A DNA stretch of 64,000 bases from Demequina phytophila. Its GTDB lineage: Bacteria; Actinomycetota; Actinomycetes; Actinomycetales; Demequinaceae. Every line of letters starts with the position of its first letter. Positions within the stretch are counted from its first letter, which is position 1. The stretch is from assembly GCF_000971135.1 (NCBI RefSeq), contig NZ_BBLW01000003.1, positions 248,001-312,000 on the forward strand. The letters are read 5' to 3'. The translations under genes and the position numbers were made by a program. Positions 1 to 64,000 of this stretch are shown in pieces. The notes beneath the pieces were generated by a model, which was given only the letters and a program-made list of their open reading frames with translations, had not been told where the DNA came from and did no database searches.

Positions 1-3000
1 TGCGCGCCGGACGGCAGGTCCGCCTGCCCGTGCTGCTCAACGACCACGACGCCAACGGCGACCTGCTCACCATCGACGCGGCGAGCCTCACCCAGCCGCC
101 CCGCGACTTCGCGGCCATCACGATCGGCGACGACGGCCAGTCCCTGGTCGCCACGGTGGCGCCCGGGGCGACCGGCGTCGCGACCTTCCGGTACGCGGTC
201 ACGGACGGCACCGGCGACCAGGGTCTGTCGGAGCCCGCGACGGTGACCCTCACGGTCGCGCGCGGCAACTCCGCGCCGGAGTGGTGCGGCGTCGACGGCT
301 GCGTGACGGAGTGGCCCGCGCCGCAGATCGCGTCGGGGGGCTCGGTCACGGTCGACGTGCTCGACGGGTGGGTCGACCCCGAGGGTGACCCCGTGTACGT
401 GCGGGACGCCGTCGCTCAGGATCCCGAGGTCGCCGTGGCGGCGTCGCCCGAGGGCGAGGTGGTGGTGCGCCACGGCGGCGACGCGGGCGAGATCGACGTC
501 GCCGTGACCGTCGCGGACGCCGCGGGCGCCACCGCGACCAAGCGCCTGCGGATCTCCGTCGCAAGCGCGGCGCGCCTCAGCGTCGAGCCGCTGGCCGTCA
601 CCGCGCTCGAGGGCGTGCGCACGGCGATCGACTTCGCGGACCGTGTCGTCGGAGGCGCCGGCGCCGCGCGCGTCACCGAGGCGAGCGTGGACCCCGCGGA
701 CGGGGCGGCCGTCGAGGTCTCGCCCGACGCCGCGGGCGTCCTCTTCCGCGCCGATGCGCCGGGCACCTACGCGGTCGACGTCACCGTGGTGGACGGGTCG
801 CTGCAGGCGCGGGGCACCGCCCGCGTCACCGTCCTCGCACCGCAGGACGAGGCGCTGGGGACCGTCCCGCTCACCGCGTTCGTCCGTCCACACGAGGACG
901 TGACGGTCGACGTCCTCGACGCCGTCACGAACCCGGGCGGACGCGTCCTCCTCCTCTCTGACGCGTCCGTCGAGGCGAGCGACGGCGCCCGGGTGGCCGC
1001 ATCGGTGGTGGGCCACGGCGCGCTGCGGCTATCGGGCACCACCGGCGACGGGCAACCGGGCGAGCTCGGCGTGGTGTCCTACACGGTGTCCGACGGCTCG
1101 GGGCGAGCGGCCATGACGGTCCGCGGGGAGATCACGGTCATCCTGCTGGACGCGGCGGTGCCGACCGCGCCGCTCGCAGCCGACGATCCGATCACCGTGC
1201 GGGCCGGCGGGCAGGTCGACGTGCGTGTCCTCGACAACGACGTCGCCGCCGCCGGAGCCGTGGTCGCGCTCGACGCGGGTTCGGTCGAGGCTCCCGACGA
1301 GGGCGGGCTCGCGTTCGCCGCGGGCCCGCTGGTGCGGATCCTCGCACCCGACAGGCCCGGCACGTACCGGATCCCCTACTCGTCGTACGTGCTCGGATTC
1401 CCCGCCCAGCGAGCCGCCGCCGCGGTGGTGCTCACCGTCACCGACGGGACCGACAACGCCGCGCCCACCCCCCACGATCTCGCCGGCCGGGCGTCCTCCG
1501 GCGAGGAGGTGCGGCTCGAGTTCGACGGCACGGGGCTCGACCCCGACGGCGACGAGGTCCGCCTCGACGCGGTCACCTCGCAGCCCGCCTCCGGAGCGGC
1601 GCGGGTGAGCGTGGACGGCGCCGCCCTGGTCTACTCGTCGACCCCGGGCTTCGCCGGTCAGGACGAGTTCGAGTTCCGCGTGGTCGACGCGCGCGGCCGC
1701 GCAGCGACGGCGATCGCCCGCGTGGGCGTGGTCGCGGTGGAGGCGGACCCGGCCCCCGTCACCTACACGGACTTCGTGCAGGCGCAGGCCGCGTCGGGAC
1801 GCAAGGTGGTGGTCCAGCCGCTGGCCAACGACGTCGACCTCACCGGCGGCACGCTCGAGCTCGTCGAGGTGCGCCCCGACGCCGCCGAGGGCACCGACGA
1901 GTACGCGGCGCTGGCCGCGCTCATGCCCGCCGCCGACAACCGGGAGGCCGCCCTCGCCGACGGCCTCGTCACCTTCACGGTCGGCGACGAGGTCGGCACC
2001 TCCGCGTTCCTCTACACCGCGCGCAACGCCACCGGGTCGATCGCCCAGGGACGCATCGTCCTCAAGGCGGTCCGCGAGCCGGTTGCCGACGTGCCGATCG
2101 TCGCGGACACGGTGCTCACCCTCGAGAACCGTGACACGTTCACCACCGGCGTCGACGTCCTCGCGGACTCCGTCGCATGGGCGAGCGGCGACACGTCCGG
2201 GTTGACGCTGTCGCTGTGGGGCGAGCCCGAGGACCTCACCCTCGACGGCTCCCGGATCTCCGGCCCCCTCCCCGACGAGACCCGCATCGTCCCGTTCCGC
2301 GTCGAGGGCGCCGACTTCACGGGCGACACCACGGTCGGCTACGGCTTCCTGCGCGTCCTCGGAGGCCAGGACCTGCGGCTCGCGCTGCGCGAGGACGCCC
2401 GCATCGCCGTCGACGAGGGCGACGCCGCGTCCGTCAACGTGGCCGCGCTGCTCGCGATGCCCGCCGGCACCCCGATCGATCTCGACGCGTCCCAGGTGCG
2501 TGCCGGCGGGGCGCGCGAGGAGGCGCGCTGCGAGGCGCGGGGCCCGTCCACGGTCCGGTACACGGCCGGGGACGGCGCCCCCTACGCCGACACCTGCATG
2601 GTCGCGGTGCGGCTCGACGGTCAGGACGCGTGGACCACCCTCCCGATCCCGGTCACGGTGGTGCCCGCCGACCCCGTGCCCACGCTGGTGAGCGCCTCGC
2701 TCGAGCTCTCGCCCGGATCCGCCGCGACGTTCGATCTGGGCCGCATGGTGCGCTGGCCCGACGGCGCGGCCGCGCACGACGTCGACGTGGTCGCGACCTA
2801 CTCGGGCCAGCTCTTCGACGTGACCCGCGACGGGTCGCGGCTCCGCATCGCCGCGCGGGACGATGCGGCACCAGGGCGGGCGGAGTCCGTCACCGTCTCC
2901 CTCGCGGACCATCCGGAGGTGCAGCCGCGCGTGCTGTCGCTCGTGGTCGGGCCCGCGCCGTCCGAGCTGCCCAAGGGCGGCGCCGTCGTCGCGCAGTGCT

Positions 3001-4682
3001 CGCAGGCCGACGGCGACGGCTGCACCCTCACGGTGGTCGGCGCCGCGGGCGAGGTCAACCCGCTGCCGGGCACCCCGCTCGAGGTGGTCGGCGTCAGTGG
3101 GGGCGACTGCCCCGACGTCCGGTTCTCCGTGGTCGGCGCCAGCCAGGTGCGGGCCACCTGGTCGGATGACGCGACCGGCGGCGTGTGCGACGCCGTGTTC
3201 CGGGTGCGCGACGCCCAGGGGCGCGTGAGCGCCGCGGATCGCGCGGGGAGCATCAGCCTCGACCTGCTGGGCTACCCCCGCGCCCCCGGCGGCGTCTCCC
3301 AGGTGGACTACGGCGACGGCTCCGTGACCCTCGCGGTCACGCCGGGAGCGGCGGCGGGCGCCTACCCCGCCCTCACGGGCTTCGACATCACCGCGGGCGG
3401 CAGCACCGTCGCGACGTGCACCGCGCGCGGCGTGTGCACGCCCATCGAGGGCCTGAGCAACGGCACCAAGGTCACCTACACCGCGTACGCGGTCAACGCC
3501 GTGGGCCGGTCGCGCGCGGCGGCCTCGACCACGGCGTGGGCGTACGCGCCCCCGGCCACGCCGCGGGTGGTCTCGTGGCAGCCGACCGTGACGTCCGGCG
3601 AGGGCAAGCGGATCGACCTGGTGCTCGACGTGTCCGACGCGTCGACCAGCGGGATCCTTGTCGCGGCGGGCGGCACCGAGCAGACCGTCGCGATCGGACC
3701 CGGCACGCAGCGGCTCGACGGGATCGCGATCGGCTCCAACACGCCCGTCGAGGTGGTGCTCACGCCGCTGACGGCGTTCGATCTGCCACCCGTCGACGGC
3801 GCCGCGGCGGCGGGAACCTCGGTCACCCTGACGGCGAACGGCGTCGGACGTCCCACCATCACCGCCGCCACCCACACGTACAGCACGGGCGCGGGCGAGG
3901 CCACCATCACCGCCACGGTGACCTCCGGCGGCGCCGGCTCGACCACCTGGGTGGGGCGCATCGTCGGCGGCCGCTGCGACGCGGCCGTCCAGGCATCGGG
4001 AGGCACCGCACAGCTCACCGTGCCAGTCGACGCCAACGCGACCAACACCGTCACGGTGTGCGCGGAGAGCCGCGTCGACTCCCGCACGTTCGGGCAGGCC
4101 GCGACGGTCGATGTCACCTTCGCCGCGTTCGCGGACCCCGGAGCACCCGTCCTGCAGCGCGGATACCGGGTCGCGTCGACGTGCGCCGGAGGCGGGACCT
4201 CCTGCACCACGGCGCTCGAGCGCGACCCGCAGTGGCAGCCGCGCCAGGGCCTCACGCTCTGGTACCGCGGCTCCGACGGCACCACGTCGCGCACCTTCTC
4301 CGACGTCATGGTCCCCGGGCGTGCGGTCTCCGTGGTCGCCTACTACTGCGTCGACTTCGGGGGCGGCCAGAGCACGTGCTCGAACCAGACCACCGACGTC
4401 ACCGCGGACGGCGGCGCCCTCTACCGGCCCACTGTCGCCTTCCCGTCGTGCGAGGTGGGCACCGCGCCCACGGCGACGCTCGGCGGCACTGCGTCCCACT
4501 TCGCCCCGCAGGTCACCATGCTCGACGGCGACGGCGCGCCCACCACCGATCCCTCGGCGATGCGCGCCGCGAGCGTGACGGTCGGCTTCCAGGGCGCCCT
4601 CGCGGGCATCTCCGACTGGACCTCCGCCACCGTCACGTGCGGCGGCGCCCCACCCGATCCCGACCCGACGGAGGCGCCATGA
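1..4682 (+). CDS. Giant exported Ig-like / fibronectin III repeat protein (5' partial)
   Basis: The frame is open from base 3, so the gene starts upstream; about 1,559 residues lie in the window. It consists of tandem beta-sandwich repeats of the bacterial Ig/cadherin-like type, marked by recurring Asn-Asp-x-Asp and Asp-Pro-x-Gly-Asp motifs (for example LLNDHDANGD at the start, LDNDV, LANDVD). A fibronectin III-like domain lies at about bases 3276-3560, followed by Cys-containing modules. There is no C-terminal membrane segment or sortase signal; it ends in a short Pro/Asp tail, so any membrane anchor must be N-terminal and outside the window. It heads an operon with MoxR, DUF58, transglutaminase-like, FHA and PP2C genes, which suggests an extracytoplasmic partner of that assembly. 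A strong SD just before the stop serves the following micro-ORF. Domain type is secure, function is not known. Confidence 0.85.
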   Translation, partial: RAGRQVRLPVLLNDHDANGDLLTIDAASLTQPPRDFAAITIGDDGQSLVATVAPGATGVATFRYAVTDGTGDQGLSEPATVTLTVARGNSAPEWCGVDGCVTEWPAPQIASGGSVTVDVLDGWVDPEGDPVYVRDAVAQDPEVAVAASPEGEVVVRHGGDAGEIDVAVTVADAAGATATKRLRISVASAARLSVEPLAVTALEGVRTAIDFADRVVGGAGAARVTEASVDPADGAAVEVSPDAAGVLFRADAPGTYAVDVTVVDGSLQARGTARVTVLAPQDEALGTVPLTAFVRPHEDVTVDVLDAVTNPGGRVLLLSDASVEASDGARVAASVVGHGALRLSGTTGDGQPGELGVVSYTVSDGSGRAAMTVRGEITVILLDAAVPTAPLAADDPITVRAGGQVDVRVLDNDVAAAGAVVALDAGSVEAPDEGGLAFAAGPLVRILAPDRPGTYRIPYSSYVLGFPAQRAAAAVVLTVTDGTDNAAPTPHDLAGRASSGEEVRLEFDGTGLDPDGDEVRLDAVTSQPASGAARVSVDGAALVYSSTPGFAGQDEFEFRVVDARGRAATAIARVGVVAVEADPAPVTYTDFVQAQAASGRKVVVQPLANDVDLTGGTLELVEVRPDAAEGTDEYAALAALMPAADNREAALADGLVTFTVGDEVGTSAFLYTARNATGSIAQGRIVLKAVREPVADVPIVADTVLTLENRDTFTTGVDVLADSVAWASGDTSGLTLSLWGEPEDLTLDGSRISGPLPDETRIVPFRVEGADFTGDTTVGYGFLRVLGGQDLRLALREDARIAVDEGDAASVNVAALLAMPAGTPIDLDASQVRAGGAREEARCEARGPSTVRYTAGDGAPYADTCMVAVRLDGQDAWTTLPIPVTVVPADPVPTLVSASLELSPGSAATFDLGRMVRWPDGAAAHDVDVVATYSGQLFDVTRDGSRLRIAARDDAAPGRAESVTVSLADHPEVQPRVLSLVVGPAPSELPKGGAVVAQCSQADGDGCTLTVVGAAGEVNPLPGTPLEVVGVSGGDCPDVRFSVVGASQVRATWSDDATGGVCDAVFRVRDAQGRVSAADRAGSISLDLLGYPRAPGGVSQVDYGDGSVTLAVTPGAAAGAYPALTGFDITAGGSTVATCTARGVCTPIEGLSNGTKVTYTAYAVNAVGRSRAAASTTAWAYAPPATPRVVSWQPTVTSGEGKRIDLVLDVSDASTSGILVAAGGTEQTVAIGPGTQRLDGIAIGSNTPVEVVLTPLTAFDLPPVDGAAAAGTSVTLTANGVGRPTITAATHTYSTGAGEATITATVTSGGAGSTTWVGRIVGGRCDAAVQASGGTAQLTVPVDANATNTVTVCAESRVDSRTFGQAATVDVTFAAFADPGAPVLQRGYRVASTCAGGGTSCTTALERDPQWQPRQGLTLWYRGSDGTTSRTFSDVMVPGRAVSVVAYYCVDFGGGQSTCSNQTTDVTADGGALYRPTVAFPSCEVGTAPTATLGGTASHFAPQVTMLDGDGAPTTDPSAMRAASVTVGFQGALAGISDWTSATVTCGGAPPDPDPTEAP

Positions 4683-4744
4683 CCGGCCGCGTCCCGCATC
4701 GTCCCCCCGCCAGCCCTCACGAAAGGAGGCCGCTGTGGCCCTGA
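4679..4744 (+). CDS. 21-codon micro-ORF bridging the Ig-protein and MoxR genes
   Basis: Its ATG overlaps the stop of the Ig-like gene (ATGA), it has its own GGAGG at 4670-4674 four bases upstream, and its TGA at 4742-4744 lies inside the start region of the MoxR gene (GTG at 4735). The peptide begins MTGRVPHRPP and resembles nothing I know. The arrangement suggests a coupling cistron that carries ribosomes over an otherwise 52-base gap rather than a functional peptide. A similar micro-ORF sits at 9580-9612 in the same operon. Chance occurrence remains possible. Confidence 0.4.
   Translation: MTGRVPHRPPASPHERRPLWP
4721..4729 (+). promoter_or_regulatory. Strong ribosome binding site fixing the MoxR start
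   Basis: GAAAGGAGG lies five bases before GTG 4735. It is a near-perfect anti-SD match and decides this GTG as the start, although the upstream micro-ORF reads through it. Confidence 0.75.
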
Positions 4745-5694
4745 CCTCCGAGCACACCCAGTGGTTCGAGACCACCTTCGGCAAGCTCGCCGACAACGTC
4801 GAGCGCGCGATCGTGGGCAAGCGGCATGTGGTCGAGCTCGCGTTCACCGCGATGATCGCGGAGGGGCACCTGCTCCTCCAGGACGTGCCCGGCACCGGCA
4901 AGACGTCCCTGGCGCGGGCGATGGCGGAGACAGTGCGAGGCACCAGCACCCGCATCCAGTTCACCCCCGACCTGCTGCCGGGCGACGTCACGGGAGTCAC
5001 CGTGTACGACCAGGGCCGCTTCGAGTTCCACCACGGTCCCGTGTTCGCGAACGTGGTGCTCGCGGACGAGGTCAACCGGGCCTCGCCCAAGACCCAGTCC
5101 GCGCTGCTCGAGGTCATGGAGGAGCGCCAGGTCACCGTCGACGGCGTCACGCGCGAGGTGGGTGCGCCGTTCATGGTGATCGCGACCCAGAACCCGGTCG
5201 AGCAGGCCGGCACGTACGCGCTCCCGGAGGCGCAGCTCGACCGCTTCCTCATGCGCACGTCGCTCGGCTACCCCGACCACGCCGCGACCCTGCGGATCCT
5301 CGAGCCCGGGCGCCCGCAGCGCGTCACCGTCCCGGCGATCGCGGAGCTCGACGCGATCACGGCGATGGCGGCGCTCACGCACGACGTCCAGCAGCACCCC
5401 CTCATCTCCGACTACATCGCCCGGCTGGTCGCGGCGACCCGCACCGCGACGCAGGTGAGGCTGGGGGCGTCGATGCGCGGGGGGATCGCGCTCGCGCGCG
5501 CGAGCCGCACGTGGGCCCTCGCGCACGGACGCCACTACGTGGTCCCCGACGACGTGAAGGCCCTCGCCGAGGTGGTGCTCGCGCACCGGCTCATCCTCGA
5601 CCCCGAGGCCGAGTTCGACGGCGTCAGCCAGGGCGCCGTCATCGGGCAGATCCTGCTCGACACCGCGCCGCCCAGCCAGCGGGACCTCGCGTGA
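4735..5694 (+). CDS. MoxR-family AAA+ ATPase
   Basis: A 319-residue cytoplasmic AAA+ ATPase of the MoxR type, a class of ATP-driven chaperones that act with neighbouring VWA or DUF58 proteins. Walker A is PGTGKT at about residues 52-57. The Walker B region follows in LADEVNRASPKTQSALLEVM, and the sensor-1 segment is ATQNPVEQ. The lid domain ends with the usual MoxR DTA-P-S tail. Length is typical of the family. It starts with GTG behind a strong SD and its stop overlaps the DUF58 start (GTGA), so MoxR and DUF58 are translationally coupled. The family pairing MoxR-DUF58-transglutaminase is common in bacteria. The substrate here is not evident from sequence. Confidence 0.95.
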   Translation: MALTSEHTQWFETTFGKLADNVERAIVGKRHVVELAFTAMIAEGHLLLQDVPGTGKTSLARAMAETVRGTSTRIQFTPDLLPGDVTGVTVYDQGRFEFHHGPVFANVVLADEVNRASPKTQSALLEVMEERQVTVDGVTREVGAPFMVIATQNPVEQAGTYALPEAQLDRFLMRTSLGYPDHAATLRILEPGRPQRVTVPAIAELDAITAMAALTHDVQQHPLISDYIARLVAATRTATQVRLGASMRGGIALARASRTWALAHGRHYVVPDDVKALAEVVLAHRLILDPEAEFDGVSQGAVIGQILLDTAPPSQRDLA

Positions 5695-7058
5695 GCGAGC
5701 GCCCCGACCGCACCGCGACCCGGACGCGCAGCGGCGCGACCGGGACGTACTCGACGCGCACCGAGGTCGCCGACGTGCCGCGCGCGAGGGCGGTCGGGGC
5801 GCGCCTGCAGGCCCAGCGGGCGGCGCGCGCCGCGGCCGACGTGCTCGGCGCCGGGTGGACCGCCGCGCGCGCCGTCGTCACCCCGGCCGGCTGGGCGGTC
5901 GCCGCCTGGGCGGCGGGCGGTCTCGCGCTCGGTCTCGGGTGGGGCTGGGAGGAGGCCCTCGTCGGCGGCATCGTCGCGGTGGTGCTCCTCGTCGCGGCCG
6001 TGCCCTTCCTGCTCGGGGAGGTGCGCTACCGGGTCGACTTCGCGCTCGAGCGCGACGCCGTGGTCGCCGGCGACGAGGCCGCGGGAGACATCGTCGTCGA
6101 GAACGAGGGCCGCCACGCGGCGCTGCCCGGGCTCGTCGAGCTGCCCGTGGGTGACGCGCTGGTCGAGCTCCACGTGCCGCTGCTGCGCGGCGGCGCGCGC
6201 TGGTCCGAGCGCATCGTCATCCCGCCTCGACGGCGCGGGATCGTGCCCGTGGGTCCCGCCGCGTCGACCCGCACCGATCCGCTGCGGCTGCTGCGCCGCC
6301 ACCTCGCGTGGGACGAGGTCCGCACCCTGTACATCCACCCCCGCACGGTCGAGGTCCCGAGCACGTCGCTCGGCTGGGTGAGAGACCTCGAGGGTCAGGC
6401 GGTGCGGATCCTCACCAGCGAGGACATCTCCTTTCACGCGATCCGCGACTACCAGCGCGGCGACGCGCGCCGGCACATCCACTGGCGGTCCACCGCGAAG
6501 ACCGGCACGCTCATGGTCCGCCAGTTCGAGGAGACCCGACGGTCGCTGCTCACGCTGGTGCTCGACGTCGACGCCGGCTCGTACCGGGACGAGGACGAGT
6601 TCGAGATGGCCGTCAGCGCGCTCGCGTCGCTGGGCACGCGCGCGATCCGCGACGGCCGGGAGGTCCGCGCGGTCGCGAGCGGCGAGGTGCCCGCGTTCGC
6701 CCGGGCGTCCGTCCGCATGCTCCGGGCGCTCCGCGTCGACTCGCCGCGCGCGCTCCTGGACGACCTCACCGCGGTCGACTCGACGGACGCCGCGATGGAT
6801 CTCGCCACCGTCACCCGCATGGTGGCGGAGGACGACCAGGGCACGTCGCTCGCGGTCCTCGTGACCGGCTCCGCGCTCGGTCACGACCGGCTGCGCACCG
6901 CCGCGCTGCGGTTCCCCTCGGACGTCGCGGTGGGCGCGGTGGTGTGCGATCCCTCGTCGGAGCCCCGCACGCACGCGTTGGCGGGCCTCCAGCTCGTGAG
7001 CCTGGGCGTGCTCGAGGACCTGCGCCAGCTCCTCGCCCGCGGGGCGGCCCGAGGATGA
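5691..7058 (+). CDS. DUF58 domain membrane protein
   Basis: 455 residues from GTG 5691, which overlaps the MoxR stop by four bases. Two transmembrane segments lie at roughly residues 64-80 and 86-104. A cytoplasmic DUF58 domain follows, with the hallmark RDYQRGDARRHIHWRSTA near residues 250-270. The C-terminal half resembles a degenerate von Willebrand A fold (LVLDVDAGSY). DUF58 proteins are the usual partners of MoxR ATPases. The N-terminal 50 residues are Arg/Ala/Thr-rich and probably disordered. The next gene starts inside its stop codon (ATGA at 7055-7058). Family assignment is firm; the biochemical role is inferred only from the neighbourhood. Confidence 0.92.
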   Translation: MSERPDRTATRTRSGATGTYSTRTEVADVPRARAVGARLQAQRAARAAADVLGAGWTAARAVVTPAGWAVAAWAAGGLALGLGWGWEEALVGGIVAVVLLVAAVPFLLGEVRYRVDFALERDAVVAGDEAAGDIVVENEGRHAALPGLVELPVGDALVELHVPLLRGGARWSERIVIPPRRRGIVPVGPAASTRTDPLRLLRRHLAWDEVRTLYIHPRTVEVPSTSLGWVRDLEGQAVRILTSEDISFHAIRDYQRGDARRHIHWRSTAKTGTLMVRQFEETRRSLLTLVLDVDAGSYRDEDEFEMAVSALASLGTRAIRDGREVRAVASGEVPAFARASVRMLRALRVDSPRALLDDLTAVDSTDAAMDLATVTRMVAEDDQGTSLAVLVTGSALGHDRLRTAALRFPSDVAVGAVVCDPSSEPRTHALAGLQLVSLGVLEDLRQLLARGAARG

Positions 7059-9583
7059 GACGGCGCGACCGCGACGTCGCACGCGCCGTCCCCGGCGCGG
7101 TGCTGATCGCCGCATGCCTGTACGCGCTGACGATCGGCGAGGCGATCTGGCTCACCCTGCGCCACGTCTATCTTCCAGTCGACGCGGTGGTGTCGCGGTA
7201 CGGCCTCGTCGTGGTCGCGGGCCTCGCCGTCGGGCTGCTCGCCGCCGTGCTCACCATCGCGCTGCGCCGCGGCATCGCGGTGCTGATCGCACTGGCGGCC
7301 GCCGGCTATCTCGCGGCGGCCGTGCTCGTCGCGATCCCCGGCGCGACCTCCGACCCCGAGCGGCTCGCGGCCGCCGTGGTCGCGGCGCTCGAGGCGCCCG
7401 TCACCGGGTGGAAGGACGTGGTGACGCTGCCGACGCCCCTCGGCTCGTACGGCTCGACGCTCGCCGTGCCGCTCGTGCTCATCGTCGCGGCGTCGGCAGG
7501 CGTGGTGTGGGCCGGGACGCGCGAGCGGCGCTGGGGGGCGGCCGCCGCGATCGGCGGCGCGGCCTTCGCGGCGGCGATCGCGATCGGGCCCGCGGCGCGC
7601 ACCGGTCTCGACGCCCTTCCCGGCGCGTTCGGGGGGCTGAGCAGGGAGATCCTCATCGGGCTCGGCGTCCTCGCGGCGACCCTGGCCTGGATGCTGTGGC
7701 GCATGGCGTTCGAGCGGCGCCGCGCGCTCCGCGCCGCCGGCGGCGGCATCCGCGGCGAGCGCGCTCCCGGCCAGGCGGTCGGGCGGCTCGCGCTCGGGGC
7801 GGGCGTGCTGGTGCTCGCGCTCGCGATCGGCGTGACCATCGCCGTGCCCGTCGCGCGGTCGCAGCCGCGCGAGGTGGCGCGCACCGCGATCGAGCCGCGG
7901 CTGGTGGTGGACCGCTCCGTGTCGCCGCTGTCGACGTACCGCGCCTACTTCGCCGACGACCTCTACGACGCCCCGCTGTTCGAGGTGACCGACGTGACCG
8001 GGCCGGTCGAGCGCATCCGCGTGGCGACGCTGCCGTTCTTCGACGGGAGCTCCTTCACCGCGGTCGCCCCTGACGGCTACACGCCGCTGCGCTTCCAGCG
8101 CGTGCCGTCCTCGCTCGCGCTCGACGCGGAGCAGACGCTGCGGGCGACCGTCACGATCGACGCGCTCGAGGGCCCGTGGGCACCCGTGCCGGGTCCGCTG
8201 GGCGGCGCGACCTTCGCCGGTCCCCGCGCGGCGGCGCTCGCGGACTCGTTCTACTACGCGCCCGAGGCGACGGCCGCGGTGATCGCGATCGACGGCGGGG
8301 TGGCGTCGGGCGACTCCCTGACGGTCACGTCGGGGGCGGATGCGCCCACCACGCTCGCGGAGGCGGGGGCCTCGCCGGGCGCCTCCGGCATCGCGGCCGA
8401 TCTGGTGCCGGAGTCGCTGCGCGAGTGGGTCGAGCTGCAGGGGGCGACCCGCGACGGCGCCGGGCTGGCACAGCTCATCGAGCGTCTGCGCGCGCGGGGC
8501 TATCTCAGCCACGCGCTCGCCGCCGACGGCTCGCCCCGCTGGGTCGCCGAGCTGGGCGCCTACTCGTTCGAGCCGTCCGCCGCCGGCCATTCCTTCGACC
8601 GCATCGACCGCCTGTTCGCGTCCCTCCTCGAGCGCGAGGCGGAGGCGGGCGACGGCGCGGGCGACGCGGCCCTGGTCGCCGCGGTCGGCGACGACGAGCA
8701 GTTCTCCGTCGCCGTCGCCCTGCTCGCGGCGGAGCTCGGCTTCCCCGCCCGCGTGGTCGTGGGGGTCCGCCTCGCCGACACCGACGTGCACGGCTGGTCG
8801 CCGCCCGCCTGCGTCGACGTGTGCCGCGGACGCAACATGAGCGTATGGACCGAGGTCCGGTCGGGCGCGGGCGACTGGATCGCCGTCGACGTCACCCCGC
8901 AGCACGAGACCCCGGTGACGCCGTCCGTCGCGACCGAGAGCGAGCCGGAGCTGCCGACCGCGACCGACCCCGACCGGGCCGAGCCGATCGACGCCGTCGC
9001 CGCGCTCAAGGGCCGCAGCGGCAGCGGCGAGCCCGCCTCCACGGTCGACGAGGGGCTCGGCTGGCTGACCGACGGCGTGCTCCTCGCGCTCGGCGCCGGG
9101 GCCATCGTGCTGCTGCTCCTGGGCCCCGTGATCGCGATCCTGGTGGCGAAGGGAGCGAGGCGCGCACGCCGTCGCCGCGGCGACCCGCGCGCCTCCGCCG
9201 AGGGCGGCTGGGACGAGTACGTCGACCTGGGGATCGACGCGGGCCTGCCGCCGCTCCCTCTCGCGACCCGCCGGGAGCTCGCGGCCGCGTACGGGACCGC
9301 GAACGGGCTCGCGCTCGCGGAGCTCGCCGACCGGGCGACCTTCACCCGGGAGGGCGTCGGGAGGGACGATGCGGCGCGCGCCTGGGCGATGCTGGCGGAG
9401 GACCGCGCGGAGCTCCGATCGCGCCAGGGTCGGTGGCGTAGGCTCGCCTCGCGTCTGTCGACCCGGTCGCTGCTGGGCGGTCGGGGCGACGAGTCGCCAT
9501 CGGATCGCGACGCGGTGCGCGTCGACGAGCGGTGGCGTCACGTGCCGTCGCCGGCCTCGTCCACGTCGAAGGGGCGGCGATGA
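7055..9583 (+). CDS. TgpA-like membrane transglutaminase homologue, catalytic residues apparently lost
   Basis: 842 residues. About six to seven N-terminal membrane helices (to about residue 270) are followed by a large external region, a transglutaminase-core-like segment at about 540-615, a C-terminal helix at about 670-693 and a cytoplasmic DUF4129-like tail. Family cores read G-D-C-E-H-F-A, then H-A-W-x-E-V, then V-D-P-T-P. Here the matching strings are GDDEQFS (residues 545-551), SVWTEV (596-601) and VDVTP. The catalytic Cys is therefore Asp547 and the His is Ser596, while the third-residue Asp612 is kept. I infer a structural or binding role instead of crosslinking. It overlaps DUF58 by ATGA. 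The alignment is by eye. Confidence 0.85.
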   Translation: MRRRDRDVARAVPGAVLIAACLYALTIGEAIWLTLRHVYLPVDAVVSRYGLVVVAGLAVGLLAAVLTIALRRGIAVLIALAAAGYLAAAVLVAIPGATSDPERLAAAVVAALEAPVTGWKDVVTLPTPLGSYGSTLAVPLVLIVAASAGVVWAGTRERRWGAAAAIGGAAFAAAIAIGPAARTGLDALPGAFGGLSREILIGLGVLAATLAWMLWRMAFERRRALRAAGGGIRGERAPGQAVGRLALGAGVLVLALAIGVTIAVPVARSQPREVARTAIEPRLVVDRSVSPLSTYRAYFADDLYDAPLFEVTDVTGPVERIRVATLPFFDGSSFTAVAPDGYTPLRFQRVPSSLALDAEQTLRATVTIDALEGPWAPVPGPLGGATFAGPRAAALADSFYYAPEATAAVIAIDGGVASGDSLTVTSGADAPTTLAEAGASPGASGIAADLVPESLREWVELQGATRDGAGLAQLIERLRARGYLSHALAADGSPRWVAELGAYSFEPSAAGHSFDRIDRLFASLLEREAEAGDGAGDAALVAAVGDDEQFSVAVALLAAELGFPARVVVGVRLADTDVHGWSPPACVDVCRGRNMSVWTEVRSGAGDWIAVDVTPQHETPVTPSVATESEPELPTATDPDRAEPIDAVAALKGRSGSGEPASTVDEGLGWLTDGVLLALGAGAIVLLLLGPVIAILVAKGARRARRRRGDPRASAEGGWDEYVDLGIDAGLPPLPLATRRELAAAYGTANGLALAELADRATFTREGVGRDDAARAWAMLAEDRAELRSRQGRWRRLASRLSTRSLLGGRGDESPSDRDAVRVDERWRHVPSPASSTSKGRR

Positions 9584-9612
9584 CGCGCTCGAGGGAAGGA
9601 GCAGGACGATGA
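9580..9612 (+). CDS. 10-codon micro-ORF bridging transglutaminase-like and FHA genes
   Basis: ATG at 9580 overlaps the upstream stop (ATGA) and its own TGA at 9610-9612 overlaps the FHA start (ATGA at 9609-9612). It encodes MTRSREGAGR. An AAGGGG lies about five bases before its ATG, and its coding sequence contains the SD (AAGGAG) of the FHA gene. It closes the only other gap in the operon, as the micro-ORF at 4679 does. A coupling function is inferred; a product is not claimed. Confidence 0.4.
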   Translation: MTRSREGAGR

Positions 9613-11237
9613 CGGCAGGTGTCCTCACGGAGGTGGCCGACGAGCTCGCGCTCGGCGCGCCCGGCGGGTTCGCCCTGGCCGGGGCCGTGGTCGGGGGCTT
9701 CGTCGTCGGGCTCGTGTGGATGGGCCTGGCGCTCGGCGCGGTGTACCGCAAGGTGGGCGCCCGCGCGGCGCTCGCATGGATCCCCGTGGTCCGCTACGCC
9801 GTCCTGGCACACCTCACCCAGTCCACCGTCGCCGGCACCGTGATCGCCCGCGCGGTCGCCGGGCTGGGCCTCGCCACCTGGGCCTTCGGGGCGCTGCTGG
9901 CCTCCTCCAGCACGATCGCCCTCGCGGGCCTCGGCCTCGCCGCCGTCGCCGGGACCGCGGCATGGGTCATGTGGATCGTCCAGACCCACCGGTTCGGGCT
10001 CGACCACTCCCTTCCCGCCGGGCTGCCGGTGCTCGCCGCCGTCGCGCCGGGCCTGTGGGCCGCCGTGGTGGGATGGAGCGGCCTGGTGCGCCCCGTCTCC
10101 GGCACGGTCCCCGTGAGCGCGGTCGCGCCGGGGGACGATGCTCCGGTCGCCGAGCCGTCGAGCCTCACCGCGCCGGCGGCGCCGGCCGTCGCGCCCGAGA
10201 CGGCGGTCGACGAGGAGCCGGCTCCCACCCCGTCGTGGGGATTCACCGCCCCCGCGGCGGAGGAGATGCACCCGATCGAGCCGTTCACCGGCGACGACGA
10301 GGTCGTCGAGCCCGTCGCCGAGCCCGCGCCCACCACCGAGCGGATCGTCACGCGCGAGTCGCCCTATGCGTCCCTCGCGCGCCACGGCATCGAGGACTCC
10401 CTGCGGACCGAGCGCCGCTCCCCCTACGCCGAGCTCGCGCCGCGCGACCTCCCCGACGCAGACCCGGGCATCCCGTCCGAGGAGTCCGCATGGGAGGCGG
10501 CGGTCGAGGCCGTCCCCGCCGCGACGCCCGAGGCGGCGCCTGAGCCCGAGCGTGACCAGGCGCCCGAGCCCGCCGACGAGCCCGCGACCCCGGTGGTCGC
10601 CGCACCCGTCTACGTCGAGCCCACCCCGACGGTCCCCATCAGCCCCTACATGCGCGGCGGAGCGGCCGCGCCGCCGCAGGCGCCCGCCGCCGTCCCGACG
10701 TTCGAGATGCCCCAGGCACCCGCCCCCGCCCCCGCCGTCGAGCCCGCGGCCGAGCCCGACACGGTGCCGCCCGGCTATCACGCCGCGATCATCCCGCCGC
10801 CTCCCCCGCCCGCGCCGACGGCCCAGGAGGAGGTGCCCGCCGCATCGTCCCCCGATGTCGACCACGACCACGACGACCGCACGCAGGTGTCCACCCGCCA
10901 GCGCGAAGCCTGGGAGCTGCTGACGTCCGAGGGCGGGCTGCACCGGTTCGACGCGTCGGCGGTGCTGCTGGGCCGCCAGGGCGGGCTGCCGCCCGTCGAC
11001 GGCACGCGCAGGCTCGATCTTGCCGACTCGACCCGCACCGTGTCGAAGGCGCACGCGAGGCTGGTGCTGCAGAGCGGCACGTGGTGGGTCGAGGACCTGG
11101 GCTCCACCAACGGGACCTACCTGGTGGATCCGGACGGCCGCGAGGCGCAGGTCCCCGAGGGCGTGCCGACGCCCGTCGCGGGCCGGCTGATCCTCGGCGA
11201 CATCGAGGTGGAGATCCGCCGCCGGAGCCTCGCGTGA
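9609..11237 (+). CDS. Membrane protein with C-terminal FHA domain
   Basis: 542 residues. Four hydrophobic segments occupy the first 160 residues, then comes a Pro/Ala/Glu-rich linker of nearly 300 residues that is probably disordered, and then an FHA phosphothreonine-binding domain from about residue 445 to the end. FHA landmarks are LLGR, VSKAHARL (the usual Ser-Arg-x-x-His appears as Ser-Lys-Ala-His) and DLGSTNGT. The start is ATG 9609 with GAAGGAG upstream. The PP2C phosphatase follows with a GTGA overlap, so reading and erasing of Thr phosphorylation are encoded together. No Ser/Thr kinase is in the window; the linker is Thr/Ser-containing and could be the phosphorylated segment. Confidence 0.88.
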   Translation: MTAGVLTEVADELALGAPGGFALAGAVVGGFVVGLVWMGLALGAVYRKVGARAALAWIPVVRYAVLAHLTQSTVAGTVIARAVAGLGLATWAFGALLASSSTIALAGLGLAAVAGTAAWVMWIVQTHRFGLDHSLPAGLPVLAAVAPGLWAAVVGWSGLVRPVSGTVPVSAVAPGDDAPVAEPSSLTAPAAPAVAPETAVDEEPAPTPSWGFTAPAAEEMHPIEPFTGDDEVVEPVAEPAPTTERIVTRESPYASLARHGIEDSLRTERRSPYAELAPRDLPDADPGIPSEESAWEAAVEAVPAATPEAAPEPERDQAPEPADEPATPVVAAPVYVEPTPTVPISPYMRGGAAAPPQAPAAVPTFEMPQAPAPAPAVEPAAEPDTVPPGYHAAIIPPPPPPAPTAQEEVPAASSPDVDHDHDDRTQVSTRQREAWELLTSEGGLHRFDASAVLLGRQGGLPPVDGTRRLDLADSTRTVSKAHARLVLQSGTWWVEDLGSTNGTYLVDPDGREAQVPEGVPTPVAGRLILGDIEVEIRRRSLA

Positions 11238-12049
11238 GCGCCGCCGCCCCGGAGGTCGCCGGCGCGGGGGTCACCGCCGTGGGCGGCCGCGCGCGCAACG
11301 AGGACGCGTTCATCGCCCAGGCGCCGGTGTACGTGGTCGCGGACGGCATGGGTGGCCACCTCGCCGGAGCCGAGGCGGCGTGGGCGGCGATGGAGGCCTT
11401 CCAGCGCCTCGTCGGCGGCGCCGCGACGCCCGAGGACGTCGCGCGCGCGCACCTCGAGGCGCGCCGCAACGTGACCAAGGTGCAGATCGAGGTGGGCGCC
11501 GCCTCCGGGACCACGCTCACGGGCGCCGTCGCCGTCACGCATGCCGGCCACCCGTGGTGGATGGTCGTCAACGTCGGCGACTCCCGCACCTACGCCCTCG
11601 ACGGCGGAGAGCTGCGCCAGATCACCGTGGATCACTCTCACGTGCAGGAGCTGGTCGACGCCGGGCACATCACCCCGGCGCAGGCGGCCGTGCACCCGGA
11701 CAGGAACATCCTCACGCGGGCCGTGGGCGACGACATCCCCGAGATGGACGCGTGGCTGGTGCCGCAGGTGCCCGGCCGCCGCCTCGTGGTGGCCAGCGAC
11801 GGCCTGCTCAAGGAGGTCGAGGATCGCGAGATCGGCGAGATCGCCGGTCTCATCGGCGACCCGGAGACCGCCGCCGCCGCGCTGGTCGACCTCGCAGTCG
11901 AGCGCGGTGCGACCGACAACGTCACCGTCGTGGTGGCCGACGCCACCTCCGTCACCCCCACGGGCGCCGCCGCCGCGCCGTGGCCGGTGTGGGGCGACGC
12001 GCCTCGCGAGGACACGACACCGAGCCTGCGGAGGCGAGGGGACGCGTGA
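11234..12049 (+). CDS. PP2C-family serine/threonine protein phosphatase
   Basis: 271 residues, cytoplasmic. Metal-dependent phosphatase motifs are present in order: RARNEDAF, ADGMGGH near residues 36-42, GTTLTGAVAV, NVGDSRTYAL, VVASDGL and GATDNVTVVV. All metal-ligand aspartates expected for the family appear to be present, so it should be active. GTG 11234 overlaps the FHA stop. It would remove phosphate from Ser/Thr sites recognised by the FHA protein. The cognate kinase is not seen and may lie upstream of the window or elsewhere. The stop overlaps the next start (GTGA). Confidence 0.93.
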   Translation: MSAAAPEVAGAGVTAVGGRARNEDAFIAQAPVYVVADGMGGHLAGAEAAWAAMEAFQRLVGGAATPEDVARAHLEARRNVTKVQIEVGAASGTTLTGAVAVTHAGHPWWMVVNVGDSRTYALDGGELRQITVDHSHVQELVDAGHITPAQAAVHPDRNILTRAVGDDIPEMDAWLVPQVPGRRLVVASDGLLKEVEDREIGEIAGLIGDPETAAAALVDLAVERGATDNVTVVVADATSVTPTGAAAAPWPVWGDAPREDTTPSLRRRGDA

Positions 12050-12576
12050 CCGGCGAGGACGAGACCCGCGTCTCGGGCAGGCGCCGCGCCGCGCGCCAGG
12101 CGCCCGCGGCGGACGACGCGACCGCCGCATCGTCCCGCCGCGACGCCGACGTCACGCGCCTGTCGCGCCGACGCGTCGCGGAAGGCGCCACCGAGCCCGC
12201 GGAGCCCCCGGGCGCGACCACGCGTCCCGCGCCGCCGCCGGCGCCCGTCGACGACGGCGTCCTGCGTCCCCCGCCCTCCCTCGGCTCGCGCGACGACGAC
12301 GCCACGCCGCCGGCCCCCGCCCGCGCCGGCGACTTCGGCGGCGCGCCGCAGCACTACTACCCGCGGATCCGGCACACCCAGGATGCGACCGGGGCGGGCG
12401 TGTGGCCCGAGCCGCCGCGGGACACGGGGCCGCTCGCGCAGGTGCTCGACCAGCCGGCGCGCGAGGCGCGTCGGGTCGCGGACGCGCGCGCCCGGCGCCG
12501 CCGGCGCGTGCTCGCCGTCGCCGGTGGTGCCGGTGCGCTCGCGGCCGCCGTCGGCATCGCGCTGGCGCTGCTGTAG
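12046..12576 (+). CDS. Small tail-anchored membrane protein of unknown function
   Basis: 176 residues, last gene of the coupled operon (GTGA overlap at 12046). The first 90 residues are rich in Arg, Ala, Pro and Asp and look disordered. A short conserved-looking patch reads HYYPRIRHTQ. A basic run (ARARRRRRV) precedes a single hydrophobic helix at the C-terminus, so the bulk is predicted to be cytoplasmic. I do not recognise a family. The position after FHA and PP2C suggests a phosphorylation substrate or adaptor, which is an inference. Confidence 0.7.
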   Translation: MTGEDETRVSGRRRAARQAPAADDATAASSRRDADVTRLSRRRVAEGATEPAEPPGATTRPAPPPAPVDDGVLRPPPSLGSRDDDATPPAPARAGDFGGAPQHYYPRIRHTQDATGAGVWPEPPRDTGPLAQVLDQPAREARRVADARARRRRRVLAVAGGAGALAAAVGIALALL

Positions 12577-12592
12577 GACCCGCGCCCGCCGC

Positions 12593-12604
12593 TAGGCTGA
12601 CCGC
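12593..12604 (+). promoter_or_regulatory. Leaderless -10 element for gcvT
   Basis: TAGGCT at 12593-12598 ends six bases before the ATG of gcvT, with no SD in between. This is the spacing of actinobacterial leaderless promoters. The same geometry recurs before the GT2 gene, serS and the HAD gene. Confidence 0.65.
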
Positions 12605-13735
12605 ATGTCCGACGCCACCCTGCGCTCCCCGCTCCACGACCAGCATGTCGCGCTCGGCGCGACGCTCGTCCCGTTCGCGGGCTGGGAGATGCCGGTCCGC
12701 TACACGGGCGACATCGCCGAGCACACGGCCGTGCGCACCGCCGCGGGGCTGTTCGACCTGTCCCACATGGGCGAGATCTCCGTGCGCGGGGACGACGCGG
12801 AGGCGTTCCTCGACCACGCGCTTGCGGGCCGCATGTCCGCGGTGGCGCTGTGGGGTGCCAAGTACACGATGCTCTGCACGCCCGACGGCGGCGTCATCGA
12901 CGACCTCATCGTGTACCGGCGCGACTGGGACCACTTCATCATCGTCGCGAACGCCGCCAACAAGGACGTCGTGGTCGCGGAGCTCGGCGCCCGCCTCGAG
13001 GGCTATGCGGCGACCCTCGAGGACATCTCCGCCGAGGTCGCGCTCATCGCCGTGCAGGGCCCCCGCGCGGAGGACATCGTGGCGCGCATGTGCACGCGCG
13101 GCGACGACGACATCCGCGCGATGCGCTACTACTCGGCGGCGAACGTCCTGCTCAGCGGCGACATCCACGCCTTCGTGGCGCGCACCGGGTACACCGGCGA
13201 GGACGGATTCGAGCTCTTCGTCGACTCCGACGAGGCCGCCGCCGTGTGGGCGCTCGCGCTCGCGACCGGCGCCGCGGACGGCATCGTCCCCTGCGGCCTG
13301 TCCTCGCGCGACACCCTCCGCCTCGAGGCGGGCATGCCGCTGTACGGCCAGGAGCTCACGCGCGAGACCACGCCCTTCGACGCCGGGCTGGGCCGCATCG
13401 TCGCGTTCGGCACGGCCGCCAAGCCGCGCGGCGAGTTCGTGGGCCGCGAGGCGCTGCTGCGCGCGAAGGTCGAGGGGCCCTCGCGGGTGCTCGTGGGCCT
13501 CGTGGGCGACGGGCGTCGAGCCGCGCGCGCCGGCTACCCGGTGCTCGACGCCGACGGTGTCGCCGTGGGCGTGGTGACGTCCGGCGCACCCTCCCCGACG
13601 CTCGGCCGCCCGATCGCCATGGCGTACGTGCCGCCGACGCTCGCGGAGCCCGGCACGGTGGTCGGGATCGACGTGCGCGGGCGACGCGAGGACATGACCG
13701 TCACGGCGCTACCGTTCTACTCGCGGGCCTCGTAG
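12605..13735 (+). CDS. gcvT: Aminomethyltransferase, glycine cleavage T-protein
   Basis: 376 residues, the usual length. It transfers the methylene group from aminomethylated H-protein to tetrahydrofolate and releases ammonia. The N-terminus shows FAGWEMPVRY and FDLSHMGE, and the folate-binding region shows RTGYTGEDGFELF. The C-terminal barrel domain is complete (ASPTLGRPIAMAYV region). The start is leaderless ATG 12605. gcvH follows after 62 bases, but gcvP and lpd are not in the window. Unlike many actinobacterial gcv operons no glycine riboswitch is possible here because there is no leader. Confidence 0.97.
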   Translation: MSDATLRSPLHDQHVALGATLVPFAGWEMPVRYTGDIAEHTAVRTAAGLFDLSHMGEISVRGDDAEAFLDHALAGRMSAVALWGAKYTMLCTPDGGVIDDLIVYRRDWDHFIIVANAANKDVVVAELGARLEGYAATLEDISAEVALIAVQGPRAEDIVARMCTRGDDDIRAMRYYSAANVLLSGDIHAFVARTGYTGEDGFELFVDSDEAAAVWALALATGAADGIVPCGLSSRDTLRLEAGMPLYGQELTRETTPFDAGLGRIVAFGTAAKPRGEFVGREALLRAKVEGPSRVLVGLVGDGRRAARAGYPVLDADGVAVGVVTSGAPSPTLGRPIAMAYVPPTLAEPGTVVGIDVRGRREDMTVTALPFYSRAS

Positions 13736-13797
13736 GCTCGTCCCAGGGCCGGCCCGCCGGCGCTTCACCGCAGAACCGTCCCCAGAGAGGGGTAGTC

Positions 13798-14181
13798 ATG
13801 TCGAACGTTCCCGAGGAGCTCGCGTACTCCGCCGAGCACGAGTGGGTCTCCGGCGAGCCCGACGCGGGCGCCGAGGTGACCGTCGGCATCACCGAGCACG
13901 CCGCGCAGGCGCTCGGCGACATCGTGTACGTCGAGGCGCCCCGGGTGGGCGACACCGTGATCGCGGGCGAGGTCTGCGGCGAGCTCGAGTCGACCAAGGC
14001 CGTGAGCGAGCTGTACTCCCCGGTCTCCGGGACGGTCACCGCGATCAACGAGGGCCTCGAGTCCGCGCCCGAGACCATCAACTCCGACGCGTACGGCGAC
14101 GGCTGGATCTTCAAGGTCGAGGTCTCCGAGACCGCGACCGACCTGCTCGATGCCGAGGCGTACGCCGCGACGGTCGAGTAG
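13798..14181 (+). CDS. gcvH: Glycine cleavage system H-protein
   Basis: 127 residues, standard length. It carries the aminomethyl group on lipoyl-lysine between the P, T and L proteins. The lipoylation site is Lys67 within GELESTKAVSE. The beta-barrel landmarks EHEWV, GITEHAAQALGD and NSDAYGDGWI are intact. The start is ATG with GAGAGGGG upstream. It is co-oriented with gcvT and probably cotranscribed. Confidence 0.97.
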   Translation: MSNVPEELAYSAEHEWVSGEPDAGAEVTVGITEHAAQALGDIVYVEAPRVGDTVIAGEVCGELESTKAVSELYSPVSGTVTAINEGLESAPETINSDAYGDGWIFKVEVSETATDLLDAEAYAATVE

Positions 14182-14197
14182 CAGGCGGGCCGTCCCC

Positions 14198-14710
14198 GTG
14201 CCTGTCAACACGCGCCTGGTGGTGGCCGCGGCCATCACCGACTCCCTCGAGGCGCCGCGCCGCCTGCTCGCCGCGCGCCGCAGCGCACCCTCCCAGCTGG
14301 CCGGCCTGTGGGAGTTCGCCGGCGGGAAGGTCGAGCGCGGCGAGAGCGCGGAGCACGCGCTGCGGCGCGAGCTGCGCGAGGAGCTCGGCGTCGAGGTCGA
14401 GATCGGCGACGAGGTGATCGGGCCCGACGACGGCCACGGTATCGAGGACTCGTGCGGTGACGCCCCGGTGTGGATGCTCCGCCCCGGCGACGCGGACCTC
14501 GAGCGGCTGGTCATGCGCGTGTGGTGGGCCCGCATCCTCCCTGGTGCCGACGGTGCGGCGGTCGAGCCGAGGCCCCTCGAGGACCACGACGAGCTCCGCT
14601 GGCTCGAGCCGGGCGGCTGGCGCGACGTGCCGTGGCTGCCCGCCGACAAGCGCATCGTCGAGGCGCTCCTCGACGACGCGATCGAACGGCACCGCAGCGC
14701 CTACTGCTGA
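14198..14710 (+). CDS. MutT-like Nudix hydrolase
   Basis: 170 residues from GTG 14198. The complete Nudix box is present: G-x5-E-x7-R-E-L-x-E-E-L-G with GGKVERGESAEHALRRELRE. The WEFAGGK context is typical of 8-oxo-dGTP diphosphatase-type MutT proteins that cleanse the nucleotide pool, though NTP substrate cannot be fixed by sequence. An insertion of about 25 residues (GHGIEDSCGDAPVWML region) after the box is longer than in E. coli MutT. It sits 16 bases after gcvH and faces the repair glycosylase tag. Confidence 0.85.
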   Translation: MPVNTRLVVAAAITDSLEAPRRLLAARRSAPSQLAGLWEFAGGKVERGESAEHALRRELREELGVEVEIGDEVIGPDDGHGIEDSCGDAPVWMLRPGDADLERLVMRVWWARILPGADGAAVEPRPLEDHDELRWLEPGGWRDVPWLPADKRIVEALLDDAIERHRSAYC

Positions 14711-14754
14711 CCCTGCCGCGCACGATTCACGCGCCCGGTCGCGTCAATCCGGAC

Positions 14755-14787
14755 ATATCCACATCAAGTGGATACAAATGTGGACAA
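14755..14787 (+). other. Cluster of three DnaA-box-like sites
   Basis: In the gap between the Nudix gene and tag there are ATATCCACA (+, 14755-14763), GTATCCACT (-, 14767-14775) and TTGTCCACA (-, 14779-14787). The last is the exact actinobacterial DnaA-box consensus; the first differs at one position. The same bases form nested inverted repeats (TATCCAC/GTGGATA, TCCACAT/ATGTGGA). The patch is markedly more AT-rich than its surroundings. No dnaA, dnaN or recF is near, so this is not obviously oriC. Confidence 0.55.
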
Positions 14788-14853
14788 CTCGCGACGGACC
14801 TTGGTCCCGGAGGCCCGCGACCCGGCTCGCACGCTCACGGCTCGACGTCCCGC

Positions 14854-15426
14854 TCACCCCTGCGCGGCGGCGACGCACCCCGCGATGTGGTCGTCCACCA
14901 GCCCGCACGCCTGCATCGCGGCGTACATGGTCGTGGGGCCGACGAACACGAACCCCGCCTGCTTGAGCGCCTTCGCCAGGGCGACGGACTCGGGGGTCGA
15001 GGCCGGCACGTCCTCCCACGAGGCCGGCGCCGACGTCCGCGCCTCCGGGGCGAAGCTCCAGAACAGCTCGTCGAGGCTCGTGCCCTCCTCGCGCAGCGCG
15101 ACCGTCGCGCGCGCGTTCACGATCGCCGACTCGATCTTGCGGCGGTTCCGCACGATCCCGGGGTCCGCCATCAGCCGCTCGACATCAGCGTCACCGAACG
15201 CCGCCATCGCGGCGGGATCGAAGCCCGCGAACGCCTCGCGGTAACCCTCGCGCTTGCGCAGGATGGTGATCCACGCGAGCCCGGACTGCGCCCCCTCGAG
15301 CACGATCCTCTCGAGCAGCGCCGAGTCGCCGTGCACCGGCACGCCCCACTCCTCGTCGTGGTACCTCTCGTACAGCGGGTCGCCGGCGCCGAAGCAGCGG
15401 ATCAGGTCGTTCGTCTCCGTGATCAT
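14854..15426 (-). CDS. tag: DNA-3-methyladenine glycosylase I
   Basis: 190 residues, matching E. coli Tag (187). It excises 3-methyladenine from alkylated DNA. The signature IRCFGAGDPLYERYHDEEWG near the N-terminus holds one zinc Cys and His, and the C-terminal DDHIAGC gives the other His and Cys, so the zinc site is complete. The start is ATG 15426 on the minus strand. A copy of the GGGACGATGC repeat lies 15 bases upstream of it. It converges on the Nudix gene and is divergent from metF. Confidence 0.96.
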   Translation of the reverse strand: MITETNDLIRCFGAGDPLYERYHDEEWGVPVHGDSALLERIVLEGAQSGLAWITILRKREGYREAFAGFDPAAMAAFGDADVERLMADPGIVRNRRKIESAIVNARATVALREEGTSLDELFWSFAPEARTSAPASWEDVPASTPESVALAKALKQAGFVFVGPTTMYAAMQACGLVDDHIAGCVAAAQG

Positions 15427-15558
15427 GACCCCAGTGTGACGGGACGATGCGACGGTCGCCCCGCGCACGACGGCACCTGGGGACGGGACCGGCGTGGCGA
15501 CGTCCCGGGGACATCGGGTCTGGCCGCACGCCGAGGGGCCGGGTATCGTGAGCGCGCC

Positions 15559-16446
15559 ATGACGATCCGTGACCTCCTCGCCGCCGGCCGGCCGACGCTC
15601 TCGTACGAGCTGTTCCCGCCGCGCACGCCCGCCGCTCAGTCGACGCTCGAGCAGACCATGGACGTGCTCGCGGCGACGAGGCCCGACTTCATGTCGATCA
15701 CCTACGGCGCCGCCGGCACCACGCAGGGCGCATCGCGCGACGTGGTGCGGCGCCTCGCCGCCGACCACACGGTGCCCCCGCTCGCTCACCTCACGTGCGT
15801 CGGGCAGTCGCGCGCGGAGCTCGTCGACGTGGTCGAGGCCTACCTCGAGGAGGGCGTCCAGGACTTCCTCGCGCTGCGCGGCGACCCGCCGCGCGGCCAG
15901 GCGGACTGGCGGCCGCACCCCGACGGGCTGCTCTACGCGCACGAGCTGGTCGCGCTGGTCCGCGAGGTCGCGCATGCCCACGGCGTGACGAACCTCAGCG
16001 TCGGCGTCGCGGCGTTCCCGGCGCAGCACGCGATCGATCGGTTCCGTCAGCTGAGCCTCGACGTGCTTCGCGCCAAGCAGGACGCGGGCGCGGACTTCGC
16101 CATCACGCAGGTGTTCTACGAGGTCGGGCAGTACACCTCGCTCGTGGAGGACGCCGCGGCGGAGGGCATCCGGATCCCCGTCATCCCCGAGGTCATGCCC
16201 ATCGTCAACACCCGCCGTGCCGTCCGTGCCGCCGAGCTCACGGGCGTCGACACCCCCGCCGAGCTGTGCGCCGCGCTCGAGGCCGCGGAGGACGACGCCG
16301 CGGCACGCGCCGCGGGCGTGGAGCACGCGGCGCGCCTCGCGCGCGGCCTGCTCGACGCGGGCGCCCCCGGCATCCACATCATCACCTTCAACCAGAGCAC
16401 GGCGGCGCTGGAGCTGGTCGGTGCGATGGGGCTCGTCCGCGGCTGA
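15559..16446 (+). CDS. metF: Methylenetetrahydrofolate reductase
   Basis: 295 residues, the same size as E. coli MetF. It makes 5-methyl-THF with FAD for methionine synthesis. SYELFPPRT at the N-terminus carries the catalytic Glu, and FMSITYGAAG, LTCVGQS and FLALRGDPP line the FAD/folate barrel. Start ATG 15559; TATCGT at 15544-15549 may be its -10. metE lies 1.2 kb downstream with OsmC and GNAT genes between, so product and consumer of methyl-THF are neighbours, next to gcvTH which supplies methylene-THF. Confidence 0.96.
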   Translation: MTIRDLLAAGRPTLSYELFPPRTPAAQSTLEQTMDVLAATRPDFMSITYGAAGTTQGASRDVVRRLAADHTVPPLAHLTCVGQSRAELVDVVEAYLEEGVQDFLALRGDPPRGQADWRPHPDGLLYAHELVALVREVAHAHGVTNLSVGVAAFPAQHAIDRFRQLSLDVLRAKQDAGADFAITQVFYEVGQYTSLVEDAAAEGIRIPVIPEVMPIVNTRRAVRAAELTGVDTPAELCAALEAAEDDAAARAAGVEHAARLARGLLDAGAPGIHIITFNQSTAALELVGAMGLVRG

Positions 16447-16516
16447 GGCTCGCGCCCCGGCGCACCGCGTGCCGACGCCGAACCGCGCACCCCCCGGGGC
16501 ATGCGACCATCGACGC

Positions 16517-16957
16517 ATGACCCGCACCTCCACGCCCCGTTCCGTCACCCTCACCCGCGAGTCCGAGGGCGTCTATGTCGCCACCGGCGCGGACGGCTCC
16601 CAGCTGCGCTTCGGGCGGGGCGAGGGCCTGCTCAGCCCGGTCGAGCTCATGCTCGCCGCCATCGCCGGCTGCTCGTCGATCGACGTCGATGCGATGACCT
16701 CGCGCCGCGCGGAGCCGGACCGCTTCGAGGTCACCGCGTCCGCGGACAAGATCAGCGACGACGGCGCGAACATCCTCGAGAACATCCGCGTGGCCTTCGA
16801 CCTGGCCTTCCCGGACGGGGCCGAGGGCGACGCCGCGCGCAAGCGCATCGGCGCGGCGCTGCGCGCCTCCCACGAGAAGCACTGCACCGTCTCCCGCACC
16901 GTCGAGGCGGGCGTGCCGGTCGCGCTCGTCGAGGCGGGTGCGGACCCGGGCGCGTGA
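16517..16957 (+). CDS. OsmC-family peroxiredoxin-like protein
   Basis: 146 residues. OsmC/Ohr-family thiol proteins reduce organic hydroperoxides. Both conserved cysteines are present: Cys52 in AGCSSIDV and Cys123 in EKHCTVSRT. The GLLSPVELMLAAIAGC helix is typical of the YhfA/OsmC branch. The start is ATG 16517. Its stop overlaps the next start (GTGA), so it is coupled to a GNAT gene. Confidence 0.9.
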   Translation: MTRTSTPRSVTLTRESEGVYVATGADGSQLRFGRGEGLLSPVELMLAAIAGCSSIDVDAMTSRRAEPDRFEVTASADKISDDGANILENIRVAFDLAFPDGAEGDAARKRIGAALRASHEKHCTVSRTVEAGVPVALVEAGADPGA

Positions 16958-17451
16958 GCGCGCCGCTCGCGATCGAGGTCGACGCGGGCCCCGACGGCGT
17001 CGCGGAGGTGATCGCGGTGATGCACGCGGCCTTCGCGGAGTACGCCGCCACCGGCCTCGCCTCGGGCGCGATGACGGAGACCCGCGCCACCCTGCTCGAG
17101 GAGATCGCGGGCGGGACGTCCGTCGCGATCGTGCGGGTCGAGGGACACGCGGTGGCGTCCGCGAAGCACCACCCGGCCGCGGACGGCTCGCTGTACTTCG
17201 GAAGGCTCGGCGTGGTGCCCGGCGCGCGCGGGCGCGGGATCGCCGGCGCGCTCGTGCGCGCCCTTCGCGCCCACGCGCACGCTCAGGGGCGGACCGGCCT
17301 GAGCTGCCTGGTGCGCGCCTCGGAGTCCGCCAACATCGCGCTCTACCAGGCATGGGGCATGCGGATCACGGGTCGGAGCGAGCGCGTCAGCCGCACCGGT
17401 GCGGTCATCTCGGTGGTCGAGATGGCCGACACCGCGCCGCTTCAGGGCTGA
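16954..17451 (+). CDS. GNAT-family N-acetyltransferase
   Basis: 165 residues from GTG 16954, overlapping the OsmC gene by four bases. The acetyl-CoA loop is GVVPGARGRGIAGALV near the middle, preceded by the beta-4 strand YFGRLGV. The C-terminal part ANIALYQAWGM is the usual fourth-motif helix. The substrate cannot be told. A hairpin follows at 17458. Confidence 0.88.
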   Translation: MSAPLAIEVDAGPDGVAEVIAVMHAAFAEYAATGLASGAMTETRATLLEEIAGGTSVAIVRVEGHAVASAKHHPAADGSLYFGRLGVVPGARGRGIAGALVRALRAHAHAQGRTGLSCLVRASESANIALYQAWGMRITGRSERVSRTGAVISVVEMADTAPLQG

Positions 17452-17457
17452 TCGACA

Positions 17458-17479
17458 GGCGTCCACCAAGTGGGACGCC
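17458..17479 (+). terminator. Hairpin after the GNAT gene
   Basis: GGCGTCC (17458-17464) pairs with GGACGCC (17473-17479) around an eight-base loop, seven bases after the stop. No T-run follows, as is usual in high-GC actinobacteria. It would separate the metF-OsmC-GNAT unit from metE. Confidence 0.5.
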
Positions 17480-17527
17480 GCGTCCACGTCGCGGACATTG
17501 CCCCTGGCGGAAGGCGGCGCGACGCGT

Positions 17528-17533
17528 TAGTCT
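17528..17533 (+). promoter_or_regulatory. Candidate -10 of metE
   Basis: TAGTCT at 17528-17533 fits the TANNNT pattern and gives a leader of about 70 bases. I see no cobalamin or SAM riboswitch in the leader, which is too short for either. A GAGGA (17602-17606) precedes the ATG. Confidence 0.4.
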
Positions 17534-17609
17534 GACCGCGCAACTCGGCGCGTGTCGCGTCGACCAAGCGCAATGGCGAGCCCGCCGCGCACCACCCCCA
17601 TGAGGAATC

Positions 17610-19934
17610 ATGTCTGAGCAGAACAACGTCTCTGTCCCTGCGCACACCTTCCCGGGCGGCACCATCCTGGGCTACCCCCGCATCGGCCGCATGCGCGAGC
17701 TGAAGAAGGCGCTCGAGTCCTTCTGGAAGGGCGCGACCACCGCGTCCGAGCTCGAGGCCTCCGCGAAGGAGCTTCGCCTCGCGAACCTCGCGAACCTCGC
17801 GCAGCTGGGCCTCGACAAGGACGCCGCGGCGATCCCGTCCAACTTCTCGTTCTACGACCACGTGCTCGACGCCGCCGTCACCCTGGGCGCCGTGCCCACG
17901 CGCTTCGCGGACCTCCGTGCCGCCGACGGCTCCGTCGACCTGGCCGGCTACTCGACCATCGCGCGCGGCGTGGGCGACAAGGCCCCGCTCGAGATGACCA
18001 AGTGGTTCGACTCGAACTACCACTACCTGGTCCCCGAGATCGGCCCCGAGACCGCGTTCGCGCTGTCGAGCACCCGCTGGGTCGACCAGTTCGTCGAGGC
18101 GAAGGACGCCGGCTACGTCACGCGTCCCGTCATCACCGGCCCGCTCACGTTCCTCTACCTGTCCAAGGCCAGCGACGAGGCGCCTGAGGGCTTCCGCCCC
18201 ATCGAGCGTCTCGAGGACGTCCTCGAGGTCTACGGCAACCTGCTCGAGGCCTTCAAGGCCGCGGGTGCTCCGTGGGTCCAGATCGACGAGCCCATCCTGG
18301 TCGCCGACATCGATGCCGACCGTGACGAGGTCCTCGCCAACGCCGCCAAGGTCTACGGCTCGCTCGCCGCTCTCGCGAACCGCCCCGCGCTGTTCGTCGC
18401 GGCGCCGTACAACTCGCTCGACGACGCCCTCCCCGTCCTCAAGGACTCCGGCGTCGAGGCGATCGGCCTCGACCTGGTGCGCGGCGCTGTGCCCTCGGGC
18501 ACGGACCTGTCCGGCGTGACCGTGGTCGCCGGTGTGGTCGACGGCCACAACATCTGGCGCACCGACCTCGACGCCGCGCTGCGCAAGGCGGCGGAGGTCG
18601 AGGCGCTCGGCGCGACCGTCACGGTCTCGACCTCCACGTCGCTGTTCCACGTGCCTCACACCCTCGAGGGTGAGGAGCACTTGGGCGCCGAGCTGCTCAG
18701 CTGGCTCGCCTTCGCCGACCAGAAGGTCGCCGAGGTCGTCACGCTCGCCACGGCTCGCGCGCAGGGCGAGGAGGCGGTGGACGATGCGCTGGCAGCGGCC
18801 CGCGCCGCCCTCGCCTCGCGCAAGGCTCACCCCGGCACCAACAAGGCGGACGTGCGCGCGGCCCTCGCGGCGGTCACGCCCGCGGACCTTGACCGTCCCG
18901 CGTACGCGGTGCGAGCGGCGGCTCAGGACGCCCGCTTCGCCCTGCCGGAGCTCGCGACCACCACGATCGGCTCGTTCCCCCAGACGCAGGACATCCGCAA
19001 GGCGCGCGCCGCGTGGGCCAAGGGGCAGATCGACGACGCTGCCTACGAGGAGGCCATGAAGGCGGAGATCGCCCGCGTGGTCACCCTGCAGGAGGAGCTG
19101 GGTCTCGACGTCCTGGTGCACGGCGAGGCCGAGCGCAACGACATGGTCCAGTACTTCGCGGAGCTGCTGGACGGCTTCGACGTGACCGTCAACGGCTGGG
19201 TGCAGTCGTACGGCTCGCGCTGCACGCGTCCGTCGATCCTGTGGGGCGACGTCACCCGTCCCGAGCCGATGACCGTCGCGTGGACCGCCTTTGCGCAGTC
19301 GCTCACGGACAAGCCGATGAAGGGCATGCTCACGGGCCCCGTGACGATCCTCGCGTGGTCGTTCGTGCGCGACGACCAGCCGTTGGGAGTCACGGCGAAC
19401 CAGGTCGCTCTCGCCCTGCGCGACGAGATCCGTGACCTCGAGGCCGCCGGCATCGGCATCATCCAGGTCGACGAGCCGGCCCTGCGCGAGCTCCTCCCGC
19501 TGAAGAAGCGCGACCAGGCCGCGTACCTCGAATGGTCGGTGAACTCGTTCCGCCTGGCCACGTCCGGCGCGCACGACGACACCCAGGTGCACACGCACCT
19601 GTGCTACTCGGAGTTCGGCGAGATCATCGACGCGATCGACGGCCTCAACGCCGACGTCACCTCGATCGAGGCGGCTCGCTCCCGTATGGAGGTGCTGCCG
19701 GCGATCAAGGGTCACGGCTACGAGCGCCAGATCGGCCCTGGTGTGTGGGACATCCACTCGCCGCGCGTGCCGTCGACCCAGGAGATCACGGAGCTGCTTG
19801 CGCTCGCCAAGGAGTCGATCCCCGGCAAGCAGCTGTGGGTCAACCCGGACTGCGGTCTCAAGACCCGTGCGTATGCGGAGACCACCGCCACGCTCGAGCA
19901 CATGATGGAGGCGACGCGCGCCGTCCGCGCGTAG
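17610..19934 (+). CDS. metE: Cobalamin-independent methionine synthase
   Basis: 774 residues, family-typical. It transfers the methyl of 5-methyl-THF-polyglutamate to homocysteine using zinc. Zinc ligands are visible as His663 and Cys665 (THLCYSEFGE) and Cys748 (NPDCGLKTR). The N-terminal barrel starts with GYPRIGRMRELKKALESFW, and the catalytic barrel carries TTIGSFPQT and DVLVHGEAERNDMVQYF. Codon use has more AAG and fewer rare codons than neighbouring genes, suggesting high expression. It stands alone between terminators. Confidence 0.98.
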   Translation: MSEQNNVSVPAHTFPGGTILGYPRIGRMRELKKALESFWKGATTASELEASAKELRLANLANLAQLGLDKDAAAIPSNFSFYDHVLDAAVTLGAVPTRFADLRAADGSVDLAGYSTIARGVGDKAPLEMTKWFDSNYHYLVPEIGPETAFALSSTRWVDQFVEAKDAGYVTRPVITGPLTFLYLSKASDEAPEGFRPIERLEDVLEVYGNLLEAFKAAGAPWVQIDEPILVADIDADRDEVLANAAKVYGSLAALANRPALFVAAPYNSLDDALPVLKDSGVEAIGLDLVRGAVPSGTDLSGVTVVAGVVDGHNIWRTDLDAALRKAAEVEALGATVTVSTSTSLFHVPHTLEGEEHLGAELLSWLAFADQKVAEVVTLATARAQGEEAVDDALAAARAALASRKAHPGTNKADVRAALAAVTPADLDRPAYAVRAAAQDARFALPELATTTIGSFPQTQDIRKARAAWAKGQIDDAAYEEAMKAEIARVVTLQEELGLDVLVHGEAERNDMVQYFAELLDGFDVTVNGWVQSYGSRCTRPSILWGDVTRPEPMTVAWTAFAQSLTDKPMKGMLTGPVTILAWSFVRDDQPLGVTANQVALALRDEIRDLEAAGIGIIQVDEPALRELLPLKKRDQAAYLEWSVNSFRLATSGAHDDTQVHTHLCYSEFGEIIDAIDGLNADVTSIEAARSRMEVLPAIKGHGYERQIGPGVWDIHSPRVPSTQEITELLALAKESIPGKQLWVNPDCGLKTRAYAETTATLEHMMEATRAVRA

Positions 19935-19947
19935 CGTCCTCCCTGGT

Positions 19948-19985
19948 CCGCGGCCCGGCTCCCCGTCACGGGGGTCGGGCCGCGG
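19948..19985. terminator. Bidirectional terminator between metE and the prepilin gene
   Basis: CCGCGGCCCG (19948-19957) and CGGGCCGCGG (19976-19985) form a perfect 10-bp stem with an inner CCCC/GGGG pairing. It lies 13 bases after metE and 7 bases after the stop of the convergent prepilin gene, and can serve both. Confidence 0.8.
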
Positions 19986-19992
19986 CGCTATG

Positions 19993-20406
19993 TCAGGCGC
20001 ACTCGGCGTTCTCGACGTAGCCGTTCTTCGCGTCGAACCGGACCCCGGGGTCGTCGGAGACGTCGCCGTGAGGATGCTTGAGCTGGACGCACCAGCCGTC
20101 GATGCCGCCCGGCTTCCAGGTGACGAACTCCACGCCAGGCGATGCGGCGAGCACCGCGTCGCCGTCGATGACGTACTCGCCGTCCACCATGTCGACGTCG
20201 ACCACCGTGGCGTTCTCGTCGTAGGCGGCGCGGATGAGCGTGCCGAGGTTCATGGCGTCCGACTGCGCGGCCGCGTCGTTGGCCTTGTTCTGGTGGTTCA
20301 GGTACAGCGGTATCGCGACCGCCGCCAGCACGCCGATGATGACGATCACCACCACCAGCTCGACCATCGAGTACCCGCCGTCCCGGCGCGTGAATCTCCC
20401 CCGCAT
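19993..20406 (-). CDS. Type IV pilin-like protein (prepilin)
   Basis: 137 residues. An 11-residue basic leader ends in Gly-Gly, then YSMVELVVVIVIIGVLAAVA follows: prepilin peptidase would cut after Gly11, leaving Tyr1 and the conserved Glu5 before a 20-residue hydrophobic helix. The mature part is about 126 residues with a Cys in GWCVQL and one in the last residues (NAECA), a pattern like the C-terminal disulfide loop of pilins. No pilus assembly ATPase, platform protein or prepilin peptidase lies nearby, so this is an orphan pilin or pseudopilin gene. SD GAGGGGGG precedes the ATG. Confidence 0.88.
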   Translation of the reverse strand: MRGRFTRRDGGYSMVELVVVIVIIGVLAAVAIPLYLNHQNKANDAAAQSDAMNLGTLIRAAYDENATVVDVDMVDGEYVIDGDAVLAASPGVEFVTWKPGGIDGWCVQLKHPHGDVSDDPGVRFDAKNGYVENAECA

Positions 20407-20434
20407 GATGAACCCCCCTCAAGGCTCGAACCTC

Positions 20435-20464
20435 AGTGTGACCCGTGGCGCCCGCTCAGCGCAA
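20435..20464 (-). promoter_or_regulatory. Candidate promoter of the prepilin gene
   Basis: On the minus strand TTGCGC (complement of 20459-20464) and CACACT (complement of 20435-20440) are separated by 18 bases, about 28 bases before the ATG. A sigma-A-like match by eye only. Confidence 0.4.
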
Positions 20465-20546
20465 TAAGCATGAGGCCTGGTCAGCGCAGCGACAGCGTAC
20501 GCGATTCCTGAGCGCCGCCCGGGGATGCCGAGGGTCGTGCGACGCT

Positions 20547-20815
20547 CCTCGCCGTTTTCATGCACTCTCGCGGGCGCGGCCCGGGCTCGGGAGGCGACGG
20601 ATCACGGCGGTCCGGATCGCGGTCCGCGCCTCGCGCCCACGGGGCGGATGGTCGGCAGCGCTCGTCTACCAGGGTTGATGTGAGCATGTCGAGGTGAAAC
20701 CGTGCGCAGGTGCCGATGTCCCCGGCCCCCGCGGCTGGCGCGCTTGTCCCGAGAACGGCCGTGAAGCCGCGCCTCGGCCGCGGCGCCGCCGCGAGACTGC
20801 ATGAAAACGGCGAGG
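20547..20815. repeat. 269-bp element bounded by 27-bp inverted repeats
   Basis: The arms at 20547-20573 and 20789-20815 match in inverted orientation at 26 of 27 positions (CCTCGCCGTTTTCATGCA then C/G then TCTCGCGG). The 215 bp between hold no convincing gene. The size and arms resemble a MITE, but I find no target duplication in the flanks. It fills most of the 462-bp gap between the prepilin and AbiEi-like genes; the rest of the gap holds the prepilin promoter and the AbiEi-like ribosome binding site. Confidence 0.6.
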
Positions 20816-20868
20816 GGTGCGGCACACGAGAGGCGGTCCGCGCTCGCCCGTGGGGAGAGGGGCGAGAC

Positions 20869-21591
20869 ATGCATGTGAACCGGCCGCCGTTGCGGGACTC
20901 GCCGCGGGCGCGATGGACCACGCTCGCCGGCTGGCGTTCCCGGGTGCCGAAGGGGTTTCCCCTGTTCACGACGGCGGAGCTGTGGCGCGCGACGGACGCG
21001 CCGCAGGCGTGGCTCGAGCGGCACCGCGTGAGCGGCGCGATCCGCACCGTTGCGCCCGGACTCCACCTCGTCGCGCCGCGCGACGCGGAGGTCGACTGGG
21101 CGCCGGATCCCGTCGAGGTCGCGTGGCTCCTCGGTGCCCGCACCTTCGGAGCGGTGTGGCCCTACGTGTCCGGCATCTCTGCGGCCGCGCTCCACGGGGT
21201 CTGCGAGCAGTGGGCCAGCGAGGTCCACGTCACGGTGCCGCGTCAGACGCGCGACCGCAACCTGCCAGGAATCGCCACGACGGTGCGCTTCCACCAGCGC
21301 GACGAGTCCCACATCGGTTGGCCGGCCTGGACGCGTGAGCCAGCACGGCCAGCGCGCGCAGGGCCCGTCCTCGACACGATGACCGGTGACCTCTGCACGG
21401 TCCGGTACACGTCGCGGATCCAGACCGCGCTCGACCTCATCCACAGCCCCGAGCGCTCGGGCGTGGGGGAGAGCGCCCGCGACATCGCCAAGGCGCTCAT
21501 CCAGGACCTGCCGGTCCGCGACGTCGCGATCACCGCCTCGGGGCAACGACGCAAGAGCGCCTATGCGCGGTTGTACGGCGTCAGAGCATGA
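20869..21591 (+). CDS. AbiEi-like winged-helix protein
   Basis: 240 residues from ATG 20869, chosen because GAGAGGGG precedes it and because an earlier in-frame ATG (20710) would run through the inverted-repeat element. The N-terminal 75 residues look like the AbiEi winged helix (FTTAELWRATDAPQAWLERH, then IRTVAPGLHLVAPRD), followed by a domain with PYVSGISAAALHGV and VTVPRQTRDR, typical of AbiEi antitoxin-like regulators. No AbiEii nucleotidyltransferase toxin is beside it. The C-terminus overlaps the convergent acetyltransferase gene by 11 bases. Assignment is by pattern only; it may be a stand-alone regulator. Confidence 0.55.
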   Translation: MHVNRPPLRDSPRARWTTLAGWRSRVPKGFPLFTTAELWRATDAPQAWLERHRVSGAIRTVAPGLHLVAPRDAEVDWAPDPVEVAWLLGARTFGAVWPYVSGISAAALHGVCEQWASEVHVTVPRQTRDRNLPGIATTVRFHQRDESHIGWPAWTREPARPARAGPVLDTMTGDLCTVRYTSRIQTALDLIHSPERSGVGESARDIAKALIQDLPVRDVAITASGQRRKSAYARLYGVRA

Positions 21592-22087
21592 GCTGCCAGT
21601 AGCCCACGTCGATCCAGCGGTCGAACTTGTAGCCCGCGTCCGCGATGGTGCCCACGTGAGCGAAGCCGAGCCGCTCGTGCAGCGCCACCGAGCCCTCATG
21701 CGGCAACGCGATCACGCCCATCACGGAGTGCACGGGCGCGTGCGTCGGGGTGTCGAGGGCGCGCAGCCGTGCGATGAGCGCCGTGTACAGCGACGTGCCC
21801 ACGCCCGACCGGCGCGCTGACGCGTCGAGGTAGATCGTCGACTCGAGCGTGTGGCGGTAGGCCGCGCGGTCGCGGAACGGGCCGGCGTACGCGTACCCGA
21901 CCACCGCATCGTCCCTCTCGGCGACGATCCACGGCAGCCCGCGCTCCTGGATGCGCGCGATCCTCGCCCACATCTCGTCGACCGATACTGTCTCGGTCTC
22001 GAACGTCGCCGTCGCGGTGGCGACATAGTGGTCGTAGATCTCGGCGATGCGGGCGGCATCGCGGGCGGGGACGGCGTCTCGGATCAC
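21581..22087 (-). CDS. Pat/Bar-like GNAT acetyltransferase
   Basis: 168 residues. The start IYDHYVATATATFETETVS is the signature of the phosphinothricin N-acetyltransferase branch, and TIYLDASARRSGVGTSLYTAL is the acetyl-CoA loop. The end HERLGFAHVGTIADAGYKF also fits. Homologues acetylate phosphinothricin or methionine sulfone/sulfoximine; which one cannot be fixed here. It overlaps the AbiEi-like gene end by 11 bases. Confidence 0.82.
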   Translation of the reverse strand: MIRDAVPARDAARIAEIYDHYVATATATFETETVSVDEMWARIARIQERGLPWIVAERDDAVVGYAYAGPFRDRAAYRHTLESTIYLDASARRSGVGTSLYTALIARLRALDTPTHAPVHSVMGVIALPHEGSVALHERLGFAHVGTIADAGYKFDRWIDVGYWQLML

Positions 22088-22102
22088 GCGACCATTATCC
22101 GG

Positions 22103-23443
22103 TCAGGCCGCGACCACGAGGTCGGCGTCGCGCGTGATCTGCTCCTCGTACGCGCGACGGGCGCGCAGGTACCGCCACGAGAGCGCCGCGATCACGACGC
22201 CCGCGACGCCGGCGCACGCCGTCACGAGGAAGCCGCCCTGCGAGCCGTGACGGTCGATGATCGCACCTGCGAGCCACGCGCCCGCCGCGATGCCGACGTC
22301 CATCCCGGTGCGGGTCCACGTCATCCCCTCGGTGAGGCGTGAGCGCGGCACCAGGGCATGCGTGACGCCGTCGCCCACCGCCATGGTCGGCGCGATCGCG
22401 AGTCCCGTGAGGAACATCAGCGCTCCCAGCGCGAGCAGGCCGGGCGCGAACATGAACGACACCGCGCCCACCCCGGTCACCGACACGCCCCACAGCAGCC
22501 GCGACGCGAGCGTCCGCGCCCAGACGCGCGAGCCGTACGCGAGACCGCCGACGAGCGACCCGACCGCCCACACCGCGAGCACCAGTCCCGCCTTGTCCTT
22601 GTGCCCCAGCTCCTCCGCGAACGCGACCGTCGCCGCGTCGACCGAGGCGAACATCGCGCCCTGCGTCGCGAAGATCACCGTGGTGACGACCAGCGCGGGG
22701 GTGGTCACCAGCAGGTGGCCGCGCAGCGCGCCGCGATACCGGCGCAGGCCGCGGGGCCGCGGCGGCAGGCCCACGCGCTCGAGCGTGCCGTCGACGACGA
22801 GCGCGGTGCTGTGGTCGTGGTCCGCCTGGAAACGGCGGGCATCGGCGTTCCGGGCCGGCGGCTCCGTGGCCTTGAGCGCGAGGAAGCCGTAGCCGCCCAC
22901 GGCCAGCGACACCACCGCGATGGCGGACGGCAGCCACGGCGACACCTGCGTCGCGAGCACCGTCGCGAGGGCCGGCCCGGCGATGAACAGCACCTCCTCG
23001 AGCGACGACTCCAGCGAGAAGGCGGTGTTGAGCGAGTCCTTGTCGGGCACGATGTGCGTCCAGCGGGCGCGGGTATGCGTGGACTGCGTGCCGCCCGCCG
23101 CGAACAGCGGCGTCAGTGCGATCAGGACCCAGATGGGCTGATGGGTGAGCGCCGCCGCGATCATCGCCAGGCGCCCGACGATCGCGATCGCGTACCCGAC
23201 GCGCAGCACGCGCGACTGGCCGTACGCGTCCACGAGCCGCCCCACCTGGGGCGAGACGATCGCGTACGACACGGCGATCGCGGCCACCACCATGCCGCCG
23301 TACTCGTAGCGGCCGTACTCGATCTGCACCAGCAGGAAGGTGGCGAGACCGGTGAGCCCCATCTGGATGCGTGCCAGCAGACCCCACGCGGTGAACGCGC
23401 GGGCGCCGGGCAGGGCGAGGATGCCCCGATAGGGGGAGAGCAT
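22103..23443 (-). CDS. MFS transporter (paralogue of 44388-45659)
   Basis: 446 residues with about 12 hydrophobic segments and the loop 2-3 motif GRLVDAYGQSR. The N-terminus YRGILALPGARAFTAWGLLAR and the segment TRARWTHIVPDKDSLNTAF closely resemble the transporter at 44388-45659 (YRVILAHPGAKAFAAAGLLAR; LTRARWSHLLHSDRDIHTAF), so they are paralogues. Both look like exporters of the drug-efflux-like MFS type; no substrate is evident. It lies just downstream in orientation of the antiporter operon but has its own 120-base upstream gap that contains a GGGACGATGC copy. Confidence 0.88.
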   Translation of the reverse strand: MLSPYRGILALPGARAFTAWGLLARIQMGLTGLATFLLVQIEYGRYEYGGMVVAAIAVSYAIVSPQVGRLVDAYGQSRVLRVGYAIAIVGRLAMIAAALTHQPIWVLIALTPLFAAGGTQSTHTRARWTHIVPDKDSLNTAFSLESSLEEVLFIAGPALATVLATQVSPWLPSAIAVVSLAVGGYGFLALKATEPPARNADARRFQADHDHSTALVVDGTLERVGLPPRPRGLRRYRGALRGHLLVTTPALVVTTVIFATQGAMFASVDAATVAFAEELGHKDKAGLVLAVWAVGSLVGGLAYGSRVWARTLASRLLWGVSVTGVGAVSFMFAPGLLALGALMFLTGLAIAPTMAVGDGVTHALVPRSRLTEGMTWTRTGMDVGIAAGAWLAGAIIDRHGSQGGFLVTACAGVAGVVIAALSWRYLRARRAYEEQITRDADLVVAA

Positions 23444-23563
23444 GACGGAACCTCACAGGGAAGAAGACATCTCGCGCGTCCTCGCGCGGAAGCCACACCT
23501 ACTGCGCGACGTGGCCGGCGCATCGTCCCCGGGTGAGGCCCGCCGGAACGATGGGACATCGTC

Positions 23564-24808
23564 TCACACGGGCGTGCGGGACCGTGACCGTGGGGCGGGG
23601 GGCTTGAGCGGCGACGGGATGTGGTCCGCGTAGCGCATGAGGATCGATCCGACGATCGCGAGCGTGAGGACGTACGCCGCGGCGAACGGGCCCAGGAGCG
23701 GCTGCGCCCCGGCCGCCACGCCGAGTCCGGCGATGACGATCGAGAACTCGCCGCGCGGGATCAGCGACAGCCCGGTGCGCCACTGGCCCTTGGGGCCGAT
23801 CCCCACCCGTCGTGCGGCCCACACGCCGGTCACGATCTTGGTGACGGCGGTCACGAGCGCGAGCCCGAGCGCGGGCAGCAGCACCGGCCACAGGTCGCGC
23901 GGGTCGATGCTGATGCCGAAGAACACGAAGAAGATCCCGCCGAACACGTCGCGCAGAGGCGGCATGAGGCTGCGCAGCTGGTCGGCGACGTTGCCCGACA
24001 GCGTGAGACCCAGGAGGAACGCGCCCACCGCGGCGGACACCTGGACCGCCTCCGCGAGCCCCGCGACCAGGAACGCGAGGCCCAGCACGCTCAGCAGCAG
24101 CAGCTCCCGCGAGTGCGAGTGCACCACGGTCGACAGCTGCCGGGAGAAGCGCATCGCGAACAGGAACGCCGCCGCGACGATCGCGATCGCGATGGCCGCC
24201 GCGATCGCGCCCTGCAGCAGCGTCGCGCCCACCAGCATCACCGCGAGGATCGGCAGGAACAGCGCCATCGCGATGTCCTCCATCACCAGCAGGCTGAGGA
24301 TCACGGGGGTCTCGCGGTTGGCGACCCGGTCGAAGTCGTCGAGCAGCCGCGCGATGATGCCCGAGCTGGAGATGTAGGTGACGCCCGCGAGCAGCACCGA
24401 GGCGGTGACGGACCAGCCCATCATCAGCCCGACCAGCAGCCCTGGCGTCGCGTTGAGCGCGAGGTCCAGCAGCCCGGCCTGCCAGGTGGTCCGCATGCCC
24501 ACACGGAGGTCGTCGGGCGAGTACTCGAGCCCGAGCAGCAGGAGCAGCAGCACGATCCCGATCTGCGCGCCGATCGACAGGAACTCCTCACCCGCGCTGA
24601 TGGGGATGAAGCCGCCGTCGCCCATGAGCAGGCCCGCGAGCAGGTACAGCGGGATCGAGGGGATCCCGATGCGTCCAGCGAGGCGGCCCAGCAGCGCGAG
24701 GACCAGGAACACGACCCCGAGCTCGATGAACACCAGCGCGGTGTCGCCCCCGTGGGCGCCCTCGACTGCGACGCGCAGGCCCGTGAAGGGTGCGGTCGCG
24801 GCGTCCAT
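23564..24808 (-). CDS. khtU: CPA2-family K+/H+ antiporter, KhtU-like
   Basis: 414 residues, 11-12 membrane helices with no C-terminal TrkA-N domain. The helix 4-5 region LAGVTYISSSGIIARLLDD and the later VSAAVGAFLLGLTLSGN match the monovalent cation:proton antiporter-2 family. The separate regulatory subunit is encoded just upstream with a three-base gap. In Bacillus the KhtTU pair exports K+ under alkaline or methylglyoxal stress; the same role is inferred. The C-terminus is short and Pro/Arg-rich. Confidence 0.88.
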   Translation of the reverse strand: MDAATAPFTGLRVAVEGAHGGDTALVFIELGVVFLVLALLGRLAGRIGIPSIPLYLLAGLLMGDGGFIPISAGEEFLSIGAQIGIVLLLLLLGLEYSPDDLRVGMRTTWQAGLLDLALNATPGLLVGLMMGWSVTASVLLAGVTYISSSGIIARLLDDFDRVANRETPVILSLLVMEDIAMALFLPILAVMLVGATLLQGAIAAAIAIAIVAAAFLFAMRFSRQLSTVVHSHSRELLLLSVLGLAFLVAGLAEAVQVSAAVGAFLLGLTLSGNVADQLRSLMPPLRDVFGGIFFVFFGISIDPRDLWPVLLPALGLALVTAVTKIVTGVWAARRVGIGPKGQWRTGLSLIPRGEFSIVIAGLGVAAGAQPLLGPFAAAYVLTLAIVGSILMRYADHIPSPLKPPAPRSRSRTPV

Positions 24809-24811
24809 CGG

Positions 24812-25291
24812 TCAGCCCGTCAGGATCGCGGCCGCGCGGTCCACGGCCTCGTCGGAGCCCATCACGAGGACCACGTCCCCCGGCTCGAAGATGAAGGACG
24901 GCTCGATGCCGGGGATGCCCTGGTCCCCGCGGATCACCGCGACCACCGACGCGGACGTGACGGTGCGGATCCGGCCCTCCGCGAGCGAGCGGCCCACCAG
25001 GCCGCCGGACCGCGGCATGGTGACCCACTCGATCGCGAGCCCCACGATGGTGTGACGGAGGTCCTCGAGCCTGGCGATGATGTTGGTGCCGCCCAGCAGG
25101 TCCGCGAGCTTGCCCGAGTCTCCCTCGGACAGCTCCACCGTGCCGCGGCACGCGTCGGGGTCCTCGCGGTCGTACAGGGCGAGGTCGCGCTTGCCGTCGC
25201 GACGGACCACCACGCCGATGTGGTCGCCGCCCTCCGCGGTGAACTCATAGCGGACGCCGACTCCGGGGAGCGGGGTCTCGAAGATGTCCAT
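24812..25291 (-). CDS. khtT: TrkA-C regulatory subunit, KhtT-like
   Basis: 159 residues. The N-terminal half (GVGVRYEFTAEGGDHIGVVVRR) resembles the KhtT N-domain and the C-terminal half, from about residue 75 (VGLAIEWVTMPRSGGLVGRS) to FEPGDVVLVMGSDEAV, is a TrkA-C/RCK-C ligand-binding domain. It would gate the KhtU-like antiporter encoded three bases downstream. A 14-bp palindrome lies 13 bases upstream of its start. Confidence 0.88.
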   Translation of the reverse strand: MDIFETPLPGVGVRYEFTAEGGDHIGVVVRRDGKRDLALYDREDPDACRGTVELSEGDSGKLADLLGGTNIIARLEDLRHTIVGLAIEWVTMPRSGGLVGRSLAEGRIRTVTSASVVAVIRGDQGIPGIEPSFIFEPGDVVLVMGSDEAVDRAAAILTG

Positions 25292-25303
25292 GCGGCCTAC
25301 TGT

Positions 25304-25317
25304 CCCACGTACGTGGG
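25304..25317. promoter_or_regulatory. 14-bp perfect palindrome upstream of khtTU
   Basis: CCCACGTACGTGGG sits in the 49-base gap before khtT. It may be an operator for the antiporter operon; as a terminator for the upstream lipoprotein gene it would lack a loop. Confidence 0.4.
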
Positions 25318-25340
25318 CCGACGGCTACGACCGGCCCGCA

Positions 25341-25790
25341 TCAGGGGACGGTGACCGTGGACACCACGATCGTGAACTCGTCGTCGAACACATCCTCCGA
25401 GCCGTCGACCTCGAAGCTCGCGAGGGCGCCGTCGGAGTCCCTGGTGAGCCGGTTGACCGCGGCGTCGGCCAGCCTCGCGTGCCACTCCTCGACCTCGGAG
25501 AAGGTGAGGAAGTCGGCGGCGGTCGCCCCGTGCGAGCCCTCCGAGTACTCCGCCTCCTCGTCGAGCGGCTCGACCTCGACGACGTCCCGGTTCCGCACCG
25601 TGACGCGCCATTCTCCGGCCGCGGGCCCGAACACGGTGATGGTCGCCTCGTACGTGTACTCGGCGGGCTCGTCCCACGGCTCCGCCGCGCCGCCGGGCTC
25701 GCGCTCCGGCGCGGCGCACCCTGCCAGCATCGCCGCGACCGCGCACACCGCCGCGCCCGACCCGGCCCCGCGCATCGTCCCCCGCTTCAT
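25341..25790 (-). CDS. Small lipoprotein, DUF6174-like
   Basis: 149 residues. A signal peptide ends in the lipobox LAGC (Cys25), so the mature protein is a lipid-anchored extracytoplasmic protein of about 125 residues. YTYEATITVFGPAAGEWRVTV and the following VVEVEPLD recall the DUF6174 fold. A second ATG five codons in, inside a GGGACGATGC repeat copy, could also be the start. Function unknown; it precedes khtTU in the same direction. Confidence 0.75.
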   Translation of the reverse strand: MKRGTMRGAGSGAAVCAVAAMLAGCAAPEREPGGAAEPWDEPAEYTYEATITVFGPAAGEWRVTVRNRDVVEVEPLDEEAEYSEGSHGATAADFLTFSEVEEWHARLADAAVNRLTRDSDGALASFEVDGSEDVFDDEFTIVVSTVTVP

Positions 25791-25851
25791 TCCCCGAGCA
25801 TCGCGCCTGGCAGCCGCCCCGTCGAGGGGTGTGGCCGAATCGTGACCGGGC

Positions 25852-26751
25852 TCAGGCCTCGTGCGCCAGGCCCAGCTCGATGAGCCGCTCCCACGCCATG
25901 CGTGCGAGGAACGGGTCGTCGAGCTCGATGTGCCGCATCGAGGCGAACAGCTGGTAGGCCTGCGCGCGCCACGCCGTGGCCGCGGTGACGTCGCCGTAGC
26001 CGGCGTAGAGCTCGTCGCGCATCTCGAGCGGCACCACCGTGGCGGCCCCGCCCAGGTCCGCCGCGGGATCGCCCGCGCCGAAGTTGTGCCAGATCAGGAC
26101 GCCCGCGAAGCGGCCCCTGTCGGACTGGATCGAGCGCGGCTCGAGCCGGCCGTGCGTCCACGCCGCCGGCACGTCGACCCGCGTCTCGACGCCCGTGCGG
26201 AACAGCGCGTCCGTCGCCTCGACGTCGAGCACGCGGTTCTCGGGGGCGCCGCGCAGCGACGCGAACACCAGCAGCCGTTCCCACTCCTCGACGAGCGACC
26301 CGAGCCCCGCCGACGTCCGCGGATTCGCGGGGGCGTCGGGCGGCGCGGGCGCGTGGATCGCGCGCAGCGCCGCGCCGAGATCCCTGGCGGAGGCGGCGTG
26401 CAGCGGCACGAAGGCGGCGGTGGAGGCCGAGACCCAGTCCACCAGCGCCCAATGGAACGGGAAGCCGCGGCCGGGCAGGCCCGTCTCGATCGGGGCGCTC
26501 ACGGGGAAACCCCACCGGTCGATGTGAGGCGCGATCACGTCGGCGGCGCGCCGGAACAGAGCGTCGTCCTCCGCGAAGCGCGGGAACAGCGCGCCGTGGT
26601 GGTCGCCGATCCGGATGGCGAAGTGGTCCTCGAGCGTGTACCGCCGCCCGAGCTCGAGATCCGCGAGGTGCGGGAACTGGTCGTCGATGAGGGCGCGCAC
26701 GGTCGCGTCCTCCACCACCAGGGGGTCGATCGTGCGCGCACCCGGGAACAT
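25852..26751 (-). CDS. Aminoglycoside-phosphotransferase-fold protein lacking catalytic residues
   Basis: 299 residues, the same length as the intact APH at 31027-31926, with which it shares HAPAPPDAPxNPxxS. Active APH kinases have His-x-Asp-x4-Asn and then an I-D-W-x-D motif. Here the matching strings are THGRLEPRS (His200, Arg202 for Asp, Ser207 for Asn) and LIWHNFGAGDPAADL (Ile and Asn for the two Asp). All three acidic or metal-binding positions are thus lost, which predicts a pseudokinase. The reading frame is intact over the whole length, so it is not simply decayed. The start is ATG 26751. Confidence 0.75.
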   Translation of the reverse strand: MFPGARTIDPLVVEDATVRALIDDQFPHLADLELGRRYTLEDHFAIRIGDHHGALFPRFAEDDALFRRAADVIAPHIDRWGFPVSAPIETGLPGRGFPFHWALVDWVSASTAAFVPLHAASARDLGAALRAIHAPAPPDAPANPRTSAGLGSLVEEWERLLVFASLRGAPENRVLDVEATDALFRTGVETRVDVPAAWTHGRLEPRSIQSDRGRFAGVLIWHNFGAGDPAADLGGAATVVPLEMRDELYAGYGDVTAATAWRAQAYQLFASMRHIELDDPFLARMAWERLIELGLAHEA

Positions 26752-26783
26752 GCTCGCCACCCTAGCGCCGGGACGATGCCCGA

Positions 26784-27863
26784 TCACGCAGGCATGACGC
26801 TCGGCAATGTGACGGAGAAGGTCGCGCCGCTGCCCGCCCCGGGCGAGCGCGCGACAACGTCGCCGCCGTGGGCGCGGGCGAGGGACCGGGCGATGGTGAG
26901 GCCGATGCCGCGGCCGGCCGTGCCGTCCGGTCGCGGTCGCCGGTAGAAGCGGTCGAACACGCGCTCGAGGTCCGCCGCCTCGATGCCGGCGCCGTCGTCC
27001 GCGACCTCGACCACGGCATCGTCCCCCCGAGCCTCGGCGGTGACCACGACGCGCCCGCCCGCGGGCGTGTGCGCCAGCGCGTTCCCGATCAGGTTCACCA
27101 GCACCTGCATGATGCGGTCGCGGTCGGCCTGCACGGGCACCGCGACCGTGGTCCGCACGTCGAGCGTCACGCCGGCGTGCTCGAACTGCGGGCGCAGCCG
27201 GTCCGCTGCGGCGCGCGCGAGAGCGGCCAGGTCCTCGGGGCCGCGCCGCAGCGTCAGCGTGCTCTCCTCCGCGCGCGACAGCGTCGACAGGTCCTCGGCG
27301 AGGCGCGCGAGCCGGGCCGCCTCGCCGGCGACCCGTTCGTAGGCCTCCTCGGAGGGCTCCTCGACGCCGTCGATGAGCGCCTCCATGGTGCCGCGGATGG
27401 TGGTGAGGGGCGTCCGCATCTCGTGCGCGACCTCGTCGATCAGCCGCGTGCGCCGTGCTTCCCCGTCCGCGAGGCGCGTCGCCAGCGCGTCGACGTCCGC
27501 GGCGAGCGCGGCGAGCTCCTCCTCGGGGGGATGCGGCACCCGGCGCGAGTAGTCCCCGCCCGCGATCGCGCGCGTCGCCTCGCGGATCGCGGTCAGCGGG
27601 ACCGCGATGCGCCGGGACATCACCAGCGCCGCCGCCGCGGCCGCGGCAAGGCCCGCCGCCGCGCCCCAGCCGAGCGCGGCGGGCAGTGCGGCCGCGAGCA
27701 GGTCGCGGGCGCTCGACCCGCCCATCATCGCGCCGTGCTCGGCGCCCATGTGGCGGTTGACGGAGACGTTGGCCACCACCGCGCCCACCACTACGAGCGC
27801 CGCCACCCCGACTGCCGCGACCGTGAGGTGCGACGCGAGCAGCCTCGTGCGGACGGTGGTCAT
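26784..27863 (-). CDS. Sensor histidine kinase with short Met/His-rich sensor loop
   Basis: 359 residues. Helix at about residues 9-30, a short external loop with NRHMGAEHGAMMGG, helix at about 60-80, HAMP, DHp with DEVAHEMRTPLTT, then HATPase with N-box NLIGNALAHT, G1 DDGAGIE and G2 GRGIGLTIA. All kinase motifs are present. The loop is too small for a folded sensor domain and its His/Met content suggests direct metal binding. ATG 27863 overlaps the response regulator stop (ATGA). It is the last gene of the DUF2202-regulator-kinase operon. Confidence 0.92.
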   Translation of the reverse strand: MTTVRTRLLASHLTVAAVGVAALVVVGAVVANVSVNRHMGAEHGAMMGGSSARDLLAAALPAALGWGAAAGLAAAAAAALVMSRRIAVPLTAIREATRAIAGGDYSRRVPHPPEEELAALAADVDALATRLADGEARRTRLIDEVAHEMRTPLTTIRGTMEALIDGVEEPSEEAYERVAGEAARLARLAEDLSTLSRAEESTLTLRRGPEDLAALARAAADRLRPQFEHAGVTLDVRTTVAVPVQADRDRIMQVLVNLIGNALAHTPAGGRVVVTAEARGDDAVVEVADDGAGIEAADLERVFDRFYRRPRPDGTAGRGIGLTIARSLARAHGGDVVARSPGAGSGATFSVTLPSVMPA

Positions 27864-28558
27864 GTCGCGGCCGCCAGCTTGTAGCCGACGCCGCGGACGG
27901 TGTGCACCAGGCGAGGTGCCTCCGCATCGTCGCCGAGAGCGCGACGCACCTTCCGGATGTGGACGTCGACGATGCGCTCGTCGCCGAAGAAGTCCCAGCC
28001 CCACACGCGTTCGATCAGCTGCCGACGCGTGAAGACGCGACCCGGCGCGGAGGCGAGCGCGGCGAGCAGATCGAACTCGAGCGCGGTGAGCACCGCGGGC
28101 ACGCCCGCCACCGAGACCTCGCGCCCGGTGAGGTCGATGCGCACGTCGCCCACGTCGACACGGTCCGCGCCGCGCTCCGACGTGTCCCCGCGTCGCAGGA
28201 TCGCACGCACCCGTGCCACCACCTCGCGCGGGCTGAACGGCTTGGTCACGTAGTCGTCGGCGCCGATCTCGAGGCCGACGATGCGATCCGCCTCCTCCGC
28301 GCGCGCGGTCAGCATGAGCACGGGCACGTCGGAGGTCCGCCTCAGGCGGCGCAGGGTCTCCATGCCGTCGATCCCGGGCAGCCGCACGTCGAGCACCACG
28401 AGGTCGACGGCATCGCGCGCGAGCGTGGCGAGCGCCTCCTCACCCGATCCGGCCTCGGCGGCCGCGAAGCCGTCGCGGCGCAGGTAGCCGCACACGAGCT
28501 CACGGATGTGAGGCTCGTCGTCGACCACCAGCACGGTGCGTGCGCCCACGCCTGCCAT
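27860..28558 (-). CDS. OmpR-family response regulator
   Basis: 232 residues. Receiver domain with VVDDEP, phosphoacceptor Asp in VVLDVRLPG, TAR and KPFSPRE; the C-terminal winged helix ends HTVRGVGYKLAAAT as in OmpR/PhoB proteins. Its start lies one base beyond the stop of the DUF2202 gene and its stop overlaps the kinase start. It likely controls its own operon. Confidence 0.95.
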   Translation of the reverse strand: MAGVGARTVLVVDDEPHIRELVCGYLRRDGFAAAEAGSGEEALATLARDAVDLVVLDVRLPGIDGMETLRRLRRTSDVPVLMLTARAEEADRIVGLEIGADDYVTKPFSPREVVARVRAILRRGDTSERGADRVDVGDVRIDLTGREVSVAGVPAVLTALEFDLLAALASAPGRVFTRRQLIERVWGWDFFGDERIVDVHIRKVRRALGDDAEAPRLVHTVRGVGYKLAAAT

Positions 28559-28559
28559 C

Positions 28560-29357
28560 CTAGGGAGCGGGCACGCCGGTGAGGTCCTCCACCTCGGCCG
28601 GATCCAGGACGGACGCCTCGTACGCGACGCCTTCGCGGTCGAGCGCGCGGACGAACGCCGCGAGGTGGTGCTCGCTCGCCTCCTCGAGACGGTCGAGGAG
28701 CGCGGCGGCCGCATCCGAGTCGGCCGACTGGTCGCGAAGATCGGCGATGTCGGTCTCCTCGACGAACGCGCCGGCGTCGAGCGCGCCGGTCACGGATGCG
28801 GTTCCCTGGGCGAGCAGCTCGTCGTACATGGCCTGGAGGTCGTCATCGGCGTACACCCCGTCGCGTGCGTCGGCGGTCGGATCGTCGAGGCCGTACGCGT
28901 CGAGCAGGTGGCGGACCGCGTCGAGGTGGTGGTCCTCCGCGCGCGCGACCATCGCGAACACGCGCAGGTCCCAGGCGTCGGCGAGCTCGACGTACAGGTC
29001 GTGCGCCATGCGCTCCTCCTCCGCGATGCGCGCGAGCGTCGCCGCATCGGCGTCGGTCGGGTCGCCGTCGACCTCAAGGTCCTCGAGGTACTCGAGACCG
29101 AGGCAGCCGCCGTCGTCGGACCGGTCGCCGGAACGGTCGTCGCCCATCATCCCCGCGTGGCCTCGCGCATCGTCGTCCTCGTCGTGGTCCCAGGCGCCGC
29201 CCATCATCCCGCCCATCATCCCGCCCGTGTCGCGGGCGTACCCGTCCTGCGGGCCGTCATCGCCCGCGGCCCCTGCCCACGCCGCCCCCACCGGTGCGGC
29301 GATCAGGGCGGCTCCCGCCGCTGCGGCGAGCGCGTATCGGGTGGTGCGCGTGGTCAT
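28560..29357 (-). CDS. Exported DUF2202 ferritin-like protein with Met/His/Asp-rich segment
   Basis: 265 residues. A signal peptide (RYALAAAAGAALIAAP) is followed by a low-complexity stretch with GGMMGGMMGG and further His/Asp/Met residues that looks metal-binding. A DUF2202 four-helix domain follows: EEERMAHDLYVELADAW, ARAEDHHLDAVRHLLDAYG and EEASEHHLAAF supply Glu and His ligands as in ferritin-like proteins. It is the first gene of the operon with regulator and kinase. An extracytoplasmic metal-binding role is inferred; DUF2202 has no firm biochemical function that I know. Confidence 0.85.
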   Translation of the reverse strand: MTTRTTRYALAAAAGAALIAAPVGAAWAGAAGDDGPQDGYARDTGGMMGGMMGGAWDHDEDDDARGHAGMMGDDRSGDRSDDGGCLGLEYLEDLEVDGDPTDADAATLARIAEEERMAHDLYVELADAWDLRVFAMVARAEDHHLDAVRHLLDAYGLDDPTADARDGVYADDDLQAMYDELLAQGTASVTGALDAGAFVEETDIADLRDQSADSDAAAALLDRLEEASEHHLAAFVRALDREGVAYEASVLDPAEVEDLTGVPAP

Positions 29358-29440
29358 CGGAGTCCCCTTCCGTCGGATGACTCCAGTCCACCGGGCCCGC
29401 ATGAAGGGGCGCGCATCGCCCGCGTGAAGATTCCGTGAAG

Positions 29441-30028
29441 CTAGATCCCCAGGGTGTCCCGGTGCGCGGTCCAGTCCCGTGCGAGCAGGCCGAAGATCGC
29501 GTCGTCCGAGACCTCGTCCTCGACCCAGAACGCCTCGCGCTTGACGCCCTCGGCGACGAACCCGAGGCGCTCGAGCACCTGGATGGACCGCCGGTTGTCC
29601 GGGTGGGTCGCCGCCTCGATGCGATGCACCCCGGTGACGTCGACCAGGTGGTCGATGAGCGCCGCCGCGGCCTCCGTCGCGTAACCCTTGCGGCGCGCCC
29701 ACGTGTGGAGGGTGTACCCGATCTCCGCGGTGTGACCGTGGTCGTGAAGGTAGACGGCGACGTCGCCCACGGTGCGATCGTCCGCGAGGCGCTGCACGTC
29801 CAGCTGGTACCAGTGGCCCGGCATCGGGCCCTCGTGGCGCGCGCTCTCGCGGATGAGCTCGAGCGCCTTCTCGACCGAGTAGGGGACCCGCCACGCCTGA
29901 TACATCGCGGTCTCGGGGTCGGAGCGACGCGCGGCGAAATCCTCGGCGTCCGCCTCCGTGAAGGGGCGGAGCACGAGCCGCGCGGTGTGCAGGGGAGCGA
30001 ATGCCACGGGCACACGATAGCGAGACAT
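29441..30028 (-). CDS. RimJ/RimL-type GNAT acetyltransferase
   Basis: 195 residues. TARLVLRPFTEADAEDFAAR, then GYTLHTWARRKGYATEAAAA and HPDNRRSIQVLERLGFVAEG are the standard motifs of the ribosomal-protein N-acetyltransferase branch. Whether the substrate is a protein or small molecule is open. It is divergent from the siderophore-interacting protein gene and shares a 131-base promoter region with it. Confidence 0.9.
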   Translation of the reverse strand: MSRYRVPVAFAPLHTARLVLRPFTEADAEDFAARRSDPETAMYQAWRVPYSVEKALELIRESARHEGPMPGHWYQLDVQRLADDRTVGDVAVYLHDHGHTAEIGYTLHTWARRKGYATEAAAALIDHLVDVTGVHRIEAATHPDNRRSIQVLERLGFVAEGVKREAFWVEDEVSDDAIFGLLARDWTAHRDTLGI

Positions 30029-30067
30029 AACGGCGTCACCCCGGCATTTCGCGCATTTGAATTAGGC

Positions 30068-30079
30068 AACGTCGACGTT
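30068..30079. promoter_or_regulatory. 12-bp palindrome in the -35 region of the SIP promoter
   Basis: AACGTCGACGTT is a perfect palindrome 12 bases upstream of the -10 TACACT. With the iron box downstream it suggests a second regulator. A partial TTAGGCAA, similar to one iron-box half, overlaps its left edge. Confidence 0.4.
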
Positions 30080-30091
30080 TCGAATGTGGTC

Positions 30092-30122
30092 TACACTCGA
30101 CCGGTGAGGCAAGCCTCACCTA
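30092..30122 (+). promoter_or_regulatory. -10 element and DtxR/IdeR-type iron box
   Basis: TACACT (30092-30097) is followed by GGTGAGGCAAGCCTCACCTA (30103-30122), which fits the DtxR/IdeR consensus with inverted AGGCnAGCCT core and ACCT extension. The box covers the expected start of transcription, so iron-loaded repressor would block it. The controlled gene is a siderophore-interacting protein, consistent with this reading. Confidence 0.75.
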
Positions 30123-30159
30123 CGTTCCGGCACTCGACAGCCCCACGATCGGAGTCCCC

Positions 30160-30993
30160 TTGGAGACCACGCACGGCGCCACCGTCACCGCTGCCGAGCA
30201 GGTCACGCCTCACATGATGAGGCTGCGCCTGCGGCTCGACGATCCCGGCTCGTGGGTGTCGACCGGCCGTCCCGACGAGTTCGTGCACGTCGAAGTGGGC
30301 GCGGAGACGCAGGACGCCGACGGTCACAGCGCGCGCCACTACACCGTGAGCGCGCTGACCGAGGACGGCTTCGAGATGGAGATCTTCGTCCACGGCGACG
30401 GCCCGGGCGCCACGTGGGCACGGCACGCCCGTCCGGGCGACCGCACCGACGTGTCCGAGCCCAAGGCGTACTACGAGGTGCCCGAGGGTGCCGGGGTCCG
30501 CCTGATGGTCGGCGACGCCACGGCGCTGCCCGCGATCGCCCGCGCGCTCGCCCAGGCGAGCCCCGACGAGCGCTTCCACGTCATCATCGAGCTCGCCGAC
30601 ATGGCCGAGGCGCGCGAGCTGCCGTCCGCGGCGACCGTGACCGTCGACTGGCGGCTCGGCGGCAACGGCACCCGCCGCTCGGTCCTCAAGGAGGCGCTCG
30701 TCGAGTTCTCGGAGACCCTGCTCGAGCCCGCCGCGCGTGCCTACATCTGGGTCGCGTGCGAGTCCAAGGACTCCCGCGCGATCCGTCAGCTGCTGCGCCG
30801 CGAGTACGGCCTGCCGCTCACCCACTTCCGGATTGTCGGCTACTGGCACCGCGACCTCGCCCACGCCGTGCGGGTGTGGGAGGAGGCGTCGGAGGAGACC
30901 AAGGCGCAGTACATGGCGCTGTGGCGCGAGGACCGCAGCGACGAGGAGAACTGGGTCGAGCTGGAGCCGTTCCTCCAGAGCATGGGCGCCTGA
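30160..30993 (+). CDS. Siderophore-interacting protein (FAD-dependent ferric-siderophore reductase)
   Basis: 277 residues from TTG 30160, with GGAG five bases upstream. The N-terminal FAD-binding barrel has VTPHMMRLRL and the FAD motif RHYT (about residues 59-62). LMVGDATALPAIARAL starts the NAD(P)-type half, and the ViuB/YqjH-like C-terminal helix region YWHRDLAHAVRVWEE follows. It releases iron from imported siderophores by reduction in the cytoplasm. No siderophore transporter is adjacent. Regulation by an iron box is visible. Confidence 0.93.
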   Translation: METTHGATVTAAEQVTPHMMRLRLRLDDPGSWVSTGRPDEFVHVEVGAETQDADGHSARHYTVSALTEDGFEMEIFVHGDGPGATWARHARPGDRTDVSEPKAYYEVPEGAGVRLMVGDATALPAIARALAQASPDERFHVIIELADMAEARELPSAATVTVDWRLGGNGTRRSVLKEALVEFSETLLEPAARAYIWVACESKDSRAIRQLLRREYGLPLTHFRIVGYWHRDLAHAVRVWEEASEETKAQYMALWREDRSDEENWVELEPFLQSMGA

Positions 30994-30994
30994 C

Positions 30995-31014
30995 GGCGCG
31001 CCTCGCCGCGCGCC
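30995..31014. terminator. Hairpin between convergent SIP and APH genes
   Basis: GGCGCGC (30995-31001) and GCGCGCC (31008-31014) with a six-base loop fill the 33-base gap between the convergent stops. Confidence 0.5.
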
Positions 31015-31026
31015 TGCCCCGGCGCC

Positions 31027-31926
31027 TCACCCCGCCAGGACCTCCAGGTCCGTGAGCGCCCGCCTGCCCGCCTCGCGGTACGGCTGCTCGTCGAGCGAGG
31101 CCAGCGTCACGGCGTACGCGACTGCCTCCGCGCGCATCCGCTGCAGCGCGGACTCGTCCAGCGGCGTGATCGCGTCGTCGTAGCCCTTGAGCAGGTCGCG
31201 CAGGTGCGCGCCTCCCACGAGGCACCATGCCTGCCCCAGGTCCGTCGCCGGGTCCGCGACGCCCATGTCGCCCCAGTCGAGGATGCCCGCGAGGCGGCCG
31301 CCGGCGGTCAGCACGTTCGCCCCGTGCAGGTCGAGGTGGGTCCACGTCTCCAGCGGGCGGCGCTGCACCGCGCCGGCATGGAAGTGCTCGCGCGCCAGAT
31401 CGGCGTCGATCGCCACCCCGAGATCGAGGAGGCGTTCGACGCGGTCGTCGAAGCGTTCGGCCCGCTCGGCGAGCGGCGGCGACCGGAACGGGTTGCGAGG
31501 CGCGTCGGGGGGCGCCGGCGCGTGGAGCCTCGCGAGCGCGCGCCCCAGGTCCGCGGCTCCGCGACCGTTGAGCGGGGCGTCGTACGCGCGCACGCCGTCG
31601 AGCCACGGCACCACCGCCCATGCCCACGGCACCTCGTCGGACGGCTCGCCGAGGCGCACCGGCACCGGGGCGGGGAAGTCCCACGCCTCCGCGAGGCGCG
31701 GCAGCCACAGGTGCTCTCGTTCGACCACTCCGCCGGCCAGGGCCCGCCGTGGCACGCGGACCGCGAGCTCGTCCCCGAGGCGGACCGTGACGTTGTCCCA
31801 CCCCTCGTACGCCTCGCCCAGCGGCAGCGTCGCGAGGTCGGGATGGTCGCGCTCGAGAAGAGTGCGGATCAGCGCGGGACCGACGGCGATGCCGGCGGCA
31901 GGAGTCGACCACCCCGTTGTGCTCAT
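31027..31926 (-). CDS. Aminoglycoside phosphotransferase family kinase
   Basis: 299 residues. Catalytic loop HLDLHGANV (His197, Asp199) and metal motif ILDWGDMGVADPATDLG are intact, and a Lys-less nucleotide lobe (ELAVRVPRR) precedes. Family members phosphorylate aminoglycosides, macrolides or metabolites; the target is not evident and resistance should not be assumed. It shares sequence patterns and exact length with the catalytically degenerate protein at 25852-26751. Its start overlaps the hydrolase stop by four bases. Confidence 0.88.
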   Translation of the reverse strand: MSTTGWSTPAAGIAVGPALIRTLLERDHPDLATLPLGEAYEGWDNVTVRLGDELAVRVPRRALAGGVVEREHLWLPRLAEAWDFPAPVPVRLGEPSDEVPWAWAVVPWLDGVRAYDAPLNGRGAADLGRALARLHAPAPPDAPRNPFRSPPLAERAERFDDRVERLLDLGVAIDADLAREHFHAGAVQRRPLETWTHLDLHGANVLTAGGRLAGILDWGDMGVADPATDLGQAWCLVGGAHLRDLLKGYDDAITPLDESALQRMRAEAVAYAVTLASLDEQPYREAGRRALTDLEVLAG

Positions 31927-32534
31927 GCGTCGAGGCTACGGGCGCCCTCCCCGAGCCGCCACCGGGCGTCGCCGTCGAGGACCCAGTCGAGCGCCGACGC
32001 CCACGGGCCGTGCCCGTCGTCGGGGTTGAGGTGACCGGTGCCGGGCAGCTCGACCGCGCCGGCCCCCCACGCGTGCGCCAGCGTCGCCACCTCTCCGTCG
32101 CGGTACGGATCCCGCTCGCGCGCCACGACCAGGGTGGGCGGGCCGTCCGACCCGGCCGGGGCATCGTCCCCCGCGGCGAAGCCGGCCAGCGGCCCCGCCA
32201 GCCGGGACGCCGAGGGAGGCGCGACCATGAGCACGCGCGACGGCAGCAGCGCCGCATCGAGCGTGGGCGCGAGGCGTCGCCACAGGATGCCGCCGAGCGA
32301 GTGCGTCACCACCACCCGCTCGCCGCGCCCCTCCGCCAGCATCTCGAGCTCGGTCCGCGCGACGTCCGCCCACGCCTCGGGCTCGGGAGCGCCGGGCGCC
32401 GGCAGCTGCGGGTACTGGACGGGGACCCGAGACTTGCGCAACGACGCCGCGAGCCAGCGGAGCCAGTGCGGCGCGGGCCGGGTGTGCTCGTAGCCGTGGA
32501 GCAGCAGGACGCGAGTGTCGGTCACGCGCACCAT
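31923..32534 (-). CDS. RBBP9/YdeN-family alpha/beta hydrolase
   Basis: 203 residues. LLLHGYEHTRPAPHWLRWL at the N-terminus, nucleophile elbow VVTHSLGG, and the C-terminal GTGHLNPDDGHGPW are characteristic of the RBBP9/YdeN serine hydrolases. Catalytic Ser, Asp (RDPY) and His are present. Its stop overlaps the APH start (ATGA), so the two are cotranslated. Confidence 0.88.
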   Translation of the reverse strand: MVRVTDTRVLLLHGYEHTRPAPHWLRWLAASLRKSRVPVQYPQLPAPGAPEPEAWADVARTELEMLAEGRGERVVVTHSLGGILWRRLAPTLDAALLPSRVLMVAPPSASRLAGPLAGFAAGDDAPAGSDGPPTLVVARERDPYRDGEVATLAHAWGAGAVELPGTGHLNPDDGHGPWASALDWVLDGDARWRLGEGARSLDA

Positions 32535-32550
32535 CCTGGCAGCGCCGCGG

Positions 32551-33789
32551 TCACCCGAACAGCGTCTCCCCGACGAACCCGCCCTCCTCGCAGCCGGGCG
32601 GGATCGCCCAGACCCCCGACCCGACGGGCGTGGTCCACGTGTTGAGCAGGTCCGCCTGGGCGAGCCTCCGCTGCATCGGCACGAACTGCGCGTCCACGTC
32701 CCGCTGCCACGACCCGAACAGGAGTCCCACGTGGGACACCGCGGGCCGTCCGCGGGAGTCGGTGGCGCCGGACTCGACCGGGTCGTCGTAGGTGAAGCCC
32801 ATGCGGACGATGCCCCGGGCCGGGTCCGCGACGTGCGCGCGGGCGGCGTGGGCGGCCGGGTTGATGACGGTGAACCCGGAGGCGTCGCGCGCTTCGAGGT
32901 CGATCGGATCCTTCTCCGCGCCCCCGCTGAGCGGGGCGCCGTCGGACAGCCTCCGCCCCACGGAGGCCTCGCGGCCGTCGACGCCCACCTCGTCCCAGCC
33001 CTCGAGATCCATCGCGATGCGCCGCAGCACCAGCGAGGTCCCGCCGCGCAGCCACGCGGGCGCCTCGGACCCCGCCCAGACGGCGCTGTCGAAGGCCGCA
33101 TCGCCCGGCCGGGGCGTGGTCGATCCGTCGACCTGGCCGAAGAGGTTGCGCATGGTGGTGCCGGAGGGATCGGAGCCGTACGCCCGCCGGAAGCCGGCCT
33201 GGCGCCAGCGCAACGTCGCGAAGGAGCGCGAATCCCGCACGATCATCCGTGCGAGGTGAGCGATCGACGTCGGATCGTCCCCGTGGAGAAGCACCACGGC
33301 GTCGCCGCCGGACCAGCGCTGCTCGAGCGCGTCGATCTGCGGGAACGCGGGCAGCGGCCCGAGCCACGCCGGCGCCTCCGCGCCCGCGCGGCGCACGGCC
33401 TCCCGCCCCAGCCCGAACGTCGCGGTGAGGCCGGCGGGGCGCACCGCGAGCTCCGGCTCGAGGTCGGCCAGCGCGCCCCGGCCCTGCGTGAGCCGCGCCG
33501 CGTCGTCGCTGAGGAGCCGCAGCCAGGCCGCGAGGCGCTCGCGATCGGTCCCGCGGAGCAGGTCGAAGGCCAGGTACACGGCGTGCGCGCCGGGTGCGGA
33601 CGTGACGCCCGCCTGGTGGGGGCCGTGGAACGGGACGGTGCGCTCGCCGTTGACGCCCGCGGCGTCGGGGCCCGGATCGGGCAGGGCGACGGGGATCAGT
33701 CCGGCGCGCGCGGCGCCGAGCGTCGCGGCGGCGCCCGCGCCGGCGGCGGCCCCTCCGAGGAGGAGCCGCCGCCGGCTCAGGCCCGTCAT
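32551..33789 (-). CDS. Tat-exported Dyp-type haem peroxidase (DtpA/EfeB-like)
   Basis: 412 residues. The twin-arginine signal LSRRRLLLGG precedes an Ala-rich hydrophobic stretch. The Dyp motif is FGQVDGSTTP (Gly-x-x-Asp-Gly with the distal Asp), and the proximal haem His lies in INPAAHAARAH. The C-terminus RRLAQADLLNTWTTPVGSGV is typical. It overlaps the PCuAC gene by ATGA. In Streptomyces a Dyp peroxidase (DtpA) is encoded with a PCuAC-type copper chaperone and takes part in copper-dependent oxidase maturation; the same set here suggests a related job, by inference. Confidence 0.93.
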   Translation of the reverse strand: MTGLSRRRLLLGGAAAGAGAAATLGAARAGLIPVALPDPGPDAAGVNGERTVPFHGPHQAGVTSAPGAHAVYLAFDLLRGTDRERLAAWLRLLSDDAARLTQGRGALADLEPELAVRPAGLTATFGLGREAVRRAGAEAPAWLGPLPAFPQIDALEQRWSGGDAVVLLHGDDPTSIAHLARMIVRDSRSFATLRWRQAGFRRAYGSDPSGTTMRNLFGQVDGSTTPRPGDAAFDSAVWAGSEAPAWLRGGTSLVLRRIAMDLEGWDEVGVDGREASVGRRLSDGAPLSGGAEKDPIDLEARDASGFTVINPAAHAARAHVADPARGIVRMGFTYDDPVESGATDSRGRPAVSHVGLLFGSWQRDVDAQFVPMQRRLAQADLLNTWTTPVGSGVWAIPPGCEEGGFVGETLFG

Positions 33790-34280
33790 TCGGAGGACCC
33801 CATGTCCATGTCGGACCCGTGGTACTCCTCGTTGCCGCCGTCGAAGTCCTTGGCCGTCGCGGTGAGGTCCACGGTGGCGCCGGTCGAGAGCTCGAGCGTG
33901 AGGTCGACCTGGTCGCCCGCCTCGATGGCCTCGGGCAACTCCATGATCATGAGGTGGTAGCCGCCGGGCTCGAGGGTGAGGCTCTCGCCGGCGGGGATGT
34001 CGAAGCCGCCCTCGACGGGCGCCATCGCGCCGTCCACCACCTCGTGAAGCTCGATGGTCGGGAACACGTCGGACGTCGCCGCGACCACGGTGATGTCCTC
34101 GTCGGTGGTGTTGGTGAGCGTGCCGAACGCGGCGGACATCATGTCCTCCGGGACGGCCGTCTTCACCCACGGGTCGGTGACGGTGAGCGGTGCGTCCTCG
34201 GACGCTGCGTCGGGCGCGCAGCCGGCGAGCAGCAGGGCGGCGGCCGCGGAGGCGGCGAGGACGAGGGGACGGGCGTGCAT
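33786..34280 (-). CDS. PCuAC-type copper chaperone lipoprotein (DUF461)
   Basis: 164 residues. Lipobox LAGC (Cys21) makes it a lipid-anchored extracytoplasmic protein. The copper site pattern of PCuAC proteins is visible in IELHEVVDGAMAP and GGYHLMIMEL. A His/Met tail (EEYHGSDMDMGSSE) adds possible ligands. It would deliver Cu(I) outside the cell. The start of the Dyp peroxidase gene lies in its stop. Confidence 0.92.
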   Translation of the reverse strand: MHARPLVLAASAAAALLLAGCAPDAASEDAPLTVTDPWVKTAVPEDMMSAAFGTLTNTTDEDITVVAATSDVFPTIELHEVVDGAMAPVEGGFDIPAGESLTLEPGGYHLMIMELPEAIEAGDQVDLTLELSTGATVDLTATAKDFDGGNEEYHGSDMDMGSSE

Positions 34281-34364
34281 GAGCTCTCCTGAGATGAAGG
34301 GTCGCGCGCGGGCGCGCGGGGATGCCTGAGGGGTGCGCGAGGCCTCGCGCGGGGGATGCGGTGC

Positions 34365-34937
34365 TCAGGCGGCCGCGGGAGGCGCGCGGCTCGGAAGGGA
34401 GGCGAGGAGGATCGCGGCGACCGCGCGAGGAGCGCGCGGCGCGGGGACGATGCGGGGGCCGGGCGCGTGCGCGGCGGCGGGCGCCGGCGAGGGGCCGGGA
34501 AGGAACGCCCGGGCGGCCATCGCGGCGAGGCGGCCGAGGGCGGCGAGCAGCGCGCTCGCGCGGCGGATGCCGAGGTACGTGAGCGCGCCCGCGACCCCGT
34601 GCGCGACGGGCATGGTCGCGTGGACGGTCACGGCGCCGTCCAGGACGGGCGCACCGTGGTGCGCGTGGTCGGTCGCGGCCGCGGGCGCGTGCGCGCCCAT
34701 CGAGAACGTGGTGTGCAGCGCCGCCTGGCTCGCGGCGACGATCGCGGCGAGCCGCCACCGCCCGAGCGGCCGGCCGGAGAGCTGGAACGCGACCGCGAAG
34801 GCCGCGAGCAGCGGCGCCACCACGGCGAGCAGCGTGGGGCTCTCGCCTCCGGCGAGCACGTGCAGGGCGAGCGCGGAGAACGTCGACAGCAGCGAGGCGC
34901 CGAGCGCGCGCCCCAGCCTCGTCACGTTCGCGTTCAC
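34365..34937 (-). CDS. Membrane protein linked to the PCuAC-Dyp genes
   Basis: 190 residues with about four hydrophobic helices (LLSTFSALALHVLAGG; LLAVVAPLLAAFAVAF; a third around residue 65; a fourth near 110-140) and a His-rich loop TDHAHHGAP. The C-terminal 50 residues are Pro/Ala/Arg-rich. I do not recognise a named family, but small His-containing membrane proteins accompany PCuAC genes in actinobacteria. It lies 84 bases before the PCuAC gene in the same direction. Confidence 0.7.
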   Translation of the reverse strand: MNANVTRLGRALGASLLSTFSALALHVLAGGESPTLLAVVAPLLAAFAVAFQLSGRPLGRWRLAAIVAASQAALHTTFSMGAHAPAAATDHAHHGAPVLDGAVTVHATMPVAHGVAGALTYLGIRRASALLAALGRLAAMAARAFLPGPSPAPAAAHAPGPRIVPAPRAPRAVAAILLASLPSRAPPAAA

Positions 34938-34999
34938 GTGCGCGATTCTCCCACGGGGCGGACGGGCGTCCCGCTCCGCGTGGGGGATGATGGTGCGTC

Positions 35000-35671
35000 A
35001 TGAGCGAGCAGACCGCCGAGGCCCCGAAGGAGCGGCCCGACCACCAGCGCTGGAACTACAACATCCACTCGATGTCGCCCCTGCTGGGCACCATCCCCGA
35101 CGCGGCCCGCACCGCGCTCGACGTGGGCTGCGGCGAGGGCTACCTCGCGCGCCGGCTCGCGGCGCGGGGGCTCGAGGTGACGGGCATCGACGCGGACCCC
35201 GCCGCGATCGCGCGGGCGCGCGCCCAGGGCCACACCGTCGAGCTGCTCACCTCCACCGAGGAGGAGCCCGCCGAGTCGCCCTCCATCACGTACAAGGTCG
35301 GCGACGCGATGACGGCGGATCTGGGCACCTACGACGTGGTGACCGCCTCCGCGGTGCTGCACCACCTCGACCTCGAGCAGGGCCTCGCGCGGCTGCGCGA
35401 CCTGGTCGCGCCCGGCGGTCGCCTGCTCGTGGTGGGCATGGCGAGGTCGAACTGGCCGCAGGACCTGCCGCGCGACGTGTGGGCGACGTTCGTCGACAAG
35501 TTCCACCGGCTGTTCCGCGGCTACTGGGACCACGGCTGCGACTGCACGTGGCCCGCCCCGCACTCGTTCGCGGACGTGCGCGACGCCGCCCCGCGCATCG
35601 TCCCCGGGTCCGTCTATACGCGCGACCTGCTGTGGCGCTACACGCTCACCTGGGACAGGCCCGCGTCCTGA
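35000..35671 (+). CDS. Class I SAM-dependent methyltransferase
   Basis: 223 residues. Motif I is LDVGCGEGYLARRLA, then VTGIDADP, YDVVTASAVLHHL and the post-motif LVAPGGRLLVVGM. The N-terminus HQRWNYNIHSMSPLL marks a small-molecule methyltransferase of the Methyltransf_11/25 type. The last 34 bases overlap the convergent aminotransferase gene. Substrate unknown. Confidence 0.88.
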   Translation: MSEQTAEAPKERPDHQRWNYNIHSMSPLLGTIPDAARTALDVGCGEGYLARRLAARGLEVTGIDADPAAIARARAQGHTVELLTSTEEEPAESPSITYKVGDAMTADLGTYDVVTASAVLHHLDLEQGLARLRDLVAPGGRLLVVGMARSNWPQDLPRDVWATFVDKFHRLFRGYWDHGCDCTWPAPHSFADVRDAAPRIVPGSVYTRDLLWRYTLTWDRPAS

Positions 35672-36807
35672 GCCCGCGCGATGCCGGTCGCGATGCGGCG
35701 GGCGGCCTCCTCGAGGATCGCCGGTGACGTCGCGATGTTGAGGCGCGCGTGGCCCGCGCCGCCGGTGCCGAAGTACGGGCCGTTGTTGAGCGCGACGCGG
35801 CCGTGGTCGATGAGCACGTTCGCCGGCTCGTCGCCCAGCAGCTGCCCGAAGTCGAGCCACGTGAGGTACGTGCCCTCCGGCACCGTGTAGCGCACCTGCG
35901 GCGCGTGCTCCGCGACCAGGTCGCGCACCAGGAACCGGTTGCGGTCGAGCCCTGCGAGCATCGCCTCGAGCCACTCCCCGCCGTGCTGGTAGGCGGCCGT
36001 CTGCGCGATGGTGCCCAGGTGGGTGGGGCCGTGATGCTTGCCGGCGCGGTGCGACTCGAAGCCCTCGGACTCCGGACCGCCGACCAGCAGCGCCGCGGGG
36101 ATCGCCGCGAGGTTCCACGCCTTCGACGCGGCGTGCAGCGCCATGCCTGTCGGGTCCACCTCGAGATAGGGCACGAACGTCGCGTCGGGGTAGACGATCG
36201 GCGCGTGGATCTCGTCGGAGACCACCCGCACGCCGTACCGCTGCGAGAGCGCCGCGAGTGCCTCGAGCTCCTCGCGCGTGTGAACCGTGCCGCCGGGGTT
36301 GTGCGGGTTGCACAGCAGGTACGCGGCGCGACGCCCGCCCGCGGTCGCCTCCGCCATGGCCCGCTCGATCGACTCGAGGTCGAGCCGCAGGTCCTTGCCC
36401 AGCGGCGCCTCGCGGATCGCGCGCCCCGCCTGGCGCAGGTAGAGGAAGAACGGCGGGTAGACAGGCGGGTTGATGATGACCTCGCCGCCCGCGTCGGTCA
36501 GCTCGACCAGGGCGTCCACGTAGCCCTCGATCACGCTCGAGACCGGGGTGACCCGCGCATCGTCCACCTCCCAGCCCCAGGCGCGGCGCGCGAAGTCGAC
36601 GAACGCCGGCACGTACGGGGTCGAGCCCGGGTAGCCGAGGTCGCCGTCCCGGACGGCGGCCTCGAGGGCCTCCCTGATCGGGTCGGCGAGGTCGACGTCC
36701 ATCTCCGCCACCCACAGCGGGAGCACGTCGGGCTCGTAGTGGCGCCACTTGGCCGACGTGCGGGTGCGCAGGCGGTCGAGGGGGACGGAGAAAGGGTCCG
36801 CGATCAT
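35638..36807 (-). CDS. MalY/PatB-family PLP enzyme (cystathionine beta-lyase-like)
   Basis: 389 residues, fold-type I. LPLWVAEMDVDLADPIREAL at the start, YLLCNPHNPGGTVHTREEL, VSDEIHAPIV and the PLP-lysine motif AASKAWNLA are diagnostic of MalY/PatB. These enzymes cleave cystathionine to homocysteine or act as aminotransferases; the window also holds metE and metF, so a role in methionine supply is plausible. Both stops of this and the methyltransferase gene lie within each other. Confidence 0.9.
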   Translation of the reverse strand: MIADPFSVPLDRLRTRTSAKWRHYEPDVLPLWVAEMDVDLADPIREALEAAVRDGDLGYPGSTPYVPAFVDFARRAWGWEVDDARVTPVSSVIEGYVDALVELTDAGGEVIINPPVYPPFFLYLRQAGRAIREAPLGKDLRLDLESIERAMAEATAGGRRAAYLLCNPHNPGGTVHTREELEALAALSQRYGVRVVSDEIHAPIVYPDATFVPYLEVDPTGMALHAASKAWNLAAIPAALLVGGPESEGFESHRAGKHHGPTHLGTIAQTAAYQHGGEWLEAMLAGLDRNRFLVRDLVAEHAPQVRYTVPEGTYLTWLDFGQLLGDEPANVLIDHGRVALNNGPYFGTGGAGHARLNIATSPAILEEAARRIATGIARAQDAGLSQVSV

Positions 36808-36835
36808 GTGCCCGACACTAGCCGAGCCGTGCAGA

Positions 36836-37306
36836 TCAGGACATGGACCGCAGCAGCGACTCGAGGCGCTCCGTCGACTCCCGCATGCGGGCCACCCCGC
36901 CCAGGTTGAGGTACCCGGTCCGGTGGTAGTCGTCGGGGAACAGGTGGCTGGTGGCGAGCATGGTGCCGGCCGGGGTCGCGCCCATGTCGATCCGCATCCA
37001 CGTGAGCACGTCGGGGAACAGCTCCGAGATGAACGTGTACGTGAGCTGCGACTGGGGCTCGACCTTGTCGTAGCGGCCGTAGAAGGAGAACGTGTTGCCC
37101 TCCGGGTCGGACTGCACCACGCGCCATGACCCGCCCGGCTCGACATCCATCTCGACCGTGCGGTTGACGTACCCGTGCGGGGCCCACCACTGCTGCACGT
37201 AGAGCGGCTCGGTCACCGCGGTCCACACGCGCGACAGTGGAAACGCGAGCCGCGCCGTCGCCACAAGCACGGGAGGCTCGGCGGGCGCCTCGAACGAGAT
37301 GTCCAT
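36836..37306 (-). CDS. AHSA1/SRPBCC-domain protein
   Basis: 156 residues. LSRVWTAVTEPLYVQQWWAPHGY, then EMDVEPGGSW and YDKVEPQSQLTYTF are the marks of the activator-of-Hsp90-ATPase-like START-fold family. Such proteins bind hydrophobic ligands. ATG 37306 has GGGGAG upstream. It follows, 28 bases away, by the aminotransferase gene and could be cotranscribed with it. Confidence 0.87.
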   Translation of the reverse strand: MDISFEAPAEPPVLVATARLAFPLSRVWTAVTEPLYVQQWWAPHGYVNRTVEMDVEPGGSWRVVQSDPEGNTFSFYGRYDKVEPQSQLTYTFISELFPDVLTWMRIDMGATPAGTMLATSHLFPDDYHRTGYLNLGGVARMRESTERLESLLRSMS

Positions 37307-37413
37307 CCCACGCTCCCCGGGTCGATCGGGCCGGCGGCCTGTCCTGCCCTCAGCCTGGTAGCAGGCGCGTCGCACGTCAACCGGAGCGTCGCGGGCGCCG
37401 CGCGGGGGCGGTC

Positions 37414-37578
37414 TCAGGACCCGGGGCGGAGCACCTGCTTGCCCACCCTCAGCCCCTTGGCGGCCTTGGAGTCGGGACCGTTGCGCTCCTCGACCTTGTC
37501 GGCGACCTTGCCCAGCGCCCATGCGGCGACGGGGATGGCGATCGCCATGAACATCCAGCGTCCGAACCTGCGTCTCAT
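37414..37578 (-). CDS. 54-residue membrane protein
   Basis: From ATG 37578, which has GGAGGT six bases upstream (a longer in-frame start at 37602 lacks one). MRRRFGRWMFMAIAIPVAAWALGKV gives a basic N-terminus and one membrane helix; the rest is a charged amphipathic tail (DKVEERNGPDSKAAKGLR). A small conserved-looking hypothetical protein downstream of terC in the same direction. Function unknown. Confidence 0.65.
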   Translation of the reverse strand: MRRRFGRWMFMAIAIPVAAWALGKVADKVEERNGPDSKAAKGLRVGKQVLRPGS

Positions 37579-37662
37579 GAATGCACCTCCGTGGATGGCC
37601 AACGCGCGAACCCCGCCGGGCCTTCCCGGCGGGGCTCGCGCGATCGAGCGGACAGCGAGGTG

Positions 37663-38742
37663 TCAGTCGCGCGACGGGTCCGTGGCGCGCTCGGGCGTCG
37701 GGTCGACGAACCCGTGGTGCGAGGCCGCCTGCGCGATCGCCTCCTCGCGCTCGAGCCGCTTCGACGCGCGCAGGCTGGTGACGGTGGTGATGACGAGCAC
37801 GCCGATGATCACCAGCAGCGACCACGTGGTGGGGACCGTGGGGACGCCGGGCCAGACGCCGTGGGCCCAGTGGAGCACCAGCTTGACGCCGATGAAGCCC
37901 AGGATGATCGACAGGCCGTAGCCCAGGTGGACCAGCTTCGACAGCGCGCCCTCGAGCACGAAGTACAGGGCGCGCAGGCCCAGCAGCGCGAACGCGTTGG
38001 TGGCGAACACCAGGTACGGGTCCGCGGTGATGCCGTAGACGGCCGGGACCGAGTCGACGGCGAACACGACGTCGGTGACGATGATCGCGGCCATCACCAG
38101 CGCCAGCGGGGTGAGCGCGCGGCGTCCGTTGCGCATCACGGTGGCCTTGGTGCCCTCGTACTCGCCGGTGACGGGGAAGAACCGGCTGAGGACCTTGACG
38201 ATCCGCATCTGGGACGGGTCGATCTCCTCCTCGTGGTCGCTGCGCGCGTCCCGGAACACCTTGATCGCGGTGGCGAAGAGGATCGCGCCGAACAGGAGGA
38301 AGGTCCAGTCGAACGTCGCGATGAGGCCCGCGCCGAGCGCGATGAACACGCCGCGCAGCACGATCGCGCCGGCCACGCCGATGAGCAGCACCCGCTGCTG
38401 CAGGATCCTCGGCACCGCGAACGCGCTGAGGATGAGGATGAACACGAAGAGGTTGTCGACGGACAGCGACTTCTCGACGATGTACCCCGTGTAGTACTTC
38501 ACACCGATGTCGCCACCGTGCGCCGCCCACACCCACGCGCCGAACGCGAGGGGGATCGCGATGTAGAAGATCGACCAGCCGACAGCCTCCTTGAAGGAGA
38601 CCTCGTGGGGCTTGCGGGTGACGATGAAGTCGAAGATCAGCAGGCCGATGACGGCGGCGATGGTGCCGATCCACAGGCCGGGGGTGGCGATGGAGTGCAG
38701 CGGGGCGTCGGCCGCGGCTGCCTCGAGGACGAGGGGGGACAT
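37663..38742 (-). CDS. TerC-family (Alx-like) membrane protein
   Basis: 359 residues, about nine helices. Hallmarks: VVFAVDSVPAVYGIT with the conserved Asp, SLSVDNLFVFILILSAF, and ADPYLVFATNAFALLGLRALYF. TerC/Alx proteins handle manganese or other divalent ions. The start is ATG 38742 behind GAGGAG, not the far upstream GTG at 38898, because the 5' leader contains a yybP-ykoY-type manganese-sensor fold (38767-38866) whose expression platform covers this SD. Confidence 0.93.
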   Translation of the reverse strand: MSPLVLEAAAADAPLHSIATPGLWIGTIAAVIGLLIFDFIVTRKPHEVSFKEAVGWSIFYIAIPLAFGAWVWAAHGGDIGVKYYTGYIVEKSLSVDNLFVFILILSAFAVPRILQQRVLLIGVAGAIVLRGVFIALGAGLIATFDWTFLLFGAILFATAIKVFRDARSDHEEEIDPSQMRIVKVLSRFFPVTGEYEGTKATVMRNGRRALTPLALVMAAIIVTDVVFAVDSVPAVYGITADPYLVFATNAFALLGLRALYFVLEGALSKLVHLGYGLSIILGFIGVKLVLHWAHGVWPGVPTVPTTWSLLVIIGVLVITTVTSLRASKRLEREEAIAQAASHHGFVDPTPERATDPSRD

Positions 38743-38748
38743 GGGGCT

Positions 38749-38866
38749 CCTCAGGTACACGAAAGTCCTGAGGTCTCCTTCGCCGCTGGTGCGGCGCCCG
38801 CCCGGGAGGATCCACGAAGATCTCGTACTGACCGGAACGGGGCTTGAGAAGTACTCCCCTCGGTGG
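38749..38866 (-). promoter_or_regulatory. yybP-ykoY-type (Mn2+) riboswitch with SD-sequestering hairpin
   Basis: On the minus strand GAGGGGAGTA (complement of 38852-38861) and GGAGACCTC (complement of 38770-38778) give the diagnostic 5' and 3' consensus segments and P1 pairing. A terminal hairpin CGCCGC-ACCA-GCGGCG (38781-38796) precedes the 3' segment as in the family. The P1 strand CCTCAGG (38767-38773) can alternatively pair perfectly with CCTGAGG (38749-38755), which contains the terC SD GAGGAG (38747-38752). That predicts translation ON when metal stabilises P1. Family match and switching logic are read by eye. Confidence 0.72.
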
Positions 38867-38891
38867 TCAAGAGTAAGGGATGACCGGTCGT

Positions 38892-39002
38892 CGCGCACCT
38901 CTCCACTCAGGTCGGTGTGTGAATCGGTTCATCGGTGCATCCCGCGTCGCGAATGGCGGGTTCTCGGCGGAGGGTTGCATTTCTTGTGTGGAGAGGTGCG
39001 CG
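38892..39002. repeat. 15-bp perfect inverted repeat with 81-bp spacer
   Basis: CGCGCACCTCTCCAC (38892-38906) and GTGGAGAGGTGCGCG (38988-39002) are exact inverted copies, with a small inner CCCGC/GCGGG stem (38941-38960). It lies between the end of the ATP-grasp gene and the terC leader. A terminator with a long loop, a structured RNA or a mobile remnant are all possible. Confidence 0.5.
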
Positions 39003-39012
39003 CCGCGAGTCG

Positions 39013-39873
39013 TCAGAGCAGCGCGCGGAACGCCTCCGCCGCGCGCTCCGGCGCTCCCTCGCCGAGCGCGAGGAACAGGCTCGGCTCCGTGAGCTCGAGC
39101 TCGAGCACCACGGGCCCCTCGGCCGTGGGCAGCAGGTCCACGCGCACGTACGCGAGGTCGGGGTGACCCAGCGACGGCAGCGCCGCGATGATCCTGTCGG
39201 CGAGATCCCGCTCGGCCTCCGTCGCGGAGGTCGCCACCACCTTCTCGTCCGCGTACAGGCCGGTCTCCCACGACATGTCCCGTGACAGGATCGCCGCCTT
39301 GCGCGCGGCGTGCGAGAAGCGTCCCCCCAGGTAGACCAGCGCGGTCTCGCCGGCGGTGTCGACCTCGGCGAGGTACGGCTGGATCATCGCCACCTTGCCC
39401 TGCGCGTGCAGCGCGGCGACGTGGGCGAGGGCCGCGTCGGGCTCGCCGTCGAAAAGGCGTGCCCCGTTGGATCCCGCCCCGACCGACGGCTTCACCACCA
39501 GGTGCCCGTCCAGGGCGACCACCGCATCGTCCACCCCGTCGCCCGGCGCCACGAACGTGGTGGGCACGGTCGGGAAGCCCGCGGCGGCGAGGTCGCCCAG
39601 GTAGCGCTTGTCCGTGTTCCACTCGACGGTCGCGACGGGGTTGAGCAGGCGCGTGACGGACGATGCGGCGCGCGCCCACGCGAGGAAGTCGCCCAGGCGG
39701 TCGTGGTAGTTCCACGTGCTGCGCAGGATCGCCACGTCGTACGCCGACCAGTCGACGGAAGGGTCGTCCCACGCGACCAGGGCGGCCTCGGGCAGGTGCG
39801 GCAGCAGCAGGTCCTCGTCGGCGTCCGGGACGGACAGCTCGAGCGTGGTGACGATGGCGATGCGGGCGGTCAT
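39013..39873 (-). CDS. ATP-grasp domain protein
   Basis: 286 residues. DVAILRSTWNYHDRLGDFLAW at about residues 45-65 and LVVKPSVGAGSNGARLF are typical of a RimK/glutathione-synthetase-like ATP-grasp family; VVLELELTEPSLFL near the end has the metal-binding Glu residues. The product would be an amide or peptide bond, but partner substrates are unknown and no peptide precursor gene is beside it. Confidence 0.83.
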   Translation of the reverse strand: MTARIAIVTTLELSVPDADEDLLLPHLPEAALVAWDDPSVDWSAYDVAILRSTWNYHDRLGDFLAWARAASSVTRLLNPVATVEWNTDKRYLGDLAAAGFPTVPTTFVAPGDGVDDAVVALDGHLVVKPSVGAGSNGARLFDGEPDAALAHVAALHAQGKVAMIQPYLAEVDTAGETALVYLGGRFSHAARKAAILSRDMSWETGLYADEKVVATSATEAERDLADRIIAALPSLGHPDLAYVRVDLLPTAEGPVVLELELTEPSLFLALGEGAPERAAEAFRALL

Positions 39874-39949
39874 GCGGACAACCTAGCGTCCGGCGTGGAC
39901 GGCGCCGCGCGCCCCGATCCGCGGATACCCTCGCGGTCAGGAGGTGGCG

Positions 39950-41044
39950 ATGCCGCGCTGGGGTTCTGTGCTCGCCGCGACCGCTGGCGTGGTCGTGGGC
40001 GCCGGGCTGCTGTACGGCTCCTACCTCACCGTCGCGCCGCTCGTGGCGGACAGCGAGGCCGCCGCGGCGCCCACCGCATCGTCCACCCCGGCGGCCAGCC
40101 CCGAGCCCACGGCGACGTCCGACGCGCAGGCCACCGGCTGCGACTGGGCCGCCCTGGCGGGCCGCGACCGGCCGCCGTATCTCAAGGGCCGGGCGGACGG
40201 GATGCCGCGGGCGCGCGAGATGACCGACGCGACGTGGGAGTGCGTGGGCGACGGGTGGACGGTCGAGGTCCGCTCCGCGGGGGACGATGCCTGGGTCCCG
40301 GGCAGCGCCCAGGCCCTGTACCTGGTCGCGCCGGACGGCGACCTCCTCCACCTGTTCGACCTGCGCACCGACGTGGCCGTCGAGGTGCTCGAGGCCGACC
40401 TCGACGCGCGGCTCGCGTGGACCGCGAGGCACGGCGACCGTGCCCGGGTCCAGGTCGTGCAGGTGGGCCTCGACACCGGCGAGGTCGTGGACGGGTGGGG
40501 AGGCAACGCGATCCCCGCCGCGCAGGTCGCGAGGAACGGCACCGTGTGGGACGTCGCGCCCCTGGGCGCGTTCGCCGGCGGGGGCACGCTGTGGGGCGGG
40601 TACACGCCGGACGGGGACCTGCAGTCGCTTTTCGTGCGCGAGGACGGCGCGACGTTCGACGGCTTCTCTGCGCAGAAGCCCCTGGACAACCTCGTCGAGG
40701 ACGGCGCGGTGAACCATCGCGGCGACCCCGGCGTCGAGACGTGGCTGAACCAGGACGGCACCCTCGCGGTGTTCCTCGCGCAGCGGCTCGACAAGGCCTC
40801 GAAGAACACAGGCTCGACCGGCGTCGGCACCTGGATCGTCGCGGACCTGGCGGCCGACGACTGGCGCGTCGAGACCGCGACCGTGCCGCGGTGGCTGTGC
40901 CGCCCGGCGCCCGGCACGTACGCGCCGGGCGCGTTCGACGACCCGGGCTCGCTACAGGCGGTATGCGCCAAGGGCGAGCGGGAGTCGGTGTTCAGGCTCG
41001 CCGTGGGCGGGGACCCGGTGAGGGTCGACAACTTCGGCCCGTGA
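39950..41044 (+). CDS. Exported or membrane-anchored protein of unknown function
   Basis: 364 residues from ATG 39950, chosen because AGGAGG lies six bases before it; GTG 39944 in the same frame overlaps that SD. An N-terminal helix (SVLAATAGVVVGAGLLYGSYL) acts as signal anchor, followed by a Thr/Ser/Pro/Ala linker and an extracytoplasmic domain with Cys in TGCDW, WECVG, WLCRP and AVCAK, probably two disulfides. Beta-propeller-like Gly/Asp patterns (VAPDGDLLHLFDL) recur. Not recognised. It precedes a two-component system. Confidence 0.75.
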   Translation: MPRWGSVLAATAGVVVGAGLLYGSYLTVAPLVADSEAAAAPTASSTPAASPEPTATSDAQATGCDWAALAGRDRPPYLKGRADGMPRAREMTDATWECVGDGWTVEVRSAGDDAWVPGSAQALYLVAPDGDLLHLFDLRTDVAVEVLEADLDARLAWTARHGDRARVQVVQVGLDTGEVVDGWGGNAIPAAQVARNGTVWDVAPLGAFAGGGTLWGGYTPDGDLQSLFVREDGATFDGFSAQKPLDNLVEDGAVNHRGDPGVETWLNQDGTLAVFLAQRLDKASKNTGSTGVGTWIVADLAADDWRVETATVPRWLCRPAPGTYAPGAFDDPGSLQAVCAKGERESVFRLAVGGDPVRVDNFGP

Positions 41045-41055
41045 GGATCCTTACG

Positions 41056-41082
41056 TTGCCCGAACCCGTGCTCGCCTAGGCT
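41056..41082 (+). promoter_or_regulatory. Promoter of the second two-component system
   Basis: TTGCCC (41056-41061) and TAGGCT (41077-41082) are 15 bases apart. The gene starts 60 bases downstream at GTG 41142, with AGGGAGG as SD, so unlike other TAGGCT promoters here it gives a leadered transcript. Confidence 0.5.
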
Positions 41083-41141
41083 GTTCTGGCCGACCGCGCC
41101 CGCGGCGCGCCGGCCGGCTCGATGGTCGAAGGGAGGCCCGC

Positions 41142-41813
41142 GTGAGGGTGCTGGTGGTCGAGGACCACGCCGTCCTCGCGCGCGAGGTCGCGACCGGGCT
41201 GCGGCGCGTGGGCCTTGCCGTCGACGTCGCGCGGGACGGCGCGGAGGCCCTCGAGAAGGCGGCCGCGAGCGCGTACGACGTCGTGGTGCTCGACCGCGAC
41301 CTGCCGCGCGTGTCGGGCGACGACGTGTGCCGCACCCTCACCGGGTCCGCCGAGCCGCCGCGCATCCTCATGCTCACGGCCGCGGGCAGGCTCGAGGACA
41401 TCGTCGAGGGTCTCGGCCTCGGCGCGGACGACTACCTCGCGAAGCCGTTCGCGATGGCCGAGCTCGCCGCGCGCGTGCGCACGCTCGGCCGCCGCGCGGG
41501 CGCCGCGCCACGCCCGCACGTGCGGATCGGCGACCTCGAGATCCGGCCGGACGAGCACGTGGTGACGCGCGGGGATCGCGCGATCACGCTGTCGCCCAAG
41601 GAGTTCGGCGTGCTCGAGGTGCTCGCTGCTCAGCCGGGGCGCGTCGTCTCCTCCGAGACCCTGCTCGAGAAGGTGTGGGACGAGTACGCGGACCCGCTCA
41701 CCAACGCGGTGCGCGTCACCATGGTGACCCTGCGGCGCAAGCTCGGCGAGCCCGCCATCATCGAGACGGTCAAGGGCGTCGGCTACGTGCTCCGCCGGGA
41801 GGGCGAGGGATGA
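41142..41813 (+). CDS. OmpR-family response regulator
   Basis: 223 residues. Receiver with VVEDHAVLARE, phosphoacceptor in VVLDRDLPR (Asp51 region), TAA and KPFAMAEL; the DNA-binding winged helix ends ETVKGVGYVLRRE. It resembles CutR/TcrA-like regulators. The stop overlaps the kinase start (ATGA). Confidence 0.95.
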   Translation: MRVLVVEDHAVLAREVATGLRRVGLAVDVARDGAEALEKAAASAYDVVVLDRDLPRVSGDDVCRTLTGSAEPPRILMLTAAGRLEDIVEGLGLGADDYLAKPFAMAELAARVRTLGRRAGAAPRPHVRIGDLEIRPDEHVVTRGDRAITLSPKEFGVLEVLAAQPGRVVSSETLLEKVWDEYADPLTNAVRVTMVTLRRKLGEPAIIETVKGVGYVLRREGEG

Positions 41814-43000
41814 CCATCCGCGTCAAGCTGACGGCGCTGTTCGCGCTGCTGTTCGTGGTGCTGGCCGGGGTGCTGGTCACCACGGCGTACCTCTTCGTGG
41901 CGAGCGCCACCACACCGGAGGCGCAGCAGGCCGAGCGGCAGCAGCTGCTCGAGGAGACCCTCGAGGAGCAGGGGATCACGGAGCCAGGGACGCCCGACGG
42001 CGGGCCGATGCCCTCCGGACGGCCGGACGATGCGGTGGCCCAGGTCCTCGACCGCATCGCCGAGCAGGCGCGGCAGAACGTGCTGGACGACCTGCTCACG
42101 CGCTCCCTGGTCGCGTTCGCGTTCGCGGCGCTCGTCGCCGTGGGTCTCGCGTGGTGGCTCGCCGGCCGCGTGCTCCGCCCGATCGACGAGATCTCGCACG
42201 CCGCCTCCACCCTGTCGGAGCGCACGCTCGACCGGCGGCTCCCGGAGGACGGTCCGGACGACGAGTTCATGCGGCTGCGCCGCGCCTTCAACGGCATGCT
42301 CGCGCGCCTCGAGGCCGCGTTCGACGCGCGCCAGCGCTTCGCCGCGGACGCGTCGCACGAGCTGCGCACCCCTCTCGCCGTGCTGCGCGCCTCCGCCGAC
42401 AACGTGCTGTCCTCGGCGCGCCCGTCGCGGCAGGCGACGGAGCTCGCGCGCGAGGTCGCACAGCAGGTGGGACGCGCGGACTCGCTCATGACCAGCCTGC
42501 TCACGCTCGCGCGCGCCGACGACGTGATCCACACGCGGGAGCCGCTCGACCTCGCGGACGTCGCCGCGGAGGTGGTGTCGGAGGCCTCCCCCCGTGCGAC
42601 CGAGGCGTCCGTCGCGATCGACCTCGACCTCGCGGACGCGCCCGTGCTGGGGGACCCGGTGCTCGTGGAACGGCTGGTGGCGAACCTGGTCGACAACGCG
42701 CTGCGCTACAACAGCGGCGCCGACGGCTGGGTGCGATGCCGCGTGTGGAGCGCCCAGGGTCGGGCCTTCGTCGAGGTGTCGAACTCCGGACCGCGGCTGG
42801 CGTCCGCGGACATCCCCGCGCTGTTCGAGCGGTTCTCGCGCGGCGACCAGCGCTCCGAGGTCGCGGGCCACGGTCTCGGCCTGCCCATCGTGGCGCGCGT
42901 GGCGCAGGTCCACGGGGGCGTCGTCGACGCATGGCCGGGCGAGCAGGGCGGGCTGAGCGTGCGCGTGTCCCTGCCGGCCCGTCCGGACGGCGAGGCCTAG
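41810..43000 (+). CDS. Sensor histidine kinase
   Basis: 396 residues. Helix at about 9-30, an external segment of about 75 residues rich in Glu/Gln/Pro, helix at about 100-122, HAMP, DHp with DASHELRTPLAVLRAS, and HATPase with NLVDNALRYN and GHGLGLPIVARVA; the G1 position reads SGPRL, a weak version of the usual D-x-G-x-G. The stop TAG shares the bases CTAG with the convergent VanZ gene. Confidence 0.92.
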   Translation: MTIRVKLTALFALLFVVLAGVLVTTAYLFVASATTPEAQQAERQQLLEETLEEQGITEPGTPDGGPMPSGRPDDAVAQVLDRIAEQARQNVLDDLLTRSLVAFAFAALVAVGLAWWLAGRVLRPIDEISHAASTLSERTLDRRLPEDGPDDEFMRLRRAFNGMLARLEAAFDARQRFAADASHELRTPLAVLRASADNVLSSARPSRQATELAREVAQQVGRADSLMTSLLTLARADDVIHTREPLDLADVAAEVVSEASPRATEASVAIDLDLADAPVLGDPVLVERLVANLVDNALRYNSGADGWVRCRVWSAQGRAFVEVSNSGPRLASADIPALFERFSRGDQRSEVAGHGLGLPIVARVAQVHGGVVDAWPGEQGGLSVRVSLPARPDGEA

Positions 43001-44133
43001 GGGCGCCCCGGCCGCGGCATCGTCCCTCCATCCGCCGGTTCCTCTGCGCGCTCGGCGCGCAGCGCGGTCCGCGTCACCATCGTGGTGCCCGACACCAGGT
43101 CGCTCAGCGACCGGCGGTCGCGGCGCGCGATGACCGTGAGCAGCTCGGCCACGAGCAGCGGAGGGAGCAGCGAGGGCACGATCCCCCAGGTGGCCCAGCG
43201 CACGGCCCACCGCGCGAGGATCCTCGCCGCCGGCGGGCGCGCGCCGTCGTCGACCGCGACGGGCGCGAGGTCGAGCAGCAGCTGACCCGGCGTGGTGCGG
43301 TCGCGCGTGAGCAGCGACGGCAGCAGCGCCATCGCGGCGCCGCTCGCGAGCCCGAGCAGGATCGCCGTCACCGGATTCTCGAGCGCGCCCCGTGCGTCCT
43401 CGATCGAGGCGCGGGCGGTCAGCACCGCGAGCAGCGCCGCCGAGGTCAGGAACGTGGCGGTGCCGACCAGGAGAAGGTCCACCAGGAGCGCCGCCGCGCG
43501 CCTCGTCACCCCCGGAGCGTCGAGGTCGGCCGCGGCGGCCGGGTTCGCGAACGCCGTCCGCGCCACCACGCGCGACAGCGCGAGGCCCACAGCGCCGCCC
43601 GCGGTGTTGAGTAGGAGGTCGTCCACGTCGAACTGGCGGTACGGGCACGGGAACAGCCCGAACACCGCGCTGCCCTGGGTGATCTCGACGAGCAGCGACG
43701 TCCCGGCGCTCGCGAGGACCACGACACGTCCACGCCACCGCGTCACCTGGTGCAGGAAGAAGCCGTAGGGAACGAACAGCACCACGTTGAGCGCCACCTG
43801 CAGGAACGCGAAGCCCGTGAGGGCGCCGATCAGGCCGGATCGCGCGAGGGCGTCGCCGATGGGTGCGATCGAGGCGAACGGCGTCAGCTGCCAGGTCGAC
43901 ACGAACGGCTCGCCGGTGCACGTGACCTGACCCGGGCGCGGCAGGGGGAACACGGTGAAGGCCGCGAGCGCGCTGGCGGCCCCGAGCAGGCCGATCGCGC
44001 TGAGCAGCGGCCAGGCGGGCAGCCGGCCGTAGCGGCGCACGGTGGCGCCCAGCGCCGGCAGCATCGCGAGGGGGAGGAGCGCGACCACGAGGACGGCGGT
44101 GATGAGCGTATCGACGTGGAGGTCGGGGCCCAT
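42997..44133 (-). CDS. VanZ-like protein fused to an RDD domain
   Basis: 378 residues. The VanZ part has NVVLFVPYGFFL, SLLVEITQ and RQFDVDDLLLNTAGGAVG. From about residue 205 an RDD-type domain follows (TRRAAALLVDLLLVGTATFL; a later RDRTTPGQLLLDL; then RDRRSLSDLVSGT). About eight to nine membrane helices in all. VanZ family members can alter sensitivity to cell-wall drugs, but most are uncharacterised. It ends on CTAG shared with the kinase gene. Confidence 0.88.
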   Translation of the reverse strand: MGPDLHVDTLITAVLVVALLPLAMLPALGATVRRYGRLPAWPLLSAIGLLGAASALAAFTVFPLPRPGQVTCTGEPFVSTWQLTPFASIAPIGDALARSGLIGALTGFAFLQVALNVVLFVPYGFFLHQVTRWRGRVVVLASAGTSLLVEITQGSAVFGLFPCPYRQFDVDDLLLNTAGGAVGLALSRVVARTAFANPAAAADLDAPGVTRRAAALLVDLLLVGTATFLTSAALLAVLTARASIEDARGALENPVTAILLGLASGAAMALLPSLLTRDRTTPGQLLLDLAPVAVDDGARPPAARILARWAVRWATWGIVPSLLPPLLVAELLTVIARRDRRSLSDLVSGTTMVTRTALRAERAEEPADGGTMPRPGRP

Positions 44134-44179
44134 GGGGTCAGCGTAGGGGGACGATGCGCCTGGTCGGGCGGGATATCCG

Positions 44180-44270
44180 GCGTCGGCGTCCCAGGGGGAG
44201 GGAGCGGGACGCCGACGCGCGGAAAGGGGTGCGGCTCGGGCGGCCAAGTCCCCGGATGGTCGCCCGAGCC
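44180..44270 (-). terminator. Tandem strong hairpins between MFS and VanZ genes
   Basis: First stem GCGTCGGCGTCCC / GGGACGCCGACGC (44180-44192, 44206-44218), 13 perfect pairs. Second stem GGCTCGGGCG / CGCCCGAGCC (44233-44242, 44261-44270), extendable by four pairs with one G-U. They occupy the 254-base gap after the MFS gene; a 12-bp palindrome GGACCTAGGTCC lies at 44350-44361. Confidence 0.65.
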
Positions 44271-44387
44271 ACGATCTACCGGCCGGCTGCGATGCCGTGC
44301 CGAAAACCTTGTGTCTACGACGGTAGTCGGGCCGCGGGGCGATCCGAGGGGACCTAGGTCCTGTCGTTTCGCCTGCCGCGCGCGTGC

Positions 44388-45659
44388 CTACATGTGGGGC
44401 GGCGTCGGGGGCTGCTCGACGGCCTCCTCGCGCTCGGACGGCGGCGGGGCGTCGTCCAGCTGCGCGGCGTCGCCGCGCTCGGTGCTGCGCTTGAGCACGC
44501 CCGCGCTCGCGAGCACCAGGATCAGTGCGAGTCCGGCGCCCGCGGCGGACATCCCCAGTCCGGCGCGCGACCCGCTCGACTCGATGAGGCCGCCAGCGAC
44601 CCAGGCGCCGAACGCCACGCCGACGCCCATGCCGATGCGCAGCCAGGCCATGCCCTCGGTGATCTGGTCGCGGCGGACCACGCGCTGCACCACGGTGTCC
44701 GCGTTGGTGAGCGTGGGCGCGATGGTGAGGCCCGCGAGCAGACCCAGTCCGGCCAGCCACCAGACGTTCGGCGCGAGAGCGAGCGCGCCGAAGCCGACGG
44801 TCATGAGCGCGGCCATGCCGACGGTGCGCTTCCATAGCGGCGCGCGCCAGTGGCGCGCGCCGTAGAGCAGGCCGCCGATGAGCGATCCGCCCGAGACGAT
44901 CGCGATGACGATCCCCGACAGGGTCTGGCGTCCCGCCTCGTCGGCGAACGCGACCACGGAGATGTCGAACGCGCCGAACATCGCGCCGATGCCGAGCGAT
45001 ACGAATGCCACCGCGATCACCGCGCCGGGGAGGCGCAGGCCCAGCGACCCGGCCGTCCCTCCCTCGCGCGGCGCCGGCTCGGTGCCGGTCTGCGCGAGCA
45101 GGATGGTCATGCCGATCACCAGGCCCGCGAGGCACACCACCACGCCGAGCGGGGGCCACACGAGCGTCGCGAGGATGGTCGCGAGCGCGGGACCCGACAC
45201 GAACAGCACCTCGTCGAGCGCTCCCTCCAGCGCGAAGGCGGTGTGGATGTCCCTGTCGGAGTGCAGCAGATGCGACCAGCGCGCGCGGGTGAGCGAGCCC
45301 AGCGGCCCCTGGATCGACGCGATCGCGACGGCGAGCCACAGCGCCCACTCGGGGCCCTGGTTCATCGCGATGAGGATCGCCGCGGTGGCGCCGAGCACGA
45401 AGACGAGCGTGAGCGGGATCATCGCCCTGCGCTGCCCGATCCGGTCGACGAGCCGTGCCGTGGGGACGGTCTGCGCGGCCCACACGAGGGTGCCCACCGC
45501 CGCCACCCGTCCGGCCATCGCGTAGCTGTCGTACTGCAGCTGGACCATGAGGATGACGGAGATGTTGAACATCGAGATGGGCAGGCGCGCCAGCAGGCCC
45601 GCGGCGGCGAACGCCTTCGCGCCGGGGTGGGCCAGGATCACGCGGTAGTTGTCGAGCAC
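44388..45659 (-). CDS. MFS transporter (paralogue of 22103-23443)
   Basis: 423 residues, about 12 helices, starting at GTG 45659. TARLVDRIGQRRAMIPL is the loop 2-3 motif. N-terminus and middle match the transporter at 22103-23443 (YRxILAxPGAxAF, LTRARWxH, ALExxLxEVLFxxGPALATxLAT). The C-terminal tail is Glu/Pro-rich and cytoplasmic. Substrate unknown. Confidence 0.88.
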   Translation of the reverse strand: MLDNYRVILAHPGAKAFAAAGLLARLPISMFNISVILMVQLQYDSYAMAGRVAAVGTLVWAAQTVPTARLVDRIGQRRAMIPLTLVFVLGATAAILIAMNQGPEWALWLAVAIASIQGPLGSLTRARWSHLLHSDRDIHTAFALEGALDEVLFVSGPALATILATLVWPPLGVVVCLAGLVIGMTILLAQTGTEPAPREGGTAGSLGLRLPGAVIAVAFVSLGIGAMFGAFDISVVAFADEAGRQTLSGIVIAIVSGGSLIGGLLYGARHWRAPLWKRTVGMAALMTVGFGALALAPNVWWLAGLGLLAGLTIAPTLTNADTVVQRVVRRDQITEGMAWLRIGMGVGVAFGAWVAGGLIESSGSRAGLGMSAAGAGLALILVLASAGVLKRSTERGDAAQLDDAPPPSEREEAVEQPPTPPHM

Positions 45660-45799
45660 CAGGGAATGCTCTCACCTGCGAGGGGGCGTCGCGATTCCGC
45701 CACAAACCTCGCCAGATGTGACGGATGCGGTTAACGTGACAAAAGGTACTGGCGCGCTTCGGGGCGGGGTGCGCCGTTCACGTCGTCGGGGGAGGCCAC

Positions 45800-48700
45800 G
45801 TGCGGGTGCGGAAGGCTCTGGCGGGATTCCTTGCTCTGATCCTGGCGGGCGTGGGTGTGGTGGTGGGTGCCACCGCCGCGTCCGCGGAGGACCCTGCCGT
45901 GCTCGGGATCACCAAGACCACGAGCCCGGAGGTGGTCTCGCCCGGCGACACCGTCCAGTTCACCATCAACGTCTCGTGCACGTACTCGGGCGCCAACCCC
46001 GCCGCCGGGTGCACCAACGCGACCATGACCGACGTCATCCCGGACGGGCTCACCCCGACCTCCGTGACGGCTACCTACCAGGGCTCCAACCCGCCGCAGC
46101 AGCAGTACGTCGGCGACATCACGGGTCAGGAGGTGTCGGTCGACTTCACCACGCCGCTCGCGGACCCCGCGGGGTCGGTCGGCATGCTGCAGGGCACCAC
46201 CGCGGAGATCGTGATCACCTGCACCGTGGACGACCTGCCGTACGCGGCGGACGGGATCCCGCTCGTGAACGAGGCGGAGTTCTCGGCGACCAACCCCGAG
46301 ACCGACGACGTGACGGACACCGCCACCGTGACCCCGGAGGTCCCGCTGGTCCTCACGTCCGACGTCGAGAAGTCGTTCACCCCGGCGTCGGCGCTCGCGG
46401 TCCCCGGCACGGAGACGGTCGCCTCGATCGTCGCGACGAACACGTCCGACGAGGGTGCCGATCAGATGGTCATCCAGGACCCGGCGGACCCGACCGCGTC
46501 GCCCAACCCCTTCGACTCTCTCCAGCTCACCTCGCTCGACATCAACTCCTTCCCGCCCAATGCCGACCAGGTGCAGATCGAGATCTACGAGGACGGCGCG
46601 TGGACCACCGTCGACGACCTCCCCGCCGACACGTCCGGCATCACCGGCATCCGGCTCACCTTCACCAGCTCGACAGGGGAGCTCATCGAGCCCGGCGCCG
46701 AGGCCGACATCGACCTCGGCTTCGAGCAGCGGGACCTCGGCGCGCTCGACCAGGACGTGGTCGTCGACAACACCGTGACGAACGAGGTCGAGCGGGACGA
46801 CGTGGTGGGCCCGTCGGACGACGACGCCGCGTACACGATCTTGGGCAACATCCCCGATGTGAGCGCCGACAAGGACGTCACCCCTCTCTACGGTCCGCAC
46901 GGCAGCGAGTTCAACGCCGAGCTCGTGGGCGAGAACACCTGGACCGACGACCTCGCCTCGCTGTCGCTCACGGAGCCCGCGGACGGCACGCCCGGCTTCG
47001 ACGACTCGATGTCGTTCGAGGGCTTCGCCGAGCCGTTCGACTGGCCCGCGGGCGCGACGGGCGGCACCATCACGTACGAGTGCTCCGGCACCGACGCGGC
47101 GCCTCAGGACCTCGACGCGGCGCCCGCGCTGCCGCCCGGCCCGCCGGCCGGCTGCGACGTCACGCGGTTCACCATCGACTTCACGGGCACCATCCCCCCC
47201 GGCGCCACGGCCACCTTCAACGTCACGCTCGGCACCGACCCCGACGACCCGGCGCAGGCGACGCAGCACGACAACACCGTGGGCGTCACCGGCACGTCGC
47301 CCAGCGGGGCCACCGGCGACGACGAGGCCGACGACACCTTCTACACCTACCTCGCGGTGATCGACGCGCTGCAGAGCAAGGACATCGTCCCCGGCACCAT
47401 CATCGGCAACGCGGGCGAGTGGATCGTCGCGACCCTGCCCGGCGGCACCGCGCCCGCGCCGGGAGGCCTGCCGCTTCCCGACGACTACTCGACCGTCCCG
47501 TCCCACGAGATCGTCATCCAGGACCCGCCCGCGACGAGCCTCGACGACGACACCCCGCTCGACAGCGACTTCTGGGACACGTTCTCGCCCACCGAGCTCG
47601 CGGACATCGCGATCCCGGCCGGCGCGACGCTCACCGTCAACTACTGGGACCCCGTCGCCGAGGAGTGGGTCCAGCTGCCCGGACCGGACTTCCCGATCGA
47701 GGGACCCACCACGTGGTCGTGGCCGGGGCCGTTCCCGGACGACGTGGGGGGCTTCCAGTTCATCTTCGAGTCCGAGCAGGGCTTCCCGCCGGGCACCACG
47801 CTGCAGCCGAACATCGTGCTCGAGCTCGACGAGGACGTGATCGGCACCGACCCCATCACGGTCGACAACTGCGCGAACACCGCCGCCACGGCGGACAACG
47901 CGGATCCCGACCTGTCCGAGCCCGGCTGCGACAGCATCACCATCCTCCCGATCGACCCCGACGGCGGCGGGGATGGTGCGGGCGGCACGGGGGAGTACGT
48001 CGACAAGGACATCCTCGAACCCACCATCAACGCCCGCACCGAGGACGAGGTCACCGCGCGGCTGCTGTGGTCCACGGGCGGCGTGTCCGGCATGGACTCG
48101 TTGACCCTCTCCGACGTCCCCGCGCCCAGCGCGGCGCCCGCGGACCTCGCGCAGTCCTTCTTCGACGCGTTCGACCTGGTCGCCATCGAGGCCATCACGC
48201 CCGCGACGGACCCCCTCATCCAGTGGGACGCCGTGGCGTCGGTCGAGCTGTACCGCGTGGGGGTGGGCTGGGTCGAGGCGGAGAACTCGCCGTGCCCCGG
48301 CGGCTGCGACGGCCAGCTGCCGCGCATCCCGCTCACCCCCGAGGAGCAGGCGGACACCATCGGCGTGCGGATCCAGTTCGTCGAGGGGTCCGCGCGCGCC
48401 GACTCGACGGACCCGACCGCGCCGCCCGTCGGCAGCGGCGTCGCGCGCTCCATCGACGACGAGCGACCCGTCGACCTCACGTTCCGGATCCGCGACGAGC
48501 GTCGCTCCGACGGGTCGCCCGTCACGGGACACTCCCTCTACAACGAGCCCCCGGACGAGGGCCTCATCCGGGACGACGTGAGCGCCACCGCGGAGGTGGG
48601 CGACGAGACGTTCGTCGACGACGGCTCGGACGTCATCGACATCCTCGACGTGCCGCTGGTGACGGACATCACCAAGGACTGGACGGGCGGACCCCTGGGC

Positions 48701-51700
48701 GACCCTCCGCTCGGCACCGACCCTGACGACTACCCCTCGGGTCGCGTGACCCTGACGGCGCTCAACCAGACCCAGGCCCGCATCGACAGCATGGTCGTGG
48801 CGGACCCGGGCGACACCGGACTCAACCCCTACGACTACTTCACGCTCACCGACATCGTGAGCATGCAGGTGCCCTCCGGCACCGAGTCGTGGACCGCCAC
48901 GCTCGACGTCGACAGCGACGGCGACGGCGTCGCGGACACCACCACCGTGGTGACGTCCACCCCGGGCGACCCGCAGGACCCCGGCCCGCTGACCTCGCTC
49001 ACGGCCGGCGAGCTCGAGGACGTGGTCGGCATCACCGTCGACTACGAGGGGCGCATCGATCCCAACGCGAGCGCGGTGATCGTGTTCGACCTCCAGCTCC
49101 GCGAGCTGAACCGCTCCGACGGTACGGACATCGAGCCTCCGTTCGGAGGGGAGATCGACGTCGCCAACGGCGCCGACGTCACCATCGACGACGCGGGCCG
49201 CGATCCCGAGCTCCAGCCGGACCCGATCACGGACGACGACGGCGCGGTCATCCAGATCGTCGACCTCGACCTCGATCTCACGGTCGACAAGCAGTTCGGT
49301 CCGCTGCCGGCCGGCAGCGAGTGGACCACCGACGGCTTCTCGCAGACCGAGCCCGACCAGAGCGAGTTCGGCATGCTGCTGTCCGTCACCCCGAGCGGCT
49401 CGGCGCGCACCGGCGAGATCGAGGTGCGCGACATCGATCCCACGTTCTGGAACGCCTACGAGTTCGTGCGCTTCGACGAGTCCTTCACCTTCACCGACCC
49501 GATCGACCAGGTGCAGGTCGACGTGCTCGTGGGCGGCGACTTCACCGACACCGGCAGCGACGTCGACCCCGGCACCCAGGTGTGGATCCCCGGCGAGCCG
49601 AGCGACTTCCCGACGCTGCCCGCGGAGATCACCGACCCGTCCGAGATCCAGGGCCTCAGGATCACCTACTCGCGCGCGGACGGCGACCAGTGGGAGAACT
49701 CGGAGATGCCCACGCAGGAGATCCCGATCGTGGTGCAGCGTCGCGACGAGCTCCTCACCGGCGGCGAGGTGCCCACGGACATGGCCGGGAACGAGCCCGC
49801 GCCCGGCGAGGTCGACCCCGGCCGGTCCACCAACACCATCGATGGCATCGCCCGGTCCTACCTCACGGACTCGAGCGGCGGGAACCCGCTGTTTACGGTG
49901 CAGGCCGAGGACGACACCGCCTCCGTTCTGTACGAGCACGCCACCACGGCGGTCGCGGTCGAGAAGAACCCGTCCGGCACCATCCCGCCGGGCGCCGTCA
50001 CGGACTTCACGCTGACCATCACCAACACCGGTGACTGGCCGATCATCGACCCGGTCATCACGGACCGCCTCCCCACGGACGCCGACGGGCCGATGCTTCA
50101 GCTCGAGCCCGGCAACGACGACCCGTACGCCTACGACCTCGCGGGCGGCGCCCCCGATCCGGCGAACGGCCTGCCCATGCCCGAGGACTCTGCGGACGTC
50201 ACGGAGACCGTCTCGGGCGACGGATCCGAGATCGTCTTCACATTCCCGCCCGGCACCGTGCTCGAGCCAGGCCAGACCTACACGATCACGGTCTCGCTCT
50301 ACCCCCGCCCGGGTGTCGCGGCCGGCGTCGACATGACCAACAGCTTCGGCGTGGTCGGCGAGCGGCCCTTCGACGAGTGCGATGGCACGCTCGACGAGGA
50401 CACCGGCGAGTGCATCGCCGACACCACGGTCGACCTCGCGATCGCGGGCGCCATCCGCTCCGGCAAGGTGGTGAAGGCCGACGAGGGCTCGCTGGGTGTC
50501 GAGCCCGTCTCCGACGACATCGACTGCACGCCGGGAGAGGACGGCTTCTACCCCGTCGGTTGCGTGCCCATCACCGCACCCGGCGAGACCGAGACGTGGC
50601 GCCTCCAGCTCCAGAACACCGGCACCGTCCCGCTCGACCGCCTGATCGCGATCGACCTGCTGCCGACGCCGGGAGACACCGGCGCGATCAACCCCGTGGA
50701 CCGCCTGTCCGAGTGGACCCCGATCCTCGAGGACGCCGTGGTGGGCGCCGACGGCCCGCCCGGGACCCTGACCGTCTACGGCACCACCGACGCGGCACCG
50801 TGCACGGACGACCTCACGCCATCGACCCCGTGCCCCGCGGGCGCGTGGACCCCGATCGACGAGATCGCCGACCTCAGCACCGTGACCGCGCTCAAGTACG
50901 ACGTCACGTTCGACGAGGGCTTCGCGCTCGAGCCCGGCGAGACGGTCACCGTGGACTTCCGGACCCGCACCCCCGCGCAGTCCGAGACCGCGGGTCCGGA
51001 CACGATCGCCTGGAACACCGTGGCCACCGGCGCGGTGACGTCGGACGGCAACGAGCTGCTCCCGATCGAGGGCAACAAGGTCGGCGTCGCGCTCGCCACC
51101 GGACCGTTGGAGCTGCTCAAGCTGGTCGACGGCGACGGCGCGGCCTTCGCCCCCGACGAGGTCACCGTCACCGTCCAGTGCACCTCCGTCGGGGAGCTGG
51201 TCTACGACGAGGAGGTGACGCTCCCCGTCGGCGAGGTGGTCACCATCGAGGACCTGCCGTACGGCTCCGAGTGCACGGTGACGGAGACCGATGCCGGCCA
51301 GACGTCGCAGCTCCCGATCGGCTCGGCCGTGGTCGGCCGCCCCGACGAGACCCCGATCGGGCGGGTCACGGTCACGAACATCTACGACCTCGCGGGCCTC
51401 GACGTGACCAAGTCCGTCGACTCCGAGGCGGTCGACCAGGACGGCGAGCCCATCGTCTACGGCCGCTACTTCGTCTACGTGCGATGCGAGTTCCTGGGCG
51501 AGCAGGTGTGGGGCTCCGGCTACGGCCCGCTCATGCCCATGGTCGGCATCCTCGACGACGGCGACACGTTCTCCGTCGACGGCCTCCCCGCCGGAGCCGA
51601 GTGCACGGTGACCGAGCTGCTGCGCTCCGGCGCGGCCGACGTCACCCTGGACATCACCCCCGGCGGCGCCGCCACGACCGTCGTGGACGGCAACGTCGGC

Positions 51701-53197
51701 ACCATCGAGCTCGCGCCCGACGGCGTGGGCGACGGCAACAGCGTGCTGGTCACCAACCGCTACGACGTCGGCAGCCTCGCCATCGACAAGGTGGTGACGG
51801 GTGCAGGCGCGGACATCATCGAGGAGACCTTCGAGTTCTCCGTCGAGTGCACGCTCACCGTCAACGGGCGTCAGGTGGTGACGTGGAACGGCGACGTCAC
51901 CATCGACTACCCCGCCGAGGACTCGGTGACCATCGAGAACATCGCCTCGGGGTCCGTGTGCGTGGTGACGGAGACCGACGACGGCAACGCCGACACGGTC
52001 GACGTCCAGCCCGCCAACGGCGAGGACGGCTCCGCGACCGTGACCATCGGCGTCGACGACGAGGTCACGGTGACCGCGACCAACGGCTTCGACGTGGGCA
52101 CGCTCGCGATCCGCAAGCGCATCACCGGCGCAGGTCACGACTTCGCGCCCGACGCGTTCGACGTCGCGGTGGTCTGCACTGTGGACGACGAGGTGGTGTT
52201 CGAGGGCGAGTACACGCTCGACCAGGGCAACGGCTACTCGGTGTCGATCACCGACGAGATCCCGTACGGCGCCGAGTGCGTGGTCACGGAGGAGGACGCC
52301 GGCCAGACCTCGTCCACCATCGTGCCCGGCACCGCGGTCATCGGCGAGGACCCCGAGGTGTTCGTCACCAACGTCTACGAGCTCGCGAGCCTCGACGTCA
52401 CCAAGGCCGTCGACAGCGATGCGCTCGACGCGGATGGCGACGTGCCCGACTACGGCCCATTCACCGTGACCGTCGAGTGCACGTTCCTCGACGAGGCGGT
52501 CTACGGTGCGGGCTACGGTCCGGGTCAGCCGATGATCGGCCAGGTGTCGGCGGGCGAGACCTGGACCATCGACGGGCTGCCGGCCGGCGCCGAGTGCGTG
52601 GTCACCGAGGTGGACGATGCGGGCGCCGCCGACACGCTCGTGGTCGCCACCGCGGGGGACCTGTCCGCGACCACCTACAGCACCACGGGTCAGGTGGACC
52701 TGGTGCCGGGTGACGAGAACTCCGTGACGTTCACCAACCGCTTCGAGGCGGGCACGCTCGTGATCGAGAAGACGGTCACGGGTCCGGGCGCGGACGATCT
52801 GGGCGGCGGACCCTTCACCTTCTCCGTCCTGTGCACCCTCGAGCAGCCCGGCGGCGAGCTCGTCACCTGGGACGGCGACGTGGTGCTCGGCGGCGACCTG
52901 CCGCTCACCGCGACGATCGACACGATCGCGGCGGGCTCCGAGTGCGTGGTGACGGAGACGGACTCCGGAGGCGCGGACGACGTCCTGGTCCTGCCGGGCC
53001 GCGACGACCCTGAGAGCGCGACGGTCACCGTCGACGCGGGGGCCCAGGTCACCGTGACGGCGCGCAACTGGTTCGCCGCCCCGCCGTCGACCGGCGTGCT
53101 CGGCGAGACGGGCTTCGGCGGCTGGGCCGCGCTAGCGGCCGCCGGGGTCCTCGTGGTCGCCGGGGGAGTGCTCCTGCTGGTCCGCCGGCGGGGCTGA
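45800..53197 (+). CDS. Giant sortase-anchored surface protein with DUF11-like and DUF5979-like repeats
   Basis: 2465 residues from GTG 45800 (GGGGGAGG SD upstream). Signal peptide LAGFLALILAGVGVVVGATA ends near ASA. The stalk to about residue 1760 is a chain of roughly nine domains, each opening with a short Lys motif (ITKTTSP, VEKSFTP, ADKDVTP, VDKDILE, ITKDWTG, VDKQFGP, VEKNPSG, SGKVVKA), of the DUF11/prealbumin-like type able to form Lys-Asn/Asp isopeptide bonds. Six DUF5979-like domains follow. The anchor is LGETG (residues 2434-2438), a helix and RRRG. The protein is very acidic. Probably an adhesin or S-layer-like stalk; a sortase is not in the window. The end overlaps the convergent lipoprotein gene by 66 bases. 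Confidence 0.9.
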   Translation: MRVRKALAGFLALILAGVGVVVGATAASAEDPAVLGITKTTSPEVVSPGDTVQFTINVSCTYSGANPAAGCTNATMTDVIPDGLTPTSVTATYQGSNPPQQQYVGDITGQEVSVDFTTPLADPAGSVGMLQGTTAEIVITCTVDDLPYAADGIPLVNEAEFSATNPETDDVTDTATVTPEVPLVLTSDVEKSFTPASALAVPGTETVASIVATNTSDEGADQMVIQDPADPTASPNPFDSLQLTSLDINSFPPNADQVQIEIYEDGAWTTVDDLPADTSGITGIRLTFTSSTGELIEPGAEADIDLGFEQRDLGALDQDVVVDNTVTNEVERDDVVGPSDDDAAYTILGNIPDVSADKDVTPLYGPHGSEFNAELVGENTWTDDLASLSLTEPADGTPGFDDSMSFEGFAEPFDWPAGATGGTITYECSGTDAAPQDLDAAPALPPGPPAGCDVTRFTIDFTGTIPPGATATFNVTLGTDPDDPAQATQHDNTVGVTGTSPSGATGDDEADDTFYTYLAVIDALQSKDIVPGTIIGNAGEWIVATLPGGTAPAPGGLPLPDDYSTVPSHEIVIQDPPATSLDDDTPLDSDFWDTFSPTELADIAIPAGATLTVNYWDPVAEEWVQLPGPDFPIEGPTTWSWPGPFPDDVGGFQFIFESEQGFPPGTTLQPNIVLELDEDVIGTDPITVDNCANTAATADNADPDLSEPGCDSITILPIDPDGGGDGAGGTGEYVDKDILEPTINARTEDEVTARLLWSTGGVSGMDSLTLSDVPAPSAAPADLAQSFFDAFDLVAIEAITPATDPLIQWDAVASVELYRVGVGWVEAENSPCPGGCDGQLPRIPLTPEEQADTIGVRIQFVEGSARADSTDPTAPPVGSGVARSIDDERPVDLTFRIRDERRSDGSPVTGHSLYNEPPDEGLIRDDVSATAEVGDETFVDDGSDVIDILDVPLVTDITKDWTGGPLGDPPLGTDPDDYPSGRVTLTALNQTQARIDSMVVADPGDTGLNPYDYFTLTDIVSMQVPSGTESWTATLDVDSDGDGVADTTTVVTSTPGDPQDPGPLTSLTAGELEDVVGITVDYEGRIDPNASAVIVFDLQLRELNRSDGTDIEPPFGGEIDVANGADVTIDDAGRDPELQPDPITDDDGAVIQIVDLDLDLTVDKQFGPLPAGSEWTTDGFSQTEPDQSEFGMLLSVTPSGSARTGEIEVRDIDPTFWNAYEFVRFDESFTFTDPIDQVQVDVLVGGDFTDTGSDVDPGTQVWIPGEPSDFPTLPAEITDPSEIQGLRITYSRADGDQWENSEMPTQEIPIVVQRRDELLTGGEVPTDMAGNEPAPGEVDPGRSTNTIDGIARSYLTDSSGGNPLFTVQAEDDTASVLYEHATTAVAVEKNPSGTIPPGAVTDFTLTITNTGDWPIIDPVITDRLPTDADGPMLQLEPGNDDPYAYDLAGGAPDPANGLPMPEDSADVTETVSGDGSEIVFTFPPGTVLEPGQTYTITVSLYPRPGVAAGVDMTNSFGVVGERPFDECDGTLDEDTGECIADTTVDLAIAGAIRSGKVVKADEGSLGVEPVSDDIDCTPGEDGFYPVGCVPITAPGETETWRLQLQNTGTVPLDRLIAIDLLPTPGDTGAINPVDRLSEWTPILEDAVVGADGPPGTLTVYGTTDAAPCTDDLTPSTPCPAGAWTPIDEIADLSTVTALKYDVTFDEGFALEPGETVTVDFRTRTPAQSETAGPDTIAWNTVATGAVTSDGNELLPIEGNKVGVALATGPLELLKLVDGDGAAFAPDEVTVTVQCTSVGELVYDEEVTLPVGEVVTIEDLPYGSECTVTETDAGQTSQLPIGSAVVGRPDETPIGRVTVTNIYDLAGLDVTKSVDSEAVDQDGEPIVYGRYFVYVRCEFLGEQVWGSGYGPLMPMVGILDDGDTFSVDGLPAGAECTVTELLRSGAADVTLDITPGGAATTVVDGNVGTIELAPDGVGDGNSVLVTNRYDVGSLAIDKVVTGAGADIIEETFEFSVECTLTVNGRQVVTWNGDVTIDYPAEDSVTIENIASGSVCVVTETDDGNADTVDVQPANGEDGSATVTIGVDDEVTVTATNGFDVGTLAIRKRITGAGHDFAPDAFDVAVVCTVDDEVVFEGEYTLDQGNGYSVSITDEIPYGAECVVTEEDAGQTSSTIVPGTAVIGEDPEVFVTNVYELASLDVTKAVDSDALDADGDVPDYGPFTVTVECTFLDEAVYGAGYGPGQPMIGQVSAGETWTIDGLPAGAECVVTEVDDAGAADTLVVATAGDLSATTYSTTGQVDLVPGDENSVTFTNRFEAGTLVIEKTVTGPGADDLGGGPFTFSVLCTLEQPGGELVTWDGDVVLGGDLPLTATIDTIAAGSECVVTETDSGGADDVLVLPGRDDPESATVTVDAGAQVTVTARNWFAAPPSTGVLGETGFGGWAALAAAGVLVVAGGVLLLVRRRG
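51101..53070 (+). repeat. Two tandem copies of a three-domain (about 330-residue) block
   Basis: Domain starts at residues about 1768 (A), 1867 (B), 1991 (C), 2101 (A'), 2198 (B') and 2319 (C'). A and A' share VTExDAGQTS, B and B' share LDVTKxVDSxAxDxDG and YGxGYGP-type segments, C and C' share xLxIxKxVTGxGAD. The offsets are 333, 331 and 328 residues, so an ABC unit was duplicated as a block, not domain by domain. Confidence 0.75.
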
Positions 53198-54019
53198 CGC
53201 CTCCAACGTTCCCGGGCCGCCCGTGCCGGCGGCCCGGGGCGGCGGCAGCGTGGATCGATGACGGCGCCGGCGGTCCTGCAGCACGAGCGCCGTGGCGCCG
53301 CCGATCAGCACGACCGCGGCAAGGATCACCAGGCCCCAGCGCAGCAGCGGGCCCCAGTCGCGCTCGGTGGTCGCTCCGCCGACGATCCGGATCGAGTCGG
53401 ATCCGAGCAGGTCGCTCAGCCCCAGGGCCACGGTGTGGCCCGTGATCTCGCCGCCGGTCGCCTCGCGCACCAGGCCCGGGAAGGTGAACGTCACCCCGAC
53501 GTCGACCGCTCCCTCGACCAGCGCCAGCTGGTCCACGGGCACGCCCGCGCCGGCGAGGCCGCTCGCCGCGCCGGTCTCGATCTCGACCACGTACTCGTCG
53601 CCCTCGCGCGTCACCGTGGTGCCGCCGGTGAGCGGCGAGGCGCCCGCAGCATCGTCCACCGCGCCCAGGGGGACGTCCGCGACGGTGACCTCGACGCCCT
53701 CCCGGCCGTCCTCGTCCGCGTAGGGGATGACCTCGACGGAGCCGGGGCGCGCGTCCTCGAGCGGCTTCAGCCGCTCGCGCACCGCGTCGGGGTCGAGCAG
53801 CTCCTCGACGTCGAGCGCATCGGGGTCGACTCCCTCGGGCAGCTCGTCCCCCATGCTCGCCAGCTGCTGCTCGAGCGCCGTGCGCGCCTGCGGGGTCATC
53901 GCGATGACGGCGTGCTGGGTCAGGGTGTCGTCCTCGCCGAGCGTCGTGTCGGTCGAGACCCTCACGCATCCGGTGAGGGCGACCGCCGCGACCGCGAAGG
54001 CGGCCCCCAGCCCGCGCAT
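53132..54019 (-). CDS. LppM-like lipoprotein with C-terminal membrane helix
   Basis: 295 residues. Lipobox ALTGC (Cys18). The extracytoplasmic part begins VRVSTDTTLGEDDTLTQ, the pattern of LppM-family domains, and continues to about residue 225. A helix WGLVILAAVVLIGGATALVL and a Pro/Gly/Asp-rich tail follow. Its ATG lies inside a copy of the GGGACGATGC repeat. It starts five bases after pgm in the same direction. The last 66 bases overlap the 3' end of the giant surface protein gene on the other strand. Confidence 0.8.
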   Translation of the reverse strand: MRGLGAAFAVAAVALTGCVRVSTDTTLGEDDTLTQHAVIAMTPQARTALEQQLASMGDELPEGVDPDALDVEELLDPDAVRERLKPLEDARPGSVEVIPYADEDGREGVEVTVADVPLGAVDDAAGASPLTGGTTVTREGDEYVVEIETGAASGLAGAGVPVDQLALVEGAVDVGVTFTFPGLVREATGGEITGHTVALGLSDLLGSDSIRIVGGATTERDWGPLLRWGLVILAAVVLIGGATALVLQDRRRRHRSTLPPPRAAGTGGPGTLEASAPPADQQEHSPGDHEDPGGR

Positions 54020-54024
54020 CGTCC

Positions 54025-55701
<1,677 letters not shown>

Positions 55702-55807
55702 GAGGCCTACTCTTCCATGGCCCTCGGGCCGGTGCCAGGCCTCTTGGCCCGGTCAGAGGAGGGTAAAGGAATGGCAAGGGGTGGTACCAGGGCGGGTCAC
55801 GTGTCGC

Positions 55808-55820
55808 TAGGCTGGTGGGC
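55808..55820 (+). promoter_or_regulatory. Leaderless -10 element for the GT2-pheA operon
   Basis: TAGGCT at 55808-55813 ends seven bases before GTG 55821, which I therefore take as the start instead of GTG 55815 in the same frame. No SD precedes either. Confidence 0.6.
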
Positions 55821-56693
55821 GTGTCACGAGCCGAGGGAAGCGAACCGAGGAAGGTTCCGGCGGACGCGCTCGCGCGCGCACGGGCCCGTCGCGCTCGCGG
55901 GCGGGGCAACGCCCCCCTGCCGGGGCCGTCGGTGGCCGCGCTCATCGTCGCCCATGACCAGGCGCGCCGCATCGCGGCGACCGTGCGGGCGGCGCTCGCG
56001 ATCCCGGGCGTGGACCTGGTGCTCGTGGTCGACGACGGTTCGACCGACAACACCCAGGAGCTCGCGCGCCGGGCGGGCGCGGTGGTGGTCCGCCACTCGC
56101 ACGTGCGCGGCCGCTCCGCGGCGGTGGAGACCGGCGCCTCCGTGATCGCCATGCGCGACGAACCCGGTCGCACGCCTCGCGCGATCCTTCTGCTCGACCC
56201 CAACCTTGGCCACTACGCGATCGGCGCGGCGCCGCTGGTCCCCGCCGTGCTCGAGGGCGTGTGCGACCTCGCGGTGGCGCTGACGGACGCGCAGGCCGTC
56301 GCTCCGGGCGTGCCGTCGAAGATTGCCCGCACCGCGGTCGAGCACGCGACCGGCTGGTCGCCGCGGCAGCCGCTGGGTCGCATCCGGTGCCTCACGCGTG
56401 AGGCGCTCGAGGCGGCGATGCCCCTCGCGCGCGGCAACGGGCTCGAGCCCGCCATGACGCTCGACGTGCTCCACGCGGGCCTCACCATCACCGAGGTCGA
56501 GTGCGACATCCGGCACAAGGGCCCGTCGATCGAGGATCGCACGCCCGTGGGACGGGCCAACCGGTACCGTGAGGTGCTGCTCGCGACCAGCGCGAGGCGC
56601 ATCAAGGGCCGGGTCGCCACCGCCCGCACCGCCGTGGGGAACCGCCTGCGGCCGGAGCGGGACGACGCCCCGGAGATCGGGGAGGACGCGTGA
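55821..56693 (+). CDS. GT-A fold glycosyltransferase (family 2-like)
   Basis: 290 residues. A basic N-terminal 25 residues precede VAALIVAHDQARRIAATV, then LVVDDGSTDNT binds the nucleotide. The expected metal motif D-x-D appears as LLLDPNLGH, with Asn in place of the second Asp. Near the C-terminus RGNGLEPAMTLDVLHAGLTI resembles glucosyl-3-phosphoglycerate synthase-type enzymes. Coupled to pheA by GTGA. Donor and acceptor are unknown, and activity is uncertain given the DPN motif. Confidence 0.78.
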   Translation: MSRAEGSEPRKVPADALARARARRARGRGNAPLPGPSVAALIVAHDQARRIAATVRAALAIPGVDLVLVVDDGSTDNTQELARRAGAVVVRHSHVRGRSAAVETGASVIAMRDEPGRTPRAILLLDPNLGHYAIGAAPLVPAVLEGVCDLAVALTDAQAVAPGVPSKIARTAVEHATGWSPRQPLGRIRCLTREALEAAMPLARGNGLEPAMTLDVLHAGLTITEVECDIRHKGPSIEDRTPVGRANRYREVLLATSARRIKGRVATARTAVGNRLRPERDDAPEIGEDA

Positions 56694-57622
56694 CGCTGCC
56701 GCGGTACGCCTACCTGGGACCGTCCGGCACCTTCACCGAGGCGGCCCTCTTCGCGATGGTCGATCCCGCGGAGGTCGAGCCGGTCCCCGCGGTGGACGTC
56801 CTGTCCGCGCTCGCGGCCGTCCGCGCGGGCGACGTCGACTTCGCGGTGGTGGCGATCGAGAACACCGTCGAGGGCGGCGTCACCGCGACGCTCGACACCC
56901 TCGCGACCGGCGACCCGCTGGTCATCCTGGGCGAGGTGGTGCTGCCGGTCTCGTTCGAGCTGGTCGCGCGCCCCGGCACGGCCATCGCGGACATCCGCGC
57001 CGTGTCCGCGCACTCTCATGGTCTCAACCAGTGCCGCCGCTGGCTGGCCGCGCACCTGCCGGGCGCCGCCCAGGTCTCCGCCTCCTCGAACGCCGCGGCC
57101 GCGGGGGAGCTGGCCGCGGGCGAGGCCGCCTTCGAGGCCGCCCTCGCGCCGCCCGGCCTGGCCGCGCGCCTGGGTCTCCAGGTGCTCGCCTCCGGCGTCG
57201 CGGACAACGCGCACGCGGCCACGCGGTTCGTGAAGGTGGGCCGTCCCGCCGCGGTGCCCGCGCCCACGGGCGCGGACAAGACCACGCTCGTGGTGCACCT
57301 GCCCGACGACCGCGCGGGCGCGCTCCTCGCGATGCTCGAGCAGTTCGCGGCCCGCGGGGTGAACCTGTCGCGCATCGAGAGCCGTCCCCGCTCGGACCGT
57401 CCCGGCGAGTACTCGTTCTCCATCGACGCGCTCGGCCACATCGCGGAGCCGCGCGTCGCCGAGGCGCTGCTGGGCCTCAAGCGCACCAACCCGGTGGTGG
57501 TGTTCCTCGGCTCGTACCCCGCGGCGTCCGGCTACCCGACGCCCGTCACCCCCGGCACGTCGGAGGAGGACTTCGCCGAGGCGCGCTCCTGGGTGCAGGG
57601 GCTGCGCTCCGGGCGCCACTAG
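56690..57622 (+). CDS. pheA: Prephenate dehydratase
   Basis: 310 residues: catalytic PDT domain (YLGPSGTFTEAAL; VVAIENTVEGGV; the TRF motif in HAATRFVKVG) and a C-terminal ACT domain with the phenylalanine-binding segment NLSRIESRP. It converts prephenate to phenylpyruvate and is feedback-inhibited by Phe through the ACT domain. GTG 56690 overlaps the GT2 stop. No chorismate mutase domain. Confidence 0.96.
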   Translation: MTLPRYAYLGPSGTFTEAALFAMVDPAEVEPVPAVDVLSALAAVRAGDVDFAVVAIENTVEGGVTATLDTLATGDPLVILGEVVLPVSFELVARPGTAIADIRAVSAHSHGLNQCRRWLAAHLPGAAQVSASSNAAAAGELAAGEAAFEAALAPPGLAARLGLQVLASGVADNAHAATRFVKVGRPAAVPAPTGADKTTLVVHLPDDRAGALLAMLEQFAARGVNLSRIESRPRSDRPGEYSFSIDALGHIAEPRVAEALLGLKRTNPVVVFLGSYPAASGYPTPVTPGTSEEDFAEARSWVQGLRSGRH

Positions 57623-57753
57623 GACGGGGCTGCCCCTCTTCTGAGTGCGCCGACGCCCCGGTGATCGCCCGGTGCAGAGAAGTCGCCGCCGATCTGCTCG
57701 CGCGTATCAGTGGAGCGCGGGGGACGGTCGCGGGGGACGATGCGGCGGCCGGC

Positions 57754-58977
57754 TCAGGCCTCCGGCGTCGCCTCCGTGTCGGGGCCGGCAGCGTCGGCCG
57801 GGTTCGCCGCGTCCTTGCCCGTCGCACCGGTCCCGCCCGTCGCGGGCACCCGCAGCACCAGCGCTCCCGGCTGAACCTCGGCGAGGATGCGGGTCGCACG
57901 CCCGAGCGCCTCGCCGTCGACCTGCACCTTCTGCGGCTCGGCGACCTTGATCTCCACGGTGGTGCCGCGGACGTGGTCGATGCGCGACGTCCGCCACACC
58001 CGCTGGTGCCAGGGCTCGCGGATCCCGGCCCCCTGCGCGACCACGGTGCCGAACAGCTCCGTCCAGCCCACGATCCCTCCGCGCGCGTCGAGCGTCGCGA
58101 TGTCGATGCGGCCGTCGTCGAGGTTCGCGTCGGGGATCAGCTGGATGCCGGCGGGGAGGCGCCCGACGTTCGCGATGAGCACCGTGCGCATGCGGCTGGT
58201 CTGCGGTTCGCCGTCGTCGACGGTGATGCGCGCCTCCATGCGCTTGCCCAGGTGTCGCACGGCGGCGAAGAAGTAGGCGACCCAGCCGAGCTTGCGCTTG
58301 AGGTTGTCGTCCGCGCCCGCGACCATCTCCGCGTCGAGGCCGGCACCGGCGATCACCAGGAAGATGTGGCGCTCGCCCTCGCCCTCGCCGTCGGGGGTGC
58401 GCACCAGCTGGAGCCAGCCGACGTCCGCGGTCCGCTCGGCGCCGTCGAGCGCGGTGCGCAGCAGCGCCGCGGTGTCGCCCAGCGGCAGGTCGAGGTTGCG
58501 CGCGAAGAGGTTGCCGGTGCCCATCGGCATGATCGCCATCGGCACACCGGTGCCCGCCACCGCCTCGGCGACGGCGCGCACCGTGCCGTCCCCGCCGACC
58601 GCCACCACCAGATCCGCGCCCGCGTCGATCGCCTCGCGGGTGATGTCGCGGCCTGGGTCGTCGGGTGTGGTGTACAGCCACATGGGCTGCGGGAGGTAGC
58701 GGATCGCGCACGCGCGCAGCGCCTGCTCGCGCAGCTCCGCGACGCCGTCCTTGGTGGGGTTCGCGATGAACGCGACACGCTCGCGGGCGTCGGAGCGGGC
58801 GGTCGCCGCCCCGAGCTCCATGGTGGGCATCGGCTTGATGAGCAGCAGCCGCCGCCAGCGGCGCGGCACCGCGACCGGGTCGCGCTTGCCGATGTGCCGC
58901 GTGACGCTCACCACCAACGCGAGCCCGGCGACCGCGACCACGAGCGCTATCAGGGAGATCACGAGCGCGGGGGTCAT
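57754..58977 (-). CDS. Diacylglycerol-kinase-family lipid kinase
   Basis: 407 residues. One N-terminal helix (ALVISLIALVVAVAGLALVV), then the catalytic domain with VAFIANPTKDG, VVAVGGDGTVRAV and MPMGTGNLFARNL. The C-terminal domain includes DGRIDIATLDARGG and KVQVDGEALG. It likely phosphorylates diacylglycerol or a related lipid at the inner membrane face. An acidic/Ala tail of about 25 residues is probably disordered. It is divergent from serS with 38 bases between. Confidence 0.9.
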   Translation of the reverse strand: MTPALVISLIALVVAVAGLALVVSVTRHIGKRDPVAVPRRWRRLLLIKPMPTMELGAATARSDARERVAFIANPTKDGVAELREQALRACAIRYLPQPMWLYTTPDDPGRDITREAIDAGADLVVAVGGDGTVRAVAEAVAGTGVPMAIMPMGTGNLFARNLDLPLGDTAALLRTALDGAERTADVGWLQLVRTPDGEGEGERHIFLVIAGAGLDAEMVAGADDNLKRKLGWVAYFFAAVRHLGKRMEARITVDDGEPQTSRMRTVLIANVGRLPAGIQLIPDANLDDGRIDIATLDARGGIVGWTELFGTVVAQGAGIREPWHQRVWRTSRIDHVRGTTVEIKVAEPQKVQVDGEALGRATRILAEVQPGALVLRVPATGGTGATGKDAANPADAAGPDTEATPEA

Positions 58978-59002
58978 GAGGAGAGCGTACGTCCGCCGTC
59001 GA

Positions 59003-59015
59003 TAGACTGGCGGGC
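59003..59015 (+). promoter_or_regulatory. Leaderless -10 element for serS
   Basis: TAGACT at 59003-59008 ends seven bases before ATG 59016 without an SD. Confidence 0.6.
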
Positions 59016-60287
59016 ATGATCGACCTGAAGCTCCTGCGTGCCCAGCCCGACGTGGTGAGGGAGAGCCAGCGCTCCCGCGGCGACGACCCTTCCGTGGTGG
59101 ACCAGGTGCTCGAGGCGGACGCCGCCAACCGCGCCGCCCTCAAGGACTTCGAGGTGGCGCGCGCCGAGCAGAAGGCGATCGGCAAGGACGTGGCGCGCGC
59201 GCAGGGCGAGGAGAAGCAGGCGCTGCTGGCCCGCACCAAGGACCTCTCGTCGCGCGTCAAGGAGCTGCAGGCGACGGCCGATGCCGCGTCCGCCCGCGCG
59301 GTCGAGCTCGCCCGGTCGCTGGGGAACCTCCCCGAGCCCGGCGTCCCCGCCGGCGGCGCCGACGACTTCGTGGTGCTGCGTCACGAGGGCACGGTGCGCG
59401 ACCTCGCCGCCGAGGGCATCGCCGTCAAGGACCACCTCGAGATCGGCGAGGGGCTCAAGGCGATCGACATGGAGCGCGGAGCCAAGGTGTCGGGCGCGCG
59501 CTTCTACTTCCTCACCGGGATCGGCGCCCGGCTCGAGCTCGCGGTGCTCAACGCCGCGATGCAGACCGCTATCGACGCGGGCTTCTCGCCCATGATCACG
59601 CCCACCCTGGTGCGCCCCGAGGTCATGGCCGGCACCGGCTTCCTCGGCAAGCACGCGGACGAGATCTACCGTCTCGAGCGGGACGACCTCTACCTCACCG
59701 GCACCTCCGAGGTCGCTCTCGCCGGCTATCACACCGACGAGATCCTCGACCTCGAGGACGGACCGCTCCGCTACGCGGGGTGGAGCGCCTGCTATCGGCG
59801 CGAGGCGGGGTCCGCGGGTCGCGACACCCGCGGCATCATCCGCGTCCACCAGTTCCACAAGGTCGAGATGTTCGCGTACTGCCGTCCCGCGGACGCCGCG
59901 GCCGAGCACGCCCGCTTCCTCGAGATCGAGGAGCGGATGCTGCAGGCCCTCGAGCTTCCCTACCGCGTGATCGACACCGCGGCGGGCGACCTCGGCTCGA
60001 GCGCGGCCCGCAAGTTCGACTGCGAGGCGTGGCTGCCGTCGCAGGAGCGCTGGATGGAGGTCACCTCCACCTCGAACTGCACTACCTACCAGGCGCGTCG
60101 TCTCGCGATCCGCGAGCGCGGCGAGTCCGGCACGGAACCGGTCGCGACCGTCAACGGCACCATCGGCACCACGCGTTGGCTGGTCGCGCTGCTCGAGAAC
60201 CACCAGCAGGCGGACGGCTCGGTGCGCGTGCCCGAGCTCCTGCGCCCGTACCTGGGCGGCCTCGAGGTGCTGGAGCCGGTGCGCTGA
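59016..60287 (+). CDS. serS: Seryl-tRNA synthetase
   Basis: 423 residues. N-terminal coiled-coil arm (residues about 25-100), then class II motifs: [15 protein letters not shown], motif 2 [17 protein letters not shown], motif 3 [16 protein letters not shown] and [14 protein letters not shown]. All catalytic residues expected for the bacterial enzyme are present. Leaderless. The HAD gene follows 76 bases later with its own leaderless promoter. Confidence 0.98.
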
Positions 60288-60351
60288 CAACCCCCGTGCC
60301 CGTTCACCCGACCGTCACCTGCGCGTGGACGGCGGCGGCGCCGCGCCGTCG

Positions 60352-60363
60352 TAGGGTCGAGCC
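60352..60363 (+). promoter_or_regulatory. Leaderless -10 element for the HAD phosphatase gene
   Basis: TAGGGT at 60352-60357 ends six bases before ATG 60364. Confidence 0.55.
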
Positions 60364-61218
60364 ATGAACGATCGCGAGCTCCGCCCGCCGCTGTCCCCGG
60401 ACCTGTGGCGGCTCGTGGGTCTCGACATCGACGGCACGCTCATGCACTGGGGCGGCGAGATCTCGCCCGCCGTGGTCGACGCGGTCGAGCGCGCGCGCAT
60501 GTGCCGCAACCACGTCATCCTCGCCACGGGACGCAATATCCTCGGCATGATGCCCGTCGCGCAGCGCCTGGGCATCCGCCGCGGGTGGGCCGTGTGCTCC
60601 AACGGCGCGGTGACCGTGAGGCTCAACCCGGCCTCTCCCGGCGGGTACGACATCGTCGAGAAGGTGACGTTCAACCCCCGCGCGGCGCTGGAGCTGGTGC
60701 GTGACGAGCTCCCCGACGCCTTCTACGCGGTCGAGGACCTCGGCGTCGGGTTCCTGGTCAACCGCGAGTTCCCCGAGGGGGAGCTGGTGGGGCGCCAGCG
60801 CGTCGTCACCGACTTCGACGAGCTGTGCCACGACGAGGCGACCCGGGTGGTCATCCGCGCGCCCGGCGTCGACGTGAGCCATTTCGACGGGCTGGTCCAC
60901 CGCATCGGCCTCAACGACGTCACCTACGCGGTCGGCTGGTCGGCGTGGCTCGACCTCACCCCGCCGGGCGTGTCGAAGGCCTCCGCGCTCGAGACGTTGC
61001 GCCGTCAGCTGGGCGTCTACCCCGATCACACCGTGGCGGTGGGCGATGGCAACAACGACATCGACATGCTCGAGTGGGCCGGCCACTCCGCGGCGATGGG
61101 CACCGCGCCCGCCCGGGTGAAGGAGGCCGCGACCGAGGTGGTCGGCTCGGTCGAGGAGGACGGCATCCTCACCGTGCTCGACCGCCTCATCGATCCCGAC
61201 CGGCTCGCGGTCCTCTAG
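60364..61218 (+). CDS. Cof-type HAD-superfamily phosphatase
   Basis: 284 residues. Motif I GLDIDGTLMHWGG, motif II ILATGRN, a C2-type cap, and motif III/IV VGDGNNDIDMLEWAGHSAAM identify the Cof/YidA-like branch that dephosphorylates sugar or nucleotide phosphates. The stop TAG shares CTAG with the convergent oxidoreductase. Confidence 0.93.
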   Translation: MNDRELRPPLSPDLWRLVGLDIDGTLMHWGGEISPAVVDAVERARMCRNHVILATGRNILGMMPVAQRLGIRRGWAVCSNGAVTVRLNPASPGGYDIVEKVTFNPRAALELVRDELPDAFYAVEDLGVGFLVNREFPEGELVGRQRVVTDFDELCHDEATRVVIRAPGVDVSHFDGLVHRIGLNDVTYAVGWSAWLDLTPPGVSKASALETLRRQLGVYPDHTVAVGDGNNDIDMLEWAGHSAAMGTAPARVKEAATEVVGSVEEDGILTVLDRLIDPDRLAVL

Positions 61219-62174
61219 ACCGTCAGCACGACCTTCCCGAACACCTCGCCCGACTCGAGGGCCCGGTGCGCGTCGCTCGCCCGCGCGAGCGGGAACGTCG
61301 CGTGGATCACCGGCCGGACCCGACGCGGGATCAGCGGCCACACCTCCTCGTGCACGCGTGCGACGATCGCGGCGCGCTCGACCAGCGGCCGCGCCCGCAG
61401 CGTGGTGCCCATCACGGTCGCCCGCTTCGCGACCAGCGCGCCCAGGTCGAGCTCGCCCCGCGCGCCCTTCTGCATGCCGATCACCACGAGGCGCCCGCCC
61501 GTGCGCAACGCTGCCACGTTCGCGCCCAGATACGCGGCGCCCACCACGTCCAGGATGACGTCGGCGCCGCCGAGCGCCGCGACCTCGTCCTGCCAGCCGC
61601 TGCGATGGTCGAGCGCGACGTCGGCGCCCAACGCCGCGCATCGTGCCGCGCGCTCCGCGCCGCCCGCCGTCGCGATGACCCGCATCCCGCGCGCCTTCGC
61701 GATCTGGATCGCGGCGGTGCCCACCCCGCCCGAGCCGCCGTGGACCAGCAGCGTCTCGCCCGCGCGTGCGCCGGCGGCGTCGAGGTTGGAGACCACGGTG
61801 CAGCACGCCTCGACGAGCGACGCCGCCTCGACGTCGAAGACGCCGTCCGGCACCGGCAGCAGCAGCGACGCGTCGACCACGGCACGCTCGGCGTACCCGC
61901 CGCCCGGGAGCAGGGCGCACACGCGGTCGCCGGGGTGCCAGGGGGACGATGCGGGGGTCGCCTCGAGCACGCCGGCTGCCTCGAGCCCGGGCCAGGCCGG
62001 CGCGCCCGCGGGGGCCGGATAGCGGCCCTGACGCTGCAGGATGTCGGCCCGGTTGACCCCGGCCGCTGTGATCCGCATCACAGCGTCATGCGCACCGACC
62101 GCCGGTAATGCCACATCTGCCAGGTGTAATACCTCCGGACCGCCCGGTGAGGTGACAAGAGTGGCTTTCATCAC
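61215..62174 (-). CDS. Zinc-less MDR NAD(P)H:quinone-oxidoreductase-like protein
   Basis: 319 residues. AAGVNRADILQRQGRYPAP and GLEAAGVLE are the marks of the quinone oxidoreductase/PIG3 branch; the Rossmann motif is GGSGGVGTAAIQIAKA. Zinc ligands of alcohol dehydrogenases are absent, as in the family. It probably reduces quinones or enones with NADPH. Convergent four-base overlap with the HAD gene. Confidence 0.92.
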   Translation of the reverse strand: MMKATLVTSPGGPEVLHLADVALPAVGAHDAVMRITAAGVNRADILQRQGRYPAPAGAPAWPGLEAAGVLEATPASSPWHPGDRVCALLPGGGYAERAVVDASLLLPVPDGVFDVEAASLVEACCTVVSNLDAAGARAGETLLVHGGSGGVGTAAIQIAKARGMRVIATAGGAERAARCAALGADVALDHRSGWQDEVAALGGADVILDVVGAAYLGANVAALRTGGRLVVIGMQKGARGELDLGALVAKRATVMGTTLRARPLVERAAIVARVHEEVWPLIPRRVRPVIHATFPLARASDAHRALESGEVFGKVVLTV

Positions 62175-62304
62175 TTTCTCCGATTTCCCCCGTCATAGTG
62201 GGCCGCCCCTATCCTCTCAACACACGACGCCCACGGATGATGGCTCATGTTCCCCCAGGTGTGGCCGATAACCCGGGGGAGCGGCCGCTTGAATCCACGC
62301 ACAC

Positions 62305-62317
62305 AGGCGTCACGCCT
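62305..62317. promoter_or_regulatory. 13-bp inverted repeat before the sensor kinase
   Basis: AGGCGTCACGCCT, arms of six around one base, 27 bases before the ATG. A second imperfect stem (CCCCC...GGGGG) lies just upstream. Possible operator or 5' UTR hairpin. Confidence 0.3.
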
Positions 62318-62344
62318 ATGCGGCGGCTCGGGAGGGGAAGGTCC

Positions 62345-64000
62345 ATGCTTCAGAGGCTCGGCATTCGAGGAAAGCTCCTCGCCGTCGTCATGGTGCCCGT
62401 TCTCGTGCTCGCGGCCGCGGTCGCGTACATCAGCGTCACCGCGTCCCGGTCCTACACCAGCAGCTCCAACGCGGAGCGGCTCGTGGACACGCTGGGACAG
62501 GCGCGCGAGACGGAGGCCGACCTCCAGACGGAGCGCTCCGCCGCGCTCACCTACGTGCACCTGATCCAGGACACGAGCGCCAAGCTCGCGGCCGCGCAGG
62601 AGGAGGTCACGAGGCGCTGGACCACGCTCGCCGACAAGGTCGACCGCCTCGACTCGCCCTCCGCCGACTCGCTCCTGGACTTCACCGCTGACCAGCTCGG
62701 CGGCGCGGGTGCCGCGATGCTGCCCGACGCGCGTGCCGTGCAGATGGCGGCGCCCGAGACCGCGGGCGACTGGGTGGTCATGCCGACCGCGGACGAGGTC
62801 GCGGCCATGGACAAGGAGTACAGCGACGCGTCGCGTTCGCTCGACACCATGTCGAACCAGGCGCCCGAGGAGCTCGACCTCGCGCTCGAGTTCGCCGCCC
62901 TCTCCTACGCGATCCAGCAGGAGGCGGACTTCGCGCACGCCCTGTACTCGGACACCGCCGACTCCCGCGCGACCCTGGAGGCCACCTTCCCGGCGGTCGA
63001 CACGGGGCTGGACGACATCGCCGCCGAGGCCGCCACCGTCGAGGCGACCGAGGACAACGCAGCCGCGCTCGCCTCCGTGGCGGCCGGCAGCGAGCTGCGC
63101 GACTCGCTCCCCGAGATCCGCGCGGGGGTCCGCTCCGCCGCCCTGTCGCCCTCCGCGATCCTCAAGTACTACACCTCGGTCGTCGACACGTTCGTCGACG
63201 CCACCGACGCGGTCGCCCTCGCGGTGCCCGACCGCAACGTCGTCGCGACGCTCCAGGCGTACGGTGCCATCGACCGCCTCATCGAGCGCGTGAAGTACGA
63301 GGGCGACGCGTTCGACCGCCTGATCCGCCAGGGCTCGTTCGTCACCGCCGAGGTGGCGAGCACCCGTACGCTCGTCGAGCGCACCCGCATCGCGCTCGAG
63401 GACGCCCAGGCGCGCGGCGCCGGCCTCAACCCGGCCATCGAGGTCCCCGACTTCGGAGCGTCCGCGACCTCCACCGGAACGTCCTTCACGACCATCCAGG
63501 GCTCCGTGCTCACCGGCCTCGACTCCGCGCTGGTGACGGCGCGCACGGCCGACTGGCCCGCCAAGGTCCAGATGGAGCTCGACCAGTACATCCCGCTGCG
63601 CGAGCAGGCGTGGGACCGCACCACCAGCGCGATCTCCGCGAACACGCGCAACGCGCTCTCCGCGACGTACCTCACCCTCGCGATCGGCATCGGCGCCGTC
63701 ATCGGCTCGCTGCTCATCGCGTTCGCCATCTCCCGCCGGATCGTCAACCCGCTCCGCCGCCTCACCACCACCGCCGCCGCGGTGCGGGAGGAGCTGCCCC
63801 GCCTCGTGGAGCGCGTCGCGCAGCCCGGCGAGGACGTGGACGTGTCCGAGGTGCAGATCACCGTCGAGTCGCAGGACGAGGTGGGCCGCCTCGCGGAGGC
63901 GTTCAACGGCGTCAACGCGGCCACCATCGAGATCGCCCGCGAGCAGGCCGCCCTGCGTGGATCGATCTCCGAGATGTTCGTCAACGTCGCCCGCCGCGAC
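62345..64000 (+). CDS. Nitrate/nitrite-sensor-type membrane kinase, CvnA-like (3' partial)
   Basis: 552 codons run to the window edge. LGIRGKLLAVVMVPVLVLAAAVAYI is the first helix; the large external all-helical part (ETEADLQTERSAALTY onward) is a NIT domain; the second helix is LTLAIGIGAVIGSLLIAFAI near residue 440-460; HAMP follows (RRIVNPLRRL to VGRLAEAFN), then SEMFVNVARRD at the edge. That last segment is characteristic of the kinase-like CvnA protein of actinobacterial conservons, usually followed by roadblock, DUF742 and GTPase genes. A GGAGGGGAAGG precedes ATG 62345. Confidence 0.88.
   Translation, partial: MLQRLGIRGKLLAVVMVPVLVLAAAVAYISVTASRSYTSSSNAERLVDTLGQARETEADLQTERSAALTYVHLIQDTSAKLAAAQEEVTRRWTTLADKVDRLDSPSADSLLDFTADQLGGAGAAMLPDARAVQMAAPETAGDWVVMPTADEVAAMDKEYSDASRSLDTMSNQAPEELDLALEFAALSYAIQQEADFAHALYSDTADSRATLEATFPAVDTGLDDIAAEAATVEATEDNAAALASVAAGSELRDSLPEIRAGVRSAALSPSAILKYYTSVVDTFVDATDAVALAVPDRNVVATLQAYGAIDRLIERVKYEGDAFDRLIRQGSFVTAEVASTRTLVERTRIALEDAQARGAGLNPAIEVPDFGASATSTGTSFTTIQGSVLTGLDSALVTARTADWPAKVQMELDQYIPLREQAWDRTTSAISANTRNALSATYLTLAIGIGAVIGSLLIAFAISRRIVNPLRRLTTTAAAVREELPRLVERVAQPGEDVDVSEVQITVESQDEVGRLAEAFNGVNAATIEIAREQAALRGSISEMFVNVARRD

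Follow-up and report, generated by a model that had tools for sequence, protein, structure and literature searches.

Leaders of the yybP-ykoY family have been described in several bacteria. According to the available parts of the publications, L3 of the Xanthomonas oryzae riboswitch includes A46, A48, U49, A50, C51, and U52, with Mn2+ bound by N7 of A48, and A10 of L1 docks on P3.1 through an A-minor contact (PMC6754395); the metal site of the Lactococcus lactis riboswitch comprises G9, U39, C40, A41, U44, and C45 (PMC9190785). In Vibrio parahaemolyticus, MneA (TMEM165/UPF0016 family) and TerC are given as Mn exporters that are induced by Mn and whose genes follow yybP-ykoY leaders, in the part of the source available (PMC13274385).

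Here, we describe a leader of this family in a 64,000-nucleotide stretch of the Demequina phytophila genome (RefSeq assembly GCF_000971135.1, contig NZ_BBLW01000003.1, positions 248,001 to 312,000; hereafter, the window). The closest described system is the leader of Escherichia coli alx, which lies upstream of the gene for the TerC-family Mn exporter Alx. It shares with the window the P1-L1-P1.2 arrangement, P4, the GAGACC motif, and the lack of P2; L3 is of the form UCANNAC in both (UCAUUAC in alx), and both stand ahead of a TerC gene. This comparison covers the aptamer, in which the window's leader is more GC rich, its P4 is shorter, and its P3.1 reads CCGG (AUCG in alx). The E. coli mntP form (RF00080) shares with the window GGGGAGUAG/C, a 7-nt L3 with A as its third base, P3.2, P4, and GAGACC; however, it has a P2 hairpin (delineated partly by eye) and the L3 sequence ACAUACU, whereas the leader in the window lacks P2 and goes undetected by RF00080. 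The terC (cg2157) leader of Corynebacterium glutamicum is actinobacterial, like that of the window, and is assigned to the same family; we compared it by its listing (RF00080, 49.13 bits, RNA ends observed; available part of PMC3890552) rather than by sequence. Finally, the S. pneumoniae mgtA yybP-ykoY riboswitch is described, in the part of the source available, as a three-way junction like that of the window, but it controls mgtA instead (an Mn2+/Ca2+ ATPase by the title cited there; PMC9495176).

The P2 helix and four-way junction of the solved structures are absent from the window. Since alx has no P2 and a three-way junction has been published for mgtA, P2 is not required for membership in the family, and for the same reasons we dropped the idea that the P2-less form is new. 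Within the available parts of the literature on this family in Actinobacteria, with TerC, and with three-way junctions, we found no description of the P2-less form as a subclass.

RESULTS

Locus and aptamer anatomy

The terC-family gene (37663-38742, minus strand; ATG at 38742) encodes a 359-aa protein that matches Pfam TerC (PF03741) with 159.9 bits and shares 37% identity with E. coli Alx across 331 columns (i.e., the gene downstream is of an Mn homeostasis family). Its closest named relative is from Demequina silvatica (94%). The leader occupies 38862-38743, and on its other flank is a gene ending at 39013 that appears ATP-grasp-like by eye. The original prediction had placed a yybP-ykoY-type leader at 38740-38866 on the basis of its 5' and 3' segments and had left the strand unstated. 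These coordinates are right, the strand is minus, and both segments are present, i.e., GAGGGGAGTA at 38861-38852 and GGAGACCTC at 38778-38770.

The aptamer (38770-38861, minus strand) is delimited by two covariance models (R1 and R2; see below) and by covariation, and it forms a three-way junction of P1, P3, and P4. The 5' strand of P1 (GAGG, 38858-38861; covariation) is followed by the 5' side of L1 (GGAGUA, 38852-38857), which faces the 3' side of L1 (GAGA, 38774-38777); both sides are invariant in the 75 rows of alignment A1. P1.2 consists of CUUC (38848-38851) and its partner GAAG (38781-38778; supported by covariation), and elsewhere it occurs as CCCC/GGGG, CCUC/GAGG, UUCC/GGAA, or GCCC/GGGC. 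Structure and covariation define both strands of P3 (CCCCGUUCCGG at 38832-38842 and the 3' strand at 38796-38805), which enclose the metal loop L3 (UCAGUAC, 38825-38831) and the P3.2 stem-loop (38806-38824), six of whose seven pairs vary on both sides. Covariation also supports the P4 hairpin (GCCGC-ACCA-GCGGC, 38782-38795). The last strand is CCUC (38770-38773), which can serve either as the 3' strand of P1 or as the 5' arm of a downstream hairpin.

A -10-like TACTCT (38870-38875, minus strand) lies 8 nt ahead of P1, which makes P1 the probable start of the RNA. Across 77 leaders, a TANNNT trend one base closer to P1 is weak (T, 53%; A, 48%; T, 71%), and a sigma-70 scan found no promoter. Directly upstream of the terC promoter region is an inverted repeat (38889-38909/38985-39005; 21 nt, 90%, 75 nt separating the arms). 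The same genome has a similar pair with equal spacing (95 nt between starts) at C7:1074/1169, and in some other Demequina leaders the position of the window's repeat is occupied by differing arms (by eye). The repeat resembles a small intergenic repeat of the dispersed type. Elsewhere in the window, the minus-strand ORF at 33786-34280 resembles a PCuAC-type copper chaperone, and the frame at 32551-35001 beside it (minus strand) encodes what looks like a DyP peroxidase carrying a Tat-like signal (both by eye).

Conservation and covariation

From 512 terC-like places in named genomes, we kept the best 80. The element is present in 77 of these 80: GGGGAGTA...GAGACC precedes terC in 76, and one further leader (L034), outside the position limits of this pattern, was matched by R1. 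Among the same 80, R1 gave at most 12.1 bits at two of the remaining loci (L030 and L047) and no match at the third (L037).

Alignment A1 comprises the window and 74 distinct leader sequences. RNAalifold, applied unprompted, returned essentially the structure that we had drawn by hand. Both sides vary in 20 of the 30 pairs, and paired cells amount to 92.3%, compared with 76.8% in shuffles. None of 500 shuffles reached the covariation score of 0.465 (0.188 in shuffles), and slid versions scored at most 0.140. Three of the four P1 pairs are invariant in A1. The larger alignment A2 holds 103 class-wide matches from 100 of 104 loci (L108, L124, L125, and L172 are omitted); there, both sides vary in 25 of the 30 pairs and the covariation score is 0.639 versus 0.211, although A2 leans toward the model because it was fitted to it. 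Among the 100 distinct A2 rows, 63 have G-C and 31 have A-U as the outer P1 pair; at the second of the pairs beside L3, 83 have C-G and 16 have G-C, the version in the window. The distance from P1.2 to P3 is 4 to 8 nt in 101 of the 103 rows, which were selected by a P2-less model. The folding z-score of the leader (-1.18) is by itself not evidence.

Within the genus, the element co-occurs with its gene. Among the 39 relatives' genomes that we scanned with R2, 23 contain matches, one of them (G003) with a second, weak match of 33.2 bits. The window's genus is represented by 25 of these genomes. All 14 with a terC ortholog (at least 67% identity; in two pieces in one genome) carry the element directly ahead of that gene, and none of the 11 without the ortholog, which have only a terC paralog of approximately 41 to 51% identity, carries it.

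Covariance models and the RF00080 search

Covariance model R1 includes the window among its training rows, and R2 was for that reason built from other genera (32 leaders hand-picked out of 60 distinct ones, automatic structure, no Demequina). The window's leader scored 82.7 bits with R1, as a training row, and 71.7 bits with R2 (E = 3.6e-14; runner-up within the window, 15.0 bits). With filters off, both models matched the E. coli leader directly before alx (R1, 44.2 bits, E = 2.5e-8; R2, 34.1 bits, E = 1.9e-6), and the mntP leader obtained only 15.0 (R1) and 10.6 (R2) bits. Both models also matched four leaders (L084 to L087) to which RF00080 gives weak scores of 23.7 to 32.4 bits. The models thus connect the window with accepted members of the family. 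One of these four (L084) has an extra hairpin at the P2 position (by eye), so forms with and without P2 both exist in the class. The second TerC of the window's genome, 49% identical to the product of the leader-bearing gene, lacks a leader of this kind; with filters off, the R1 score at that locus was at most 10.7 bits, and the place that it matched lies downstream of the gene.

The original prediction had called for a search with RF00080 and had counted the lack of a significant covariance-model hit as part of what would speak against it. Taken literally, such a lack applies to RF00080: this model (Rfam 15) has no match in the window region at E values up to 10, and hence the window does not reach its gathering score, but family membership was recovered with R2, and RF00080 proved insensitive to the alx-type form. 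At E = 0.01, RF00080 missed alx itself, and its score for mntP, 41.6 bits, fell short of the cut-off of 45. Its negative result in the window therefore carries little weight, and the gathering score is a database threshold rather than a defining trait. The RF00080 consensus, as printed with its matches, has neither the P1 pairing nor the 3' GAGACC. Of the 197 genomes of the class, none passed its cut-off and 19 had matches at E values up to 1, whereas R1 (E up to 0.01) matched in at least 83, including the window's genome. The last count is a lower bound because the genomes of L085 and L087 were unflagged, although R1 matches both loci.

None of the 4,227 Rfam families matched 38600-39050 at E values up to 10. 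The NiCo (czcD) riboswitch model, which we take to be among the families scanned, had no match there, and this candidate was rejected. We also dropped the idea that the missing Rfam match indicates a new class, since RF00080 misses alx as well.

The predicted metal site

The 7-nt L3 of the window has the same length as the RF00080 loop ACAUACU. Its second base is C and its third base is A in all 101 class-wide matches (103 matches minus two duplicating L113), and the third base is likewise A in 75/75 A1 rows. On the basis of loop length and flanking pairs, the third base (38829) is the predicted equivalent of the Mn2+-binding A41 of L. lactis and A48 of X. oryzae; in our own mapping, the invariant A of L1 would correspond to A10 of the A-minor contact. 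L3 begins with UCA in 96 of the 101 matches and with ACA in 5 (ACAUACU or ACAGACU); the ACA group coincides exactly with the five matches ahead of GDT1 genes. The L3 loop of L. lactis is UCAAUUC, close to that of the window, and we accordingly dropped the idea that the L3 difference indicates another metal.

The shared strand and the anti-Shine-Dalgarno hairpin

On the minus strand, CCTCAGG (38773-38767) pairs with CCTGAGG (38755-38749) in a 7-bp hairpin with an 11-nt loop (38749-38773), which ends 6 nt ahead of the start codon and contains the GAGG part of the Shine-Dalgarno (SD) sequence GAGGAG (38747-38752). The aptamer and the hairpin compete for CCUC, as the original prediction had proposed for the 3' strand of P1 and a helix over the terC ribosome binding site. 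Sixty of the 77 leaders have a helix of 6 bp or longer (3.0% of shuffles), and the other 17 lack one; among the 60, L041 is doubtful because of its 42-nt loop. Class-wide, the fraction is 64/102 (10.7% of shuffles). In the 69 of 77 leaders with a downstream GAGG, the sequences outside the fixed CCUC/GAGG comprise 27 distinct extensions (e.g., AGG/CCU, AGA/UCU, GAG/CUC, and GUGC/GCAC), of which 17 pair at all three positions; shuffling of the partners gave 8.4 ± 1.7, with a largest value of 16 in 1,000 shuffles. An aptamer strand is thus shared with a conserved, covarying anti-SD helix, as in a translational ON riboswitch, and its presence in most of the relatives examined (60/77) supports the proposed shared-strand ON mechanism. 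In many leaders, the SD region GAGGAGACC echoes the 3' sequence of the aptamer (GGAGACC) approximately 25 nt downstream. This echo may either follow from the shared GAGG or stem from a duplication.

Unconstrained folding without ligand gave the hairpin (OFF) state in all 59 leaders (the 60 with the hairpin, less L041). In nearest-neighbor terms, OFF is favored by a median of 9.1 kcal/mol over these leaders and by 9.9 kcal/mol in the window. Such folding preferences fit an OFF ground state without ligand, as modeled here. At equilibrium, metal binding alone may be insufficient to overcome the preference; given the large gap, folding during transcription would have to matter. When the ON state of the window's leader was forced, the SD sequence was only partly free, and it may pair with the coding sequence in that model. 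Mean SD accessibility over the 59 leaders rises from 0.30 (OFF) to only 0.51 (ON), and in 6 of them it is lower in the ON state. The equilibrium energies are no demonstration that the switch can be flipped by Mn2+.

Gene context across the class

Genes were assigned to the 104 class-wide matches by tblastn with 11 query proteins, of which Pfam confirmed those for TerC (seven), GDT1 (two), and Ion_trans (one). The downstream gene encodes TerC at 88 matches, GDT1 (which we take to be the TMEM165/UPF0016 family of MneA) at 5, a protein of approximately 290 aa at 3, an Ion_trans channel at 2, and a PGPGW protein at 2; four matches, one of which is truncated where its contig ends, were given no assignment.

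The less common contexts are as follows. Mn-riboswitch-like elements stand directly ahead of genes for putative transmembrane PGPGW proteins (PF09656) at L130 (1501-1963) and L136 (201-756), in genomes of different families. Two genomes of one genus have elements ahead of genes for Ion_trans (voltage-gated-like) channels (L126 and L184). The approximately 290-aa protein, with a Gly/Ala-rich C terminus, follows elements in three genomes of one genus (L121, L129, and L153); a Pfam search with the L129 copy, the one searched, gave no match. At two loci, divergent elements lie back to back (L113, 1253-1357 on the minus strand and 1501-1595 on the plus strand; L116, 1501-1593 on the minus strand and 1706-1844 on the plus strand). 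In each pair, one element is ahead of terC and the other is weak (31 bits); the weak L113 element precedes a small membrane-like ORF (by eye).

DISCUSSION

The leader in the window is a solid but unremarkable addition to an established riboswitch family, and its switch anatomy is well supported. Its fold, covariation, shared strand, conservation, and gene context are established by computation. The class assignment of the original prediction is borne out by the covariation, by models that link the window to alx, by the residues of the metal site, and by the Mn exporter families encoded downstream. We consider it highly probable (roughly 0.87) that the leader is an alx-type (P2-less) Mn2+ yybP-ykoY riboswitch acting as a translational ON switch for the gene of a TerC-family (Alx-like) Mn exporter. 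By analogy with solved and tested relatives, from which we infer the Mn2+ ligand, the docking, the ON direction, and the translational level of control, CCUC (38773-38770) would pair at low Mn2+ with the GAGG of the SD sequence, and the 7-bp hairpin would keep translation off. At high Mn2+, Mg2+ and Mn2+ would dock L1 and L3 and hold P1 (GAGG/CCUC), which would capture the shared CCUC strand and free the SD sequence; TerC would then be made and would remove or redistribute Mn2+.

It is unlikely that the same fold answers to another trigger, chiefly another divalent ion or Mn2+ plus alkaline pH. The position of the adenosine that binds Mn2+ through its N7 shows no variation (A in 101/101; its role is given in the available parts of PMC6754395 and PMC9190785), and the genes downstream mostly belong to Mn exporter families. 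These observations have to be set against several reports, as far as the available parts of the sources go: one review anticipates yybP variants with specificity for other divalent ions (PMC7266159); alkaline shock elicits a response of alx, and mntP reaches maximal activation only with Mn and alkaline pH together (PMC9603457); and the S. pneumoniae mgtA aptamer binds Ca2+ more tightly than Mn2+ according to a review (PMC9495176). The L3 sequence of the window (UCAGUAC) is also unlike the mntP type (ACAUACU).

Control of transcript completion (through Rho or pausing) instead of ribosome access has precedents, i.e., a title cited in the available part of PMC13274385 reports Rho-dependent control of mntP, and the L. 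lactis riboswitch acts by termination (available part of PMC9190785). In the window, however, the hairpin takes up the SD sequence itself close to the start codon, its stem covaries among relatives, and a scan of 38700-39010, which does not cover Rho sites, found no terminator-like site; we regard this type of control as quite improbable. That the leader binds a protein, or resembles a riboswitch only by chance, would agree with the missing RF00080 match but is very improbable given the independent R2 score of 71.7 bits, the matches of R1 and R2 to the alx leader, and the strong covariation.

Translational control by Mn2+ through an alx-type aptamer is the reading that we retain. More tentatively, the P2-less UCANNAC form might be a distinct alx-type subclass that differs from the ACAUACU form in its response to metal or pH and whose regulon includes orphan membrane genes, although we consider this doubtful. 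A distinct response is suggested because the UCANNAC form is mainly linked to TerC, whereas all five ACA-type matches are linked to GDT1. If the subclass reading is true, the PGPGW proteins, the Ion_trans channels, and the approximately 290-aa protein would be new Mn-related genes.

The leader is a clear example, from a GC-rich actinobacterium, of an Mn exporter gene under a probable translational ON switch with a shared strand. The public RNA family model misses the alx-type form (0/197 genomes over the cut-off versus at least 83/197 with a dedicated model), so Mn regulation in Actinobacteria is probably underannotated. A corrected RNA family model would point to untested genes.
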